NCBI RefSeq assembly: GCF_009746125.1
Contig: NZ_CP041352.1
Coordinates: 2,712,436 to 2,776,435, forward strand
DNA: 64,000 nucleotides
Source of the DNA: Casimicrobium huifangae
GTDB taxonomy: Bacteria; Pseudomonadota; Gammaproteobacteria; Burkholderiales; Casimicrobiaceae
Direction of reading: 5' to 3'
Below the pieces are notes generated by a model. It did no database searches and had not been told where the DNA came from. It worked only from the letters and a program-made list of their open reading frames with translations. The translations under genes were made by a program, and so were the position numbers. Positions 1 to 64,000 of this stretch are shown here, piece by piece; the stretch's first letter is position 1, and every line of letters begins with the position of its first letter.

Positions 1-78
1 ACCGGTGTGCCAATCGCGCTGGTGTCTACGGGCTTCGAGCGCGACGACACCATCCTGATGCAGCACCCGCTGAACTAG
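1..78 (+). CDS. purA: Adenylosuccinate synthetase, C-terminal end (partial)
   Basis: Only the last 25 codons are in the window. They read TGVPIALVSTGFERDDTI and end in HPLN. This matches the closing strand-loop of adenylosuccinate synthetase, where GVP, STG and an R/ET-type motif sit just before the C-terminus. The enzyme joins aspartate to IMP using GTP in AMP synthesis. The next gene is a purine-type phosphoribosyltransferase, a neighbour common in betaproteobacteria. The TAG stop codon lies inside the first unit (75-84) of the repeat array that follows. The identification rests on a short tail plus context. Confidence 0.75.
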   Translation, partial: TGVPIALVSTGFERDDTILMQHPLN

Positions 79-460
79 GACGACTGGCGCTCCGCGCCCT
101 AGGACGACGCGCTCGCTTCGCTGGCGCTAGGACGACGGCCTGCCTTCGGCAGGCCTAGGACGCGATGATTTGCCGACTGTCCTGCGGCCAGACACATGGA
201 TTGCAAAGTCAAGCAAACGCGCTGCCGGGCGGCGAAGCAACGCCCCGTCGCAAGTCCTCGCGTCCTAGCGAGCGAATGCGAGCGTCGTCCTAGGCCGCCG
301 CAGGCAAGGCCGCCGTCCTGGCGCGAAGCGCGACGTCCTGTCTCTCGCGCTAGACTATTGCTTTCATTTCCAAACATTGCGTCCTAGCAAGCGAATGCGA
401 GCGACGTCCTAGCGCAAGCGAAGCGACGCGCGTCGTCCTAGCGCGAAGCGCGACGTCCTG
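75..460. repeat. CTAGGACG hairpin array filling the purA-phosphoribosyltransferase gap
   Basis: The octamer CTAGGACG occurs at 75, 99, 127 and 155. Its reverse complement CGTCCTAG occurs at 261, 286, 380, 405 and 434, with CGTCCTG variants at 314, 334 and 454. Between octamers lie short GC-rich segments. Some are hairpins: GGCGC/GCGCC with loop TCC (86-98), an imperfect one at 109-127, GGCCTGCC/GGCAGGCC with loop TTC (137-155), and GCGC-GAA-GCGC types near 321 and 442. The left half is in one orientation and the right half in the other, around a core at 163-260 with no octamer. The array starts inside the purA stop codon and ends 4 nt before the next ATG. No protein in the segment is credible. 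Confidence 0.85.
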
Positions 461-464
461 AACC

Positions 465-977
465 ATGACCGACACCGGCCACCTTTACGTCACCTGGCAA
501 CGCTACCATCGCCTGATCGAAAAGCTGGCGCTGGTGGTTTACGATTCGAAGTGGGAGTTCGACCACATCATCTGCATCGCGCGCGGTGGCCTGCGCGTGG
601 GCGACCAGCTCTCCCGCATCTTCGACAAGCCGCTCGCGATCATGAGCACGTCGAGCTATGTCGAGGAAGGTGGCACCGTTCGCGGCAAGCTGCTGGTGTC
701 GGAGCATCTGACGATGACCAGTGCCACACTGGGGGATCGCGTGCTGGTGGTCGACGACATGGTGGACTCCGGACACACGCTGCATGTGGTCAAGCAGGAG
801 TTGCCGACGCGCTATCCGCACCTGAAAGACGTGCGCACCGGTGTGCTGTGGAAGAAGGGCGTCTCAACCTTTCATCCCGACTACTTCGTCGAGTTCCTGC
901 CCACCAATCCGTGGATTCATCAGCCGTTTGAAGGCTACGACTCCACGCGCCCGCACCAGCTGTCGCGAGAAGACTGA
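465..977 (+). CDS. Purine-type phosphoribosyltransferase
   Basis: A 170-aa type I phosphoribosyltransferase. The PRPP-binding motif VLVVDDMVDSGHT lies at about residues 93-105, after a CIARGG loop at about 37-42 that is typical of Gpt/xanthine-hypoxanthine enzymes. It should convert a free purine base and PRPP to the nucleoside monophosphate in the cytosol, which fits its place beside purA. The exact base cannot be read from sequence. The ATG at 465 has no Shine-Dalgarno sequence because the CTAGGACG array runs to position 460. It is followed within 40 nt by a REP-like repeat. Confidence 0.88.
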   Translation: MTDTGHLYVTWQRYHRLIEKLALVVYDSKWEFDHIICIARGGLRVGDQLSRIFDKPLAIMSTSSYVEEGGTVRGKLLVSEHLTMTSATLGDRVLVVDDMVDSGHTLHVVKQELPTRYPHLKDVRTGVLWKKGVSTFHPDYFVEFLPTNPWIHQPFEGYDSTRPHQLSRED

Positions 978-1013
978 GTGCCCCGTTCGATCCGTTCGTG
1001 GTCCCGTGCTCTT

Positions 1014-1045
1014 CCGTTCGTGGTGAGCTTGTCGAACCATGAACG
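1014..1045. repeat. REP-like repeat (VRGEPVEP/VRQAHHER type), copy 1
   Basis: GTTCGTGGT and ACCATGAAC form imperfect inverted ends around GAGCTTGTCGA. The same unit occurs in opposite orientation at 4264-4295 with one change in the centre (CTT versus CCT). This widespread proteobacterial repeat is recognisable by its translations VRGEPVEP and MVRQAHHER. A partial extra copy (CCGTTCGTGGT) sits at 992-1002. The ATG at 1039-1041 inside the repeat serves as the start codon of the next gene. Confidence 0.8.
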
Positions 1046-1461
1046 CGCCTGACACGCCAGCCGGCTATTCCGGCACCCCGCTTGCAAAGAAGCTCGGCAT
1101 CAAGCCCGGAACTGCGGTCTGCGCCGTCAATGCGCCGGCCTACTACCGCGATCTGCTCGCGCCGCTGCCAGCTGATGTCACGTTTTCAACCAACGTGACA
1201 CCCGGCGCTGGCCTCGTCCACCTTTTCGCCCTCGCCCGCACCGACCTCGTCGCCGCACTGGAACGCATCCGTCCGCTGCTCGCAACGGACGGCATGATCT
1301 GGGTCTCGTGGCCGAAGAAAGCGTCGAATGTCCCCACCGACATCACCGAGGACACCATCCGCGCCGTTGCGCTGCCGATGGGGCTGGTTGACGTCAAAGT
1401 GTGCGCAGTGGACGCCACGTGGTCCGGGCTCAAACTGGTGATCCGCAAAGCCCTTCGGTAG
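1039..1461 (+). CDS. DUF3052 family protein
   Basis: A 140-aa cytosolic protein with the characteristic opening GYSGTPLAKKLGIK (residues 9-22) followed by a domain that resembles a methyltransferase-like fold and ends in a basic LVIRKALR. This matches the DUF3052 family, whose biochemical role I do not know. The ATG is supplied by the REP-like repeat at 1014-1045, so the first residues (MNA) are repeat-encoded while the family homology begins at about residue 9. No in-frame alternative start with a better ribosome-binding site was seen. Confidence 0.75.
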   Translation: MNAPDTPAGYSGTPLAKKLGIKPGTAVCAVNAPAYYRDLLAPLPADVTFSTNVTPGAGLVHLFALARTDLVAALERIRPLLATDGMIWVSWPKKASNVPTDITEDTIRAVALPMGLVDVKVCAVDATWSGLKLVIRKALR

Positions 1462-1513
1462 TCACCCGCCGGCCTTGCCGGCCGAGCATCAGGGGCGCGA
1501 TACTCGCAGCCTC

Positions 1514-2161
1514 ATGAACACCGCACAACCCCAACTCACGCTCTACGGTGCGCAGGCGTCCGGCTCCATCGCGGTCGAAGCGGCCCTGACGCTGCTGGGC
1601 ATCCCCTACGCGCTGGTCAAAGGCGCCACCTGGGCCGAGGAAGCCGCGCGCGACCGCGTTGCGCCGGTGAACCCGATGCGGCAGATCCCAACGCTGGTGC
1701 TGCCCGATGGCGAGGTGATGACCGAGAGCGCTGCGATCCTGATTTATCTTGCCGATCTGCACCCCGAGGCGCGGCTGGCCCCGGCGCCGGGTGATGCGCG
1801 CCGTACCCAGTTTCTGCGCTGGATGGTGTACGTGTCCTCCGCCATCTACTCGCTGCACTGGATCAAGCCCGACGTGCAGCGCATCGGCGCACCGCCGGGC
1901 GCGCGCGAGTCCGTCGTCAACGCCGTGCACGACCGCATCGCGTTCTGCTGGGCCAACATGGACAAGCAGGTTGCCCCTGGGCGCTATCTGCTCGGCGACG
2001 AGTTGACCGTGCTCGACCTCTACGTCACCGTTGTATCCCGCTTCGGGCCTTGGCGCGAGCGCTTCTACCAGGCGGCGCCGCGCATGACACCGGTGGTGCA
2101 GCGCGTGGACGCGGAGCCACAGCTGCAGGCCTTCTGGCCGGAACGCTTCCCACCCGACTAG
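1514..2161 (+). CDS. Glutathione S-transferase family protein
   Basis: A 215-aa protein. The N-terminal thioredoxin-like domain (residues 5-80) carries the cis-proline and glutathione-site signature QIPTLVLPDGEVMTES. A helical C-terminal domain holds LLGDELTVLDLYV, the GST N-capping region. It probably conjugates or isomerises small electrophiles with glutathione. The frame is open from 1475, but the ATG at 1514 fits the family length and places LTLYG at the usual distance from the start. A GCCGGC palindrome just upstream (near 1469-1483) could end the DUF3052 transcript. The substrate is unknown; it need not belong to the distant gentisate genes. Confidence 0.85.
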   Translation: MNTAQPQLTLYGAQASGSIAVEAALTLLGIPYALVKGATWAEEAARDRVAPVNPMRQIPTLVLPDGEVMTESAAILIYLADLHPEARLAPAPGDARRTQFLRWMVYVSSAIYSLHWIKPDVQRIGAPPGARESVVNAVHDRIAFCWANMDKQVAPGRYLLGDELTVLDLYVTVVSRFGPWRERFYQAAPRMTPVVQRVDAEPQLQAFWPERFPPD

Positions 2162-2224
2162 GCCGGTTCAGAATGGTCCGAACACGGCTATGCTGACAAA
2201 AACCGCCGTTGGCAAGGGACCCGC

Positions 2225-2803
2225 ATGATCAAGCAATCCGCCGCAATCACACTGCTTGCAGCCATGCTGGCCGGCTGCGCCACAGCGCCGGCGCCGGTGG
2301 CATCGCCCAGCAGCAATGACGGCGTCGATGGCCTCGCGTGCGTTGGCGCCATCGGCGCCGCTGCACCCGGACTGGTCGAAGCCCCGAACCCACCGCTGAT
2401 GGCGCAGGCCCAGCGGCAAAGCGGCAATGGCTACCTCTGCTCCGCCCGCAGCTATGTGGTCACGCAGCCGGTGCGGCTGTATCGCCTGATCGATTCCACA
2501 CAACCGTACTCAAAGCTCGGCAGCTTCTGGTCGTTCGAGCGGCCCACCGGCACGCGCGATGACTACCGCGCCAAATTCGCCATCTGCAAGCAATGGAGCC
2601 AGCTCGACCGCCTGCTCTCCTGCGACGTCCGCCCCGGCAGCATGATCGTCGTCGGCACCACGCAAAGCGCCGACTGCGGTGACGGCATCACCTACGCCAA
2701 GACAGCAGCCAATCAGGTGTTCGTGCCCAACGACGGGCTGGCGGGCATTGTGCACACGGGTGGGTGCGTGGATCAGGGGGCGTGGCCGGCGGCGGGCAAC
2801 TAG
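2225..2803 (+). CDS. Predicted outer-membrane or periplasmic lipoprotein, unknown function
   Basis: A 192-aa protein with a type II signal peptide: MIKQ, a hydrophobic stretch, then the lipobox LAGC with the lipidated cysteine at residue 18. The mature part starts with an Ala/Pro linker. It contains six further cysteines (around CVGA, LCSA, ICKQ, SCDV, DCGD and GCVD), suggesting disulfides in the periplasm. No known domain was recognised. It stands alone between the GST gene and a toxin-antitoxin pair. Confidence 0.7.
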   Translation: MIKQSAAITLLAAMLAGCATAPAPVASPSSNDGVDGLACVGAIGAAAPGLVEAPNPPLMAQAQRQSGNGYLCSARSYVVTQPVRLYRLIDSTQPYSKLGSFWSFERPTGTRDDYRAKFAICKQWSQLDRLLSCDVRPGSMIVVGTTQSADCGDGITYAKTAANQVFVPNDGLAGIVHTGGCVDQGAWPAAGN

Positions 2804-2851
2804 AACCGGTCGCCTGGTTGGCTCATTCATCGCGATAGCCGGAAAATATAG

Positions 2852-2880
2852 ACGAAATTTCGTATTTATTTCGTTACAAT
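2852..2880 (+). promoter_or_regulatory. Toxin-antitoxin promoter and operator
   Basis: A perfect 12-bp palindrome ACGAAATTTCGT (2852-2863), with a further TTTCGT half-site at 2869-2874, precedes a -10 like hexamer TACAAT at 2875-2880. The palindrome covers the expected -35 position, as expected for autorepression by the antitoxin-toxin complex. The -10 box ends only 6 nt before the ATG at 2887, so transcription should start at or next to the start codon. No -35 match to consensus is visible. Confidence 0.55.
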
Positions 2881-2886
2881 CGCACT

Positions 2887-3138
2887 ATGGACACTCTTCT
2901 TTCCACCCGCAGCATTGGCATCTCCGATTTGCGCGAATCACCGGCTCGTGCTTTCGAGCAGGCCGACGAAACGGCTGTGGTTGTGCTCAATCACAATCGG
3001 CCTGCGGGTTACATCCTGTCCACGCGTCTGATGGAAGCGTTGCTTGATCAGGCGGCTGATCGTTTGATCACGTCAAGGGCAGCGGCGCGCGTGGCGTCCA
3101 TCAAGAGTGCGCGCAAAATCACGCTCGATGACCTATGA
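2887..3138 (+). CDS. Phd/YefM family antitoxin
   Basis: An 83-aa protein with the Phd/YefM layout: an N-terminal DNA-binding part (SIGISDLRESPARAFEQA, residues 9-26), the strand VVVLNHNRPAGYILS, and a charged C-terminal tail that would wrap the toxin. It should neutralise the RelE-type toxin encoded just downstream and repress their shared promoter through the palindrome at 2852-2863. The stop codon overlaps the toxin start by 11 nt, giving translational coupling. No Shine-Dalgarno is present. Confidence 0.85.
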   Translation: MDTLLSTRSIGISDLRESPARAFEQADETAVVVLNHNRPAGYILSTRLMEALLDQAADRLITSRAAARVASIKSARKITLDDL

Positions 3139-3412
3139 GCTTGCGATCCATCCGCTAGCCGAAGCGGAATGGAAGCGCCTTGACGAATCTGTAAAGCGCC
3201 GCTTCAAGCAAAAGCTGGCGAAGGAACGGCTGACAAATCCGCGTGTCGCCAAGGACGCTCTGCACGGTGAACCTGATTGTTACAAGATAAAAATCACCAC
3301 ACCGCAATATCGACTCGCATATCACGTCGATGACAAGGTGCGGCTACTCACGATTCTCGCTGTCAGTTCGCGTGACGACGTTTACGAATTGCTGCAGGCG
3401 CGACGCCCGTGA
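3128..3412 (+). CDS. RelE/ParE superfamily toxin
   Basis: A 94-aa basic protein of the RelE type. It has the opening YELAIHPLAEAEWKRLD, a helical hairpin (VKRRFKQKLAKER), CYKIKI, then the strand YRLAYHVDDKVRLLTIL and a C-terminal VYELLQAR. Members cut mRNA on the ribosome. The ATG at 3128 overlaps the antitoxin gene by 11 nt. A start at 3107 is possible but would add an atypical leader. Confidence 0.85.
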   Translation: MTYELAIHPLAEAEWKRLDESVKRRFKQKLAKERLTNPRVAKDALHGEPDCYKIKITTPQYRLAYHVDDKVRLLTILAVSSRDDVYELLQARRP

Positions 3413-3702
3413 CGACTGTAGCGGTTGGTACGCCCACGAGCTTCGCGATGGCAAATTGACCTTGACCGCATCAATGCGTCAAATGACATGATCAACACGA
3501 AGTTGAAATCGCTTCGCCTCGCCCGTGTCCAGTCAAAAATCTTCATTGCCAACGCAAACTGAACCGCCCCGCGTTCTGTGGAGGCTATTTGGTTTAAGTC
3601 AGACCACGGCTACGGTGGACTGGTCGGCGAGTTACCGGAAATGGCTCGGATAGTTCGTCCGCACACAAAGCGAAGCGTAGGCAGAAATCGCTCACCTGGT
3701 AT
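3413..3702. other. Intergenic region without recognised gene
   Basis: About 290 bases with no ORF of coding character and no terminator, repeat or RNA gene that I can recognise. It has somewhat lower GC than its surroundings, consistent with the edge of the toxin-antitoxin module. Confidence 0.5.
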
Positions 3703-3708
3703 TTGACG

Positions 3709-4224
3709 ATGCGGCACATTCGGCCCCACCCGCTACTCCCCCATGCGCTCCTGTCCAACTACGCCAACGCCGGCGCCTACACCGACTGCTTCACCACGGC
3801 AATCTCCCGCACCGTCACTCACGCAGAATTCGTCGAAGCGTTCTACACCGGTCGTCTTTTCATGCTTGAGCGCTGGCTGCTGCGGGTGTTTCTCTCGCGG
3901 CCATCAACCGATCTTCAGGCGCGGCAATTGGCGGCGGGTGAGTTGAACGAGTTCGCGGCGTGGCGGGTGGAGGCTCGGGCACCGGATCAGGTGCTGATGT
4001 GTGACATCGGCGGGCTTACGCGGTCGTGGCTGATGGTTGCGCCTTCGGATGTGCCGGGACATACGCGGATTTGCTTTGGGTCTGCCGTGGTGCCGGCGGT
4101 GAACCCGGTAACTGGCAAATCAAGCTTGGGATTTGGGTTCACGGCCTTGCTTGGTTTTCACAAACTCTACTCGCGGGCGCTTTTGAGCGCGGCGGCTGCG
4201 CGCCTTGTGCGAGTGCCTTCCTGA
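3709..4224 (+). CDS. Conserved-looking hypothetical protein
   Basis: A 171-aa soluble protein of unknown function. The first part has YTDCFTTAISR and TVTHAEFVEAFYTGRLFMLER. The second half has DQVLMCDIGGLTRSWLMV and TRICFGSAVVP, which resemble alternating beta strands of a START/SRPBCC-like barrel, but this is only a shape argument. A TTG at 3703 would add two residues; no good ribosome-binding site precedes either start. It stands alone, 280 bases from the next gene. Confidence 0.5.
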   Translation: MRHIRPHPLLPHALLSNYANAGAYTDCFTTAISRTVTHAEFVEAFYTGRLFMLERWLLRVFLSRPSTDLQARQLAAGELNEFAAWRVEARAPDQVLMCDIGGLTRSWLMVAPSDVPGHTRICFGSAVVPAVNPVTGKSSLGFGFTALLGFHKLYSRALLSAAAARLVRVPS

Positions 4225-4263
4225 GCTCGCGCACTATTGATCCGACACGATTTATCTGTACGG

Positions 4264-4295
4264 CGTTCATGGTTCGACAGGCTCACCACGAACGG
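4264..4295. repeat. REP-like repeat (VRGEPVEP/VRQAHHER type), copy 2
   Basis: CGTTCATGGTTCGACAGG followed by CTCACCACGAACGG is the reverse complement of the unit at 1014-1045 with one central change. It lies in the gap between the hypothetical gene and the hydrolase gene, where it interrupts nothing. The rest of 4225-4503 holds only the downstream ribosome-binding site. Confidence 0.8.
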
Positions 4296-4503
4296 AAAAG
4301 TGATAGTTACTTCGTGCCGGTTCACAATATGGCAGCCGCGTGAACGCGTGCTGCAACCCGGCGGCTAGAAAACCGCACCAACCAATCACAAATGACCCGT
4401 ACGGCACCAATCCGGACCGAGCAGTGATATACCGCCGTAGCGCGACAAGTCGAATAACAGGAACGCGCAAGACATTTGCCACAGCAAACAGAAGGAGGCT
4501 CAC

Positions 4504-5652
4504 ATGAAACATCTGGACTGGATTGATCGCACGCTGCATCGCTTGATGTCGTCATCGTCGCCGGCCCGCAGAGTACGATCAACGGGAGCCGCGCTGGTGC
4601 TAACCGCTGCGGCTGCCATCACATCAACGGTTGCTGCGCCTGCGATAGCTGCCGACTACCCGGCGTCAAAGGAAGGCACTTGGGTCGTCCGCGACTTCCG
4701 CTTTCACACCGGTGAAGTGCTACCGGAACTGCGGCTGAACTACCGCACCGTGGGTGAGCCGACGGGCGAGCCGGTGCTGGTGCTGCATGGCACCACCGGC
4801 TCGGGCGCGGGCATGCTCTCACCTGCGTTTGCGGGCGAGCTGTTTGGCGCCGGGCAGCCGCTGGACGCGAGCCGCTACTTCATCATCCTGCCGGACGCGA
4901 TTGGCGCTGGCAAATCGAGCAAGCCCTCGGACGGGCTGCGCGCGAAGTTCCCCAAGTACAACTACGACGACATGGTGGACGCGCAGTACCGGCTGGTGAC
5001 TGAGCATCTGGGCGTCAAGCGGTTGCGGCTGGTGATCGGCAATTCAATGGGCGGCATGCAGGTGTGGATCTGGGCGCATAAGTACCCGGACGCGATGGAC
5101 GTTGCGGTGCCGATGGCGTCGCTGCCGACGGCGATGTCGGGCCGTAACTGGATGATGAGGCGGCTGATCATCGATTCCATCCGCAACGACCCGGAATGGA
5201 TGAACGGCAACTACACCAGGCAGCCGCGCAGCCTGCAGTTCGCGTCGGTGTTTTTCGCGACCGCGACCAACGGCGGCAATCAGGCATTGTTCGAGGCGGC
5301 GCCGACCAGCGCCAAGGCGGATGAATGGCTGAACCAGCGCCTCAACGGGCCGTTCGCTGGCGATGCCAACGATCACCTCTACCAGTGGGAGTCGTCACGC
5401 GACTACGACCCTTCGACGGGGCTGGAACGCATCAAGGCAACACTGCTGGCCATCAACTCGGCCGACGATGAGCGCAACCCGCCGGAACTGGGCGTGCTGG
5501 ATCGCGAGATCAAGCGGGTGAAGAACGGCCGCATCCTGCTCATCCCCGGCAGCGAAAGTACCGCCGGGCACGGCACCACCGGGCAGGCGAAGTTCTGGAA
5601 GAAGGAACTGGCGGAGCTGCTCGCGAACGCGCCGAAGCTGGCGCAACGCTAG
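4504..5652 (+). CDS. Secreted alpha/beta-hydrolase, homoserine O-acetyltransferase-like
   Basis: A 382-aa alpha/beta-hydrolase of the MetX-like group. The nucleophile elbow is GNSMGG with Ser181. The acid is probably in INSADDERNP and the histidine in AGHGT near residue 362. A long N-terminus ending TVAAPAIAA (about residue 50) looks like a signal peptide, so the protein is periplasmic. It is therefore unlikely to be the cytosolic methionine enzyme and is more likely a hydrolase of unknown substrate. A strong AAGGAGG at 4492-4498 fixes the start. Its TAG stop shares a CTAG tetramer with the stop of the convergent gene. Confidence 0.8.
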   Translation: MKHLDWIDRTLHRLMSSSSPARRVRSTGAALVLTAAAAITSTVAAPAIAADYPASKEGTWVVRDFRFHTGEVLPELRLNYRTVGEPTGEPVLVLHGTTGSGAGMLSPAFAGELFGAGQPLDASRYFIILPDAIGAGKSSKPSDGLRAKFPKYNYDDMVDAQYRLVTEHLGVKRLRLVIGNSMGGMQVWIWAHKYPDAMDVAVPMASLPTAMSGRNWMMRRLIIDSIRNDPEWMNGNYTRQPRSLQFASVFFATATNGGNQALFEAAPTSAKADEWLNQRLNGPFAGDANDHLYQWESSRDYDPSTGLERIKATLLAINSADDERNPPELGVLDREIKRVKNGRILLIPGSESTAGHGTTGQAKFWKKELAELLANAPKLAQR

Positions 5653-7430
5653 ACAATCGTCAGTGAGTCGTTCGGCAACAGCGGCGTCGGCGCGCCGCCT
5701 GCCGACGGGCGGCCCCAGTAATAGCCCTGCTGCAGCACGCAGCCTTGATGCACCAGATAGTCACTCTGCTCGGCGTTTTCGATGCCTTCTCCGATGGTCT
5801 GGATGCCCAGCTCCTCCGCCAGACCAATCAACGCACTGATCAGCGTCTCGGACCGCGCATTGATGCCAATCTGGGCGACAAATTCGCGGTCGATCTTGAT
5901 CGCGTGCACCGGAAAGCGCGTGAGGTAACCAAAGTTGGAGAAACCGGTGCCGAAGTCGTCAATCACGACACGGATTCCGGCGTCGGCGAGCGCGACGATA
6001 TTGGCGGGTGAGGCGTCCGCCGTGCGCACAAAGTCCTGCTCGGTAATTTCGAGGGCGATCTGTTGCGGCTGAATGTTGTCATCACGCAGTGACTGCATCA
6101 GATTGCGGGCGAAATCCGGCCGCTGCAGCAGACGCGGGTGGACATTGATGGCGATCGGGCTGGCTCGCACCGATTCGCTCGCCAGTGCGCTCCGGAACGC
6201 CGCCTGCAAGGCCCATTGCGCCAGCGGCACCGTGAGCCCGGCACCGTCAATCTCGTGAATGAAGTCGCGCGCAGTGAGCAGGCCACGTTGCGGATGATGC
6301 CAGCGCAACAACGCCTCATGCGCATAGATCGAGCGCGAATTGACGTCGACGATCGGCTGATAGTGCATCGCAAACTCGTCGCCGCTCAACGCGCGCTCGA
6401 GCTCACGCCGCAGCACCGTGCGTTCGCGCAGCCGGGTCGCCGCTTCGCGGCCGAACCAGCGCACCGTGTTGCGCCCGGCATCCTTGGCCTGATAGAGCGC
6501 AAGGTCAGCATGCCGCACCAATTCGTCGGCCGTCTTGCCGCCGTCGGGGCAGGCCGCGATGCCGATACTGACGCTGGTGTGAATCCAGTGTGATTCGGCC
6601 TGCACCGGTTTGCGCATCGCCGCCAGCACCGTGACCGCGATCTGCGGCAACTGCTTCTCGGCGTCTTCATAGCGGGCGAACAGCAGCAGCTCGTCGCCAC
6701 CCAGGCGTGCCACGCCCACATTGGCCGGGTCCAGCGCGCTGAGCCGTTGCGCCACCGCAACCAGCATGGCATCGCCAACCGCGTGGCCGTACACATCATT
6801 GACCGCCTTGAAACCGTCAATGTCGAGCAGCAACACGGCTGGCCGTGCGTTGGGCGTTTCGTCCTCTTCAATCCAGCGGTTGATCTGGCGCAGCGCCGCA
6901 CGACGGTTGTACAGGCCGGTCAGCGAATCATGATTGGCGTTGTGGCGCAGTGCAATTTCGAATGCCTTGCGCCGCGAGATCTCCTGCGCCGTGATGACCA
7001 CCGCGCCCACATCTGCCACAGAGAGTGCATCGGTCAGCGTCGCCAGAAAGACCAGCACGTCGCCGTTGGTTGCCGTCACCTCAAACTCGAAGGTTGCCCG
7101 CTGCAGGCGACCACGCACGATCAGATTGAAAGCGGAATCAATACGCTGGGCCGCATTGACCCGGAGCACCTCAAAGCATGGCTTGCCGACACAGCTTTGT
7201 TGCGACCATCCAGTGAGCCTCGCCAGCTCGGCGCTCTCGAACTCGATGGTGCCGGACCGATTGACCAGCAGGGTGACAGTGGCGCAGGCGTCAAGGATCG
7301 CGCGCGTGGAGAGCGCCGACGGCTTGAGTCGCGGCTCGTTGGCAGCGGTGACGGTCGAGACACCCAACTCACGCCCGACAGTGGCGATGGCGGTCCCAGC
7401 ATGCAGGAATCTCTTCACCCGGCCTTGCAA
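5649..7430 (-). CDS. PAS-GGDEF-EAL cyclic-di-GMP protein
   Basis: A 593-aa cytosolic protein with a PAS-type sensor (about 40-155), a GGDEF domain (about 165-325) and an EAL domain (about 335-580). The GGDEF site reads RLGGDEL (244-248), with Leu in place of the usual Phe, so cyclase activity is uncertain. The EAL site keeps EAL (372-374), INVH, the E-I-T-E motif (461-464), DDFGTG (491-496), Lys512 and GEGIE, so phosphodiesterase activity is likely. No membrane segments are seen. The frame opens with TTG at 7430; a GTG at 7418 is also possible. No ATG is available. Confidence 0.88.
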   Translation of the reverse strand: MQGRVKRFLHAGTAIATVGRELGVSTVTAANEPRLKPSALSTRAILDACATVTLLVNRSGTIEFESAELARLTGWSQQSCVGKPCFEVLRVNAAQRIDSAFNLIVRGRLQRATFEFEVTATNGDVLVFLATLTDALSVADVGAVVITAQEISRRKAFEIALRHNANHDSLTGLYNRRAALRQINRWIEEDETPNARPAVLLLDIDGFKAVNDVYGHAVGDAMLVAVAQRLSALDPANVGVARLGGDELLLFARYEDAEKQLPQIAVTVLAAMRKPVQAESHWIHTSVSIGIAACPDGGKTADELVRHADLALYQAKDAGRNTVRWFGREAATRLRERTVLRRELERALSGDEFAMHYQPIVDVNSRSIYAHEALLRWHHPQRGLLTARDFIHEIDGAGLTVPLAQWALQAAFRSALASESVRASPIAINVHPRLLQRPDFARNLMQSLRDDNIQPQQIALEITEQDFVRTADASPANIVALADAGIRVVIDDFGTGFSNFGYLTRFPVHAIKIDREFVAQIGINARSETLISALIGLAEELGIQTIGEGIENAEQSDYLVHQGCVLQQGYYWGRPSAGGAPTPLLPNDSLTIV

Positions 7431-7748
7431 TTATTTTTTACTAATGACAATTATCTCATTTTCCGGATTTGTCCTAGTTGTGCCGACGGCAATGTTGGCG
7501 CAGCAAGGTTCCGGCGATGGTGGTGGCCAACAACGGGTTGGCGCCACTGCAAGCACGATCATGACAAATGCATTGAACGCCCGACTCGCCGCCATGCAAG
7601 TCGCCAGGCTGTAGCGGGCCAGTAAGAACGTCAGTAGTTAACCGTTGCGGCGCAAACCGTGGCGCCAACACGTCCCGCAGCGAGTCGCTCGCCTTGACGC
7701 AAGGCGACGAATGATTACTATGCGTCTTCCATCATGTGCTGGTGTCTC
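7431..7748. other. Divergent intergenic region
   Basis: About 318 bases between the c-di-GMP gene (minus strand) and the protease gene (plus strand). An AT-rich stretch at 7432-7470 probably holds the promoter of the minus-strand gene. No ORF, repeat or RNA gene was recognised in the rest. Confidence 0.4.
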
Positions 7749-8594
7749 ATGAAACTGCGGGCTTTTTTTGCAGGGTTGAGGAAATGGGTGAAACGCCCAG
7801 ACATCGGCACAGTGAAGTCGGCGCTGGCTGGCGCGGCGGGCGCGCTGGCTGTGCTCGGGATTGCTGCGGGACTCTACGCGGCGTTCGCGCCGAAGCCGGT
7901 GCGCCTCACGCAGGAAAAGATTGACGCCGCAGTCGCGCACAGCCTGCGGGAGGCCGTGCTGCCTTCGCCTGCCGCAAAGGCTTACGAGACCATCCTGCCC
8001 TCGGTGGTGCGCGTCAACGGCTACGTGACCGATCCGAAGACGAAAGAGCAAGTGCAATACGGCGTCGGCACCGGCGTGGTGATCGTCGATAACGGCACCA
8101 TCCTGACCAACCTGCACGTAGTGCAGGGCGCCGAGAAGATCAAGGTCACATTCATGGACGGCCTGGAGAGCGAGGCTTACTTCAGTGGTGCGCGGCCAGA
8201 GCATGACCTCGCCGTGATCCGTGCGCTGAAGATTCCCGACGACATGCTGGCCGCGACGATGGCGAGCACGCAAAACCTCGCGCCGGGCGATCACGTGTTT
8301 GCGGTAGGTTTTCCATTCGGCATCGGGCCTTCAGTTTCGGCCGGGATCGTGTCCGGCCTGAACCGCAATTTCATGTCGCCGGAAGGCAAGCGCATGCTGT
8401 CGAACCTGATCCAGTTTGACGCGGCGGCGAACCCCGGCAATTCGGGCGGCCCGCTGGTGACGGCCGAGGGCGAAGTGGTGGGCATCGTCACAGCCATCCT
8501 GAACCCGAACGAAAACCAGCGAACGTTTGTCGGCATCGGCTTTGCGGTACCGATCGAGAACGCGGCGTCAGCGGTGGGTATGCCACCGTTTTGA
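7749..8594 (+). CDS. Membrane-anchored trypsin-like serine protease (HtrA-like, no PDZ)
   Basis: A 281-aa protein with an N-terminal membrane anchor (about residues 24-47) and a chymotrypsin-fold protease domain. The triad is visible as His123 in TNLHVV, Asp153 in EHDLAVI and Ser232 in GNSGGP. The protein stops soon after the protease domain, so the PDZ domain of DegP/DegS-type enzymes is absent. It should act in the periplasm. The frame is open from 7734, but the ATG at 7749 gives a conventional MKLR start before the anchor. It is followed by a REP doublet, then the moxR operon. Confidence 0.85.
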   Translation: MKLRAFFAGLRKWVKRPDIGTVKSALAGAAGALAVLGIAAGLYAAFAPKPVRLTQEKIDAAVAHSLREAVLPSPAAKAYETILPSVVRVNGYVTDPKTKEQVQYGVGTGVVIVDNGTILTNLHVVQGAEKIKVTFMDGLESEAYFSGARPEHDLAVIRALKIPDDMLAATMASTQNLAPGDHVFAVGFPFGIGPSVSAGIVSGLNRNFMSPEGKRMLSNLIQFDAAANPGNSGGPLVTAEGEVVGIVTAILNPNENQRTFVGIGFAVPIENAASAVGMPPF

Positions 8595-8605
8595 ATTCAG
8601 GTGCA

Positions 8606-8665
8606 GGAGCGGCTCTGCCGCGACATTTTGACAGTCAACACTTGGGGTCGCGGCGGAGCCGCTCC
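8606..8665. repeat. REP doublet (REPIN-like inverted repeat)
   Basis: The 19-mer at 8606-8624 (GGAGCGGCTCTGCCGCGAC) is repeated in inverted form at 8647-8665 with one mismatch, separated by 22 nt. Each arm is itself an imperfect hairpin with GCGGC/GCCGC. This is the GGAGCGGC type of repetitive extragenic palindrome known from several proteobacteria. It lies between the protease and moxR genes. The reading frame running into moxR from 8601 is repeat sequence, not coding. Confidence 0.85.
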
Positions 8666-8693
8666 TACAGGCGACAAGGAAATTGGAACCAAG

Positions 8694-9698
<1,005 letters not shown>

Positions 9699-9705
9699 GA
9701 GCATC

Positions 9706-10644
9706 ATGCCTGAGCCATCCCCAGGCATTGCTGCTCGCGAGACCGACGAGCAGGTCCTGCTGCGTCTCGAGTGGACCGTGCTGCGCCGTCTCGATGGTCT
9801 GTTGCAGGGCGATTACCGCACGTTGCTGCGCGGCTTTGGGCTCGATTTCGCCGGGCTGCGCGAATACCAGTTCGAAGACGACGTGCGCCACATCGACTGG
9901 AACGTCACCGCTCGCATGAGCTCGCCCTACGTGCGCCAGTTCAGCGAGGACCGCGACATGAATGCGTGGTTCCTCGTTGACCTCAGTCCGTCCTCGGATT
10001 TTGGCTCGGCGCGCGAGAGCAAACGCGATGTAACCGTGCGCTTCGTGGCGACGATGGCGCGACTGTTGTCACGGCACGGCAACCGCGCCGGCGCCATGCT
10101 CTACGGCTCGACGGTAGACGCAGTCATCCCACCCGGCAGTGATCGCCGGCATGTGCTGCACCTGCTACACCGCATGCGCCATCGCCCGGTGCTCGGTGCC
10201 GTTGGGCCAACGCGACTGGCGATGCTGCTGCAGCGCGCAGCCGCGACGCTAAAGCGACGCAGCGCCGTGTTCATCGTCTCTGACTTCATCAGCGAGCCCG
10301 GCTGGGAGGTGCCGCTCGCGCACCTGGCGCAGCGGCATGATGTAGTGGCCGTGCACATGACCGATCCAGCCGAGCAAACCGTGCCTGACCTCGGGTTGGT
10401 GACGATGGAAGACCCCGAGACCGGGGAGCAGTTTTTTGTTGACACCGGCGACGCCGCGTTCCGCGAACGCTACGCAGCGCTGGCCATCGAACATGCAGCG
10501 AATGTGCAACGTATCTGCGCACGCTACGGCGCAGGCTTCATGCAGCTCGCCACCAATCAGTCGCTGCTCGACAATCTGGTGCGCTTCGCGCAAGCGCGGC
10601 GCCGCCAGCCGCAAATCAGGCAGACCGCGAGGGCCGCCGCATGA
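9706..10644 (+). CDS. DUF58 domain protein
   Basis: A protein of about 312 aa with the DUF58 signature: GLDFAGLREYQ, then DDVRHIDWNVTAR and RQFSEDRDMNAWFLVDLS, leading into a degenerate VWA-like fold. These proteins accompany MoxR ATPases and VWA membrane proteins. An ATG at 9676 would overlap moxR by 23 nt; the ATG at 9706 lies just beyond the moxR stop. The gene ends in an ATGA overlap with the next gene, so the three form one operon. Confidence 0.9.
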   Translation: MPEPSPGIAARETDEQVLLRLEWTVLRRLDGLLQGDYRTLLRGFGLDFAGLREYQFEDDVRHIDWNVTARMSSPYVRQFSEDRDMNAWFLVDLSPSSDFGSARESKRDVTVRFVATMARLLSRHGNRAGAMLYGSTVDAVIPPGSDRRHVLHLLHRMRHRPVLGAVGPTRLAMLLQRAAATLKRRSAVFIVSDFISEPGWEVPLAHLAQRHDVVAVHMTDPAEQTVPDLGLVTMEDPETGEQFFVDTGDAAFRERYAALAIEHAANVQRICARYGAGFMQLATNQSLLDNLVRFAQARRRQPQIRQTARAAA

Positions 10645-11693
10645 CGTTTACCTGGCCCCTGCTGCTTTGGACCTTGCTGCTGCTGCCGTTGCTCGTTGCG
10701 TTCTATGTGTGGCTGCTGCGGCGGCGCAAGAAGAATGCAGTGGCGTTTGCCAACCTCGCGCTGGTGCGACAAGCGGCGACGCGACGTTCGACCTGGAAGC
10801 GCCACGTGCCCCCCGCGCTAATGCTGGTCGCGCTTGGGCTCATGCTGGTGGCCGCGGCGCGACCGGTGGCCGTGGTGCACCTGCCGTCGAACAAGCAGAC
10901 CATCATGCTGGCGATGGATGTGTCCGGCAGCATGCGGGCGACCGACGTTGAACCGTCACGCATCGTCGCGGCTCAAAACGCGGCGAAGGCCTTTCTCAAC
11001 GATCTACCGCGCCACGTGCGGGTAGGTATCGTGGCCTTCGCGGGCACGGCGCAGCTGGCTCAGTTGCCCACGCTGTCACGCGAGGACCTGGTTACCGCGA
11101 TCGACCGCTTCCAGTTGCAGCGCGGCACCGCGACGGGTAACGGCATCGTGCTCTCGCTGGCAACCTTGTTCCCCGACGACGGCATCGACATCGGGCAAAT
11201 GCAGTGGGGCCGCTCGGGCGCCTTCGGCAAGGCACGGTCGATTGACGATGCGGCGAAAGACAAGGACAAGAAGGATCGTGACCCGGTAGCGCCGGGCTCC
11301 TACACCTCCGCTGCGATCATCATGCTGACCGATGGCCAGCGCACCACGGGCGTGGACCCGATGGAGGCCGCAAAGATGGCCGCCGATCGCGGCGTGCGTG
11401 TCTACACCGTCGGCATCGGCACGGTGAACGGCGAGACCATCGGCTTCGAGGGCTGGTCGATGCGTGTGCGGCTCGATGAAGACACGCTCAAGCAGATCGC
11501 CAACCGTACCGCCGCAGAGTACTTCTACGCCGGCACGGCGGCTGATCTGAAGAAGGTCTACAACACGTTGAGCACCAAGCTGGCCGTTGAGAAGAAGGAG
11601 ACCGAGGTTTCCGGCCTCTTCGCGCTGGTTGCCGCCGCGTTCGCGTTGCTCGCGGCTGGGCTCTCGCTGGCGTGGTACGGGCGCGTGGCGTAG
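10641..11693 (+). CDS. VWA-domain membrane protein (BatA-like)
   Basis: A 350-aa inner-membrane protein: transmembrane helices at about 7-25 and 58-74, a von Willebrand A domain with the MIDAS motif DVSGSM (93-98) and a second metal contact near LTDGQRTTG, and a last helix near 325-345. It resembles BatA, the VWA partner of MoxR and DUF58 proteins. Bat operons usually have a second VWA gene and a TPR gene after this; here the following genes are unrelated, so the operon is short. Confidence 0.88.
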   Translation: MTFTWPLLLWTLLLLPLLVAFYVWLLRRRKKNAVAFANLALVRQAATRRSTWKRHVPPALMLVALGLMLVAAARPVAVVHLPSNKQTIMLAMDVSGSMRATDVEPSRIVAAQNAAKAFLNDLPRHVRVGIVAFAGTAQLAQLPTLSREDLVTAIDRFQLQRGTATGNGIVLSLATLFPDDGIDIGQMQWGRSGAFGKARSIDDAAKDKDKKDRDPVAPGSYTSAAIIMLTDGQRTTGVDPMEAAKMAADRGVRVYTVGIGTVNGETIGFEGWSMRVRLDEDTLKQIANRTAAEYFYAGTAADLKKVYNTLSTKLAVEKKETEVSGLFALVAAAFALLAAGLSLAWYGRVA

Positions 11694-11838
11694 CGCACCG
11701 TCCACCGCAGTTGACCCACGCTGGCGATTGCAAGTCGCCGGCAACCGGGTACACTCTCAAACAATGCCAACAGCATAAATCAACCCGGATCGCCTTCGGT
11801 CGCAGCACGTTCGGCGTCGTATCGCCGCATCAGGCTCA

Positions 11839-12372
11839 GTGCAGGCGGGCGACCCGAATCCTGCCCGTGCCGCGTTTCTCCATCAGCCGCCCGTTGTGAC
11901 TACCGCCGATTCATCCAGCCCGCTCGCCTTGCGCAAGAGCACCCGCCTTGCCGTGCACAGCACCGATGACAGCAAGGGCGAATGCCAGCTCGCGCTCAAC
12001 GGCAATTTGCTCGCCGACCGCTTTGACAACACCATCCTCGACGCTCAATACGAAGTAGCCGACGGCTGCCTGCTGGCCGTGCTCGGCTCCGACAGTCCCT
12101 GGGATGTCACGGCGTCGCTCTACCTGCTCGACAGCACGGGTCGTATCATCGATGCCATCCACGGTGGCGGCATGTTTGTCGCTGGCGGCTTTGCCGAGGT
12201 CGGTCTCGACGCGGCGGGGTTGACCTTCGTCTTTCCGGGTGTGGAAAACCGCTATCGGCTCAGCGTCAGCCAGCGTGCCGCTTGGCGATCGCCACTGCCG
12301 AGTGGCTGGCGCTATCAACGCTGGTGGGCCACCCATCGTCTGCATTTGCTGCAGCTCAATCGACCGACCTGA
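11839..12372 (+). CDS. Hypothetical protein upstream of glycine-zipper gene
   Basis: A 177-aa soluble protein with no family I recognise. It has several short strand-like runs (CLLAVLGSD, ASLYLLDSTGRIIDAI, LTFVFPG) and ends in a basic, Trp-rich tail (WRYQRWWATHRLHLL). The start is uncertain: GTG at 11839 or GTG at 11896. It ends 15 nt before the next gene, suggesting the two are co-transcribed and possibly functionally paired. Confidence 0.5.
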   Translation: MQAGDPNPARAAFLHQPPVVTTADSSSPLALRKSTRLAVHSTDDSKGECQLALNGNLLADRFDNTILDAQYEVADGCLLAVLGSDSPWDVTASLYLLDSTGRIIDAIHGGGMFVAGGFAEVGLDAAGLTFVFPGVENRYRLSVSQRAAWRSPLPSGWRYQRWWATHRLHLLQLNRPT

Positions 12373-12387
12373 CCGCGGAGCGCTTTC

Positions 12388-13428
12388 ATGGCTGACGACA
12401 AGAAGCAGGACTTTGAAACCGCGCTGCGCGAGTTCGAACTCGCCGCCAATAACTTCGCCATCCGCTTCATCAAGATGGCCGAGGTGCGCGCCTGGTATCG
12501 CGATCAGGCACAGGAGATGAGCCGCAGCTTGCGTGCCGCCGTCGAGTCCGGCGAGATCTCGGCGCAGCGCGGGGCCGAGCTTGCCCACGGCGCCCGCAAT
12601 GAGATTCTCGACATGGCGCGGCGCCGCGACTTCGACCTCGGCCGCTCAATCGCCGAGGCAATGAAGAAGAACGGCATTTCGTTTGAAGAGGCGATCAAGC
12701 GTGCGCTCAAGAACCTGAAGCTTGACGGTCAGCCATTCGAGAAACTCAGCGGCGCCGACCAGCGCCGCGTGCTGATCGAAGTGATCGAAAGCGCTGGACG
12801 CCCGCGCCCCCGTGCCAACGCCTGGATCCCCCGTCTGCGCTGGACATCACGCGGGCTGTGGCTCGCCACCATCCTGATCGCTGGTTACAACATTGGCACC
12901 GCTGAAAACCCGTGGTGGCAGACCGGGCGCGAGGCGGCCAACATCGCCGGCGGCGTTGGCGGTGGCTTCGCGGGCGGTGCCGCGATGGGTGCCGCAGCGG
13001 GCATCTGGGGCGGGCCGGTCGGCGTCGCCATTGGCGTGCTGGTCGGTGGCGCGCTCGGTGCCCTGCTCGCCGATCACGCCTATGTTGAAGCCGCCGGCAC
13101 CAGTGACCCGCTGACGCGTGGCTTCGTGGCGCGCTTCACCAGCTTCTGGTCGGGCGTGAACGAAGACGGCATGGCCAAGGCGCTCGCCACCGAGTACCGC
13201 ACCAATGCCGCGTTCGTGCTGCGCGTATTCGGCAGTCTCAACGCCGACTACAGCAGCGATGCCGACGACGTCGCCCTCGCCTACGTCAACTACGCCCGCC
13301 GCGACGCCCAGCTCAAGGCCACCATCGCCAGCAACCGCGCGCTGCGCGACTTTCTCATCAAAGTGATGAGCGAAGGCTGGACATCTTCAGATGAGCAGCT
13401 GGCGATCAATTTCCTGCGCGCGCTGTAG
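12388..13428 (+). CDS. Hypothetical protein with glycine-zipper membrane segment
   Basis: A 346-aa protein. Residues 1-150 are charged and helical. A glycine/alanine-rich hydrophobic stretch follows (about 185-235: GGVGGGFAGGAAMG, then GVAIGVLVGGALGALLADHAY). It resembles the glycine-zipper hairpins found in colicin-like and secreted membrane-active proteins. The C-terminal 110 residues are soluble and helical. No catalytic motif or signal peptide was seen. A role as toxin or membrane-associated scaffold is speculation. The ATG at 12388 follows a GGAG-type site. Confidence 0.6.
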   Translation: MADDKKQDFETALREFELAANNFAIRFIKMAEVRAWYRDQAQEMSRSLRAAVESGEISAQRGAELAHGARNEILDMARRRDFDLGRSIAEAMKKNGISFEEAIKRALKNLKLDGQPFEKLSGADQRRVLIEVIESAGRPRPRANAWIPRLRWTSRGLWLATILIAGYNIGTAENPWWQTGREAANIAGGVGGGFAGGAAMGAAAGIWGGPVGVAIGVLVGGALGALLADHAYVEAAGTSDPLTRGFVARFTSFWSGVNEDGMAKALATEYRTNAAFVLRVFGSLNADYSSDADDVALAYVNYARRDAQLKATIASNRALRDFLIKVMSEGWTSSDEQLAINFLRAL

Positions 13429-13677
13429 CCCTGCGCTGCCGTCGTCGAAGCCGCACCGCGTTTGCGAAGGCGAACGCCAGCAGGATCAGACGGTTGCACA
13501 ACACCTTTCTACCTCGCACCTCTATCGCGACAGTCGGCGTTGGAATTTTGCCGAGTTGTGCAGGCGCGACCGCCTCCGTACGCGACTTCACAACGGCGAA
13601 TACGGCTTGGCCTAACCCGCGCGATCAAGCAAATCGTCATCACGGGAGCGGCCGTCCTTAGTAAGCCCGCTAAACCG

Positions 13678-14572
13678 CTACTGCGCCGGCTTGTCACTTT
13701 GCTGCGTGAGATTCTCCTTCAGCTGCGCACTCATCGGCATGTTCAGGTTCATGCCTTTCGGCGGAATTGGCGATTCAAACCACTTGGAGTACAGCCTCGA
13801 AAACTCACCGGTCTTCATCAGGCGCGAAATGGTTCCGTCGACGAGCTTCTTGAATTCCGGGTCGTCCTTGCGCAGCATGCATCCGTACGGCTCCACTTGC
13901 AAGGTATCACCAACGACTTCGAGGGCAGCCGGATTCCGCGAATTCGCCATCAACCCGAACAACAATATGTCGTCCATGGCGAAGGCAACCGCCTTGTCAT
14001 CTTCCACCAGTTTCAACGCGTCGTCATAGTCCTTGCCAAGAACGACCTGCAAGCCGAGGTTGTTGTCGTCGCTGTACTTTCGAAGCACCTTTTCGTTGGT
14101 GCTACCCCCTGTGGTTGCAACTGCCTTGCCTTTCAGATCCGCATAGTTCCGAATGCCGTTGACCTTTTTTGGCCAATAGACGTGTGCCAGTAAAGAAGTG
14201 GCTAATCGCAAACTGCACTTCCTTGCCTCGCGCTGCGGTATTGGTGGTTGATCCGCACTCAAGATCATAGGCTCCCGAAACCAGCATCGGTATGCGCGTC
14301 TGCGCCGACACCGGGACGTAGACCACTTCGAGATTTGGCTTTCCGACTTCCTTCTTCACGTCGGCGACAATCGCCTCCGTCAGATCAACGGCAAAGCCGA
14401 CCGCCTTTGCGGAACCCGTTGTGTAGCTGAATGGGACGGACGATTCCCGATACGAAACGGTGATCTTGTTGGTATCTGAAACCTTCTTCAGCGTCTGGGC
14501 GTCAGCATGCGCAGCAACGGCAGCAATACCAACGCTCGCTACGACGGCAGATGCAAATTGGTGAACTTTCAT
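13678..14572 (-). pseudogene. Amino-acid ABC transporter substrate-binding protein, frameshifted (GltI-like)
   Basis: Two overlapping minus-strand frames together make one periplasmic binding protein of about 297 aa. The first starts at ATG 14572 (MKVHQFASAVV, with an AAGGGAA site upstream) and has a signal peptide ending AHADA. It runs to FFTGTRLLAKK near 14161. The family sequence then continues in the +1 frame as KKVNGIRNYADLKGK and ends at 13678. The break is at a run of six A (minus strand, about 14164-14169); five would restore the frame. It resembles glutamate/aspartate-binding proteins. No permease or ATPase gene is adjacent. Confidence 0.8.
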
Positions 14573-14823
14573 GAGATTCCCTTCCGGTTGAACGGATGCT
14601 TTGGACGATTCCTTCATCGCTCTACTGAAAAGCGCAGGCATCACCTCAGTCACTAACCGGACTACGGGCCAAGGGCGAGGTCACACCCACAGAATAATCC
14701 TATGCCGACTATGTCTGAATCTCTTGCGGAAGCGCAACGAAACCCGAAAGATCCTCCTGTTTCAAGTTGCGACGTGCGCCGCCACGACAGGGGCACACAC
14801 CACTGACGCGCTGGAAGTTTGGC

Positions 14824-16059
14824 TCACATCCATCGCGATTTGCCTGGCAACGGTCTGAGCTGCGTCGAAAACACCTCTTCCGCCACCCGTTTGCCAATGC
14901 GATAACCCGTATCGACCGAGTTGCGGAAGTGGATGCCGCCCCACACGCGCGAGGCAGCAAGCTCCGCTGCCATTGCCTGCGCGTTCGGCCACGTGCGGGT
15001 GACGCCAATGGCGGTGTTCTTCCAGCTGAGCGGCACCTTGCCATCAGGATCGAACGTTGTCAGCAATGCGATGAAGAAGCCGCCGCCAACACCACCGCCG
15101 GAGGGATAGTCAGGGTTCGGCGGCGCGGCGATCAGGGACTCCCATGCCGCGTCAGCGACACTGGCGTCGGCAAACTTGCCGCGAATGGCGTTCACCGGTC
15201 GCCAGTAGCGGTACTTGTCCTTGATGCCGACGTAGACGATGCGCGAGTCGAAGTCGGCCATGTCGGAGAGCGCCATCATGCGCGCAAAGTCGAGCGACGA
15301 TAGCTTGCGCGCGTCAGCAATGCGCTGGAAGAACGGCAGGCCGTCGGTATCCTCGCCAGAGTTCCAGAACACTGCGGCAACCGACTGGTCGGCGCTGCGC
15401 GTCGCACTGTTTCTCGCGCCAATTGCTTTCACTTCGGCCAGATCGCGTTTGGCGACAACGCTGTCCGGGGCCGGCGGCGGCCCTGGGTCATAGGCATTGA
15501 CGCTGGCGATGGCGAAGGGTCGCATGCGGATGATGGCAACGCTTGATTCCATCTTATGGTCTGCCGTCAGCTCGTAGACACCTGCCGCGGCATCGCGCTT
15601 TGCCGGTTCGACGCGCGCGAATACGTCATCGGCGCGCGATGCGAGCAAGGCATAGGCAACGCGCTTGCCAAGGGCTGCGCCTTTCGCCCGCGCCGCAGCG
15701 TCGGTGACAGGTTTCAGCGACTCTTCCAGCGTTTTGGCGAGCGCTGCCTGATCTGCTCCCGGCACGCTGCTCAGCACGGTGAACGCGGCGGTGGCTGCGG
15801 CGGCATCAGGCGATGCGTCGGGCACCGGATCCACTGCCGGACCGTACGACGTGTAGCGGGGCGTAATTGCGTTCAAGGCGTTGAACATCGCCAGATTGGC
15901 GAGCACCGATGCCCGCCCCGATTGCGCCCGCGGCGATGCCGATAGTGCCTTTGGTGCCACCGCCAGCCAGTCGGCAACGACCTCGGCGTGCGACGGCGTT
16001 GCCGCCATCAGCAGCAGTGCCGCTGCCGCGCAAGTGAGTGATCGAAACTGTTTGCCCAT
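14824..16059 (-). CDS. Vanadium-haloperoxidase/PAP2-like secreted protein
   Basis: A 411-aa protein with a signal peptide (MGKQFRSL to PSHA). It belongs to the vanadium-haloperoxidase-related group of PAP2-type phosphatases. The first motif KDKYRYWRP and the third motif SRVWGGIHF are present. The middle motif, normally PSGH, reads YPSGGGVGG (near residue 316), so the usual His is a glycine. This may abolish or alter acid-base catalysis. The ATG at 16059 gives a proper signal peptide; the frame is open to 16122. It is divergent from the cyclase gene at 16264. Confidence 0.8.
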   Translation of the reverse strand: MGKQFRSLTCAAAALLLMAATPSHAEVVADWLAVAPKALSASPRAQSGRASVLANLAMFNALNAITPRYTSYGPAVDPVPDASPDAAAATAAFTVLSSVPGADQAALAKTLEESLKPVTDAAARAKGAALGKRVAYALLASRADDVFARVEPAKRDAAAGVYELTADHKMESSVAIIRMRPFAIASVNAYDPGPPPAPDSVVAKRDLAEVKAIGARNSATRSADQSVAAVFWNSGEDTDGLPFFQRIADARKLSSLDFARMMALSDMADFDSRIVYVGIKDKYRYWRPVNAIRGKFADASVADAAWESLIAAPPNPDYPSGGGVGGGFFIALLTTFDPDGKVPLSWKNTAIGVTRTWPNAQAMAAELAASRVWGGIHFRNSVDTGYRIGKRVAEEVFSTQLRPLPGKSRWM

Positions 16060-16263
16060 ATCGCCCCCTTCGTTTGAAGTCGTGACGATACGTCGGAACG
16101 TCGGCGCTGTCACGCCATACAACGATTGGCGTCGGGCGAGCCTGGTCGCCAGCTGGCCCCGGCAGGGCTTCGCATCCGCCGCATCTGTCTATATCATCCG
16201 CGCGGTACCCGCGTTGCCCGGTCCGGGCCTCATCAGCGGGCTTGATCGCCATCGCGGGGCCTT

Positions 16264-17514
16264 ATGTCGATACGCGTCAAATTCAATCTCCTTCTGGTTG
16301 CGATCTTCCTGCTCAGTCTGGTCGGTGCCGCCTGGTACTACCACCATGCGCTGGAGAGCGACGCCATCAGCGATGTTCGCCAGAATTCGCAGGTGCTGAT
16401 GGAAACGGCGCTCGCCATCCGCAGCTACACCACCGACGAGATCAAGCCTCATCTCGACCCGCTCAACGACAAGCGCTTCCTGCCGCAGACAGTGCCGGCA
16501 TTCGCCGCCACAGAGACCTTGCGTCGCCTGCGTGACCGCTTCCCCGCCTATGAATACAAGGAGGCTGTGCTCAACCCGACCAACCCGCGCGATCGGGCCA
16601 GCGACTGGGAGCGCACGCTGATCGAAAAATTCCGCGCAGACGCCACGCAGACGGAGCTGACCGGCCTTCAGGGCGAAGGCGTGCAACGCTCGGTGTATGT
16701 CGCGCGACCCATCATCATCAAGCAGGCGCAGTGCCTGGCCTGCCACAGTGTGCCGGCCGCTGCCCCGGCGTCGATGCTGCAGATTTACGGCGAGAAGAAT
16801 GGCTTCGGCTGGCAAATGAACGAGACGATCGGCATGCAGGTGGTGAAGCTGCCAATGCTTTATCCGCTGGAGAAAGCGCGACGCACGTTCTACAGTTTCA
16901 TGTGGTCCCTGCTGTGCATTTTCGGGCTGATGTTTCTGGCGCTGAACCTGGTGATGTCGGGGCTGGTCATTGAGCCGATGGCGCGTGTCAACAAGCAGCT
17001 CGAGGAGCTGGCGACCAAGGACTTCCTCACTGATCTGGTCAACCGGCGACGCTTCTTCGAGCATCTCGAATCGGCGATGGCGGACGCACGCATCCATAAC
17101 ACCGGGCTCTCGGTGGTGATGTTTGATCTTGACTTCTTCAAGCGGATCAACGACACCTTCGGCCACGATAGCGGTGACGTGGTGCTCAAGAACACGGCGC
17201 TGCGCGTGCGCGAGTTGCTTCGCGGCTCCGATTGCGCCGCGCGCTTTGGTGGCGAAGAATTCATCATCCTGCTGCGCGAAACCCGCATTGACGCCGCGCT
17301 GGCGATCGCCGAGGCAGTCCGCTCGAAGATCGCGACTGTCCCCTACGATCTGGTAGGCGCCGTCAGTGCAAGCTTCGGCGTGGCCGAGTGGAACACGAAA
17401 GAAGACGCCCGGGCCCTGATCAACCGGGCCGATCGCGCACTCTACGTTGCCAAGCAGACCGGTCGCAATCGTGTCATCCGCGCCGATGAGACGACCGAAG
17501 CCGGGCAGGTCTAA
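16264..17514 (+). CDS. Membrane diguanylate cyclase with haem-type periplasmic sensor
   Basis: A 416-aa protein. A transmembrane helix (about 7-26) leads to a periplasmic domain of the DUF3365/Tll0287-like type with a c-type haem site CLACH (157-161). A second helix (about 212-233) is followed by a GGDEF domain. The catalytic GGEEF is at 329-333, with an inhibitory I-site RGSD at 320-323. It should make c-di-GMP in the cytosol in response to a redox or gas signal at the haem. Haem attachment is inferred from CxxCH only. Confidence 0.87.
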   Translation: MSIRVKFNLLLVAIFLLSLVGAAWYYHHALESDAISDVRQNSQVLMETALAIRSYTTDEIKPHLDPLNDKRFLPQTVPAFAATETLRRLRDRFPAYEYKEAVLNPTNPRDRASDWERTLIEKFRADATQTELTGLQGEGVQRSVYVARPIIIKQAQCLACHSVPAAAPASMLQIYGEKNGFGWQMNETIGMQVVKLPMLYPLEKARRTFYSFMWSLLCIFGLMFLALNLVMSGLVIEPMARVNKQLEELATKDFLTDLVNRRRFFEHLESAMADARIHNTGLSVVMFDLDFFKRINDTFGHDSGDVVLKNTALRVRELLRGSDCAARFGGEEFIILLRETRIDAALAIAEAVRSKIATVPYDLVGAVSASFGVAEWNTKEDARALINRADRALYVAKQTGRNRVIRADETTEAGQV

Positions 17515-17639
17515 TCCCGCAGCCCATCATGACGCCGGTGCACCCGCCTGATGACGAGTCTGGCAGCGCGCGCATGGCTTGCCCGCCCGATCCCGCGAAA
17601 AGGCAGTTAACCACCTTACCACCCTACCTCTGGAGCACC

Positions 17640-18188
17640 ATGCACTTTGCAATGTCCCCCTCACCCCGGCGCGTACGCGCACTGACTCTGGCAGCCGCGA
17701 TGACAGGCCTGTGCCTGCCGCTGCTGCCGATGGCGGCGCAGGCAGAAACCCAGCGCCTCGGTGCCACCGTCGACGGGAAAGCATTCGAGAGCGACGACGA
17801 TGGCATCGTGTTTCTGATCCCCACCAAGGGCGTGCTTAACCTGATGGCCAGCACCAAGGGCGCCTCTGCCTATCCGCCACCGAAGACACCGGTCGACAAA
17901 CTATCGATCAATTGCCGCAACTACGATGGCAAACCCGTCAAGTTCACCTTTCCCGCCGCTGGCAGCCGCAGCTGCGAGGTCAGCTTCGCCAAAGGCGTCA
18001 GCAAACAGCCGTTCGGCGAACCACAGGCCGAGTACCGCCTGGCGGATGGAAAAAACCAGCTGGAAGTCACCTCGGTCAAGGGCAAAGTCATTGAAGGCTC
18101 GTTCAGCTTCGATCTGGTGGAAGTGAAGACCAAAGCCAGATTGAGCATTACCGGCGGCAGCTTCAAGGCCGAAGATCGCCAGCAGTAA
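17640..18188 (+). CDS. Exported hypothetical protein
   Basis: A 182-aa protein with a signal peptide (MHFAMSPSPRRVRALTL to AAQA) and a small beta-rich mature domain. FLIPTKGVLNLMAS, LSINCRNYDGK and a matching SCEVSF suggest one disulfide. The run ITGGSFKAEDRQQ at the end resembles the last strand of many small exported beta-sandwich proteins. Function is unknown. The ATG at 17640 follows TGGAGC; the frame upstream to 17529 lacks coding character. Confidence 0.65.
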   Translation: MHFAMSPSPRRVRALTLAAAMTGLCLPLLPMAAQAETQRLGATVDGKAFESDDDGIVFLIPTKGVLNLMASTKGASAYPPPKTPVDKLSINCRNYDGKPVKFTFPAAGSRSCEVSFAKGVSKQPFGEPQAEYRLADGKNQLEVTSVKGKVIEGSFSFDLVEVKTKARLSITGGSFKAEDRQQ

Positions 18189-18263
18189 GCTCGGCAAGCG
18201 CGACAACACCCCGGCGAGCTGCAGCGCGCCGGCGGACGTCCGGACGCCACGACTCGTGCGACT

Positions 18264-18385
18264 ATCAACTTTTCGTGAAAACGTCATTTCTGTATGGGCT
18301 ACAAGCTCGATTCTACCGAAAGTCGACTTGTAGCGATTTAGCTAATAAAGCCCAATTAAAATGCGCTTTTCGGCAAAAAGCCATA
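18264..18385. repeat. 122-bp dyad intergenic element, copy 1
   Basis: Reads ATCAACTTTT - 22 nt - GGGCT - 19 nt - AAGTCGACTT - 19 nt - AGCCC - 22 nt - AAAAGCCATA. The centre AAGTCGACTT (18320-18329) is a perfect palindrome. GGGCT (18296-18300) and AGCCC (18349-18353) are symmetric about it, as are the outer CTTTT and AAAAG. Two more copies with exactly the same spacing lie at 36253-36374 and 61577-61698. This copy lies between an exported-protein gene and the lipase gene. The rest of 18189-18591 holds no gene. Confidence 0.85.
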
Positions 18386-18578
18386 AAGTAGACCATCTGC
18401 TGACATCTCGATCAGCTATCGCGCTGCCGGTTGCGATCTGCAGCAATCTGAACAAGGGTTTTCCCTGCGTTTGAATCGGGATGAGCCCGACGGACATCAC
18501 GCTACAAATTCAATCGGTAATTCCAAACGGCCGTTTAGAGCCGCACAAGACCGGTCCGTCCGCGTTCATGTACCCAAC

Positions 18579-18585
18579 AAGGAGG
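18579..18585 (+). promoter_or_regulatory. Ribosome-binding site that fixes the lipase start
   Basis: AAGGAGG lies 6 nt before the ATG at 18592. The frame is open back to 18481, but this site and the signal peptide that begins MFSTIG show that 18592 is the true start. Confidence 0.85.
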
Positions 18586-18591
18586 CAGTTC

Positions 18592-19542
18592 ATGTTCAGC
18601 ACTATTGGTGATCTGTTGGTCACCGGCCGCAGGCAATGTCGTCAGCTCGTTCTGGCCGCACTCATCACCCTCGTTGCCGGCGCCGCGCACGCCGGATACA
18701 CCACTACCCGCTACCCGATCGTGCTGATGCATGGAATGTCGGGCTTCGATCAGGTCGGTGCGGTCGATTACTTCTACGGCATTCCGCAGTCGCTGCGTGA
18801 CGGCGGTGCGCGCGTATTCGTGGCGCAGGTTTCCGCGTTCAGCAGTTCCGAGCAACGGGGCGAGCAGTTGCTGCAACAGGTGCGTAACGTACTGGCCATC
18901 ACCGGCGCGCAAAAGGTCAATCTGATCGGTCACTCGCACGGCAGTCAGACGGTGCGTTACGTCGCAGCGGTAGCGCCGGAGCTGGTCGCCTCGGTCACCG
19001 CTGTCGGCGGCCCGAACAAAGGCTCAAAAGTGGCGGACTTTGTCGACGCCAACCTGCGCGAGGGCTCGTGGCTGCGTGGCGTCGCGGCCGCCTTCATCAA
19101 CGCCTTCGGCCAGGTCATCAGTTTCCTCTCGGGTAGCACCGCCTACGAACAGAACGCAATTGCGGCGATGAAGTCGCTCACCACGTCAGGCTCGGCAGCA
19201 TTCAACGCCAAGTTTCCGCAGGCAATACCGACCAGCAGCTGCGGCGACGGCGCCAGCGTGGTGAACGGCATTCGCTACTACTCGTGGACCGGTGACCGCA
19301 ACCTCACCAATGTGTTCGACGTACTGGACGCACCGCTCGCCGTGCTTGGCCAGCTGCACGGTGCACAGAACGACGGACTGGTATCAGTGTGTTCGTCGAA
19401 ACTGGGCCAGTCACTCGGCGTCTACGCCCAGAACCATCTGGATGAGGTGAACCAGTTGCTCGGCTTCGTGGACCTCTTCTCGGTCAGTCCAAAGACGCTC
19501 TACCGCCAGCACGCCAACCGTCTGCAAGCGGCAGGCTTGTGA
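18592..19542 (+). CDS. Secreted triacylglycerol lipase (family I)
   Basis: A 316-aa lipase of the Pseudomonas/Burkholderia family I. The signal peptide ends at AAHA (34). The mature enzyme starts GYTTTRYPIVLMHG, with the oxyanion region in HGMSGFD. The nucleophile is Ser115 in GHSHGS, the acid Asp261 in AQNDGLV and the base His282 in NHLDEVNQ. Cys217 and Cys267 probably form the family disulfide. It would hydrolyse long-chain triglycerides outside the cell after type II secretion. It overlaps its foldase gene by four bases (GTGA). Confidence 0.93.
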   Translation: MFSTIGDLLVTGRRQCRQLVLAALITLVAGAAHAGYTTTRYPIVLMHGMSGFDQVGAVDYFYGIPQSLRDGGARVFVAQVSAFSSSEQRGEQLLQQVRNVLAITGAQKVNLIGHSHGSQTVRYVAAVAPELVASVTAVGGPNKGSKVADFVDANLREGSWLRGVAAAFINAFGQVISFLSGSTAYEQNAIAAMKSLTTSGSAAFNAKFPQAIPTSSCGDGASVVNGIRYYSWTGDRNLTNVFDVLDAPLAVLGQLHGAQNDGLVSVCSSKLGQSLGVYAQNHLDEVNQLLGFVDLFSVSPKTLYRQHANRLQAAGL

Positions 19543-20570
19543 ATCGGGATCACTCATCGCAACCGGCGACGCCGCTCGCCAACCGCGCAGTTGTCGCAGT
19601 GGGGCTTGCAGCCCTGCTACTGGGCATCACAGCACCGGTTGCCTGGAACGCGTGGCGCGACGCTTCGCGACGGCACAGCGAGCGGTCCGACCCGGTCGCT
19701 GTGACCGGAGAGCGCGCTGCCGCCAATGACGTTGCCGCGTATCGCACTGCGATGGCCTCTACCCGCATTGCGAGCTCAGGCACCGTGATTGCCACCGACG
19801 AGCCAGCGCCGGCCGCGCTGCTGCAAATACCTGCGCTTGCAAGCGTCATCGACGATCTGATCGGCGATGCCCTTGGCCAGGGCAGCATGCGCGACGACCC
19901 TCATGCGTTCCGCGTACGGCTTGGCGAGCGGGTGCGCCAACAATTCGCGCCAGCCATTGCCGACGCCGCGATGAAGTTTGTGCTGCGCTATGTCGGATAC
20001 CTTGAGTCGCTGGATGCGATGCACCTGCGCCCGCCGGCGAATGACCTCACCGCACTGCGCGCGACCTACGAGGCACGACGCTCGTTGCGGCTCGGGCTCT
20101 TTTCGCCCGAGGAATATGCCGCGCTGTTCGCTGCCGACGACCGCCTTGACCGCTACACAATGGCGCGCCTTGATCTGGAAGCCAATCCGCTGCGCACATC
20201 GGCCGAAAGAGCCACTGCGCTCGCGGCAGCGGAGCGCGAACTGACGGCCAGTGAACGCGAGGAGCGTGCCCGATGGCAACAGTCGCTAAGCCTGCAGAAT
20301 CAGACATCGGCATTCGACGCGCGCAATGCGAGCGACGCCGAACGCTTCGCGGCACGCGCTGCCGAGCACGGCGAAGCAGTCGCGCAACGTCTCGCAGCGC
20401 TTGATCAGGCAGAGCGCGATTGGGCCTATCGACTCGGGCAATACGAGCTGGCACTGAACGAGCATCGCAGCGGAACCCTGGGCAGCGAAGCGCTTGCGGC
20501 AACGCGCAATCGCCTCTTTAACGAACGCGAATTGTTGCGCCTCGATGCTGCGCTGTCGCTGCGCCGTTAG
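19539..20570 (+). CDS. Lipase-specific foldase (LifO-type chaperone), divergent
   Basis: A 343-aa protein starting with GTG inside the lipase stop codon (GTGA overlap). It has one N-terminal membrane anchor (about 19-36), an Ala/Pro linker and a long helical charged domain, the layout of lipase foldases that fold the partner lipase in the periplasm. Length and position fit well. The usual foldase motif R-x-x-F-D-Y-x-x-S-x-x-G-E is not recognisable; the corresponding region reads SVIDDLIGDALGQG. The identification relies on context and architecture. Confidence 0.75.
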   Translation: MNRDHSSQPATPLANRAVVAVGLAALLLGITAPVAWNAWRDASRRHSERSDPVAVTGERAAANDVAAYRTAMASTRIASSGTVIATDEPAPAALLQIPALASVIDDLIGDALGQGSMRDDPHAFRVRLGERVRQQFAPAIADAAMKFVLRYVGYLESLDAMHLRPPANDLTALRATYEARRSLRLGLFSPEEYAALFAADDRLDRYTMARLDLEANPLRTSAERATALAAAERELTASEREERARWQQSLSLQNQTSAFDARNASDAERFAARAAEHGEAVAQRLAALDQAERDWAYRLGQYELALNEHRSGTLGSEALAATRNRLFNERELLRLDAALSLRR

Positions 20571-20605
20571 CAGCCGAAACCCTGGGGGCGGTGCGCCGCC
20601 TGCCG

Positions 20606-21277
20606 TCAGAACTTGCCGTACTTCAGGTAGGCATCAACGGGATCGATACCCGCACGAATGGCATCGCGGACCTGATTCTCGGTTGCGGCCACTTTCTCGG
20701 TTTCATCGAGTACCGCCTCGATCTTCTCGTGCGGGATGGCAATCACCCCGTCGCGATCCCCGAGAATCCAGTCGCCCGTGCGGATGGTGACCTCGCCGAT
20801 GGTGATGGGCTGCTCAAAGGCATCGGGACACCAGCGCGCTGCAATGTCGGCAGGGCTAAAGAAGCTGTGGAACACCGGGAAGCGCTGTTCGAGAATGAAG
20901 TCCGTATCGCGGCAGCCACCGTCAACGACGTAGCCCAGCACGCCCTTGTTCTTCAACGTCTCCGCAGACAGTTCGCCCATCAGCGCGATGGACTGGTTGT
21001 GCGGCTGGCAGACCACCACATGGCCGGACGGGGCACGTGACAACAACGTGGTCCAGCCGAGCAGGCTGTCGTGGCGTGAGATGGTGGTGTCAATGTGGCC
21101 GCTGACCGTCCAGGCTGGTCCGGCGACTTTCAGGCTGGGGTCGAGAGGGCGCAGGTTGCTTGGCAACACGAAGCGATCCACACCCATGCCGCGCAACACA
21201 TCATGCACTGCGCCGGTATAAAGGCAGCCGAGCCGGGCTGCGAGTGCGGACGACGACGCTGCCGGTGCGGCAGTCAC
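20606..21277 (-). CDS. RraA-like family protein / HMG-type aldolase
   Basis: A 223-aa protein of the RraA/4-hydroxy-4-methyl-2-oxoglutarate aldolase family. The conserved core GYVVDGGCRDTDFI and the later TGDWILGDRDGVIAIP are clear; the Asp and Arg of GGCRD bind the metal and substrate in aldolase members. It probably cleaves or decarboxylates a 2-oxo acid rather than controlling RNase E. It starts with GTG at 21277, one base after the fumarylpyruvate hydrolase stop, in the gentisate gene group, where an aldolase or decarboxylase makes sense. Confidence 0.8.
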   Translation of the reverse strand: MTAAPAASSSALAARLGCLYTGAVHDVLRGMGVDRFVLPSNLRPLDPSLKVAGPAWTVSGHIDTTISRHDSLLGWTTLLSRAPSGHVVVCQPHNQSIALMGELSAETLKNKGVLGYVVDGGCRDTDFILEQRFPVFHSFFSPADIAARWCPDAFEQPITIGEVTIRTGDWILGDRDGVIAIPHEKIEAVLDETEKVAATENQVRDAIRAGIDPVDAYLKYGKF

Positions 21278-21278
21278 G

Positions 21279-21974
21279 TCAAACCACTTTTACGGTGATC
21301 GTCTCAACACCGGCGCAACTCGCAACCATTACGTCGCCAGCGACCACAGCAGCCACGCCTTCGGGCGTACCCGTCATGATCAGGTCGCCCGGTTGTAGCT
21401 CCCAGGCGGCGGAGAGGTGCTCAATTACTTCGTTGACATTCCAGATCAGCTTGCCGATGTCACTCGATTGCGCGGCCTTGCCGTTCACCGTGAGCGTGAT
21501 CGCCCCCTTGGTGATCTCGCCCGACCTGGCGATCGGTGTGATCGGCCCCATCGGCGCCGACTGGTCGACCGCCTTGCCGATCTCCCACGGACGGCCCTGC
21601 TTCTTGGCTTCGCCCTGCAGATCACGGCGCGTCATGTCGAGCCCGATGGCGTAGCCGAAGATGTGCTTCGCGGCATCGGCCTGGGTGATGTTCTTGCCGC
21701 CCTTGCCGATGGCAACCACCAGCTCCACCTCATGATGGTAGTTTTTGGTCAGGCTCGGATAGGTAATTTCGGCCGCAGTGCCGGGTGTGCAAACGATCAC
21801 GGCGTCCGCTGGTTTCATGAAGAAGAACGGCGCCTCACGGCCGCTAAAGCCCATCTCCTGCGCATGCTCCACGTAATTGCGGCCAACGCAGTAAACGCGG
21901 CGCACCGGGAAGCGCTGATCGGAGCCAACGACGGGCAGTGAGGTAACGGGTGCGGGCGGAAGGACGTAGTTCAT
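21279..21974 (-). CDS. Fumarylpyruvate hydrolase-like FAH-family protein
   Basis: A 231-aa protein of the fumarylacetoacetate hydrolase family. It opens with [17 protein letters not shown], typical of the short fumarylpyruvate hydrolases, and has metal ligands in YHHEVELV and the conserved [10 protein letters not shown] and MTGTPEGV. It would split fumarylpyruvate into fumarate and pyruvate, the last step of gentisate breakdown, matching the dioxygenase gene upstream. The ATG at 21974 gives the family length; the open frame to 22166 overlaps the dioxygenase gene in another frame. Confidence 0.85.
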
Positions 21975-22012
21975 GGGATTCGAATTGGAATGAGGACGGG
22001 AAGATGGTGTGA

Positions 22013-23086
22013 TCAGGCCAGTCGTTCTTCGTGCCAGATGGACAGCGCCTGCTGCACGGGTCGGTCGGAATAACTGAACAAAACGCATTCGTCGCTGGCC
22101 GACAGTGACAGCGTATGCCACGAAGGCACCACAAAGTGGTCGCGCGGACCGAAATCGTAGTGCCATTGGCTGTCGCCACGCCCGATAGTGGCGCGCCCTC
22201 GCCCCTCAACCACACTGAACACGGTACCGTCCGTCTGGCGATAGGGTTTGCCGCTGAAACCTCGCGGCAACAATTGCAGGAAGGTTGCCATGGTCGGCAT
22301 CGGCGAGCCGCCAGTGGCCGGGTTCACGTAACGCAACTTGAAGCCGTCGTGCGCATCCACCGGGCCGTCGCGCTCCAGCCGCGCCAGCGCCTCGCGGCTG
22401 CGCGCGTAGGGGTAACTGAAGATTGGCGAGGTGCTGCCATGCGGCGCGTCATAGCGCACCGGCAGCATGTTGGCTCCGTAGCGGGCGAAGTTGTGACCCT
22501 CGGGGCGAGTGATCTGCTGCTGCGCCGAGGTGCCATTCTCCGCAAAGCCAGCATCGAAGAAGCGGATCATCGGAATGTCGAGCCCGTCCAGCCAGACCAC
22601 CGGGCCATCGGCCTCGCTGCCGTGGTCGTGCCAGGTCCATTGCGGAGTGATGATGAAGTCGCCCGGCTGCATGGTGGTGCGCTCGCCGTTCACGGCGGTG
22701 AATGCGCCCCGGCCTTCGACCACAAAGCGCAGCGCGCTTTGCGTGTGACGGTGACTGGGGGCCACTTCGCCCGGCAAGATCAGTTGCAACCCGGCGTAGA
22801 GCGATTGCGTGATGGCGCTCTGCCCACGCAGCGCCGGGTTTTCGAGAATCAGCACGCGGCGCACCGCCTCTTCCGCGGTGATCACTTCGCCCGCCCGCAT
22901 CAGGTAGGGGCGGACGTCGTCATAGCGCCACAACGCCGGCACACAGGGCGTGTTCGGCTGCGGCGGCACCAGCGCGTGCAGCACTTCCCACAACGGTGTC
23001 AGGTGATGCGGCGACATCTCGGCGTAGAGCGCGGCGCGCGCTTCCGTAGCGGCTGCTGAAGCAACCTTGCTTTCCGCTGCATTCAT
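22013..23086 (-). CDS. Gentisate 1,2-dioxygenase
   Basis: A 357-aa bicupin dioxygenase. The first cupin has the Fe(II) ligands His112 and His114 in [16 protein letters not shown], and a third His in TWHDHG near 154. The second cupin carries VFSVVEGRG. It opens the ring of gentisate to maleylpyruvate in aromatic catabolism. The fumarylpyruvate hydrolase and an RraA-like gene follow on the same strand; no maleylpyruvate isomerase is adjacent. The ATG at 23086 is preferred over the longer open frame to 23158. Confidence 0.88.
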
Positions 23087-23322
23087 TTGAAGATCCCTGC
23101 TGACTTGAGGCGTCAAGCGCCAGCTGACGTCCCGCCTGACCGGTGCTATCGATGCCACTCAGCAACGCATGATAGACGTCAGCGCGGGCCCAAGACCGGT
23201 GCCGGGTATCTGATCCGGCCGTCGCGCCGGACAGGGGCAACTCCCTGCTGGCCGATTTGGCATAACGACGCTACCCGCCGGGTCGTGTGGCCGGTACAGA
23301 GCCCGGCCGGCGCATCCACGCA

Positions 23323-24537
23323 TCAGTAACGCAGGCGTCCGCCCTCACTGACTACCGCGATATCCACCCAGCTACTCCCCACATTGCCCTTGCGGAAGTC
23401 AACGTTGAAGCCGCCGACGCTAATCTCGCCCATGTCCTTGAGTGCGGCGCGCAGCGTCGACGCCGTCGGGCGGGCACCGGCGCGGCGCAGCCCTGCAACC
23501 AGCACCCGGGCTGACACGTAACCTTCGAGATGAAAGTAGCTGTAGTCCTTGATGTTCGGCGCGTACTGCTGCATGGTCTGCTGGAATTCACGCTGCAGCT
23601 TGAGCTTGCTGCCCTGTGGCGACGGGAAAGTCTGGGCGATACCAACGCCACGGGCCCCCGCCTCACCCACCACTTTGGTCAGCAGGCCGGCCGGCACATA
23701 GGACAGTGTGTAAATCTGATGACGACCGCCGCCTGATCGCCACTTCGCAATGGCATCGGCACAGAACTTTGGCGTGCCGATCACGATGACGCTGCTGCTG
23801 ATCGGCACCTTGGCCGCATCGCGAGCGGCCACCGTGAGCGCCTCGGGGTCGTGCTTGGTGCCGGTGGACGTTACTTTCATGCCGCCGATACGGCCAGCGA
23901 GATCCTGCACGGTCGCCAGACCGCCGGTGCCAATCGGCAGGTCCTGGTGCAGCACATGCATCTCGTTCACGCTCAGCACCTTGGCATGCCCAAGGATGCG
24001 TTCGAGTTGCGCGCGATCACCAGCGCGAACATGAAAGAGCTTGGGGTGGCCAGGATTGCGAAACTGCTCCGAACCAGGGATCGCGTTCATCACGATCACA
24101 TCAGTCGAATCGAGCAAGCCATCCTGCATCATCTTGCTGATTGCCGCCGATCCGATCGGGCTCAACAGCGCAATGGGGCCAGCTTCCATCGCCACCTTGA
24201 ACTGCGCGATAAAACCCGGCGCAGTAAAGCCATCGTCAAACTTCATGAGCTTGATGTTGCGGCCACCAATGCCGCCAGTCGCGTTGACCGAATCAAAAAG
24301 CGCCTGCGCACCGGCATTGATTTCTGCTGCGTCCGGTGATGGCAGTCCGGTGAAGGGGCCGATCTGGGCCACGGTCAGGTCCTGCGCCGATGCGGCGCCG
24401 ACGGCAAGCAGACCCGCCATGTAACCGGCCCGCAAGCGCCCACCACAACGCGCAAGCTTGGCAGGCGCCCGATTTGAGCCAAGCAACGTTGTGCAAGCGC
24501 GAAACGCCAGCCGCAGGACTTGCAGTAGGTGAGTCAT
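23323..24537 (-). CDS. Branched-chain-type ABC substrate-binding protein (LivK-like)
   Basis: A 404-aa periplasmic binding protein of the type I LivK-like group. After a long signal region ending GAASA come VAQIGPFTG, AGAQALFDSVNATGGIGG and LLSPIGSAA, all typical of the family. It should capture a small amino acid or aromatic acid. No Liv permease or ATPase is adjacent, so it may serve the gentisate genes or use a pump encoded elsewhere. The ATG at 24537 follows a GAGGGA site; a TTG codon lies one codon upstream. Confidence 0.82.
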   Translation of the reverse strand: MTHLLQVLRLAFRACTTLLGSNRAPAKLARCGGRLRAGYMAGLLAVGAASAQDLTVAQIGPFTGLPSPDAAEINAGAQALFDSVNATGGIGGRNIKLMKFDDGFTAPGFIAQFKVAMEAGPIALLSPIGSAAISKMMQDGLLDSTDVIVMNAIPGSEQFRNPGHPKLFHVRAGDRAQLERILGHAKVLSVNEMHVLHQDLPIGTGGLATVQDLAGRIGGMKVTSTGTKHDPEALTVAARDAAKVPISSSVIVIGTPKFCADAIAKWRSGGGRHQIYTLSYVPAGLLTKVVGEAGARGVGIAQTFPSPQGSKLKLQREFQQTMQQYAPNIKDYSYFHLEGYVSARVLVAGLRRAGARPTASTLRAALKDMGEISVGGFNVDFRKGNVGSSWVDIAVVSEGGRLRY

Positions 24538-24828
24538 CAATATCCCTCGATCACAATTACATCTGTTGGTAGTCGCGCACGGAACGCTGTCCGCTGTCGC
24601 GCGTGGCCGCGGCGATCTCTCTGTTGCTGCGAGATTTGGTATGCCGCGACGCCGTGCGATGCTAGTCGCAATAAGTCATTGCGGCGTTATCAACCCGGCA
24701 AGTTTCGGACCTACCAGACTTATCCGAAGGCGTCGTGCTGTAGCCGCACCTGATCGAACAACTGCTGGCCTGGCGCGCACTGCGCACTGCTGCGCGTCCG
24801 GAGCCTCCTCCACGCGTTGCACCGGCAG

Positions 24829-25254
24829 CTACGAGGCGCGGTAAGTCACCAGATGAATGCTGGTCTCGGTATTGCTGATGCCCTTGATCAGCCGGATTCG
24901 CTCCAGCGCCTGCGACATTTCGGCAAGAGTTTCCGCACGCAGTTGCGCCAGCAGATCCCAGCGGCCGTTGGTGTCATGCAGCACGGCAATCGACGGTTCG
25001 CCGAGCAGCTCGGCGATGACGCGCCGTGTCTGGTTGCCCTCGACTGCGATGCTCATCCAGGCGTTGATCTGATCCTGCTTCACATCGGGCCGCAGGCGCA
25101 CCGTGTAGCCGACGATTACCCCCTGCTCTTCCAGCTTGGCGATACGGTTGGTGACGGTGCCCCGCGACACACCAAGGCGATGGGCAAGCGTGGCCACGCT
25201 GTCGCGCGCATTGACCCGCAATAGCGAGATTAGCTTGTGGTCAATTTCGTCCAT
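24829..25254 (-). CDS. Lrp/AsnC-family transcriptional regulator
   Basis: A 141-aa regulator with an N-terminal winged helix-turn-helix (IDHKLISLLRVNARDS, then TLAHRLGVSRGTVTNRIAKLE) and a C-terminal RAM ligand domain (AWMSIAVEGN, IKGISNTETSIHLVTY). It is divergent from the ornithine cyclodeaminase gene, which it probably controls in response to an amino acid. The 130-bp AT-rich gap between them would hold the operator. The 24541-24828 stretch upstream of the LivK-like gene has no recognised gene. Confidence 0.9.
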   Translation of the reverse strand: MDEIDHKLISLLRVNARDSVATLAHRLGVSRGTVTNRIAKLEEQGVIVGYTVRLRPDVKQDQINAWMSIAVEGNQTRRVIAELLGEPSIAVLHDTNGRWDLLAQLRAETLAEMSQALERIRLIKGISNTETSIHLVTYRAS

Positions 25255-25384
25255 TTTTGCATTTTAATCAGTCAATGCTGTCATTTCGTCATAAATCTGC
25301 TGTTTTTTAGACATTTCTGCCGATATGAATTGTCATCGCAAGCCTTCACAATCCTCTTCATCGCCTTACTCGCTGAGCTTGCCT
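25255..25384. promoter_or_regulatory. Divergent AT-rich promoter region, Lrp-type / ocd
   Basis: A region clearly richer in A/T than the coding sequence, with repeated T-runs and TGTCATTT, GTCATAAAT and AGACATTTC stretches. Its position between an Lrp-type regulator and its likely target suggests several operator half-sites. No single consensus could be defined by eye. Confidence 0.45.
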
Positions 25385-26488
25385 ATGCGTTCGCTTCACA
25401 CTACTCCCCTGGCCCCCGCAATTCGTCAACCCCTGTTTCTGTCGCCAGCAGATGTCGCCCGCCTGGTTCGCCTGCGAGGCGTGCGCCGTGTGCTGCGTGA
25501 AATGACGGAGGCCATGACGGCAGACTTCCTGCGCTGGCAGGAATTCGACAAGTCACCACGCGTCGCCAACCATTCTCCCGACGGCGTGATTGAGCTGATG
25601 CCGGTGTCAGACGCCACTCGCTACGCCTTCAAATACGTCAACGGACATCCAAAGAACACGCGCAATGCTCTGCCAACTGTGATGGCATTCGGCGTGCTAG
25701 CCGATGTCGACACCGGTTTGCCGCTGCTGCTGTCCGAGATGACGCTGACCACCGCACTGCGCACCGCCGCCGCCTCGGCAATGGCCGCCCGCGCGCTTGC
25801 CCGTAAAGGCAGTCGCGTGATGGCGATCATCGGCAATGGCGCCCAGAGCGAATTTCAGGCGCTGGCATTCGCCGAAGTGCTCGGCATTGAGGAATTTCGT
25901 CTGTTTGACGTCGACCGCGCCGCCACCGCAAAACTCGCGGCCAACCTCGCGACGCAAGGCTTGCGCGCGACTGCGCATCAGAGCGCGGCTGAAGCTGTGC
26001 TTGGTGCTGACATCGTCACCACCATCACTGCCGACAAGACCAACGCCACCATCGTCACCGCCGACATGATTGCGCCGGGCACGCACATCAATGCGGTAGG
26101 CGGCGACTGCCCTGGCAAGACCGAATTGCACGCCGACGTGCTGGCGAGCGCCCGCGTGTTCGTCGAATACGAGCCGCAGACGCGGATTGAGGGTGACATC
26201 CAGCAGATGCCGGCAGACTTCGCCGTCACCGAGCTTTGGCGTGTGCTCTCGGGCTGTGCTCCAGGCCGTACCGACAACGCAGAAGTGACCGTATTCGACT
26301 CAGTCGGCTTTGCGGTGGAGGACTATTCGGCGTTGCGTTACCTGCTGGCGCTGGCTGAAGCCTCTGGCTTTGGGCAAACGCTGCCACTCATTGCCGATCA
26401 GGACGACCCAAAAAATCTGTTCGCGTTGCTCGCAGCGGACGCGACGCATGCCGCTGACACATACGCGTACGAACCAGCTATTGCCTGA
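25385..26488 (+). CDS. Ornithine cyclodeaminase
   Basis: A 367-aa protein of the ornithine cyclodeaminase/mu-crystallin family. It has the substrate-side KYVNGHPKNT, the loop ADVDTGLPLLLSEMTLTTALRTAA and the NAD-binding turn IIGNGAQSEFQ, then NAVGGDCPGKTEL. It would convert ornithine to proline with loss of ammonia, using bound NAD. It is divergent from an Lrp-type regulator. The ATG at 25385 is chosen; another ATG at 25325 would add 20 low-complexity residues. Confidence 0.9.
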   Translation: MRSLHTTPLAPAIRQPLFLSPADVARLVRLRGVRRVLREMTEAMTADFLRWQEFDKSPRVANHSPDGVIELMPVSDATRYAFKYVNGHPKNTRNALPTVMAFGVLADVDTGLPLLLSEMTLTTALRTAAASAMAARALARKGSRVMAIIGNGAQSEFQALAFAEVLGIEEFRLFDVDRAATAKLAANLATQGLRATAHQSAAEAVLGADIVTTITADKTNATIVTADMIAPGTHINAVGGDCPGKTELHADVLASARVFVEYEPQTRIEGDIQQMPADFAVTELWRVLSGCAPGRTDNAEVTVFDSVGFAVEDYSALRYLLALAEASGFGQTLPLIADQDDPKNLFALLAADATHAADTYAYEPAIA

Positions 26489-26581
26489 ATAGTTTCTCCC
26501 GACCAGCGATGTGGAATCGCCGGTCGTTACGCGCCATTGCGCTGACTACACTGCGTCGTTCCGTTTCAACACGTTGTAGTC

Positions 26582-27568
26582 ATGAAATTGCTTCATACCT
26601 TTGCCCGTCTTTGTGTAACCAGCGGTGCCGCCGCCTTCGCAGTGCTGCCGTGGGCCGTATCCGCTCAGCCGGGTTGGCCCGCCAAACCAATCCACTTCAT
26701 CGTGCCTTATCTGCCGGGCGGTACCACCGACATCGTGGCACGCATCGTCGGACAAAAGGTCAGCGAAAAGCTCGGCCAGCCGGTGATCGTGGAGAACCGT
26801 GCCGGTGCCGGCGGCAACGTCGGCATGGACGCGGTGGCCAAGGCGGCACCGGACGGCTACACCATTGGCTTTGGCGCAATCTCGACCAATGCGCTGAACC
26901 CGCACGTCTACAAGGCGATGGCGTTCGATCCACGCAAGGATTTCGCGGGCATCAGCATGCTCGGCTACTCGACCATCGTGCTCGAAGTGCCCGCCGACAC
27001 GCCCATCAAATCGGTGGCTGACCTCGTCGCTTTCGCCAAGAAGAACCCCGGCCTCACCTACGGCACTGCCGGTGCCGGCACTTCGATGCACTTGTCCGGC
27101 GTGCTCTTCGCGCAGACAACGCAAACCGATCTGACCCACGTTGCCTACAAGGGCAGCAACCCGGCCATTAACGACATGATCGGCGGCCACATCAAGGTGA
27201 TGTTCGACAACCTGCCAGCCTCGCTGCCACACATTCAGTCTGGCAAGTTGCGCGCACTCGCTGTCGCAGGCGCAGCGCGCTCACCCTCGCTGCCGGACGT
27301 GCCCACGCTCGCAGAAGCTGGCCTCAAGGGTTACGCCGTAGACCCGTGGTTCGGTGTCTTCGGCCCGGCTGGCATGCCGCCTGTCGTCGTGCAAAAACTC
27401 AATCAGGCGTTTGTGGAAGCGCTGGCGATGCCCGAAGTGAAGGAGAAATTGTTGCGTGCAGGATTTACGCCGAAGAGCTCGTCTGCGGCCGAGCTGGATG
27501 CGCTGGCGCGCGCTGAATACGAGCGTCTTGGGAAGACTGCTCGGGATGCGAAGATGACGGCGGAATAG
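26582..27568 (+). CDS. Bug/TctC-family tripartite tricarboxylate transporter binding protein
   Basis: A 328-aa periplasmic protein. The signal peptide ends VSAQ. The mature part has the Bug signature IHFIVPYLPGGTTDIVAR, GQPVIVENRAGAGGNVG, KAAPDGYT and MFDNLPASLPHIQSGKLRALAV. Such proteins are massively expanded in Burkholderiales and bind carboxylates. No TctA/TctB permease genes are adjacent, which is normal for orphan Bug genes. The ligand cannot be predicted. Confidence 0.92.
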   Translation: MKLLHTFARLCVTSGAAAFAVLPWAVSAQPGWPAKPIHFIVPYLPGGTTDIVARIVGQKVSEKLGQPVIVENRAGAGGNVGMDAVAKAAPDGYTIGFGAISTNALNPHVYKAMAFDPRKDFAGISMLGYSTIVLEVPADTPIKSVADLVAFAKKNPGLTYGTAGAGTSMHLSGVLFAQTTQTDLTHVAYKGSNPAINDMIGGHIKVMFDNLPASLPHIQSGKLRALAVAGAARSPSLPDVPTLAEAGLKGYAVDPWFGVFGPAGMPPVVVQKLNQAFVEALAMPEVKEKLLRAGFTPKSSSAAELDALARAEYERLGKTARDAKMTAE

Positions 27569-27660
27569 ATTCGTTCTGATGCTTCTTCGGATCGCATGGC
27601 CCGGACGTATCGAGGGCTACATATCGCGTAGTCAGAATCATCGGTAATGTTGATTCGCGA

Positions 27661-27966
27661 CTACGCGGTTGCTAACCCACGCAAAATCTTCGGATGCTTG
27701 ACCGCAACCCGCAGCAAAGTTTGGGCAGCGCCCGTAGGATCGCGTCGCCCCTGCTCCCAATCCTGAAGCGTGCGAACCGACACGCCGAGCAATTCGGCAA
27801 ACTCGCCTTGCGTGAGACCCGTGCGTGCGCGCGCCTCGGACGCTGCGGTAACGATGACTTGCGTCGTGCGTGCAGCACGCCCTGACTTCATCTGCTTCAC
27901 GGAGGCAAGCAGATCGTCCTGAAACTGCTTCAGTTCATCAGTGGCGGCTTTTGCGCTTTTCATCAT
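27661..27966 (-). CDS. XRE-type antitoxin (HigA/NadS-like)
   Basis: A 101-aa protein with a C-terminal Cro/CI helix-turn-helix (ARTGLTQGEFAELLGVSVRTLQDWEQGRR, here described from about residue 48 to 76). It is the second gene of a toxin-first pair and overlaps the toxin gene by 29 nt. It should bind the toxin and repress the operon at the TACGGCA/TGCCGTA dyad upstream. Confidence 0.88.
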   Translation of the reverse strand: MMKSAKAATDELKQFQDDLLASVKQMKSGRAARTTQVIVTAASEARARTGLTQGEFAELLGVSVRTLQDWEQGRRDPTGAAQTLLRVAVKHPKILRGLATA

Positions 27967-28279
27967 CGCTCTCCAAAACAGCGGCCTTGAGTTTGTTCAA
28001 AAAGGCTGTGGGTAGATTGTCAAATTTGGCTTTGCTGTAAACGATCAGGAGCCAAATTTTGCCGTCGTCGAGTACGTTGTAATAAATCACTCGAGCACCG
28101 CCCCGTTTGCCCATGCCCTGCCGCGCATAACGTACCTTGCGAAGGCCACCCGTTTCCGGGATCACCGCGCCGCTCATCGGGTTATTGGCGATCCAGCCAA
28201 TGAATTCGTCACGCTCTGTGTCTGACCAGATGGCCTGCGCATAACGCACGAAGACATCAGTTTCGACGACGGTAAACAT
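27938..28279 (-). CDS. RelE/HigB-like toxin
   Basis: A 113-aa toxin of the RelE/HigB superfamily. It has FVRYAQAIWSDTERDEF, GGLRKVRYARQGMGKRGGARVIYY and IWLLIVYSKAKFDNL, the DUF1044-like pattern. It lies upstream of and overlaps the antitoxin, the HigBA order. The ATG is 6 nt from a perfect TATAAT, so the message is probably leaderless. Confidence 0.87.
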   Translation of the reverse strand: MFTVVETDVFVRYAQAIWSDTERDEFIGWIANNPMSGAVIPETGGLRKVRYARQGMGKRGGARVIYYNVLDDGKIWLLIVYSKAKFDNLPTAFLNKLKAAVLESDDEKRKSRH

Positions 28280-28285
28280 TTTTTA

Positions 28286-28304
28286 ATTATACGGCAATGC
28301 CGTA
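28286..28304 (-). promoter_or_regulatory. HigBA-like promoter and operator
   Basis: TATAAT on the minus strand (28286-28291) ends 6 nt before the toxin ATG at 28279. A perfect 15-bp dyad TACGGCA-A-TGCCGTA (28290-28304) touches the -10 box and extends into the spacer, the expected place for an autorepressor. No good -35 box is seen. Confidence 0.65.
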
Positions 28305-28311
28305 CCAACGG

Positions 28312-29946
28312 CTATCTGTTATCGGTGCGCTTCGCCGGCGCCGCAAACCACTCCGACTCCGGCACGATCTTGGGCTTTTCGGGGTCTTCGAAGTAGTTGG
28401 GCGACATGATCTGCACGCCGTACTTGTTGAACGTGTCCTGGATGGCGGCGTAGAGATCGCTGGTGACGCGGGCGCGGGCGGCGGGTCGGTCGGCGCTGAC
28501 GTAAACGACCAGTTTGTAGGCGACATAGAAGTCCGACAGCGCGGTCTGCACCACGTAGGGTTCAGGTTGCGCGCCGATCTCGGGGATGGTTTTCGCAGCT
28601 TCGAGCAACATGGCGTGCACCTGCCGCCAAGCTACGTCGTAGCCGATGGTGATGGTGGTGTCGAGCACGAAGCCGGTGCCCGGTGCAACGCGCGAGAAGT
28701 TGCGCGTCACGTTGGCGAGCACTACCGAATTGGGTAGCGCGATTTCCTCGCCCATACCAGTGCGCAGGCGCGTGACGAACAGGCCCAGCTCGGTCACCGT
28801 GCCTTCACAATCCTGAATGCGCACGTATTCGCCCACCGAAAGTGCGCGGGTGTAGACCAGCATCACGCCGCTTGCAATCTGCCCGATAACACCCGAGGCC
28901 CCAATCGACACCATCAAGCCAAGGATGACGGTGAGGCCCTTGAACGCTTCGGTCTGTGCGCCGGGCAGGTAAGGATAGGCCATCGCCAGAGCGAATAACC
29001 AGAGCGCGGCGTTGACGATGCGGCGGGTGGACGGCGCGGTGTGCGCATCCAGCATGCCAAAACTGGACTTTCCAGCACCCACATGGGCAAAGAACTCGGT
29101 GGAAATCTGGGTCGCGATCCACGCCACCAAAAAGACGATGGCCGCAATGAATACGCCCGGCAGGGACGCGCCAATGGAATTGACCGCCTGCAACGCCAGC
29201 GCGGAGAAGGATTGCAGCAGGCTCTCGCCCATCGGCCGCGTCAGCACGAACTGCTCAAGACCATAGGTCAGGAACGCGAAGACGGCAAACAGGCTGAGGA
29301 TCCAGGCGAGCAACAGAAAGGTGCGCGACACCGAGGAGATGAATAACGCCGAAAGCCGGCGGCTGTCGCCAGCGACGGCAAGCCCTTTGAGGCCGCTGGC
29401 CAGTCGTGCCGTCATCGCACGGCGCAGAACGCGCACGACGCGCCAGATCAACAGCAGCGCAACGACCAGAACGGCAGCCGCCAGCGCTGTCCGGCCGGCC
29501 GCCGCCCACACGGCGCGCATGTCACGACGCTCACGCGACTCACGCCACGCCTTCTGCAACAGGCGCGATGCCTGGTTGGCCAAGTCTGCAGTCGTCTCCC
29601 CGGCAGCAAGCCGCGCGTCACCGGGCGCCACCGTGAACATGGGTTTGCCATCCAGTTCGATCAACACGCCGCTGTCGGACGCCTTGACCGATGTCCACCC
29701 TTCGCCGCCCTCGTCAAATGCCCGGTCAATCCGTTGCCGCGCTGCATCGGCACGATCCGATGGTGTGAAAGCGCCCAGCGTTGCGCGAAACACGTGAATG
29801 GTCCGGTTGCCCACCACCAGCGGTGCCTCGGGGGGCGTGGTGGCGTCGGCCGCGTGCGACGTGCCCGTGGCCAGCAACGCAACCGCAACGGTGACGAATT
29901 GCCAGCAGCGCATCAACATTGCGTGTGCCGTTTTGCGATCAGTCAT
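28312..29946 (-). CDS. MscS-family mechanosensitive channel
   Basis: A 544-aa inner-membrane protein. A signal-like N-terminus and a periplasmic domain of about 130 residues come first. Several transmembrane helices follow (about 165-185, 210-235, 250-275, 320-345), then the MscS pore helix ASGVIGQIASGVMLVYTRALSVGEYVRI and the cytosolic beta domain with GTVTELGLFVTRLRTGMGEEIALPNS. It would release solutes on osmotic downshift. The ATG at 29946 is chosen; the frame is open to 30030. It ends at 28312, just beyond the toxin-antitoxin operator. Confidence 0.9.
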   Translation of the reverse strand: MTDRKTAHAMLMRCWQFVTVAVALLATGTSHAADATTPPEAPLVVGNRTIHVFRATLGAFTPSDRADAARQRIDRAFDEGGEGWTSVKASDSGVLIELDGKPMFTVAPGDARLAAGETTADLANQASRLLQKAWRESRERRDMRAVWAAAGRTALAAAVLVVALLLIWRVVRVLRRAMTARLASGLKGLAVAGDSRRLSALFISSVSRTFLLLAWILSLFAVFAFLTYGLEQFVLTRPMGESLLQSFSALALQAVNSIGASLPGVFIAAIVFLVAWIATQISTEFFAHVGAGKSSFGMLDAHTAPSTRRIVNAALWLFALAMAYPYLPGAQTEAFKGLTVILGLMVSIGASGVIGQIASGVMLVYTRALSVGEYVRIQDCEGTVTELGLFVTRLRTGMGEEIALPNSVVLANVTRNFSRVAPGTGFVLDTTITIGYDVAWRQVHAMLLEAAKTIPEIGAQPEPYVVQTALSDFYVAYKLVVYVSADRPAARARVTSDLYAAIQDTFNKYGVQIMSPNYFEDPEKPKIVPESEWFAAPAKRTDNR

Positions 29947-29962
29947 GACTTCTACGCTCCAG

Positions 29963-32242
29963 TCACGGAACCATTGGCAGGATCGCAGCTTCGACCGCAC
30001 TGGCGGAAAGCCGCGTTGCGCCCGGCCCAAGCGCGTTTGCGGTCAGTGCGTTGCCACGAAGGCCGAGCAGATAGCGCAACACGATCACGCCGTCGTACTG
30101 CGCTTCGATCAGCCCGTTGCCATCCACATCCAGCAGCGGCGCCAGGGTATCGAGATATTGCGTCACTAGCGTTGGCGTGCTCCGCGTTGCCGCGTTGCCG
30201 ACTGCAGCTGCAACCAGAGCGCTACTGCTGTGCCCAAGCAGATAGCGCACGGCCAGCACGCCGTCGGTCGCGGCCCGATAAGCGCCATTGCCATCAACGT
30301 CAAGTCGCAGCGCCAGCGTCGTCGGCGCAAACGTGGCCGTCACCATCGTCGCAGTGCCGGCGGTGACGGTGCAGACGCCGGTACCGATGCAGGCGCCAAG
30401 CCAGCCGACGAAGACCGAGCCCGCCGCTGGCGTTGCGGTCAATGTGACGCTGGTCGGGCTGGCGAACGCCAAGGTACATGTGCTGCCGCAGGTGATGCCC
30501 ACCGGATTGCTCGCGACGCTGCCGCTCCCCGTGCCCCGGATCGACACCCCCAGCGTGTTGCTGCCCGGCTGCACCGTCCAGATGCGCGAGCTCTGCGGGC
30601 GCGCCAGCGTCAGTGGTGTGCTGTCGGTCACGCGCAACTCGACGCTGTGCGTGCCGCTGGCCGGCACCGTGTAGTTGAAGCGAACCACGCTGCCATGTAC
30701 TGCGGAGTCAACCCGGATCACGCTGCCATCCACCAGCCAGGTCGCGGTGAGGCCGCCGGCAGCCACTGAGCCCGCAAGCAGCGCACGAAAGCTGAGTATC
30801 GAACCACCGGTTGCGTTCACTGTCGCTCCGGTCGGGATTGCGCCCGGTTCGATCAGGCTGACACCTGTCGAGGGCACGCCCCAGCCTGGGCCGTACAGCT
30901 TCTTGACGAAGGCCTCTCCGTCGACCCGACAGAACGGGCGGCCCAACGCCCGCATGATGCCGTTGTAGCACTGCCGGTACATGCCGGTGGTCAGGTAGCG
31001 TGCGCCCTGCCAGAGCCCGGCGCCTAGCGCATCAGCGAGTGCAGCAGTGGTCGGAATTGCGGTTGCGGCGTCCACCCAGCCGGACCACTTCAGCAGCGCG
31101 CGATCCGTCTGGTTGCTGACGTTCACCTCGCAATTGCCGGGTGCGCTCAGATCGCTACAGGCAGGAAATCCGGGATAGGCGGTCTCATATTCATCGGCAA
31201 GTTTGGTGAAGCTGTGCCCGAACTCATGCTGCATGATCTGCACGGCGGCCGAATGCGTGGTGCCCACGCCCAGCGTGCCACCAGAGCCGCCGTATTCGCT
31301 GTCGTTCACGAGCACGAGGATCTTGTCCCAGTCGGGCGCGTTGGCGGCAGCAGTGAGCACCTTGCTGCTGCTGACAGTAACCAGTCGCCGGATGCCACTG
31401 GTGCAAAAGGTCCCGTCAAACGCGGTATCGACAACCACCACAGTGCTGCCCGGTGTCTCGGCACACGTTGGTTTGTCGGCACCGGATTGATTCGACGGCA
31501 CAAACAACCATTGCACGTTGATCAACTGCCGGAAGTCACTGTAGGGCGAAATGCCAAGCATGCCGTTCGCCAGCGCGGTCGCGTCCAGAACGAATTGCGC
31601 CTGTTGTGCGGCGGTATACCCTTCCGCGACGATCAGCAGGTCAAGGCGATTGGCTGGGTTGCCGGTTTGCGCCAGATAGCCAGTCGCGCTGCCCGCAGGC
31701 AGGGCCGCGGGCGCTACGGTTGACGAGGTCGAAAGCGCGCTCGACGGCGTGTCGAGGTCAATTTCAATCGATTGGCTGGCACCTGTCAGCGCCTGAGTGC
31801 TTGCCATCCGCCGGCTGCGCAACTGCAGCACGCGCCCCGGCTCAACCGCGAGGCGAACGACGTAGTGGCGCTCGGCGAGCGGCAAGTGGTGGCCGTCGAT
31901 ATGGTCATCACTGCCGTGAAACTCGCCGCGCAACCACGCCGAGCTGCTCGCCACGCTGCTGAACACCACATCGTTGCCGGATTTGTCGCGCACGACGACG
32001 TCCAGGTAACTGTCCTGCCGTGAGCCGAGGGCGTCAGGCGTCAATGCATCGGGCACTGCGTCCAGGTTCACATACTGGTGAGATACGACCGAGAGCGTGC
32101 CGTCGGCGGCCTCGCTGATCACGAAATAGTGGGCCGGCGCAGCAACAGCAGGCAGCGCCAAGGCGACCGTCAGCATCGTTACGACAATCGCGAGTAATCG
32201 CGACATCGCGGGCCGAAGCCGCTTGCTGGAAATTGTGATCAT
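29963..32242 (-). CDS. Secreted M64-type zinc peptidase with InlB-like and dockerin-like repeats
   Basis: A 759-aa exported protein. Its signal peptide ends PAVAA. An M64 (IgA-peptidase-like) metallopeptidase domain has the zinc motif HEFGH near residue 340, followed by LADEYE. Then come an Ig-like region, an InlB B-repeat-type domain (VFVGWLGACIGTGVCTV), and two C-terminal calcium-loop repeats, LDVDGNGAYRAATDGVLAVR and LDVDGNGLIEAQYDGVIVLR, each ending RYLLG. The repeats look like dockerin/EF-hand units. The ATG at 32242 has a GAGGG site just upstream; a GTG lies at 32251. Confidence 0.85.
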   Translation of the reverse strand: MITISSKRLRPAMSRLLAIVVTMLTVALALPAVAAPAHYFVISEAADGTLSVVSHQYVNLDAVPDALTPDALGSRQDSYLDVVVRDKSGNDVVFSSVASSSAWLRGEFHGSDDHIDGHHLPLAERHYVVRLAVEPGRVLQLRSRRMASTQALTGASQSIEIDLDTPSSALSTSSTVAPAALPAGSATGYLAQTGNPANRLDLLIVAEGYTAAQQAQFVLDATALANGMLGISPYSDFRQLINVQWLFVPSNQSGADKPTCAETPGSTVVVVDTAFDGTFCTSGIRRLVTVSSSKVLTAAANAPDWDKILVLVNDSEYGGSGGTLGVGTTHSAAVQIMQHEFGHSFTKLADEYETAYPGFPACSDLSAPGNCEVNVSNQTDRALLKWSGWVDAATAIPTTAALADALGAGLWQGARYLTTGMYRQCYNGIMRALGRPFCRVDGEAFVKKLYGPGWGVPSTGVSLIEPGAIPTGATVNATGGSILSFRALLAGSVAAGGLTATWLVDGSVIRVDSAVHGSVVRFNYTVPASGTHSVELRVTDSTPLTLARPQSSRIWTVQPGSNTLGVSIRGTGSGSVASNPVGITCGSTCTLAFASPTSVTLTATPAAGSVFVGWLGACIGTGVCTVTAGTATMVTATFAPTTLALRLDVDGNGAYRAATDGVLAVRYLLGHSSSALVAAAVGNAATRSTPTLVTQYLDTLAPLLDVDGNGLIEAQYDGVIVLRYLLGLRGNALTANALGPGATRLSASAVEAAILPMVP

Positions 32243-32357
32243 CGCCCTCACCTACCCCGTAATCCTCCTTCGTACAACGTGGAGGCTTGGTGCAAGTATC
32301 GGGCATCCAGATCACGGCGCGATCAATTTGCGCGCTCCGCAATATCAATCGCCGTTG

Positions 32358-32389
32358 CCCAAAAACAAAAACCGGCTTGCGCCGGTTTT
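32358..32389 (-). terminator. Rho-independent terminator of tRNA-Leu
   Basis: On the minus strand, AAAACCGGC - GCAA - GCCGGTTTTT forms a stable stem and is followed by TGTTTTT. It lies about 85 nt downstream of the tRNA 3' end. The flanking A-run and T-run could let it work in both directions. Confidence 0.85.
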
Positions 32390-32474
32390 GTCTGGTTGCC
32401 TTTGCTTTGCTTTGTTGCCAGCACTGAGTTACAAACTCGTCTGGCCTAACAAACTACCCAACTGCATGTGCAGT

Positions 32475-32559
<85 letters not shown>

Positions 32560-32576
32560 AATTCAGGCAAACCGAG

Positions 32577-32605
32577 ATTATAGATTGATAACGAAAAAAA
32601 CTCAA
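32577..32605 (-). promoter_or_regulatory. tRNA-Leu promoter, nested in the rnr 5' end
   Basis: The minus strand has TTGAGT (32600-32605), exactly 17 nt, then TATAAT (32577-32582), predicting a start near 32570, about 10 nt before the tRNA 5' end. This near-consensus sigma-70 promoter overlaps the proposed TTG start codon and first codons of rnr on the plus strand. Confidence 0.75.
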
Positions 32606-34936
32606 AAGACATCGACCCAAACTGCCAAAAAAGCAGGCAAAAGCACCTCACAGAAAGCGGTAAAGCCCACGTCCATCAAGGCGTCTGGCGCATCGAAAAA
32701 AAAGATTGCGGCAACGGCAAAGGCAGCCGCCGCAGTGCCTGCGAAAGTGAAGAAATCTGTTCAGGATGCTTCCGACGGGAAAAAGCGGCAACCTGCAGCG
32801 CCCAATCCATCAGTCAGCGCCGCATCGGCAAACGCCGCCGGTAAGACGACGGGGAAAACCAGTAAGTCCGCTGCAGTCAAGCCGGCTGCCCAGCCTCGCG
32901 CAAAGACTTCTGCGCAGAACGCGAACGCGTCGGGCGCCGCAAGTGCAGCGACCAAACGTAAAGCAGCACCCGGCGCAACGCCAGTCGCGGCCCGAAACGC
33001 GGTGGCGCCGCCCGCACCGGTGGTGCCGCCGAACGCGCTCGTCGGCACCATCATCGGCCACGCGGATGGCTACGGTTTCGTCAAGCTCGATCAGGGCGGC
33101 GACGACATCTTTCTCACCGAGGATGCGATGCGCGCCGTGCTGCATGGCGACCGCGTGGCCGTGCAGACCACCGGTACCACACGTGATGGCAAGACCACTG
33201 GCGAGATCGTCAGCATCCTGCAGCGGGCGAATCATCGGGTCGTCGGCAAGCTGCGCAGCAAGGATGGTGTGTGGTTCCTCGTCGCCTCGGAGCGCCGGAT
33301 CAATCAGGACATCGTTATCCCGCGCAACAAGCTGAGCACGGCCACGGTGAACCAGATCGTGGTCGTGGAGATCACCCGCCAGCCCACGCCGTACGACGAT
33401 GCGACTGGCGAGGTCGTGGAAGTGATTGGCGACGAGGATTCGTCCGACATTGAACTCGAAATCGCCATCCGCAAACACAATCTGCCTTACGTCTTCTCGC
33501 AGGCGACGCTGAAAGAAGCAGCGGCCTACGGCGACAAGGTGACGGCGGCCGACCGCAAGGGTCGTGTCGATCTGCGCGAGATGGCGCTGGTCACCATCGA
33601 TGGCGAGACTGCCAAGGACTTTGACGACGCCGTCTACGCCGAGAAGTCCGGACGCGGCTACCGGCTCGTAGTGGCGATTGCCGATGTGTCGCACTACGTC
33701 AAGCTCAACATGGCACTCGACGCCGATGCGCGCGAGCGCACCACTAGCGTCTACTTTCCGCGGCGCGTGATCCCGATGTTGCCCGAGGCGCTGTCGAACG
33801 AGCTGTGCAGCTTGCGGCCGAACGTGGATCGCCTGTGCATGGTCTGCGACATGAAGGTGAGCGCGGCCGGGCACATCACGGGCTTCGAGTTCTACGCCGC
33901 GGTGATGAACTCCAAGGCGCGGTTGACCTATACCGAAGTCGCCGCGCAATTGCCGACGCTGGAAGCGGCGAAGCCGAAAGCCGGCAGCATTGAAGCTTCG
34001 CTGAAGACACTCCATACCCTCTACAAACTGTTCCGCGAAGTTCGTGAACGGCGCGGTGCGCTTGATTTTGAAGGGCAGGAGGCGGTTTTCTCGTTCAATG
34101 ATGACGGCAGCGTTGCCAGCATTCGGCCAGCCGTGCGCAACGACGCGCACAAGCTGATCGAGGAGATGATGCTGGCGGCGAACGTCTGCACCGCGCAGTT
34201 CCTTGCTCGCGCCAAGCAGCCGCTGCTCTACCGGGTGCACGACGTCCCATTGCCAGAAAAGCTGGCGGCATTGCGTGAAACGCTGTCACTGCGCGGCCTG
34301 ACGCTAGGCGGCGGCGAACGACCATCGCCGAAGGACTACGCACTGCTGATCGAGCAGACGCGCGAACGCATCGATGCCCCCGCCCTGCATACCGTCCTGC
34401 TGCGCTCGCTGCCGCAGGCGATCTACACGCCACACAACGCGGGGCACTTTGGCCTGGCCTACGACCACTACGCGCACTTCACGTCGCCGATCCGCCGTTA
34501 CCCGGATCTGCTGGTGCACCGTGGTATCAAAGCCGTGCTGGCAGGCAAAAAGTACTCGAACGAAGACTGGGAACAGTTGGGCGATATGTGCAGCGCCAAC
34601 GAGCGCCGCGCGGACATTGCGTCACGCGAGGTCACCCAGTTCCTGAAGTCGAAATACCTAGAAGCGCACCTGGGTGAAGAGTTCAATGGCACCGTCTCCG
34701 GCGTGGTGCCGTTCGGGGCTTTCGTCACGCTGGACGAAACCTTCGCCGATGGCCTGATCCATGCCACCACGCTGCCGCGTGACTACTACGAACTGGGCCG
34801 CGACAAAGTGACGCTGGTCGGCCAGCGCAGCGGCTTCACGATCGCCCTTGGTGAACGAGTTCGCGTGAAGATCGCATCGGTCAATCCCGAGAATGCGAAG
34901 GTGGATTTCCAGTATGTTGGGCCGGCCGAGGCCTGA
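32585..34936 (+). CDS. rnr: Ribonuclease R with basic N-terminal extension
   Basis: A protein of about 783 aa. Residues 1-145 are low-complexity, rich in Lys, Ala, Ser and Thr. A cold-shock domain follows (GTIIGHADGYGFVKLD, about 154 on). The RNB exonuclease domain starts near 327, with ETAKDFDDAV and the Asp cluster for Mg2+. An S1 domain (about 697-778) ends the protein. It degrades structured RNA 3' to 5'. The basic tail normally at the C-terminus is absent; the basic segment is N-terminal instead. No ATG exists near the start: TTG at 32585 is proposed, with GTG at 32735 or 32747 as alternatives. Confidence 0.85.
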   Translation: MITKKTQKTSTQTAKKAGKSTSQKAVKPTSIKASGASKKKIAATAKAAAAVPAKVKKSVQDASDGKKRQPAAPNPSVSAASANAAGKTTGKTSKSAAVKPAAQPRAKTSAQNANASGAASAATKRKAAPGATPVAARNAVAPPAPVVPPNALVGTIIGHADGYGFVKLDQGGDDIFLTEDAMRAVLHGDRVAVQTTGTTRDGKTTGEIVSILQRANHRVVGKLRSKDGVWFLVASERRINQDIVIPRNKLSTATVNQIVVVEITRQPTPYDDATGEVVEVIGDEDSSDIELEIAIRKHNLPYVFSQATLKEAAAYGDKVTAADRKGRVDLREMALVTIDGETAKDFDDAVYAEKSGRGYRLVVAIADVSHYVKLNMALDADARERTTSVYFPRRVIPMLPEALSNELCSLRPNVDRLCMVCDMKVSAAGHITGFEFYAAVMNSKARLTYTEVAAQLPTLEAAKPKAGSIEASLKTLHTLYKLFREVRERRGALDFEGQEAVFSFNDDGSVASIRPAVRNDAHKLIEEMMLAANVCTAQFLARAKQPLLYRVHDVPLPEKLAALRETLSLRGLTLGGGERPSPKDYALLIEQTRERIDAPALHTVLLRSLPQAIYTPHNAGHFGLAYDHYAHFTSPIRRYPDLLVHRGIKAVLAGKKYSNEDWEQLGDMCSANERRADIASREVTQFLKSKYLEAHLGEEFNGTVSGVVPFGAFVTLDETFADGLIHATTLPRDYYELGRDKVTLVGQRSGFTIALGERVRVKIASVNPENAKVDFQYVGPAEA

Positions 34937-34992
34937 TTAGTCGGCAGTAAGCCCGGTTCATCCACACGCAAACGCATTCCTTCCTGCACGAA

Positions 34993-35541
34993 ATGAACCC
35001 CACTTTTGCTTCCCCCAATGAGGTCGTGAAGTTCTGGCGAGACGCTGGTCCGGAGCGCTGGTTTCGCAAGGACGTGGCGTTTGACACGCTGTTCCGCGAG
35101 CGCTTCGCGGCCGAGCATGAAGCGGCGGCGCGCGGCGATCTGGCGGACTGGCAGAACAATGCCGAAGGCGCCCTCGCGCTGCTGATCCTGCTCGACCAGT
35201 ATCCGCGCAACAGTTTTCGCAATACGGCGCGCATGTTTGCGACGGACGCTCAGGCTGTCGCCGTCGCCGACGCGGCCATCACCAGAGGCTTCGACCGTGT
35301 CGTCGGCGACGACATGAGACGCTTTTTCTACCTGCCGTTCATGCACAGCGAGCAGTTGGCCGACCAGGAACGCTCAGTGGCACTGTACCGCGCGCTCGAT
35401 GGCGACGGCTTGCGCTATGCCGAGATTCACCGGGATGCAATCGCCCGCTTCGGGCGCTTTCCGCATCGTAATCCCGTTCTTGGCCGTGCGATGACGGCGG
35501 AAGAACGGAAGTACCTCGATGAGGGCGGGTTCGCGGGCTAA
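34993..35541 (+). CDS. DUF924 family protein
   Basis: A 182-aa protein of the DUF924 family. It has the hallmark motifs VVKFWRDAGPERWF, LILLDQYPRNSFR, FYLPFMHSE and the C-terminal FGRFPHRNPVLGR. It is predicted to be a helical, soluble, TPR-like protein. Function is unknown. It follows rnr by 57 nt on the same strand and is convergent with the carbonic-anhydrase-like gene. Confidence 0.88.
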   Translation: MNPTFASPNEVVKFWRDAGPERWFRKDVAFDTLFRERFAAEHEAAARGDLADWQNNAEGALALLILLDQYPRNSFRNTARMFATDAQAVAVADAAITRGFDRVVGDDMRRFFYLPFMHSEQLADQERSVALYRALDGDGLRYAEIHRDAIARFGRFPHRNPVLGRAMTAEERKYLDEGGFAG

Positions 35542-35570
35542 CCGTTCCCGTTTGCACGCCCGCTTGGCGT

Positions 35571-36095
35571 TCAAGCGATGCGCTTGAGCCCCTTGCGGAA
35601 TCGCTTGCCGTTTTCGATATAGCCATCGGCGCTGCGGCCGAGCCCGGCGATGGCCTCGGGCGTGAGCTCGCGCTTTGCGGCCGCCGGGCTGCCGACGATC
35701 AGCGATCGATCCGGGAACGACTTGCCCTCGGTGACCAATGCGCAGGCGCCGACCAGCGAGTCATTGCCGATCACGGCCTTGTTCAGCACGGTGGCACCCA
35801 TGCCAATCAGCGAACCATCGCCCACCGTGCAGCCGTGCAGGATGACCTTGTGGCCAACGGTCACGCGACGGCCGATGGTCAGCGGCATGTCGAGGTCGGA
35901 GTGCAGCACCGAGTTGTCCTGGATGTTGCTGCCGTCGCCGATACGGATGGGCTCGTTGTCGCCACGAATCACTACACCGGGCCAGATGCTGCAATCGGCG
36001 CCGATGTGCACATTGCCGATCACCTCGGCGGATTCGGCAATCCATGCCGTTGCGTGAATTTGCGGCCGGACGCCGTCGAGTTCGTAGATTGCCAT
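35571..36095 (-). CDS. Gamma-carbonic-anhydrase-like hexapeptide protein
   Basis: A 174-aa left-handed beta-helix protein (hexapeptide repeats such as IGNVHIGADCSIWPGVVIRGD and IGDGSNIQDNSVLHSD). The metal ligands of gamma carbonic anhydrases are visible as the His in VLHSD and the two His in VGHKVILHG. It resembles YrdA-type proteins, which may or may not hydrate CO2. The ATG at 36095 gives MAIYELDGVRP; the open frame to 36299 runs into the 122-bp element. Confidence 0.88.
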   Translation of the reverse strand: MAIYELDGVRPQIHATAWIAESAEVIGNVHIGADCSIWPGVVIRGDNEPIRIGDGSNIQDNSVLHSDLDMPLTIGRRVTVGHKVILHGCTVGDGSLIGMGATVLNKAVIGNDSLVGACALVTEGKSFPDRSLIVGSPAAAKRELTPEAIAGLGRSADGYIENGKRFRKGLKRIA

Positions 36096-36252
36096 GCGCT
36101 CACCTGTGCCTTGTTTTGATGCCGCTCCAGCCGAGCTTGAACCGGAAGGCGGATTGATGGTGTGGCTGCTATTTGACCTGAATTGCATCCGGCAGCGCGT
36201 GGCAGGGCTTTGACGGGTGCGGTCCGTAAACGTCAGTTTGCGATCTCTGATG

Positions 36253-36374
36253 TTCGGCTTTTGTATGAAACCTTTATCTGCATTGGGTAAAGGGCGCAAT
36301 TTTCTATGAAGTCGACTTTTGTATCAAACGCGGTCTGAGCCCTTTAAGAATGGCTGTTTCGTCAAAAAGTTGAT
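36253..36374. repeat. 122-bp dyad intergenic element, copy 2
   Basis: Read on the minus strand: ATCAACTTTT (36365-36374) - 22 nt - GGGCT - 19 nt - AAGTCGACTT (36309-36318) - 19 nt - TACCC - 22 nt - AAAAGCCGAA (36253-36262). Block order and spacing are the same as in the other two copies; only the right inner block is degenerate (TACCC for AGCCC). It lies between the divergent carbonic-anhydrase-like and serB genes and could carry part of their promoters. Confidence 0.85.
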
Positions 36375-36416
36375 AGTAAAAAGTCATTGTCAGGTGGCCA
36401 CCTAAAATCACCAGCC

Positions 36417-37121
36417 ATGACCTCAACTGCCGCTACCCATTCCTCGCCCGCCGCCAACGTACTGCCCGCTGACCGTGCCATCCCGATCACCCAGGTCGGG
36501 CTGATCGCGATGGACATGGATTCCACGGCCATCACCATCGAATGCATCGACGAAATTGCTGATTTCGCCGGCGTCAAGGCCGAGGTTTCCGCGATCACCG
36601 AGGCAGCCATGCGCGGCGAGCTGGATTTTCAGGCGAGTCTGAGAAAGCGGGTCGCCTGTCTCGAAGGCCTGTCCACCAAAGTGCTCGCCGAGGTCTACGC
36701 CGAGCGGCTGAAGCCCTCGCCCGGGCTCGCCGAGTTGATGGCCCATGCCAACAAAAACGGGGTGAAAACGCTACTCGTCTCCGGCGGCTTCACCTACTTC
36801 ACCGAGCGCATGCGGCAGCGCTTTGGCTACACCTGGACCCGCGCCAACACGCTGGCCGAACACGACGGCCGGCTTACCGGCAAGGTCTGCGGCGCCATCG
36901 TCGATGCGGTCGAAAAGGAGCGTCTGCTGCGCTTCTTTGCCAGCACGCTCCCGGCCGATCGCCGCGCCAGCATCGCACTCGGCGACGGCGCCAACGATTT
37001 GCCGATGCTTCACGCGGCAACGCTTGGGGTTGCCTATCACGCCAAACCGAAAGTGCGCGAGCAGGTGCCAGTGGCCATCAATATTGGCGGAATGGATACG
37101 CTTCTCGCGCTACTGCCCTGA
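36417..37121 (+). CDS. serB: Phosphoserine phosphatase
   Basis: A 234-aa HAD phosphatase. Motif I is AMDMDSTAI with the nucleophile Asp. Then come the cap ECIDEIADFAG, motif II VSGGFTYF, a conserved Lys, and motif III LGDGANDLPML. It makes serine from phosphoserine. The ATG at 36417 is preferred over a TTG at 36387. It starts about 43 nt after copy 2 of the 122-bp element. Confidence 0.93.
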   Translation: MTSTAATHSSPAANVLPADRAIPITQVGLIAMDMDSTAITIECIDEIADFAGVKAEVSAITEAAMRGELDFQASLRKRVACLEGLSTKVLAEVYAERLKPSPGLAELMAHANKNGVKTLLVSGGFTYFTERMRQRFGYTWTRANTLAEHDGRLTGKVCGAIVDAVEKERLLRFFASTLPADRRASIALGDGANDLPMLHAATLGVAYHAKPKVREQVPVAINIGGMDTLLALLP

Positions 37122-37207
37122 TTTCACGGGCTTTTTCTCGTTTTTTCAGCGCCCCTTTGCTAGACTTTTCAGCTAGCGAGCGACATTCCACGTCCTCGGG
37201 GGAAACC

Positions 37208-39373
37208 ATGAACCGAAAATCATCCAACGCAGCGCTTGCCATTCTTCTTGGCGGCGCTTCCATCGTCGCGCCCGCGTTCGCGCAGGACGCAGCCAAACCC
37301 GTCCCCGGCGCCAACCTGCAATACGTCGGTGCCAATACGCGCATCGGCGTCGGCATCGATAGCGACAACAACGCGCGCGGCGAAATTTTTCAGGTGCTGC
37401 AGGGCGACGACAAGTCAGCCACGCTGGCCGAGCTCTGGGCCAGCCGCAATTCGGGCGGCGCCAAGCTCTCGCACCACTGGACGTCCGGCGGCGCTGCGGT
37501 CAACAAGCTGTTTGCAGCCTACGACCAGGGTGACCGTGATCTGCGCAAAGCGACGCTGGGCGGCGGCCAGGAATACGAACGCTGGTTCTGGAACGCTTAC
37601 GCCAGCAAAGGTCTGTCGGGTGCCACCCTCAACTCGACCAGCAGTGTGGCAACCACTGTCACCCAAACCGGCAGCGAAGCCGGGCGCCCATACGAGCAGG
37701 ACACCATCACCACGGTGACTACGCGTTCCTTCACCCGCGCCTACGACTGGGGTGTCGGCGGCCGGGTTGGGCATTTCTATGAAGCCGCCCTGCTGCGCGT
37801 GACGGCCGGTCTTGACTATGAATGGGGCAAGTATTCGTCGAAGCAATGGACCGGCACCCTGATGGCCGAGAAGTTCTTCGCTGGCTCGCCAATCTCGATC
37901 GCATTGTCGGGCGAGATCCTGCGCAAAACCGGTGACTTCGAAGGCACCCGCAACGACCAGCGCGGCATGCTGATGCTGCGCTATGAATTTGGCGCACCGA
38001 AGTCGAACTTCCGCTCGAACAAGGTTAGCCGCATGGTGACCGCGACCGAGCGGGTACCGGATCCGAACTGGAAGCCGCCAGTCGCCGCTGCAGCGTCTGC
38101 TGACGCTGCCAAGGCTGCCGGCACCGCCACCAAACCGCAGGAACCCGCTACCCGCCTTGAAAAGCGTGTTAGCCGCGCCAACGCCAGCGACGCGCAGGAG
38201 ACCTACTTTGACCTCGGTTCCGCCAAGCTCAAACCGGCGGCGCTGAAGGAGCTGGATGGGCTGGTCAGCCGCATCGCGGCGCAGCGTCCGTATGTCGAAC
38301 TCAAGGTCAACGTCGTCGGCCACACCTGCCCGACCGGATCTGACCGCAACAACTTCGCGCTGTCCAAGAAACGTGCCGAGGCGGTCAAGGCATACCTCGT
38401 CTCCAAGGGCGTGCCGGAGAATCTGGTCACGACGGATGGCAAGGCAGGCAAGTCGCCGAAGTACCCGGAAGTGAAGGGCCAGAGCTTCCGCAACCGCCGT
38501 ACTGACACCGACGTGCTGGTGGTGAAGGAAAAGGTCGAGGAAGTGCGGGTTCCGGTGGCGGTAGCCGCAGCGCCGGCGCCACAGACGCCTGCCGCCGCTT
38601 CCGCTGGTACGCCGACAGCCGCCGCCGCCACTGCGCCGATGATTGAGCGCCAGGTGCAGAAGGAAGTGATTGAGGACGTGCCCAACAACTGGGTCAGCCG
38701 CGCGCTGCACAACTCGGCGCAGCACAAGACGGCAATCGACACCTACCGCTTCGCTGAAGTCACCACCACGCAGACAACCGGTGCCCGCCGCTATCTCAAC
38801 CGCGCACCGGCTGCAGCCAATGACGCCTACACCATTGAGTGCAGCGCTGCGGCAACGTTCAACGTGCTGGCCAACGATACCGACCCCGATGGCGACACGC
38901 TGACCATCTCCAGCGTCACCACACCGGGCAAAGGTACCGCTGCCATCTCGTCTGGCAAGATCGTCTACACGCCAAACGCAACCACCTGCCCGGCGGGAGC
39001 CACCGACAGCTTCACCTACACCGTCAGCGACGGCAAGGGTGGATCGTCGACAGCGACGGTCAACGTCACCATCAACGCCGCACCGAACAATCCGCCGGTC
39101 GCCGTGGATGATCGCGTCGACGTCCCGTGCTATGGCACCAAGGTGTTGAGCTCGCTGCTGGCCAACGATCGTGATCCTGACGGCGATCCGCTGCGCATCA
39201 TCTCGTTGACACAACCACCGGCCGGCCGGGGCAAAGTCAGCATCACACCGGATGGCAAAGCCGTGTTCTATGACGGTACTGACGCCTGCTACTACGTGAG
39301 TGCGTTCACCTACACCATCAGCGATGGCCGCGGTGGCACCTCGACGGCAACGGTTACCCTGGTTGATCCCTGA
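37208..39373 (+). CDS. OmpA-family outer-membrane protein with C-terminal cadherin-like repeats
   Basis: A 721-aa exported protein. The signal peptide ends APAFAQ. A predicted N-terminal beta-barrel (about 25-275) is followed by an OmpA/MotB peptidoglycan-binding domain (about 330-440: YFDLGSAKLKPAALKELD, NNFALSKKRAEAVKAYL). An Ala/Pro linker leads to two Ig/cadherin-like repeats with NVLANDTDPDGDTL and LLANDRDPDGDPL. Such repeats after an OmpA domain are unusual. The ATG at 37208 gives a standard signal peptide. A strong terminator follows. Confidence 0.82.
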   Translation: MNRKSSNAALAILLGGASIVAPAFAQDAAKPVPGANLQYVGANTRIGVGIDSDNNARGEIFQVLQGDDKSATLAELWASRNSGGAKLSHHWTSGGAAVNKLFAAYDQGDRDLRKATLGGGQEYERWFWNAYASKGLSGATLNSTSSVATTVTQTGSEAGRPYEQDTITTVTTRSFTRAYDWGVGGRVGHFYEAALLRVTAGLDYEWGKYSSKQWTGTLMAEKFFAGSPISIALSGEILRKTGDFEGTRNDQRGMLMLRYEFGAPKSNFRSNKVSRMVTATERVPDPNWKPPVAAAASADAAKAAGTATKPQEPATRLEKRVSRANASDAQETYFDLGSAKLKPAALKELDGLVSRIAAQRPYVELKVNVVGHTCPTGSDRNNFALSKKRAEAVKAYLVSKGVPENLVTTDGKAGKSPKYPEVKGQSFRNRRTDTDVLVVKEKVEEVRVPVAVAAAPAPQTPAAASAGTPTAAAATAPMIERQVQKEVIEDVPNNWVSRALHNSAQHKTAIDTYRFAEVTTTQTTGARRYLNRAPAAANDAYTIECSAAATFNVLANDTDPDGDTLTISSVTTPGKGTAAISSGKIVYTPNATTCPAGATDSFTYTVSDGKGGSSTATVNVTINAAPNNPPVAVDDRVDVPCYGTKVLSSLLANDRDPDGDPLRIISLTQPPAGRGKVSITPDGKAVFYDGTDACYYVSAFTYTISDGRGGTSTATVTLVDP

Positions 39374-39390
39374 TCGCTGGAGAGTGCTGG

Positions 39391-39420
39391 AAAAAGGGCC
39401 ATTCGTTGGCCCTTTTTTTT
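39391..39420 (+). terminator. Rho-independent terminator after the OmpA-family gene
   Basis: AAAAAGGGCCA - TTCGT - TGGCCCTTTTT forms a long stem running into eight or more T residues, 18 nt after the stop codon. Confidence 0.92.
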
Positions 39421-39545
39421 TGCCGGTATCGCCGGAGCATGCTCACCTGCCAGATACCTGTAATGCGAGGAAAGCAGCGGGCGCACAATATCGTTTCGCA
39501 GCACTCACCACACGATCGCCGCTGATCCGCGGCTTCGACATCCAG

Positions 39546-40064
39546 ATGAAACGCATACTTGTGATCCACCACTCCGCCAGCGGCGGCGCTCGCGCGCTGG
39601 TGAGCGCCTTTCTGGATGGCGCCAGCGGCGTTGACGGGGTAGCAGCGATCACCCGCTCGGCAACCGTGGCGGACGCTGGCGACTTGCTGGGCGCCGATGC
39701 GCTGGTCTTCGCCACGCCGGAGAACTTTGGCTATATGGCAGGCACGCTCAAGGCCTTTTTTGATCGTGTCTTCTATGCCTGCATGACGGACACAACCGCT
39801 TACGGTGGTGGCACTGAAAGCCGCATCGCGGGACGCCCGTACGCCGTTCTGGTGTGCGCCGGCAATGACGGAACCGGCGCCATGCAGAGCGTTGATCGCA
39901 TCGTCACTGGCTGGCGTCTGCGCAAGGCGCACCCCGGCATCATCGCTCGCCGCGTTGGCGGCGAGGCTGGGTCATCGCGTGGTGATCTGGCACGTACCGA
40001 TCTCGACGCCGCAAGGGAGCTGGGTCAGCTGTTCGCCGAAGCCCTGACCATCGGCGCGCTGTAG
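39546..40064 (+). CDS. Flavodoxin-like NAD(P)H-dependent oxidoreductase
   Basis: A 172-aa flavodoxin-fold protein. It opens MKRILVIHHSASGGARAL, giving the FMN phosphate loop. FATPENFGYMAGTLKAFFDRVFYAC is the flavin ring-binding region. It probably reduces a quinone or similar compound with FMN. The start is taken at the ATG of MKRIL; sequence upstream is the terminator and an unrelated frame. Confidence 0.8.
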   Translation: MKRILVIHHSASGGARALVSAFLDGASGVDGVAAITRSATVADAGDLLGADALVFATPENFGYMAGTLKAFFDRVFYACMTDTTAYGGGTESRIAGRPYAVLVCAGNDGTGAMQSVDRIVTGWRLRKAHPGIIARRVGGEAGSSRGDLARTDLDAARELGQLFAEALTIGAL

Positions 40065-40110
40065 AGCCTGCGCCGCTTGCGCGCGGTACCCACCGGCCGG
40101 ACCGAAAAGG

Positions 40111-41067
40111 CTACTTCCAGCCTGCCTTGACCATCGACTGCATGACGCCGGCGCCAAAGCTGGTGCCAAGCTTGCGCGCGAATTTGTCGAAGGCATTTTC
40201 TTCGACGGTGTAGTCAATCAGATCTTCTGCCTTGGTGATTTCGCGGGCAACACTATCAACCGAGCCAAGTCCGTCGGCCAGGCCATTTTCGACCGCCTTG
40301 TTACCGCTCCAGATCAGGCCGGTAAACAGGCCAGGCGTGTTGAGCTTGAGCCGGTCGCCGCGACCATCCTTGACAGCCTTGATGAATTGCTGATGCACCT
40401 CGCCAAGCATTGCTTCCAGGTGCGCCTTGTGTTCCGGCTTCGCTGGGGAGAACGGATCCATGAAGGCCTTGTTTTCGCCGGCCGTGACGGTGCGCGATTC
40501 GACGCCGAGTTTCTCCATGGCCTTGTCAACACCAAAACCGTGGAAGATCACGCCGATGGAACCTACGAGGCTCGAACCATCGACAAAAATCTTGTCCGCA
40601 GCGGCGGCAACGTAATAGCCCCCGGAGGCGCACATTTCGTCGACCACGACGTAAAGCGGCTTGTCCTGGTAGTCTTTGCGCAACCGGCGAATCTCGTTGT
40701 AGATGCGGGAAGATTGCACTGGCGAACCACCCGGGCTGTTGATATTGAGCACCACTGCGACGCTGTCCGGATCCTGAAATGCCGCGTTCAGTGCAGCATT
40801 GATGTTTTCGGCGCTCGCCTTGCCGTGATCGTCGATCTCACCTTCCAGCCGCACCAGGGCGGTGTGGCGACCGGAGCGATCGCTGCCGCTGCCGCCATGA
40901 CCGATCCAGCCCATGATCGCGGCGAATACCACAAGCGCAAGCGCAAGCCACACCAGCCGGAAGAAGATTGACCAGCGGCGACGGGCACGCTGCTCCTTGA
41001 GATTCATCTGGGCAAGCTTGGTGACGAGTTCCCGTTCCCAGCCGGGCTGCGACGGCAGTTGATCCAT
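40111..41067 (-). CDS. sppA: S49-family signal peptide peptidase (SppA-like)
   Basis: A 318-aa inner-membrane peptidase. A membrane anchor (about 35-58) is followed by the S49 domain, with LNINSPGGSPVQSS and the nucleophile in EMCASGGYYVAAAAD, plus the probable Lys base in AGENKAFMDPF. It degrades cleaved signal peptides in the membrane. The ATG at 41067 is used; a GTG lies 3 codons upstream. The phosphatase gene ends 18 nt before it, so sppA, the phosphatase gene and rluC form one minus-strand operon. Confidence 0.9.
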   Translation of the reverse strand: MDQLPSQPGWERELVTKLAQMNLKEQRARRRWSIFFRLVWLALALVVFAAIMGWIGHGGSGSDRSGRHTALVRLEGEIDDHGKASAENINAALNAAFQDPDSVAVVLNINSPGGSPVQSSRIYNEIRRLRKDYQDKPLYVVVDEMCASGGYYVAAAADKIFVDGSSLVGSIGVIFHGFGVDKAMEKLGVESRTVTAGENKAFMDPFSPAKPEHKAHLEAMLGEVHQQFIKAVKDGRGDRLKLNTPGLFTGLIWSGNKAVENGLADGLGSVDSVAREITKAEDLIDYTVEENAFDKFARKLGTSFGAGVMQSMVKAGWK

Positions 41068-41084
41068 GGGTTCCACTTTGAAAA

Positions 41085-41744
41085 TCAGGCGTTGGTTTCG
41101 AGAAAATGGCGCAACGCGGACACCGAATCTACCAGTGTCAGTGATCGGTGTGCTTTCAATAGCGCCGGCTCATGGGCGCCGTAGGTCACGCCGATTGAAT
41201 GGGCGCCAGCGTTTTCGGCAAGCTGCAGGTCATGCGTGGTGTCGCCAATCATCACCGCCTGCGACGGCTGCATGCCCGTTTCGTCAAATATCGCGTGCAG
41301 CATGCCCGGATGCGGCTTGGAAAAGCCCTCGTCGGCGCAGCGCGATGCCGCGAAAAACTCACGCAGGCCGAGCGTTTCGAAAGCGCGATCAAGCCCGCGC
41401 CGCGACTTTCCGGTCGCTACCGCCAGCCAATGACCACGGCCCTTCAGCGATGCCAGCATCTCGGGTACGCCATCGAACAGCACGATTTCGTTCTCGCCGG
41501 CCAGGAAGTGGTAGCGGTAGCGTTCCGTCAGTGGGAGCAGATCGGCCTCCCGCAACGTCGGCACCGCGTGCTCAAGTGCAGGCCGCAGTCCCATGCCGAT
41601 GATGAACGAGGCCTGCTCGTCAGAAGGCACCGGATAGCCAAGATCGCCCGCTGCGCGCTGAAGCGCGCGACGGATCACTGCCGTGGAATCGGCCAGCGTG
41701 CCGTCCCAGTCAAACACTACCAGGGGGTAACGACGTTCACTCAT
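41085..41744 (-). CDS. HAD-family hydrolase (phosphoglycolate phosphatase-like)
   Basis: A 219-aa HAD hydrolase. Motif I is VVFDWDGTLADS, motif II VATGKSRRG, the Lys lies in GFSKPHPGML, and motif III is MIGDTTHDLQLA. It belongs to the Gph-like group; the exact phosphoester is not certain. It lies 9 nt after rluC in the same operon, a pairing common in betaproteobacteria. Confidence 0.88.
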   Translation of the reverse strand: MSERRYPLVVFDWDGTLADSTAVIRRALQRAAGDLGYPVPSDEQASFIIGMGLRPALEHAVPTLREADLLPLTERYRYHFLAGENEIVLFDGVPEMLASLKGRGHWLAVATGKSRRGLDRAFETLGLREFFAASRCADEGFSKPHPGMLHAIFDETGMQPSQAVMIGDTTHDLQLAENAGAHSIGVTYGAHEPALLKAHRSLTLVDSVSALRHFLETNA

Positions 41745-41753
41745 TGCAAAACC

Positions 41754-42785
41754 TTAACCACTACTCGCAGGTGCCGTGTTGCCGTACCAGAAACTGGCCA
41801 GCTCCCGCGGCAATGGGGCTTCCACCGTGATGGGCAGCCCCGTCACCGGGTGCTCGAACGTGAACGATTTGGCATGCAAGAACATGCGCCGCAGCGGCAC
41901 CGGTTGCCGCCCGCGCAACAGCTTGTTCCACGCCGCATCACCGTATTTGTCGTCACCGGCGATCGGGAAACCCAGATGCTGCAGATGAACACGTATCTGA
42001 TGGGTACGACCGGTCTTCAGCTCCGCTTCAAGCAGACTCATCTCGGGCCGCCGCTCCAGCAGGTTGAAAATTGTGTGCGCGAATTGTCCTTCGTCGGCAT
42101 TGACCTCAACCCGACGTTCGCCGTCCGGTCGCGTGTACTTTGCCAGCGGCGCTTTTACATGTTGGCGGTCGTTCACCCATTCGCCCTTGACGGCGGCCAG
42201 GTAACGCTTGTCACCCGATTTTTCGCGCAAGGTATCGTGCATGCCCAGCAAGCCGGCACGGGTCTTGGCGATCAGCAATACGCCGGAGGTGTCGCGGTCG
42301 AGCCGGTGCACCAGTTCGAGCAGTGGCGCCTGCGGCCGCGCCATACGCAATTGCTCGATAACACCAAAGCTGATGCCGGAGCCGCCATGCACGGCCACCC
42401 CGGCTGGTTTGTCGACCGCCAGCAGGTGCTGATCCTCCCACAGCACGGGATGCGGGAACTCGCCGGGTGCAGTCGGGACCATCGCTGATTCGGCCACGCG
42501 GACCGGCGGCAACCGCACCTCATCGCCGGTTGACAGCTTGGTTTCGGCACGCACGCGACCGCCGTTAACCCGTACCTCGCCGGAACGGATGATGCGATAA
42601 ACATGCGTCTTGGGCACCCCTTTCAGCTCGCGGATAAGGAAGTTGTCAACGCGCTGGCCGGCGTAGTCTTCGGTTACGCGAAGATGACGCACTTTCGCCA
42701 CCACAGCGCCAGCGTCATCGACGCCCTGCCGGGAGGCTCCATCAGCGGCAGAAAATTGCCGAGAAACGCGTCCTAAGTCCTTCAT
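41754..42785 (-). CDS. rluC: 23S rRNA pseudouridine synthase RluC
   Basis: A 343-aa RluA-family synthase. An S4 RNA-binding domain (RVDNFLIRELKGVPKTHVYRI) is followed by the catalytic domain with the Asp of HRLDRDTSG and the KTGRTHQIRVH motif. It would modify 23S rRNA uridines (955, 2504 and 2580 in E. coli numbering). It is divergent from rne, the usual neighbour pair. The ATG at 42785 is used; the longer frame extends into the shared leader region. Confidence 0.9.
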   Translation of the reverse strand: MKDLGRVSRQFSAADGASRQGVDDAGAVVAKVRHLRVTEDYAGQRVDNFLIRELKGVPKTHVYRIIRSGEVRVNGGRVRAETKLSTGDEVRLPPVRVAESAMVPTAPGEFPHPVLWEDQHLLAVDKPAGVAVHGGSGISFGVIEQLRMARPQAPLLELVHRLDRDTSGVLLIAKTRAGLLGMHDTLREKSGDKRYLAAVKGEWVNDRQHVKAPLAKYTRPDGERRVEVNADEGQFAHTIFNLLERRPEMSLLEAELKTGRTHQIRVHLQHLGFPIAGDDKYGDAAWNKLLRGRQPVPLRRMFLHAKSFTFEHPVTGLPITVEAPLPRELASFWYGNTAPASSG

Positions 42786-43383
42786 TTGCCTTATAATTTG
42801 CCTGTTGACGTAGTTCGAAGGAACTGCGGCATTTTGAATCCGGTGCACGGGTCCACGCCACCAACAGGCGCTTTCTGGGTGACTATCATGGAAAGTGCGG
42901 GCGAACAGAGGGTCAGCAATGATCCGCTTCGCGTCAGGTAAGCGGGATTCGCGCGGATTCCACGGTCAAGCCGCCACCGGGAAAAGCGGCGATTGTAAGA
43001 GTTCAGCCACCGCGCGGCGCCTTTCGTTGCTCGCTGGCCTGTGAAAAAAGATTGAAGCGGGGCCGCCCGATAACCAACGGCGAGTCCCAAGAAGAAAATT
43101 TCGTCATGAACCCGCGCAACAGCGCAACCAGCGTGAGCCTCCCGGTCAACGACCGGGCTCCCGCCCTGCCCACCCCGACAGCGACCGCGCCTCGCGCGTA
43201 CTCGTTGCCCCGGTTGTCTGGCCAGGTCAAGGTTCTGCCTCCCATCCGTCAGGCCACGATTTTTCTGTTCAGATCTATGCGCCCATTCTCGCCCGCGCTG
43301 CGCGCCGCGAGAATCGGTGACATTTCACTGGCTTAGCAGCATCCGTCTGGTTCACCGCTCGTTCGCTGAACGGGAAGGTACGC
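42786..43383. promoter_or_regulatory. Long rluC-rne intergenic region / rne leader
   Basis: About 600 bases between divergent genes. It contains a GACCGGG/CCCGGTC stem (43141-43157) and a perfect 8-bp stem ATTCTCGC/GCGAGAAT (43285-43292 with 43307-43314) enclosing an inner GCGC/GCGC pair. Position and length fit a structured 5' leader through which RNase E controls its own mRNA, as known in enterics. It also contains a possible small ORF (43106-43336). Confidence 0.55.
43106..43336 (+). CDS. Possible small ORF in the rne leader
   Basis: A 76-aa frame starting with ATG and rich in Pro, Ala and Arg ([19 protein letters not shown]...). It lies wholly within the presumed rne leader and contains both hairpins. 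It could be a leader peptide, but codon use is not convincing and no family was recognised. It ends 47 nt before rne. Confidence 0.25.
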
Positions 43384-46242
43384 ATGAAACGCATGCTGTT
43401 CAATGCAACCCAGTCGGAAGAACTGCGCGTTGCCATCGTCGATGGTCAGAAACTGATCGATCTCGACATCGAGTCTGCTTCCAAGGAGCAGCGCAAAAGC
43501 AACATCTACAAGGGCACCATCACGCGCGTCGAGCCGTCGCTGGAAGCCTGTTTCGTCGACTACGGCACCGAGCGCAACGGCTTCCTGCCATTCAAGGAAA
43601 TCGCACGCTCCGTGCTCTCCGGCGACGCTGATGTCAGCCGTAACAAGATCGGCGACAGCCTGAAGGTTGGCCAGGAACTGATCGTTCAGGTAGAGAAGGA
43701 CGAGCGTGGCAACAAGGGCGCCGCGCTGACCAGCTTCGTCTCGCTGGCCGGCCGTTATCTGGTGCTGATGCCTAATAACCCTCGCGGCGGCGGCGTATCG
43801 CGCCGCATCGAGGGCGAAGACCGCAACGAACTGCGTGACACCATGGCGCAGCTCGAAGTGCCTAACGGCATGAGCATCATCGCCCGCACCGCCGGTATTG
43901 GCCGTACCGCAGAAGAGCTGCAATGGGATCTGAACTACCTCCTGCAACTGTGGACCGCCATTGACGGTGCCGCCAAGGGCAACAAGGCACCGCTGCTGAT
44001 CTATCAGGAATCGAGCCTGGTGATTCGCGCCATCCGCGACTACTACACGCAGGACATCGGCGAGATCCTGATCGACACCGAAGACATCTTCGAGCAGGCC
44101 AAGGGCTTCATGGGCCATGTGATGCCCAACACGGTCAGCCGCGTCAAGCTCTATCACGACGATGTGCCGCTGTTCTCGCGCTTCCAGATCGAACACCAGA
44201 TCGAAAGCGCGTTCAGCCGCACGGTCAACCTGCCCTCGGGTGGCGCGATCGTCATCGACCACACCGAGGCGCTGGTCTCGATCGACGTCAACTCGGCACG
44301 CGCCACCAAAGGCGGCGACATCGAGACGACGGCGTTCAACACCAACCTCGAAGCGGCCGAAGAAGTCGCGCGCCAGTTGCGCCTGCGTGACCTCGGCGGC
44401 CTCGTCGTCGTGGACTTCATCGACATGGAGTCGTCCAAGCATCAGCGCGAAGTCGAAGACAAGCTCCGCGACGCGATGAAGCTCGACCGCGCCCGCGTGC
44501 AGCTGGGCAAGATCTCGCGCTTCGGCCTGATGGAGCTGTCGCGTCAGCGCCTGAAACCAAGCCTCGGCGAGTCGGCCCACCTGCCCTGCCCGCGCTGCCA
44601 CGGCACCGGCCACATCCGCTCGACCGAATCGATCGCGCTGCACATCCTGCGCATCATCCAGGAAGAGGCGATGAAGGACAACAGCGCGCAGGTCATCGCG
44701 CAAGTCCCGGTTGACGTCGCGACCTATCTGCTCAACGAGAAGCGATTCGACATCCAGTCGCTCGAGACGCGCCTCAAGGTCAGCGTGGTGCTGATCCCCA
44801 ACATGTACCTCGAGACGCCCAACTACACGGTGCAGCGTCTGAAGCACGACGAGCTCAACTCGGCCGAACCGCTTCCGACCAGCTACAAGATGGTCGAGCG
44901 TCCCGAGCAGGTTGATCCCGTCGAGGCGATCAAGCAGGAAGCCCACGAGGTTCGCGTCGAGGCTGCGGTCAAGGGCATCACGCCTGCGCAGCCGGCCCCG
45001 GTCGTCGAGCCGAAGCCGGAAACACCGGTTGCTGCTGCAGCACCTGTGGCGGTGGCGCCCATGCAAAAGGCTGGCCTTTGGGCGCGCGTGAAGTCGATCT
45101 TCGGCATTGAGGCTGCGGCACCGGTCGCTGAGCCACAACCCGCAAAGGCGGAAGAAAAGAAACGCGATGACCGCCGCGACGGTAACCGTGACCGTGGTGG
45201 TCGCAATGATCGCGGTGACCGCCGCGACCGCAATGACCGCAATGACCGTGGTGATCGCAAGGACCGCAACGGTAAAGGCGATCGCAACGAAAGTCGCGGT
45301 GATCGCGACAACCGTAGCGACCGGAAGGATCGTGGTGACGCTAAACGTGACGGCCGCACGGACGGCAACCGTCAGGGCGACCGCGCTCCGCGCGAGCAAC
45401 GCGAGCCGCGCGAACAGCGTGATGCACGCAATCAGGCCAATGCCGCCGAAGCGGTGACGCCGGGTGCCGGAGTGGTTGCAGGAGGCGCGGCCGACAGCAA
45501 CAAGGCTCCGCGCGAGAACCGTGAGAATCGCGAAAACCGCGGTGAACGCGGTGACCGTGGCGGGCGTCGTGAACGCGGCGAGCGCGGTGATCGCCCGCCG
45601 CGCGACGGCAACAATGCGCCGGCACCGCTGGTTGCAAACGCAGAAGCGCAAGCAGCTGACGTTCAACAGGCCACCAGCGCACAACCGCAAACGACAGTCG
45701 ATGGCACGTCGCAAGAACGTGGCGATCGTCCGCCGCGCGGCGAACGTGGTTCGCGTCGCCGCGATCGCGACAGCCGTGGCGAACGCGGCGAAAATGGTGA
45801 AGGTGGAGAAGGACGCCGCGAACGCGCAGCCACCGACAGTCAGGGTGATGCCGGTGTTGTAACCGCGCCGAAGGTGAACGAGGCGGCTGGTGGGGTGCAA
45901 GCGTCGATGTTCGATGCCGCGCCGGCGCCAGCAAGCGCCCCTGTATCTGCCCCAGCCCCGATGGCACCTGCGGCGCAAGTCGCAGCTCCTGCCGCACCGG
46001 CTGCGACTGCCGCCCCAGTGGCTGCACGCGAATCGGTGAAGCCCTTCACCTACCAGTTGCCCGGTGATGCTGGCTTGCAGATGATGGAAACCCGCAGCAG
46101 TGGCGCGCCGTCGCCCGCAGTGGCCGATGAACCGGTCAAGCGCGGTCGCGCACGCCCGCCGCGCGCCGAGGTTGCCGCCGAGCCAATGCAAATGGTAGAG
46201 ACCGGCAAACCGTCGGGACAACCCGAGACCGTACAGCAGTAG
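43384..46242 (+). CDS. rne: Ribonuclease E
   Basis: A 952-aa endoribonuclease. The catalytic half has an S1 domain ([22 protein letters not shown]), a 5'-sensor region, the DNase I-like metal site ([15 protein letters not shown] and VVDFIDME), and the Zn-link CPRCHGTG. The C-terminal half is disordered and Arg/Asp/Asn-rich (about 590-830), serving as an RNA-binding scaffold. It ends [16 protein letters not shown], a Burkholderiales-type terminal motif. It starts rRNA processing and mRNA decay. A GGGAAGG precedes the ATG. A strong terminator follows. Confidence 0.96.
45190..45345 (+). repeat. Degenerate Arg-Asp repeats inside rne
   Basis: Coding DNA made of near-repeats of CGCAATGACCGTGGTGATCG and variants, encoding units like DRGDR, DRND and RKDR. 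It forms the arginine-rich RNA-binding part of the RNase E scaffold. Such repeats are prone to length change by slippage. Confidence 0.7.
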
Positions 46243-46257
46243 CTCGCGACTCTGCAT

Positions 46258-46290
46258 GCAAAAGGCCCGCCCTCGCGGGCCTTTTGCTTT
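46258..46290 (+). terminator. Rho-independent terminator after rne
   Basis: GCAAAAGGCCCGC - CCTC - GCGGGCCTTTTGC (46258-46287), a 13-bp perfect stem followed by TTTTT, 15 nt after the stop codon. Confidence 0.93.
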
Positions 46291-46509
46291 TTGGCGGTAT
46301 CGCGCGCTTGGGGAACACGTCCTGCCGCCAGCTGCAACGTTAATCGTTTCACCGTTTGCGCTGATCGCCTGAAGACGCTTACGGCGCAGTACCGCCGTTC
46401 TGCCAGCCGCCACGCACTCATTGACCAAACGCAAATGGATCGCAGTTTGGACATTTCGCCATAGAGCAACGCTCAATGCGGGTGCTACTATGTTCAAGTG
46501 CATAAGACG

Positions 46510-46848
46510 ATGCGGCGATGGGTTGCAATTCTCCTTATGACTTTGCTGTCAGGGAGCGTCTTTGCCCAATCTTGTGAGCTGAGCTGCGAGCTGTCTCGTG
46601 TGAGTGAGGGAGCAGCAGTCCATCAAGATGGCGCAACGCATCATCACGATTCGTCAGCTACCAGCGCAGCGGCAGACGATGCAGCATGCCCTTTGAGTGC
46701 ACTTTGCGCCTTCGCTCACTCGATCGGGCTGCTGCCAGCCGATAACGCTTCCCGGCCTCAAGATCGTCCGCTCGAAGCACTTCGGGCACCTTTCGCGAAC
46801 TTCAGCTCCGCTGAAGTCGTCCGCCTCGAACGACCTCCCGCTCCGTAG
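46510..46848 (+). CDS. Small exported Cys/His protein at the head of the Cus operon
   Basis: A 112-aa protein with a signal peptide (MRRWVAILLMTLLSGSVFAQ). The mature part has CELSCEL, a THHHDSS histidine cluster and ACPLSALCAFAH. These are plausible metal ligands, and it opens a copper/silver efflux operon. The family is not recognised for certain. A GTG at 46498 could add four residues. It ends 83 nt before the outer-membrane factor gene. Confidence 0.65.
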   Translation: MRRWVAILLMTLLSGSVFAQSCELSCELSRVSEGAAVHQDGATHHHDSSATSAAADDAACPLSALCAFAHSIGLLPADNASRPQDRPLEALRAPFANFSSAEVVRLERPPAP

Positions 46849-46930
46849 CGTTCAAACGTCACTAGTCCGTCTGCTGCAGCTCACTGCGCTGCAGCGTCGC
46901 GTCCGTTGTCTGAACGTAAGGAGATGCGCC

Positions 46931-48313
46931 ATGCTAAGTGCCTTGGCCGACCATGTTTGTGCTCGTTGCAAACCCGAACTACCTCGAACTCATTGCAAAG
47001 CGTCTGTTGGCCACCGCCCATCGTGGAAGTTGTGGCAGACAGCGGTGGCTTTTACCCTTCTCGCCCCTTGGCAAACGCCAGCGTCAGCCGAACCTGGCGC
47101 CTCCACGAACAGCATCGAATTCGCCCAAGCCCTGCAAATTGCAGTCGAAAATTCTCCGCAACTGCAGGCGCAGGGTCATTCGATTCGCGCCGTTCAGGCA
47201 ATGCGCCAAAGCGCTGGAGAATGGCCCGACCCGGTGCTCCGCGCCGGGGTTGATAACCTTCCAGTAAGCGGGAACGATCGCGGGCGACTGACGGCTGACA
47301 CCATGACGATGCGTCGCATCGCCATTTCCCAGGAAATTACCGGCTCCGAAAAGCTGGATGCGCGCCGCCGTCGACTGGACGGAGAGATTCAACGCGAGCA
47401 TCAGAACCGCCGCGTGCAGATCGCAGCGTTGCAGCGCGAAACCGCCCTGGCGTGGATCGACACTTTCTTCAGTGATCAGCAACGGAGAGTGCTGGCAACG
47501 CAGCGCGCCGAGGCCACACTGGCTGTCGATGCTGCCATTGCCGCATATCGCGCCGGACGGAATACACAAGCGGATGTAGCGCTGGCACAGTCTGCAGTCG
47601 CCACGATAGATGATCGAGCGATTCAGGTCGACCGGCAAGGCCAAGTCGCTCAAGCGCAACTTGCGCGCTGGATCGGACGCATGGCCAATCCAGAAACCCG
47701 CGGCGGTTTGCCAGCGTGGGCGACATCGGTGCCAGCAGACGATCAGGGGGTGGAGCTCCACCCGGCGGTACTGGCGCTGGACGCACAGATCGCCACGGCT
47801 TTGGCAGACAGGGACCTTGCAAGTGCGGCCAAACGGCCAGACTGGACTTGGGAAATCAGTCTGGGCCAGCGCGGCGGTGACAAAGCTAACCTGTTTTCAA
47901 TTGCTGTCAGCATTCCCTTGCCTGTCGCGACAAGTCGCCGACAGGATTTGGACATTGCTGCGCGCGTTGCCCAAATTGACCAATGGGTGGCACAGCGTGC
48001 GGAGTTGATTCGCAGCCACATCGCAGAACGGCAGACGCTTCGTGCCGAGTGGAGCAGTCACCGTGATCGGCTTCGCTTGCTTGACAACAGGTTGTTGCCG
48101 CTGGCACGGGAGCGGACAACTGCCACGCTGAACAGTTACCGCAGCGGAACGGTGTCTCTCGTCTCGGTGGTGGATGCACGTCGTAACGAAATCGACATTG
48201 CCATGCAGCGACTCGACATCGAGCGAGAGCAGGCACGGACTTGGGCACAACTGCGCTATCTGCTACCAGATGGCAGTGCGTCTCAATACACAAACACGGA
48301 GCGCGCAAAGTGA
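46931..48313 (+). CDS. cusC: Outer-membrane efflux factor of the Cus-type RND pump (TolC-like)
   Basis: A 460-aa TolC-family protein, with an exported N-terminus ending TPASA. The helical barrel has the conserved repeat QALQIAVENSPQLQAQ and a second unit RDLASAAKRPDWTWEISLGQ. With the two genes that follow it forms a trimeric tunnel across the envelope for Cu(I)/Ag(I). AAGGAG at 46918-46923 fixes the ATG at 46931. The frame upstream to 46697 overlaps the preceding gene and is not coding. Overlaps the adaptor gene by GTGA. Confidence 0.85.
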   Translation: MLSALADHVCARCKPELPRTHCKASVGHRPSWKLWQTAVAFTLLAPWQTPASAEPGASTNSIEFAQALQIAVENSPQLQAQGHSIRAVQAMRQSAGEWPDPVLRAGVDNLPVSGNDRGRLTADTMTMRRIAISQEITGSEKLDARRRRLDGEIQREHQNRRVQIAALQRETALAWIDTFFSDQQRRVLATQRAEATLAVDAAIAAYRAGRNTQADVALAQSAVATIDDRAIQVDRQGQVAQAQLARWIGRMANPETRGGLPAWATSVPADDQGVELHPAVLALDAQIATALADRDLASAAKRPDWTWEISLGQRGGDKANLFSIAVSIPLPVATSRRQDLDIAARVAQIDQWVAQRAELIRSHIAERQTLRAEWSSHRDRLRLLDNRLLPLARERTTATLNSYRSGTVSLVSVVDARRNEIDIAMQRLDIEREQARTWAQLRYLLPDGSASQYTNTERAK

Positions 48314-49878
48314 AAAAGAGTTCGCAAATCAAGATCGGGCTGGTGATCGCCGGCGCGTCGCTGCTGACAGGCGGCGCATGGTGGATCGGCCTGAATCAGG
48401 GGCAAAGGATGGTGAACCCAACCGCAGCGTCGGGTGGCGCCATGACGGCAGCCACACCAGCGTCCACCAACGAAGCCAATCCAGCGTCAGGTCGGCGGGT
48501 GCTCTACTGGTACGACCCGATGGTGCCTTCGCAGAAGTTTGATCGTCCTGGTCGCTCGCCCTATATGGACATGGCACTGGTACCGAAGTACGCTGATGAC
48601 GTGGACAGCATGGCGGGCGGTGTCGCCGTCAACCCACAGGTGCAGCAGAGCCTCGGTATCCGCACAGCCACGGTGGCAAGTGGCCCGCTGAACGTACCTT
48701 TCGAAGCCAGTGGCACGGTCGCGTATAACGAGCGCGAGGCGACTGTCGTGTCCACCCGCGTTGCAGGTACCGTCGAGCGGCTGCTGGTCAGGGCGCCGCT
48801 CGACTCGGTGCAGCGAGGCCAGGCAGTCGCCGAACTCTTTGTACCGGAGTGGCTAGCCGCGCAGGAAGAGTTCCTGGCGGTGCGCAAGACACAAGGCACG
48901 GACGTTGGCTTGCTGGTTGACGCAGCCCGACAACGAATGGTGATCGCGGGCATGCCGGACGACGTCATCCGCGCCGTTGAGCAATCGGGACAATTGCAAC
49001 GTCGAATGACGCTGACAGCCACTTCCGGAGGCGTGGTCTCCGAGCTCGCCGTACGGGAGGGTCTGGCCGTTGCTGCGGGCAGCGTCCTGATGCGGGTCAA
49101 CGGACTGTCGTCCGTCTGGGTAAACGCGGACATACCCGAAAGCCAAGCCTCCGGGATACGTTCGGGAGCAACGATTGAAGGCATGACACCTGCGCTGCCT
49201 GGCGAAGTGTTTCGAGGGCGCGTCAGCGGGCTGCTGCCCGAAGTCAACGCGACCACGCGCACCATTCGCACCCGAATTGAACTCCCAAATCCGCGCGGGC
49301 GACTACTTCCAGGGATGTTCATCAGCCTGCGCTTCGGTCGAGTAGCTCAGGGCAACGTTTTGCAAGTGCCGACCGAAGCGGTGATTCAGACCGGTCGCCG
49401 GACTATCGTCATGGTGGTCGGCGAATCGAACGGTCGCTTCCGCCCAGTTGACGTCGAGACCGGTGCCGAGGCAAACGGATTCACCGAGATACGAAAGGGA
49501 CTGCTGGCAGGACAACGAGTCGCGGTATCAGGGCAATTCTTGCTCGATTCTGAGGCGAGTCTCACCACGGGTCTTGCACGCCTTTCCGGCGACATCATGT
49601 CACAGCCGTCCTCACCAGCCCGTCCTGTGCATCACGGCGAAGGAATCGTTGAGGCGATAGACACAGGCGAAGTAACGCTTTCGCACGGGCCGATCGCCAC
49701 GCTCAAGTGGGGCGCCATGACCATGCCGTTCAAGCGGCCCGCGACCGCACTGCCTGCGAACTTGACGGTAGGAAGTCGCGTCGCCTTCGAGTTCGAAGCG
49801 CACGGCGACAATGAATTCCGGTTGATCCGCCTGCAGGTTCTCCCGGCCAACACACCCCCCAAGGACAAGTCACCATGA
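48310..49878 (+). CDS. cusB: RND adaptor protein CusB with fused CusF domain
   Basis: A 522-aa periplasmic adaptor starting with GTG inside the cusC stop. An N-terminal membrane anchor is followed by a heavy-metal-binding domain ([12 protein letters not shown] to [10 protein letters not shown], about 62-97), barrel-sandwich and beta-barrel domains, and an additional C-terminal CusF-like domain (about 443-522). In that domain WGAMTMPF carries the Trp and two Met of CusF that bind Cu(I)/Ag(I). So the metallochaperone is built into the adaptor. It overlaps the pump gene by ATGA. Confidence 0.9.
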
Positions 49879-52800
49879 TCGCGGCGCTCATTCGCTGGTC
49901 ACTCGGCAACCGCTTTCTGGTGCTGCTGGCGACACTCACCGTCGCCGGCTGGGGCATCTATTCGGCGCAGCGCACGCCGCTGGATGCCATTCCCGACCTC
50001 TCCGATGTCCAGGTCATCATCCGCACCACTTATCCCGGTCAGGCGCCTCAGATTGTCGAGAACCAGATCACCTATCCGCTGACCACCACCATGCTGTCGG
50101 TACCGGGCGCGAAGACCGTGCGTGGCTATTCGTTCTTCGGTGACTCATTCGTCTATGTGCTGTTCGAGGATGGCACCGATCCCTACTGGGCTCGCTCGCG
50201 CGTACTCGAATACCTCAATCAGGCGCAGGCACGTTTGCCACGTGGCGCCACGGCGGCACTCGGGCCGGATGCTACCGGCGTCGGCTGGGTTTATGAGTAC
50301 GCACTGATCGACAGAACTGGTCAGCAAGACCTGTCGCAGCTCAGAGCACTGCAGGATTGGTTCCTGAAGTACGAGCTCAAGGCAGTTGCCAACGTGTCCG
50401 AAGTCGCCAGCATCGGAGGCATGGTGCGGCAGTATCAGATCGTGCTTGATCCAGAGCGCTTGCGCGCCTACAACCTGCCGCACAGCAAAGTCATCGAAGC
50501 CGTTCAGCGCGCCAATCAGGAGGCCGGTGGCTCAGTGCTGGAGCTTGGCGAGGCGGAGTACATGGTGCGCGCGTCAGGTTATCTGCGCTCGCTGGATGAC
50601 TTCCGCAAGATTCCGCTGGTGACAACGGATGCCGGGGTATCAGTGCGGCTGGGTGACGTGGCGCGTGTTCAGGTTGGTCCCGAAATGCGCCGCGGCATCG
50701 CTGAGCTCGATGGCGAAGGTGAAGTCGTCGGTGGCGTTGTGGTGATGCGCTCAGGCAAGAATGCGCTGGAAACGATTGCCGCCGTCAAGGCGAAGCTGGC
50801 CGCTCTCAAACCCAGTTTGCCACCGGGCGTCGAGATCGTGCCTGTCTACGACCGGTCAGATCTGATCCTGCGCGCGGTGGACCACCTAAAGACGAAGCTG
50901 GCGGAGGAATTCATTGTCGTCGCGCTGGTATGCCTGGTTTTCCTGTTTCATTTGCGTTCGGCGTTCGTGGCTATCGTGTCGCTGCCGCTGGGCGTGCTGA
51001 TCGCCTTCATCATCATGCATCATCAAGGCGTCAACGCCAACATCATGTCGCTCGGCGGCATCGCCATTGCCATTGGTGCGATGGTCGACGCTGCCGTCGT
51101 CATGATCGAGAACGCCCACAAGCACATCGAACACTGGCGACATGCGAATCCCGGCGTCGAACTGCACAGTGAGGCCCAATGGCGAGTCATCGGCGATGCC
51201 GCCGTAGAAGTCGGTCCAGCACTGTTCTTCTCACTATTGATCATCACGCTGTCATTCATTCCTGTGTTTACGCTGGAGGCACAGGAGGGTCGTCTGTTTG
51301 CCCCGCTTGCCTTCACCAAAACTTACGCAATGGCAGCCGCAGCAGGGCTGTCGGTAACGCTGGTACCGGTGCTGATGGGCTATCTCATTCGTGGCCGCAT
51401 TCCCGACGAACAGAAGAATCCCCTGAACCGGCTGCTGATCGCGCTTTACCAGCCTCTGCTCAACACGGTGCTGCGCTTTCCGAAGAGCACATTGGTTTCT
51501 GCTCTTTTGGTGGCCATCGCCAGCGCGTGGCCAGCGACCCAGCTGGGTGGCGAATTCATGCCGCCGCTGGACGAAGGCGATCTGCTCTACATGCCGTCGG
51601 CCTTGCCCGGTATATCCGCCGGAAAAGTTGGTGAACTCTTGCAGCAGACGGATCGTCTCATCAAGACCGTACCTGAAGTCGCGCGGGTGTTCGGCAAAGC
51701 AGGCCGTGCCGAGTCAGCGACGGATCCGGCGCCGCTGGAGATGCTGGAGACCACCATTCAGTTCAAGCCGCGCGAGCAATGGCGACCCGGCATGACCCCG
51801 GACAAGCTGGTCGAAGAACTGGATCGTGTCGTCAAAGTACCAGGACTCTCCAACATCTGGGTACCGCCGATCCGCAACCGAATTGACATGCTGGCCACCG
51901 GCATCAAGAGCCCGGTCGGTGTGAAAGTAGCAGGCACCGATCTGGCGTCGATTGACCGGGTAGCGACCGACATTGAGCGCATCGTCAAAACCGTTCCCGG
52001 CGTGACCTCCGCACTGGCCGAGCGGTTGAGCGGCGGACGTTATGTCGACATTCGCATCAACCGCGACAGCGCTGCACGGTTTGGCCTCAACATCGCTGAT
52101 GTGCAAAGCATCGTGTCAGCTGCCGTCGGTGGCGACAACATTGGCGAGACGGTCGAAGGCCTGCAGCGCTTCCCGATCAATGTTCGCTATCCACGCGAAA
52201 TCCGCGACTCGCTGGAGAAATTGCGCGCGTTGCCAATCCTCACCGAGCGCGGCGCGAGGCTGCGCTTGTCTGACGTCGCCGATATGGTGATTGCCGACGG
52301 CCCGCCGATGCTCAAGAGCGAGAACGTTCGCCTGTCGGGGTGGGTCTACGTTGACATTCGTGGCCGCGATCTACGCACGGTAGTGAAAGAGATGCAGGCG
52401 GCCGTGTCGAAGGAGATCAAGCTGCCACCCGGCATGTCCGTGTCGTGGTCAGGTCAGTTCGAATATCTGGAGCGTGCCAGCGCCAAACTGAAAATCGTGG
52501 TGCCCGCAACGTTGTTGATCATCTTCGTGCTGCTTTATCTGACATTCCGTCGCTTCGACGAGGCGATGCTGATTCTGGCTACCTTGCCCTTCGCTCTTGC
52601 TGGCGGTGTCTGGCTGCTCTGGGTGCTTGGCCACAATCTGTCAGTGGCCAGCGGTGTTGGTTTCATCGCGCTGGCGGGTGTGGCGGCCGAGTTCGGCGTA
52701 ATCATGCTGCTCTATCTGCGGCAGGCATGGGACGCCAGCGTCGCCAACGGCAAGGCAACCGACGATGACCTGCTGAACGCAATCCATCATGGCGCGGTAC

Positions 52801-53003
52801 TGCGCGTGCGACCGAAAGCGATGACCGTCGCAGTGATCGTGGCGGGGCTGGTGCCAATCATGGTTGGCGCAGGTACAGGCTCGGAGGTGATGCAGCGTAT
52901 CGCCGCGCCGATGGTGGGTGGCATGGTCACGGCACCGCTATTGTCGATGTTTGTCATCCCCGCCGCCTACCTGATATTGCGGCGTCGTGCCCGTCAAAAA
53001 TAA
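49875..53003 (+). CDS. cusA: Heavy-metal RND pump CusA
   Basis: A 1042-aa inner-membrane pump of the HME-RND family. The conserved start has [15 protein letters not shown] and [16 protein letters not shown], followed by two sets of transmembrane helices and periplasmic porter loops. [23 protein letters not shown] carries the proton-relay residues. Overall it fits CusA/SilA-type Cu(I)/Ag(I) pumps, supported by the CusB-CusF partner. The operon ends here; 53004-53229 has no credible gene. Confidence 0.93.
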
Positions 53004-53229
53004 TGCAGCAAAGGATCGCACTTGCCACTGCGGCAACACCTGCAACAACAGCAGAGTGTGTTCGTGCAGCATGTGCAACGGTTGTTACGTCCGCGCACAG
53101 CGCTCGACGCAGGTGTTGCGTTCCATGCGGTATGGCACCCTCGCCCGATCAACACCAGGTTCGTCAAGTCCTCCTGCGGCGCGAGGTGTTGCCGTAGCGA
53201 ATGGTGCCGCACCTGGTTGCCGATGGTGC

Positions 53230-53772
53230 CTATCGTTCCACCACCGGGCGCCGGGTGAGGCGCAAGTAGACAATCGCGCATGCGATCACCAGATAGTTGG
53301 CTACCATAAACCACGGTGTATTCCACGCAAGCCCGTCAAATCCGCGCTCGGTGAAGGGGTAGAGCACGGGCACAGGGTAGAAGTCTGCCGAGTGTGTGAA
53401 CACGTCGATGACGATGTGCGACCACCAGCCAAGCAGGGGCAACCACAGCGAACGCATGACAATCCAGTAAAGTGCCGTCACCACACCAGCCACCACGGCG
53501 CTGTGCATGATGCAGTGCAGGTGATGGGTGAGCGAAGCCACCGCTGGCGGCAGTGCCGGCTCCATTCCGGGGAGAGCCGTCACATAAGCCGTAAGCACCT
53601 TGACGCCGTCGGCATCAAATAACACTCGACCCACAAACGGCAGCAATTGAATGACATCGGGCACCATGGCCGCCAGAACCGTGGCAATGGCCGTCTTGCG
53701 GTCGATTGCCCAATACCGACTCGCCGCAGAGACGCCAATACCAGCCCACAGCCCATGCGCAACGATGTCCAT
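53230..53772 (-). CDS. Membrane-bound metal-dependent hydrolase-like protein (YdjM/DUF457)
   Basis: A 180-aa inner-membrane protein with four or five hydrophobic helices. The family His/Asp residues occur in IVAHGLWAG, LTHHLHCIMHS and LLGWWSHIVIDVFTHS. It matches the YdjM/DUF457 family of putative membrane hydrolases. Its substrate is unknown. It lies 3 nt after the copper ATPase gene on the same strand, so it is probably co-transcribed, though a role in copper resistance is not established. Confidence 0.8.
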   Translation of the reverse strand: MDIVAHGLWAGIGVSAASRYWAIDRKTAIATVLAAMVPDVIQLLPFVGRVLFDADGVKVLTAYVTALPGMEPALPPAVASLTHHLHCIMHSAVVAGVVTALYWIVMRSLWLPLLGWWSHIVIDVFTHSADFYPVPVLYPFTERGFDGLAWNTPWFMVANYLVIACAIVYLRLTRRPVVER

Positions 53773-53775
53773 GCG

Positions 53776-56049
53776 TCAGGCCAGCATCCCCTGAGCCGTG
53801 TGTCTCGCGAGACGCAGGCGCAAAGCATTCGCCACCACTGACGCTGAACTCAGGCTCATCGCAAGGGCAGCGATCATCGGTGAAAGCAGCCACCCAGTGA
53901 ATGGGTACAGCAGGCCCGCAGCCAACGGCACGCCAAGTGCGTTGTAGATAAAGGCGAAGCCAAGATTCTGTTTCATGTTGCTCACGCTCGCGGCCGAGAG
54001 CTCTCGCGCAGCAGCAATGCCACGCAGATCGCCCTTGACGAGCGTAACCTGAGCGCTATTCATCGCAACATCTGTTCCCGTTCCCATCGCAATACCGACG
54101 TCGGCCTTCGCCAGAGCAGGCGCGTCGTTGATACCGTCCCCCGCCATGGCGACGATACTGCCTTCCTGCTGCAATCGCGTCACCAGCGACAGCTTGTCTG
54201 CCGGTTTTACTTCACCGTAGTACTCGTCGATGCCGAGCGTACTGGCGACCGCGCGAGCGGTAGCAACACCATCGCCAGTTGCCATGATGACGCGAATGCC
54301 AGTTCGCTGTAGCTGTGCCACGGCTTCTGGCGTACTTTCCTTGATCGGATCCGAGACGGCGAGTAGTCCCGCGAGGCGCTGATTCACCGCCAGATACATG
54401 ACGCTGGCGCCAGATGCACGCAACGTTTCCGCTTGATCCTTCAACGAGTCAACGGTCACATCCGCCTGCGCCATAAGCGCTGTATTGCCAAGCATCAGGG
54501 CATCACCACCGACCCGCCCCTGCACGCCGATGCCGGTCGCGGATTCAAATGATTCCGGCTTGGTTAACGGGAGGCCCCGTTCGCTGGCGGCCCAAACAAT
54601 CGCAGCGGCCAGCGGGTGCTCGCTGCCCTGGTCGAGACTGGCCGCGAGACGCAATACATCGTCCTCACTCAGCGCGCCGGCACTGACGACGGCGTTGAAC
54701 CGCGGCTTTCCCTCGGTCAGGGTACCGGTCTTGTCAACGATCAGCGTGTTCACTTTTCTGAGATTCTCGATCGCAGCTGCGTCCCGAAAGAGAATGCCTT
54801 GTGTTGCCGCCTTGCCGGTCACCACCATGATTGACATTGGCGTCGCGAGACCAAGGGCACAGGGGCAAGCAATGATCAATACTGCGACCGAATTCACGAG
54901 TCCGTACACCCAGCTTGGTGCCGGCCCCAGCACGCCCCAGCCAATCAGCGTCAGCAACGCGATGATGACGACTCCCACGACGAAGTAGGCGGCTACGCGG
55001 TCCGCCATTCGCTGCATTGGCGCACGGGAACGCTGCGCCTGTGCCACCATTTGCACGATTTGCGACAGCAGCGTCTGCGCACCGACCTTTTCGGAGCGCA
55101 TCACCATCGCCCCGGTGGTGTTGAGCGAGGCACCAACCAGTTTGTCGCCGGGACGCTTGCTCACCGGAATCGGCTCGCCGGTCAGCATTGACTCATCAAC
55201 GGCGCTGCTGCCCTCAGTGACCACGCCGTCCACCGGCACTTTCTCGCCGGGCCTGACGCGCAGGACGTCGCCAACATGCACATGCGATAACGGCACATCT
55301 TCTTCAGTGCCATCCGCGCCGATGCGCCGCGCTGTCTTGGGTGCAAGACCGAGCAGCGATTTGATGGCGGCAGATGTCTGCGATCTCGCCTTCAGCTCCA
55401 GCATCTGTCCAAGCAGCGTCAGCGAAATGATCACAGCCGCTGCTTCAAAGTAAACCGACACCCGCCCCATTGACTGAAAATCAGCAGGAAAAGCACCGGG
55501 TACTACGGTCGCAATGACGCTATACAAAAAAGCTGCACCGGTACCCAGCCCGATGAGTGTCCACATATTTGGACTACGGTTGACGACAGACTGCCAACCG
55601 CGCACGAAAAAGGGAGCGCCCGCCCACAGCACAACGGGCAGGCTGAACAACAGCTCGATCCAGCTCTGCAAGGCCGCGCCCGGCCACGCAATGCGGTGAC
55701 CAAACATCGCGAGCAAGGTAACCACCGCCGTCAGCGGCAATGTCCACCAGAATCGTCGACGGAAATCCTCAAGCTCCGGGTTGTCATCGGTGTCGAGGGT
55801 CGGCATAACCGGCTCCAGTGTCATGCCGCAGATGGGGCAAATACCGGGGCCATCCTTGCGAATTTGCGGATGCATTGGGCAGGTATAGATCACCCTGCCA
55901 TTGATAGCTGCTGGCACGTCAGTAGCATCGGCCTCACGATCAGGTGGCGCCGCCGACCCTGACGACACGGCAGCCGGCGTGCGGTGGCCGGAGTGTCCGG
56001 TTGGCATTGATGTGTGATCTTGATGGTGATGGTGTTCGTGTTCGTTCAT
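53776..56049 (-). CDS. copA: Copper-translocating P1B-type ATPase (CopA/SilP-like)
   Basis: A 757-aa P-type ATPase. The N-terminus is His-rich ([20 protein letters not shown]) with a heavy-metal-binding domain YTCPMHPQI and [10 protein letters not shown] (54-80). No CxxC HMA domain is present. The core has [12 protein letters not shown] near 393, DKTGTLTEG with the phosphorylated Asp near 438, SEHPLA and [10 protein letters not shown]. It exports Cu(I) or Ag(I) from the cytosol. The ATG at 56049 is used. It is divergent from the DUF2933 gene. Confidence 0.92.
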
Positions 56050-56347
56050 CTGCACGGCTCGCAATGAAAACAGTTGATCAAAACCCGATCTTCATCGACT
56101 GGGGAATACGAATTCGTTGAGCATCTACCAAAACCGGATCTGCACGGATCTAGCTGCGAATCTGCGTTACCAAGGATCTTGCACAAGAAGGTGAATGTTC
56201 TCTTCGATGCGGGCAGTTTTCCGAGAATCTGGTTAGCGATGAAGCAACACAAAAGCGGGCAGGAACGACTAACTGCGCGACGGACAAAAAGAGGAGCGAA
56301 TACAGGCGTATCCTACCGGTGTTCTGCTGAACATGGCGCTCACGAAA

Positions 56348-56599
56348 ATGAACGACAATCCCTCTCGCAAAACGTCATCTGCTGTGGCACGCTGCCGAGT
56401 CGCTGCCCTGATGCTCGCCGTGATCGCTATTGCGTTCGCGCTTCGCGAGCACTGGGGCCATATCTTTGGGCTAAGCCCTTATCTCCTGCTTTTGGCGTGC
56501 CCGTTGATGCACCTGTTCATGCACCACGGACACCACAAACACGGAGATTCAGACCATGATCAGCCCGAACATCGCATGCCCATGAATAGTCACAAATAG
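56348..56599 (+). CDS. DUF2933 family small membrane protein
   Basis: An 83-aa protein with one or two hydrophobic helices (VAALMLAVIAIAFAL and YLLLLACPLMHLFMHH) and a His-rich tail (HHGHHKHGDSDHD). This CPLMHLFMHHGHH pattern is the DUF2933 signature, usually found in copper-resistance clusters. It may bind copper at the membrane. An ATG at 56333 would add five residues. The 298 bases upstream hold no other gene. Confidence 0.8.
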   Translation: MNDNPSRKTSSAVARCRVAALMLAVIAIAFALREHWGHIFGLSPYLLLLACPLMHLFMHHGHHKHGDSDHDQPEHRMPMNSHK

Positions 56600-56722
56600 T
56601 GGATCGTTACGGTCCTCCGCACGAGCGAACAGCGTAGCGACTGTCCGATATGTCAAACACTGTTGGCCGAATGCAGGAGTGCCGCGTGCAATTGAAGTAG
56701 TCGGATCCTATCCGCATTTCGC

Positions 56723-57103
56723 CTATTTGATGACCTGCAACTCGGTGACTGTGTACTTCCCCGCGACGCTAGCCACTTTGAACTTGATCTTGTCGCCCAC
56801 TTTGAGCGTGCCGATCTGAACGCTTTCCTGCAATTGGAAGACCATCGTCATTGCCGGCATGTCAAGATTCTTGATCTCACCATGCTTGATGGTGATCTTT
56901 CTGGCATCGGTATCGATCTTGCGGATTTCGCCTTCTGCTGGCTCGATAGCAGGCGTCGCTGCCGCCGGGACATGTCCAGCGTGGCTGGCATGATTGTCGG
57001 CTGCGTGAGCTATTGCGGTGAGTGACAGCATTACCGGAGCGGCCCCAGCCGCAAAGGCGGTAAGCACGACGGTGCGAATGAAGTGGATTTGGCTGGATTG
57101 CAT
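56723..57103 (-). CDS. cusF: Periplasmic CusF-like copper-binding protein
   Basis: A 126-aa protein with a signal peptide ending AHA and a His-containing linker. The OB-fold CusF domain has GEIRKIDTDARKITIKHGEI and LDMPAMTMVF, which holds the two Met ligands. The Trp that caps the metal in E. coli CusF is replaced here. It would carry Cu(I) in the periplasm. It ends the minus-strand operon, 57 nt after the cupredoxin gene. Confidence 0.88.
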   Translation of the reverse strand: MQSSQIHFIRTVVLTAFAAGAAPVMLSLTAIAHAADNHASHAGHVPAAATPAIEPAEGEIRKIDTDARKITIKHGEIKNLDMPAMTMVFQLQESVQIGTLKVGDKIKFKVASVAGKYTVTELQVIK

Positions 57104-57160
57104 TGATTTGACCTTTGCTTGCTTGACGTCGTTAGAAAGTAGTTAAATGGCCAGAAAGGG

Positions 57161-57700
57161 TTAGTGTCCGCGCGTCGACAGGACGCGGAGCGTGCCTCGC
57201 ATTCCGGCCTGATAGTGCCCGGCAATCAGGCAGGCGAATTCGAACTCGCCCGCACGGTTGAACTGCCAGACGATTTCGCCAGTCTTGCCTGGCGCCACGT
57301 GTGCCATGTAGGGCTCATCGTGCTCCATGCCCGGGTGCTTGAGCATCAGTTCAGCGTGGGCAGCGTTGTCGGCCGGTGTGCCGATCACGAATTCGTGCAG
57401 CATCGTTCCCGTGTTGTGCACGCGGATGCGTAATGTCTCACCAACTCGCACCGTGATCGCGTCGGGCGCGAAGCGCATGCTGTCCAGCATGGTCACGTTC
57501 ACCGTGCGGCGCACAGCCTTGGTATCGCCAGCAATTCCCCAAGCCTTCTGTTCTTTCACTGTCGTCTTGGTGGCGCTGCGCGCTTTGACTGATTCAGTGC
57601 TGGCGTGCTCACCATGTGCGTGGACGGTGTTCACTCCGGCAATGCCCGTCACCAGAGTCACGGCGATCATGCGCCGGAGATACCGCGGGGGGCCGCTCAT
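57161..57700 (-). CDS. Cupredoxin-domain periplasmic protein
   Basis: A 179-aa exported protein with a cupredoxin fold. FAPDAITVRVGETLRIRVHNTG is the first part. The type 1 copper ligands are probably the His in MLHEFVIG and the Cys, His and Met in FACLIAGHYQAGM. It would accept electrons from copper or store it in the periplasm. The ATG at 57700 overlaps the multicopper oxidase stop by four bases (ATGA). Confidence 0.88.
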   Translation of the reverse strand: MSGPPRYLRRMIAVTLVTGIAGVNTVHAHGEHASTESVKARSATKTTVKEQKAWGIAGDTKAVRRTVNVTMLDSMRFAPDAITVRVGETLRIRVHNTGTMLHEFVIGTPADNAAHAELMLKHPGMEHDEPYMAHVAPGKTGEIVWQFNRAGEFEFACLIAGHYQAGMRGTLRVLSTRGH

Positions 57701-59151
57701 TGTCCATGCCCCCCGTGACCGGCCGTTCCCACGGGCTTGCGCACCTGCACTTCGACCGTCGCGCCAGACGTGCCGGGCCGTTGATTGGTGACAGGGGTTG
57801 CGACACGGGGCATTGCCCCACCGCCTGCATCACTTGCACGCGGCGTGGCCGGTGCGGCGCCGGTCCACTCGCGAGCCTGCGTCCCTGGCGGGTGCTTGAA
57901 CCAGCCAGGGTCGCTGTAGTCCCCCCGCTTCTGCTCGCGTCGCACTTTGAGCACGCTGAACATGCCGCCCATCTCGACACCGCCGAACGGCCCCTGGCCG
58001 GTCATCATCGGAATCGTGTTGTCGGGCAGCGGCATTTCCATCTCGGCCATGTCGGCCATGCCGCGCTCACCCATCACCATGTAGTCCGGGATCAGCTTGT
58101 TGATCCTGGCGGCGACCCCGCTGTGATCGACACCGATCATCGTGGGCACGTTGTGCCCCATCGCGTTCATGGTGTGGTGACTCTTGTGGCAGTGCATCGC
58201 CCAATCGCCTTCTTCGTCGGCGATGAATTCAATCTGGCGCATCTGGCCAACACCGATGTCGGTCGTCACTTCCGGCCAGCGGGCGGTTTTCGGTACCGGC
58301 CCGCCATCTGTGCCAGTCACTTCAAACTCGTGACCGTGAACGTGGATTGGATGATTAGTCATCGTCAGATTGCCAATGCGCATTCGGACGCGATCACCAT
58401 GGCGCACGTTGAATGAGTCAATGCCCGGGAACAGCCGGCTATTCCACGTCCACAGGTTGAAGTCGAGCATGGTCATGATCTTCGGCGTGTAACTGCCGGG
58501 ATCGATGTCATAGGCTGCGAGCAGGAAGCAGAAATCGCGATCGACCTCGCTGATCAACGGATGCTTCGCTTTCGGGTGTGTCACCCAGAAGCCCATCATG
58601 CCCATCGCCATCTGCGTCATTTCGTCAGCGTGCGGGTGATACATGAAGGTGCCGGGTCGCCGCGCCACAAACTCATAGACGAACGTCTTGCCCGGCTGGA
58701 TTGAGGGTTGCGTCAGCCCTGACACACCGTCCATGCCGTTCGGCAAGCGCTGGCCATGCCAGTGCATGCTGGTGTGTTCGGGCAGCTTGTTGGTGACGAA
58801 GATGCGCACGCGATCACCTTCCACCACTTCAATGGTCGGGCCCGGGCTTTGTCCGTTGTAGCCCCACAGATGCGCTTTCATCCCCGGTGCCATTTCGCGC
58901 ACCACCGGTTCGGCGACCAGATGAAATTCCTTCACGCCGTTGTTCATGCGCCACGGCAAGGTCCAGCCGTTGAGTGTGACCACCGGGTTGTAGGGGCGGC
59001 CGCTGTTCGGTGTCAGCGGCGGCATGGTGTCGGCCCGCATCTGCAGCACGGGTTCAGGCAGTGCGGCAAGCGCCACACGGCTCACCGCGCCCGCCGTCAC
59101 CGCGGCGGCAACAGTGCCGGCACCAGCAAAAAATTGTCGTCTTGAAGTCAT
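57697..59151 (-). CDS. Multicopper oxidase (copper oxidase, Tat-exported)
   Basis: A 484-aa oxidase with a Tat signal (TSRRQFFAGAGTVAAA). The four copper-ligand motifs are HWHG (near 128), HPHAD, NHPIHVHGHEF and HCHKSHHTM. The Met-rich stretch AEMEMPLPDNTIPMM is a likely Cu(I) site. It would oxidise Cu(I) to the less toxic Cu(II) in the periplasm with O2. The tail after 440 is low-complexity Gly/Pro/His. The frame is open to 59355 but the Tat signal fixes the ATG at 59151. Confidence 0.9.
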   Translation of the reverse strand: MTSRRQFFAGAGTVAAAVTAGAVSRVALAALPEPVLQMRADTMPPLTPNSGRPYNPVVTLNGWTLPWRMNNGVKEFHLVAEPVVREMAPGMKAHLWGYNGQSPGPTIEVVEGDRVRIFVTNKLPEHTSMHWHGQRLPNGMDGVSGLTQPSIQPGKTFVYEFVARRPGTFMYHPHADEMTQMAMGMMGFWVTHPKAKHPLISEVDRDFCFLLAAYDIDPGSYTPKIMTMLDFNLWTWNSRLFPGIDSFNVRHGDRVRMRIGNLTMTNHPIHVHGHEFEVTGTDGGPVPKTARWPEVTTDIGVGQMRQIEFIADEEGDWAMHCHKSHHTMNAMGHNVPTMIGVDHSGVAARINKLIPDYMVMGERGMADMAEMEMPLPDNTIPMMTGQGPFGGVEMGGMFSVLKVRREQKRGDYSDPGWFKHPPGTQAREWTGAAPATPRASDAGGGAMPRVATPVTNQRPGTSGATVEVQVRKPVGTAGHGGHGQ

Positions 59152-59164
59152 CACATGTGCCTCG

Positions 59165-60613
59165 TCAATGTCCGCCGCCGGCTTGCGATGTGCTCGCGGC
59201 GCCGCCCGTCGTGGCGAATGAGGTGAGATTGGGTTTGCCGACCATCGCCATGTCGAGATCAGCATTGGCCAGCCAGAAGTCGCGTTGCGCGCCGATCGCT
59301 GCGTTGACAGTGGCGATCTGAGTGCGCGTATCGGCCAGCAGCTCAAACACGCCAATCAGCATGCCGTTGTAACGCAACAGGTTTTCGTCCGAGATGCGCT
59401 TTGCCAGCGGCACCATTTCATCGCGGTAATGCCGGGCAACGTCGTACGCAGTGCGCCAGGCAAGATAGGCCTCACGGACCTCCGAACGCGCATTCACCGC
59501 AGTCTCGGCAGCGCGGTTGACCGCCTGCATGTAGTAAGCCTCAGCCTTTTCGATACGCGATTCACCCCAGTCAAACAGCGGCAACTCGATGGACAACTCA
59601 TAGCCAAGATTGGACGAATTGCCTTCTGACGTCTTGCGCGTGAGTCCAAGATCGAGAAGATTCAGGAAGCGCGTGGTCCGGGTGAGACCGAGATTGCGCG
59701 CGGTCCGCTCGGCGCCAAATTTGGCGCTCAACACATCCAGCCGCTGCGTCAGCGCGGTGCGTTCGAGATCGACGCGTTCCGGCAAGTTCACGGGCAGTTC
59801 AGGTAGCCGCTCTGGCAATGCAAGCGCTGTTTGATCTCCCCACAGCCCGAGCAGACGCGTCAGCCGCTCGCGGGCACTTGTCGCCGCCTGCTGCGCCCGC
59901 GCCAAATTCAGCGTCGCCTCGGCATAGAACGCCTGTTCGCGTGCCCGTTGCAGACGATTGAAGTTGCCCGCCTCGGCCATGCGTCGCGCCAGTTCAGCAC
60001 TCGCTTCGGCCGCGTCTTTCACCTGCGCGAGGTAGCGTGCGGACTCGGTGGCAGCAACTGCCTGGTACCAGGCCTTGCGTGTCTCCGAGGCCAGTGTCAG
60101 CACTTCCACGGCGACTGCCCGTTGCGTCTGCTCGAAGCGTGCTTCCTCGGTTCGCTTCAGCAGTGGCAACACCAGCAGTCGCGCGAGGCTGTAGTGCAGC
60201 GAGTGCTCGATTTCAAGGTTGGCACCACTGCGCGGGCGGCTGATGGTGAGGCCTGGGTTGGGCAGGCGACTGGCCTCCAGCAACTCGGCATCGGCGACGC
60301 CGAGTTCAGCCAGCGTCGCCTGCAGGCCGCGATTGTTGAGCAGCGCCACCTGAACCGCGCTTTCGGCATTGAGCGGCTGCGCCAGCAACGTCGCCACACG
60401 ATTCTCAATCGCGCGTCGATCTTCGCCATTGCGCGCGGCTTCCACACTGACACCGCCGAGCTCACGCGCCATCTTCTGCACGTTGGCGACCGTCGATGCC
60501 GGGCGCGTCGATGCGCAACCGCCGAGGATGATCAGCGCCCCAAGCGCCGCCAGCGCGTTGCACGCCAATTTTTGCCATCCATTGTCGGGGAGCGAAATTG
60601 CCCTAGTGCGCAT
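59165..60613 (-). CDS. TolC-family outer-membrane lipoprotein of the copper operon
   Basis: A 482-aa outer-membrane factor with a lipobox ILGGC near residue 35 and helical TolC repeats (ALLNNRGLQATLAELGVADAE, then SEVREAYLAWRTAYDVARHYRD). It is a second outer-membrane factor in the island, distinct from cusC. No RND or MFS pump gene is next to it, so it may pair with the Cus pump or serve the oxidase operon. The ATG at 60613 follows the upstream gene's end by 11-nt overlap. Confidence 0.87.
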   Translation of the reverse strand: MRTRAISLPDNGWQKLACNALAALGALIILGGCASTRPASTVANVQKMARELGGVSVEAARNGEDRRAIENRVATLLAQPLNAESAVQVALLNNRGLQATLAELGVADAELLEASRLPNPGLTISRPRSGANLEIEHSLHYSLARLLVLPLLKRTEEARFEQTQRAVAVEVLTLASETRKAWYQAVAATESARYLAQVKDAAEASAELARRMAEAGNFNRLQRAREQAFYAEATLNLARAQQAATSARERLTRLLGLWGDQTALALPERLPELPVNLPERVDLERTALTQRLDVLSAKFGAERTARNLGLTRTTRFLNLLDLGLTRKTSEGNSSNLGYELSIELPLFDWGESRIEKAEAYYMQAVNRAAETAVNARSEVREAYLAWRTAYDVARHYRDEMVPLAKRISDENLLRYNGMLIGVFELLADTRTQIATVNAAIGAQRDFWLANADLDMAMVGKPNLTSFATTGGAASTSQAGGGH

Positions 60614-61007
60614 GTGTGGAGCCCTTTGCTGGTTGCTGCCCTGCGGGCGGTTTGACCTGGGGACTTGATGCAGGCGGAGGAGCAACAGTTGACTCGCGCG
60701 CTGCGTCGCGCGCGGCCTCGCGCGCGTAGGCGCGCCAACCGCCGGCGCGGGCAGTCGCCTCGTTGCTGGCGGTCCAGGGCTGCACGGGCCGGTCCTGCCA
60801 ACTGCGGTATCCGTCGAATGCCGAGCGGTACACCGGGGCAATGCCTGGCAAGTCCGCACTGGCGGGATCGGGCGCGGTCAATGCCGCAGTAGAGAAACCG
60901 GTCAAGCTGATCCCGGTGAGCAGGACCAGGACCCGAACCAAGGAACGCGCATCGTCTCGCCAGTAGCGCCGGGCGTGGCCGCGCAGGCTATCGCTTGAAA
61001 ACAACAT
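60603..61007 (-). CDS. Small exported hypothetical protein of the copper operon
   Basis: A 134-aa protein with an N-terminal hydrophobic signal (SLVRVLVLLTGISLTGFSTAALTA). A short conserved-looking run follows, GIAPVYRSAFDGYRSWQ, then a Pro/Ala-rich tail ending in STHAH. It is a common companion of the TolC-like copper gene but its role is unknown. It overlaps that gene by 11 nt. Confidence 0.65.
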   Translation of the reverse strand: MLFSSDSLRGHARRYWRDDARSLVRVLVLLTGISLTGFSTAALTAPDPASADLPGIAPVYRSAFDGYRSWQDRPVQPWTASNEATARAGGWRAYAREAARDAARESTVAPPPASSPQVKPPAGQQPAKGSTHAH

Positions 61008-61114
61008 CGACAAACTCCGAAAACAAAACCGGGTGGGTGCGCTCGGCACCAGCACTTTTTGCGCGCAAGGGCGCTTCCCGCCGCATCCTGACGTGATGGG
61101 CGGTTACGGTGTCT

Positions 61115-61507
61115 TCAGGTTCGTGGTGGACGGTCGAAGCCGTCAGGGTCGTAGGTCGGACGTACGGCCGGTATTTCGGGCAACAGCGGCAGCGTTGGCA
61201 CCGGAACGATCATCTGTGCCGGCGACGCGCTGATCGTTGCCGCGCAACAGAACGCGCTGCAATCGGCTTTGCTGTCACCTGTTGCCGGCATGTCGCCGTG
61301 CGTAGCGTGCGCATGATGGCGATCGGCAGTTGTCGCGTCGGCAGCATGCTTGTGCGCACCATGTGAGCCGCCGGCGTGCTGCGGCACATGCATCGCGGCC
61401 GCACTCCCGCCCATCACGACGCAATGCACGCGCGTGGTCGCCGCCACGCCCTGCCACGGCAGGGTAAAGGCAATCAGCAAGACCAGCAGAATGCGAACAC
61501 GATTCAT
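61115..61507 (-). CDS. His-rich exported protein (DUF2946-like)
   Basis: A 130-aa protein with a signal peptide (MNRVRILLVLLIAFTLPWQGVA). A His-rich segment follows (MHVPQHAGGSHGAHKHAA, then HHAHATHGDM), and a Cys cluster CSAFCCAA. This resembles DUF2946 proteins found at the head of copper/cobalt operons. It probably binds copper in the periplasm. The 69 bases before it and copy 3 of the 122-bp element separate it from iscX. Confidence 0.75.
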   Translation of the reverse strand: MNRVRILLVLLIAFTLPWQGVAATTRVHCVVMGGSAAAMHVPQHAGGSHGAHKHAADATTADRHHAHATHGDMPATGDSKADCSAFCCAATISASPAQMIVPVPTLPLLPEIPAVRPTYDPDGFDRPPRT

Positions 61508-61576
61508 AAAAACATTTTCGCAGAACACCGGTTAGGCGCCCTGCGTTGCGTCAAGTTCCTTTGCAGCGCACTGGTC

Positions 61577-61698
61577 ATCAACTTTTCAGGCTAAGCCGCA
61601 TTCACTTTGGGCTGAAAGCACACTTCGCCGACAAGTCGACTTTTATCACTTTCGTGGTCTTAGCCCACGTGCAACAAGGAGTTGATGAGAAAGCTGTC
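61577..61698. repeat. 122-bp dyad intergenic element, copy 3
   Basis: ATCAACTTTT (61577-61586) - 22 nt - GGGCT (61609-61613) - 19 nt - AAGTCGACTT (61633-61642) - 19 nt - AGCCC (61662-61666) - 22 nt - GAAAGCTGTC (61689-61698). All block spacings equal those of the other copies. The right end reaches the stop codon of iscX. It sits at the junction of the isc genes and the copper island. Confidence 0.85.
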
Positions 61699-61906
61699 AG
61701 TCCAGTTCATCGATCCACGCTTGCTGGATGGCCTCCAGAATGCGCTCACCGCAGTGCTTCGGGTCGTCGTCAAACTCGGGCAGCGCCAGCACCATGTCCA
61801 TCAGCGCCGTGAAGCGCACCTGCGCCGGATCCACATCAGGATGGGCGTCGGTGAGCTGGATCGCGATTTCCAGCGAATCGGTCCATTTGAGCTTGGGCGC
61901 AGCCAT
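61697..61906 (-). CDS. iscX: Fe-S assembly protein IscX
   Basis: A 69-aa acidic protein with the IscX signature: KLKWTDSLEIAIQL, HPDVDPAQVRFT, LPEFDDDP, and ending EAIQQAWIDEL. It binds IscS and iron and adjusts Fe-S cluster assembly. It overlaps the fdx stop by one base (TGATG), the standard end of the isc operon. Confidence 0.94.
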   Translation of the reverse strand: MAAPKLKWTDSLEIAIQLTDAHPDVDPAQVRFTALMDMVLALPEFDDDPKHCGERILEAIQQAWIDELD

Positions 61907-62244
61907 CAGTGATTCTCCCGCGCGTGGTTGATGGTGTATTTCGGCAGCTCCACGGTGAGGTCATCGTCACCCACCTTCACCTGGCAGGACAGACGCGACA
62001 CACTGGTCAGCCCCCACGCGCGATCGAGCAGATCTTCTTCGTCCTCGCTCATTTCGCCCGTCTTGCTGAAGCCTTCGCGAACGATCACGTGGCACGTGGT
62101 ACAGGCGAGCGACTGATCGCACGCATGCTCGATGCCGATATTGGCGTCAAGCAGGGCCGTACACAGCGACACACCGGGCTTCGGCGTGAATTGAACACCC
62201 TCGGGGCAAAGCTCCGGGTGTGGGAGCACTTTGATGACCGCCAT
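61906..62244 (-). CDS. fdx: [2Fe-2S] ferredoxin of the isc operon
   Basis: A 112-aa adrenodoxin-type ferredoxin. The cluster cysteines are in EHACDQSLACTTCH and LSCQV, in the usual C-x5-C-x2-C plus distal Cys spacing. It gives electrons to Fe-S cluster assembly. The ATG at 62244 (MAVIKVLPHPELCPEG) is chosen; a TTG lies three codons upstream. It follows hscA by 5 nt. Confidence 0.95.
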   Translation of the reverse strand: MAVIKVLPHPELCPEGVQFTPKPGVSLCTALLDANIGIEHACDQSLACTTCHVIVREGFSKTGEMSEDEEDLLDRAWGLTSVSRLSCQVKVGDDDLTVELPKYTINHARENH

Positions 62245-62249
62245 ATCGC

Positions 62250-64000
62250 TCAAACCATCTTTTCAACGCTGTCGATACGGCGGCCGGTGAGGGCCTCGCG
62301 CACTGCGCGATCCATTCGCCGCCCGGCAAAATCAGTGCTGGCCACATTGAGCGCCTCGGTCGCACGCGCAATGGCACGATGGTCGCTGCCCTCGGCCAAC
62401 TGCTTCAGATGGGCAATTTGTGACGATAGCGCGGCGTGCTCGGCATCGTTCAACAGCGCGCGGTCAACATTCACCGCGTTGGACAACGCAGCGATCAGCG
62501 CCTGGGCATCAACGCGCGCCTCGGCGAGCGCACGCGCTTGCATGTCGCTGCCGGCCGCGGCAAAAGCGCTCTGCAGCATGCTCGCAATTTCGCCGTCACC
62601 CAGACCGTAACTCGGCTTGACCACGATATCGGCGCGGACATTGCTGGTGGTCTCGGTAGCGCTGACCGACAGCAAGCCATCAGCGTCCACCTGAAAGGTC
62701 ACGCGAATGCGCGCCGCGCCCGCCACCATCGGCGGGATGCCACGCAGTTCGAAACGCGCCAGCGAACGGCAATCAGCCACCAGCTCACGCTCGCCCTGCA
62801 CCACGTGCAGCGCCATCGCGGTCTGGCCGTCCTTGAAGGTGGTGAACTCCTGCGCCTTGGCCACCGGGATGGTCGAGTTGCGCGGAATGATCTTTTCGAC
62901 CAGCCCACCCATCGTCTCCAGCCCGAGCGACAGCGGGATCACATCAAGCAGCAGATGTTCACCGCCTGCGCTGGCGTTGCCCGCCAGCTGGTCGGCCTGG
63001 ATCGCGGCGCCCAGCGCCACAACCTCGTCGGGATTCATGTCAGCCAGCGGCGGCTTGCCGAAATGTGCCTGCAGCGCGGCACGCACATGCGGCATGCGCG
63101 TCGCGCCGCCGACCAGCACCACGCCGTCAATCTCTTCCGCCTTCACTTTGGCGTCGCGCAGCGCGCGCTTGACGGCCGTTAGCGTGCGGTCAACCAGCGG
63201 CTGCGTGAGCGAGAAAAACTGCTCGCGCTCTACGTCGAGGGAGCTGTCGAAGCCACAGCCCCAGTTGACCTTGATTGTTGCTGTCGCCGCGTCGGTCAGA
63301 GCTTCTTTCGCGCCACGCGCGGCGGCATGCAGATTGGCCTGCCCTGTCGGCGACAGCGTGCGTGTGAGGCCCCAGGTATCGAAGGCGTGCTTGGCCAGCG
63401 CCGAATCAAAGTCGTCGCCGCCGAGATGGGTATCACCCGCCGTCGCCAGCACCTCGAACACGCCACGCGACAGGCGCAGGATCGACACGTCAAAGGTGCC
63501 GCCGCCGAGGTCGTAGATCAGGAAAGTGCCTTCAGCATGCTTGTCGAGTCCGTACGCGACGGCCGCAGCAGTGGGCTCGTTGAGCAGCCGCAATACGTTC
63601 AGTCCCGCGAGCTTGGCAGCGTCTTTGGTGGCCTGACGCTGCGCGTCGTCGAAGTATGCTGGCACCGTGATCACGGCGCCATACAGCGGGCCGCCAAGGC
63701 TCTGCTCCGCGCGATCCTTAAGCGCACGCAAAATCTCCGCCGAGATTTCAATCGGCGACATCGCACCCTGCCGCGTGGTGATCTTGAGCTGGCCCTTGCC
63801 ATCACCAGTCGGCGTCGAGAACTGGTAGCGTGCCGTGGCATCGCCGCGCAGGTCAGCCACGCTGCGGCCCATGAAGCGTTTGACCGAAGTGATGGTGTTG
63901 AGCGCATCATCGCCACGATGCGCGAGCGCCGCATCGCCGATCTCGATCACGCCCTCTTCGCCATAGCGCACGGCAGACGGCAGCATGGTGTGGCCATCGA
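62250..64000 (-). CDS. hscA: Hsp70-type chaperone HscA (5' end outside window)
   Basis: The last 583 residues of an Hsp70 are present: the tail of the N-terminal lobe (LPSAVRY), then [46 protein letters not shown] and [11 protein letters not shown]. The substrate domain and lid follow. HscA loads Fe-S clusters from IscU to targets with HscB. The reading frame runs through position 64000 as [12 protein letters not shown], so about 35-40 N-terminal residues are missing. Its position before fdx and iscX identifies it as HscA and not DnaK. Confidence 0.94.

What the first reader, a model, noticed from the sequence alone, without database searches (positions are those of the whole stretch)
18264..18385. 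A 122-bp dyad-symmetric intergenic repeat family with exact block spacing
Three intergenic copies (18264-18385; 36253-36374, reversed; 61577-61698) share ATCAACTTTT, GGGCT and the palindrome AAGTCGACTT. Gaps are exactly 22 and 19 nt in each. The right half mirrors this: 19 nt, AGCCC (TACCC in copy 2), 22 nt, then an AAAG-containing block. Sequence between blocks has largely diverged, apart from weak GAAA and CATT positions inside the 22-nt arms. Conserved spacing with diverged filler suggests selection on a dyad, either as a protein-binding site array or a folded RNA, or else an old palindromic mobile element like ERIC (127 bp) or a MITE. I know of no named family with these blocks.
Basis: seen in the sequence. 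Interest (0 to 1): 0.8.

Follow-up and report, generated by a model that had tools for sequence, protein, structure and literature searches.

The report
Evenly spaced twin DNA docking sites
A little-studied bacterium carries an estimated 400 copies of a 120-letter mirror-image DNA sign between its genes, one about every 11,000 letters; each copy appears to be kept in place by selection, which suggests fixed landmarks that organise the chromosome rather than junk or a jumping element.

Summary
The three copies are real (3 exact matches, 0 by chance) and belong to a large family. A 400-kb stretch of the same chromosome holds 37 matches at 34 bits or more and none between 8.5 and 34; scaled, about 400 per genome. 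The unit is a ~120-bp DNA dyad. It is not a folded RNA: no pairs are predicted, and in 96 copies the arms match no better than column frequencies predict (2930 vs 2887 of 5454). It shows no sign of recent mobility: no pair among 96 copies exceeds 71% identity and no target-duplication signal appears. It is kept in place: 11 of 11 testable gaps in a sister species hold one; blocks are kept while filler has largely diverged. Two unexpected properties: copies are spaced more evenly than chance in three species (3 of 144 spacings under 3 kb, 24.6 expected), and a close relative uses a different "dialect" of the middle block, seen at four shared sites. Best explanation: docking sites for an unidentified symmetric DNA-wrapping complex that divides the chromosome into ~11-kb units. 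The binder is unknown; nothing was tested at the bench.

The parts
18264..18385 (.). Dyad element, copy 1; dyad axis in AAGTC|GACTT at 18320-18329; between co-directional + genes, about 75 bp after a stop codon
   Evidence: flanking genes by own gene finder
36253..36374 (.). Dyad element, copy 2; axis at 36309-36318; between divergent genes (hexapeptide-repeat protein; HAD-family, SerB-like by recall)
   Evidence: element upstream of the orthologous hexapeptide gene in G011 and G013 (second neighbour not checked there) and, in the other dialect and between both neighbours, in G012
61577..61698 (.). Dyad element, copy 3; axis at 61633-61642; outer end abuts the stop codon of an iscX-like gene (61697-61906, -)
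   Evidence: element starting at the same stop codon in G012, G004, G005, G001, G015; in G011 a 68.8-bit hit in the same gap
18592..19542 (+). Gene downstream of copy 1: alpha/beta hydrolase (lipase-like); context only
   Evidence: PF00561
35571..36095 (-). Gene beside copy 2: hexapeptide-repeat protein; context only
   Evidence: (PF00132)
36417..37121 (+). Gene beside copy 2: HAD phosphatase family; context only
   Evidence: (PF12710)
61697..61906 (-). Gene beside copy 3: iscX-like (name recalled from its sequence, no call names it); context only

Best explanation
Each copy is a DNA-level docking site, about 120 bp long and two-fold symmetric, for a large symmetric protein complex that contacts the DNA at about six places per arm and probably bends or wraps it. 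Roughly 400 such sites, kept in place by selection and spaced about 11-12 kb apart, act as fixed landmarks that divide the chromosome into small units, most likely as barriers or topoisomerase/condensin docking points for supercoil domains. SHOWN here: a DNA dyad with independently evolving arms, no RNA pairing, in-place conservation of blocks over largely diverged filler, intergenic placement, over-even spacing, and a dialect difference between species. INFERRED: that a protein complex binds; that it is one complex; that the function is chromosome organisation or supercoiling. The binder is unidentified; DNA gyrase is one candidate, by length and symmetry only.
For: Arms mirror each other only in consensus: 2930 matches vs 2887.2 expected of 5454, filler columns 838 vs 822.5 of 2586; 1011 vs 1002.8 of 1906 in the 34 elements from stretches taken without regard to the motif. 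About 45 bits per half, 43.9 in the unbiased 34. The strongest couplings are between bases at most three apart, with A-tract-like AA/AT/TT but few TA at -14/-13 (6 of 185), as in indirect DNA readout. 0 of 96 elements lie inside a predicted gene; for 95 both neighbours were placed, median 21 bp from a flanking stop and 132 bp from a flanking start codon. In-place conservation: 11 of 11 testable gaps in G011 hold a hit above 10 bits, lowest 26.3; one is split at its axis by a 198-bp insert. Between orthologues block columns are 85% identical (350 of 412; 84% between non-orthologues) while filler has fallen to 42% (187 of 446; 31% between non-orthologues). Score gap in G000: nothing between 8.5 and 34.3 bits in 400 kb. 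Spacing: G000 CV 0.51 vs 0.86 simulated, G011 0.63 vs 0.88, G012 0.60 vs 0.87; pooled 3 of 144 spacings under 3 kb vs 24.6 expected, none of 2000 simulations as even; holds at three other settings. Density of about 385-415 per genome is close to the 400-500 supercoil domains and 10-kb domain size reported for enterobacteria (passages of PMC3420936).
Against: No binding protein was identified and no experiment exists. Even spacing (recalled) and dialects are also known of DNA-uptake sequences. Random placement of supercoil barriers is described as commonly observed in E. coli (passage of PMC6907758). The element's GC periodicity peaks at 7.5-8 and 9.75-10 bp, not at the 10.75 bp of the E. coli gyrase motif. 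G012 holds an element in only 3 of 6 testable gaps, plus the iscX site. Filler between orthologues is not fully randomised, and a few pairs (for example L053) keep long identical stretches; flanking intergenic DNA was aligned but not scored. 27 of 143 centre-reaching arms lack an in-register partner of 4 bits or more, about ten of them with none by eye, so full symmetry is not always needed. G011 has 13 hits of 10-30 bits, so decay is not absent there. With the simplest null, two of six contigs are not individually significant (P 0.12 and 0.086). The gene finder was home-made.
Confidence: 0.55

Rival explanations
1. Outsized DNA-uptake or other molecular-drive sequence: copies persist because DNA carrying them is preferentially taken up and recombined, not because each site helps the host.
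For: Neisseriaceae uptake sequences have lineage dialects and can form dyad pairs (passages of PMC3630211). The family here was found only in this genus, has dialects and is evenly spaced.
Against: About 90 bits over 120 bp, far beyond the short uptake sequences I recall (9-12 bp cores; not from a call). 0 of 96 sites lie inside genes, whereas the paper saw no obvious preference inside or outside coding sequence for the paired uptake sequences of S. muelleri. 116 of 143 strong arms have an in-register partner. No competence genes were looked for.
Confidence: 0.12
2. Ancient MITE/REPIN-like mobile repeat whose copies are passively retained.
For: Size and palindromic, intergenic habit resemble ERIC (127 bp; section read of PMC2229807). 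Y1-type transposase genes occur in 15 of 17 genomes of the genus. 3 of 6 testable gaps in G012 lack an element (68).
Against: Highest pairwise identity among 96 copies 68% (MAFFT) or 71% (model-aligned, both orientations). No target-duplication signal. 11 of 11 testable gaps occupied in G011. No element of 10 bits or more at the 20 of 44 Y1 places that were fetched, only one of the four G000 places among them and with a model that suits other dialects poorly. G008 has elements but no Y1 match. Over-even spacing. Blocks kept while filler diverges. Other transposase families were not searched.
Confidence: 0.1
3. The binder is DNA gyrase itself (a special case of the best explanation): each copy is an optimised gyrase site.
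For: The E. coli gyrase motif is 130 bp and symmetric about the cleavage site, with a central part and two wings ending at -63/+66 (passages of PMC6379681); this element is symmetric with conserved positions out to about 61 bp from the axis. Placement near gene 3' ends. Gyrase cleavage sites are over-represented in BIME-2 repeats.
Against: Periodicity is 7.5-8 and about 10 bp rather than 10.75. The element is far more sequence-specific than the degenerate gyrase motif, and the dialect difference would require gyrase to change specificity.
Confidence: 0.15
4. Operator of a very large gene regulon.
For: Long dyad with dialects, as transcription-factor sites can show.
Against: Sites occur in every gene arrangement: 49 co-directional, 27 divergent, 19 convergent of 95; no promoter is expected in the 19 convergent gaps. 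Regular spacing is not expected of a regulon.
Confidence: 0.06
5. Folded RNA or terminator.
For: A few copies have a terminator-like centre by eye (L019; L048).
Against: 0 predicted pairs on 55 and 28 copies; arms independent; no distant complementary coupling among the 20 strongest pairs; separate terminator-like hairpins follow the element after iscX in G004, G005 and G015 (sequence, read by eye).
Confidence: 0.02

Closest known systems
BIME/REP elements of enterobacteria (gyrase-bound, proposed supercoil barriers)
   Same: Hundreds of intergenic palindromic copies; ~600 BIMEs proposed as possibly dividing the E. coli chromosome (passage of PMC6907758)
   Different: REPs are 20-40 bp palindromes (abstract start of PMC3733652, listing); this is a ~120-bp DNA dyad whose arms do not pair, spaced over-evenly
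E. coli DNA gyrase motif
   Same: About 130 bp, symmetric, central block plus two wings (passages)
   Different: Gyrase motif is degenerate with a 10.75-bp GC period; this is sequence-specific (~90 bits) with other periods
ERIC / IRU / RU-1
   Same: 127-bp intergenic repeat, many copies
   Different: ERIC is described there as a MITE acting on mRNA stability in an orientation-dependent way; this shows no RNA pairing, no near-identical copies, no target-duplication signal
DNA uptake sequence dialects of Neisseriaceae
   Same: Lineage dialects, dyad pairs in some species (passages); betaproteobacterial hosts (recalled)
   Different: Short (recalled), also within coding DNA; here ~120 bp and 0 of 96 within genes
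REPINs
   Same: Populations said to persist in genomes for millions of years (abstract and passages of PMC8049555); inverted pairs (recalled)
   Different: REPINs are described as nonautonomous transposable elements duplicated by RAYTs and modelled by few-base distance from a master sequence; here mean pairwise identity is 51-52%

Membership tests
MITE / ERIC-like mobile element | Near-identical or recently duplicated copies | tested here: not met
   96 copies: mean identity 51%, maximum 68%; 71% at most when model-aligned in both orientations; all 26 entries dropped as identical were the same genomic place fetched twice
MITE / ERIC-like mobile element | Target-site duplication | tested here: not met
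   Best excess 11 vs 5.8 at k = 2 over 144 offset pairs, nothing for k >= 7, not corrected for the many offsets; no clean empty site was available
MITE / ERIC-like mobile element | Presence/absence polymorphism between relatives | tested here: inconclusive
   11 of 11 gaps occupied in G011; 3 of 6 in G012
REPIN / RAYT system | Linked RAYT (Y1) transposase | tested here: inconclusive
   20 of 44 Y1_Tnp places scanned, best element score 9.9 bits, only one of four G000 places included; G008 has elements but no Y1_Tnp match
REPIN / RAYT system | Hairpin-forming arms | tested here: not met
Structured RNA family | Conserved base pairing with covariation | tested here: not met
   0 pairs; arms independent; only a tRNA found by Rfam in the window
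DNA gyrase site | ~130-bp symmetric footprint | tested here: met
   conserved columns to about +-61 against wings ending -63/+66
DNA gyrase site | 10.75-bp periodic GC in the wings | tested here: not met
   power at 10.75 below the permutation threshold; peaks at 7.5-8 and, over the longer ranges, 9.75-10
DNA gyrase site | Cleavage by gyrase at the axis | not testable with these tools
   needs Topo-Seq
Supercoil-domain barrier | Copy number and spacing on the domain scale (~10 kb, 400-500) | tested here: met
   mean spacing 11.6-12.8 kb in three species, over-even; domain figures
Supercoil-domain barrier | Blocks supercoil diffusion | not testable with these tools
   bench assay needed
DNA uptake sequence | Promotes uptake; found in coding and non-coding DNA | tested here: inconclusive
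   uptake not testable here; 0 of 96 inside genes

The most novel reading that the evidence does not exclude
A genus-specific, sequence-encoded chromosome-partition system: about 400 fixed, 120-bp two-fold-symmetric sites at near-regular ~11-kb intervals, read by an unknown DNA-wrapping complex whose recognition of the middle block has switched between species, so that hundreds of sites changed dialect together while many stayed at the same loci.
Probability: 0.4. Interest if true: 0.93.

Novelty: categorically new. Interest (0 to 1): 0.82.

Why it matters
What forms supercoil-diffusion barriers in bacteria is listed as an open question (passage of PMC6907758). A bacterium whose chromosome appears to carry hundreds of fixed, sequence-recognisable, evenly spaced sites would let that question be tested directly: find the binder, remove single sites, watch the domains. 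The dialect difference across many loci would also be a rare natural experiment in co-evolution of a chromosome-wide DNA-binding system.

Tried and rejected
RNA fold: rejected. A full-length parent transposon with half-elements as its terminal repeats: single arms were listed and revisited with more data. 116 of 143 strong centre-reaching arms have an in-register partner; many of the other 27 have a degenerate one by eye, and about ten have none. No insert is common to all of these. Two pairs share sequence beyond the axis: G011 C79:84367 with C16:20904 (80% over 120 bp, apparently another dispersed repeat) and G000 2972707 with G011 C4:21733 (92% over 90 bp, perhaps orthologues). One G011 element is split at its axis by a 198-bp insert that is itself partly inverted and shares pieces with sequence beside another single arm; the orthologous G000 copy is intact. 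RAYT link: no support, but only 20 of 44 Y1 places were scanned; other transposase families were not searched. Gyrase periodicity: not met. Target-site duplication: no signal. Viral carriage: 7 viral contigs matched a pattern with 15 fixed bases; the best model score was 21.8 bits over part of one arm, about what the pattern itself guarantees, so treated as chance. The scan of those loci read an empty file and was repeated. Organism name: I suspected Casimicrobium (recalled); searches did not establish it, so it is not claimed. The first conserved-column script failed and was fixed. The spacing test was first run with a simple null, then with a null weighted by gap size and gene orientation, then at three thresholds/merging settings with an unweighted null.

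Rows dropped before counts: L005 and L047 (look like chance hits in coding sequence, by eye), and L007, L010, L011, L015 and L067 (poorer in-register fit by eye), were left out of the 55-row model. Elements of 110 bp or less or under 30 bits were left out of the 96, and 26 repeat fetches of the same places were removed (checked). The 96 are biased toward the exact centre, because many were fetched by it (66 of 96 have it, against 8 of 34 in the unselected stretches). One of the 96 had a neighbour missing at the locus edge. In one search, window copies 2 and 3 were not among the 11 G011 pairs because duplicate loci of the same genes blocked the adjacency test; they are described separately. Whole-genome counts are capped at 150 scored candidates per genome and are lower bounds. 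The G012 score gap is from a model trained on those same elements.

Full report
THE OBSERVATION. The three window copies are exact as described (three matches, none in 100 shuffles). A sequence-only model built from 55 copies in the same genome finds these three on both strands at 64.8-72.5 bits and nothing else in the window at E <= 1. The window lies at 2712436-2776435 of a single-contig 4,465,898-bp genome, G000. Named records with the exact pattern come from two MAGs, a 'Proteobacteria' isolate SZAS-69 and a 'Betaproteobacteria' lab-scale-reactor MAG. The genus was not identified.

FAMILY SIZE. AAGTCGACTT occurs 101 times in G000 against 2 for the reversed control, but most copies lack the exact centre: it is exact in 8 of 34 full elements in the stretches taken without regard to it. 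In one contiguous 400-kb stretch there are 38 hits above 5 bits: 37 at 34.3 bits or more and one at 8.5; a few of the 37 are shorter than full length. That scales to about 400 per genome (inference). The window, with 3 in 64 kb, is poorer than average.

ANATOMY. Pooling both arms of 96 elements, each half reads, from the outer end to the axis, CAGCTTTT-N4-GAAA-N-CC-N-CATT-N2-A-N2-TGGGCT ... C ... AAAT ... C ... AAAGTC. Conserved information is about 45 bits per half. In the 34 unselected elements it is 43.9 bits (small-sample corrected), with C at -56, G at -28 and T at -2 invariant.

NOT RNA, NOT A HAIRPIN. RNAalifold predicts no pair on 55 G000 copies or 28 G012 copies. If the dyad served pairing, left and right bases of the same copy would match more often than column frequencies predict; they do not (2930 observed, 2887.2 expected, of 5454; filler columns 838 vs 822.5 of 2586; in the 34 unselected elements 1011 vs 1002.8 of 1906). 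Among 186 half-elements, the 20 strongest couplings all join bases at most three apart, such as A/T runs at -15 to -12 with few TA steps. The two arms evolve independently toward the same half-site, as expected for a DNA site read by a symmetric protein assembly.

NO SIGN OF RECENT MOBILITY. Among 96 copies mean pairwise identity is 51% and the maximum 68%, or 71% when aligned to the model in both orientations; the 26 removed duplicates were all repeat fetches of one place. Local blastn matches are short (best 86% over 50 bp). There is no target-duplication signal. Y1-type transposase genes exist in 15 of 17 genus genomes; none of the 20 places fetched, of 44, has an element at 10 bits or more nearby, a partial test. 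G008 has elements but no such gene.

PLACEMENT. With a home-made gene finder, 0 of 96 elements lie inside a gene. For 95 both neighbours were placed: 49 between co-directional, 27 between divergent and 19 between convergent genes; the background of gaps of 130 bp or more is 97, 56 and 18. Median distance is 21 bp to a flanking stop codon (some overlap it, to -51) and 132 bp to a flanking start codon. Copy 3 begins at the stop codon of an iscX-like gene.

KEPT IN PLACE. At that stop codon the same kind of element starts in G012, G004, G005, G001 and G015 (the G004 copy scores only 11.5 bits with the G000 model), and G011 has a 68.8-bit hit in the same gap. G013 has no hit for the neighbouring gene. 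In G006 the gap is readable and shows no clear element. For G014, G007, G010, G002, G003, G009, G016 the script did not find the gene and for G008 it placed no iscX; the G000 model finds nothing strong in those loci, but it is a poor model for G007 and G003. Of 96 G000 elements, 11 had both neighbours adjacent in the G011 sequence held (1.2 Mb); 11 of 11 of those gaps contain a hit above 10 bits (lowest 26.3), one being the copy split by a 198-bp insert. In these pairs block columns are 85% identical, as between unrelated copies (84%), while filler columns are 42% identical against 31% for unrelated copies. Filler has thus lost most of its shared ancestry, although a few pairs such as L053 keep long identical stretches, while blocks sit at a family-wide level. 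I read this as purifying selection on each copy where it stands; a passive relic would not behave so. Flanking intergenic DNA was not scored.

DIALECTS. G012 is close to G000 by two proteins (97% and 91% identity), yet in 384 kb its elements score only about 5-21 bits with the G000 model. A G012-trained model finds 29 elements there at 57.8-86.7 bits, with the next hit at 7.7 (the model was trained on these). Outer CAGCTTTTT, inner A/T run and AAGTC|GACTT are shared, but the middle reads CGACCGTC..CGGTCGTT instead of CC.CATT..TGGGCT. Three of six testable orthologous gaps and the iscX site carry an element in both species; window copies 2 and 3 are two of these four. Across the genus the G012 model scores best in G012, G007 and G003 (best E 4.8e-23, 2.6e-22, 9.7e-21), where the G000 model gives 4.9e-13, 2.0e-7 and 9.7e-10. 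In G000, G011 and G013 the G000 model gives 1.4e-22, 6.6e-23 and 3.8e-22 and the G012 model 8.8e-14, 3.8e-17 and 4.4e-11. G007 and G003 are much further from G000 than G012 is (68% and 69% against 97%), so dialect does not simply follow protein similarity; no tree was built. In G006, G010, G014 and G002 matches are few and weak, and those read suggest a different centre (one or two loci each, tentative).

RANGE. With the G000 model, 15 of 17 genus genomes match at E <= 0.001 and 16 of 17 at E <= 0.01, against 0 of 47 genomes of other genera in the family. In an order-wide sample of 200 genomes, 4 match at E <= 1e-4, all of this genus. Both wide searches used stricter filters that lose weak matches.

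EVEN SPACING. Placing the same number of elements at random in real intergenic gaps, weighted by gap size and gene orientation, gives spacing CVs of 0.86 (G000), 0.88 (G011) and 0.87 (G012); observed values are 0.51, 0.63 and 0.60 (simulations as even: 0 of 2000, 0 of 2000, P 0.0165). Pooled, 3 of 144 spacings are under 3 kb against 24.6 expected and 16 under 5 kb against 44.2; no simulation was as even. Three other threshold/merging settings give the same result (2 to 4 spacings under 3 kb against 24.5 to 28.1). With the simplest null, contig by contig, all six contigs are more even than the mean simulation, two of them not significantly (P 0.12, 0.086). Elements occupy 19-27% of gaps of 125 bp or more.

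MECHANISM. The sites are long, symmetric, rich in short A/T tracts, intergenic, individually maintained and regularly spaced. Regular spacing on the scale of 11-12 kb argues for a role in a stretch of chromosome, not in a neighbouring gene. I propose a docking site for a symmetric DNA-wrapping complex that sets or polices small topological domains; reported domain numbers (400-500) and size (10 kb) in enterobacteria are close (passages of PMC3420936). Gyrase is attractive because its motif is 130 bp and symmetric (passages of PMC6379681), but the expected 10.75-bp periodicity is not met. The serious rival is a molecular-drive sequence such as an outsized DNA-uptake signal, because those also have dialects (passages of PMC3630211).

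LIMITS. No binder, no expression data, no experiment. The G000 total is scaled from 464 kb. Gene calls are home-made. Most relatives are fragmented assemblies. Of the held papers, 80 contain the string AAGTCGACTT; only the 10 listed were seen, by title and start of abstract, and none looks to be about a bacterial repeat. Literature novelty rests only.

Noticed in passing
G011 contig C79 196057-196386 (L214): A dyad element split near its axis by a 198-bp insert with its own inverted repeats; related pieces lie beside another single arm in G011 (L218, near 5100). The element axis may be a target for a second small repeat.
   Followed up: partly
window 43333-46503: Two very long ORFs on opposite strands overlap almost completely (952 aa on +, 1056 aa on -); the - ORF has no Pfam hit and the gene finder prefers the + one.
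   Followed up: no
G000 2972705, 3060534, 3129713 (in L194, L199, L202): Single arms (half elements) that end at the dyad axis; the first may have an orthologous single arm in G011 contig C4 near 21733 (92% over 90 bp of sequence beyond the axis), so the half state itself may be conserved.
   Followed up: partly
window 32478-32559 (-): A tRNA gene overlaps the start of a long ORF on the other strand (32468-34936; the gene finder starts that gene at 33002).
   Followed up: no
L120 (G006), L121 and L136 (G010), L122 (G014): Weak family members with the outer blocks but a different centre (for example AAGTTAATGA...TTAACTT in L122) instead of AAGTCGACTT; possibly a further dialect in the more distant part of the genus.
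   Followed up: partly
G011 C79 near 84367 and C16 near 20904 (L209, L219): A different dispersed repeat (80% identical over 120 bp, containing a stretch like GTCATCCTGAGC) lies just beyond the axis of two single arms.
   Followed up: no
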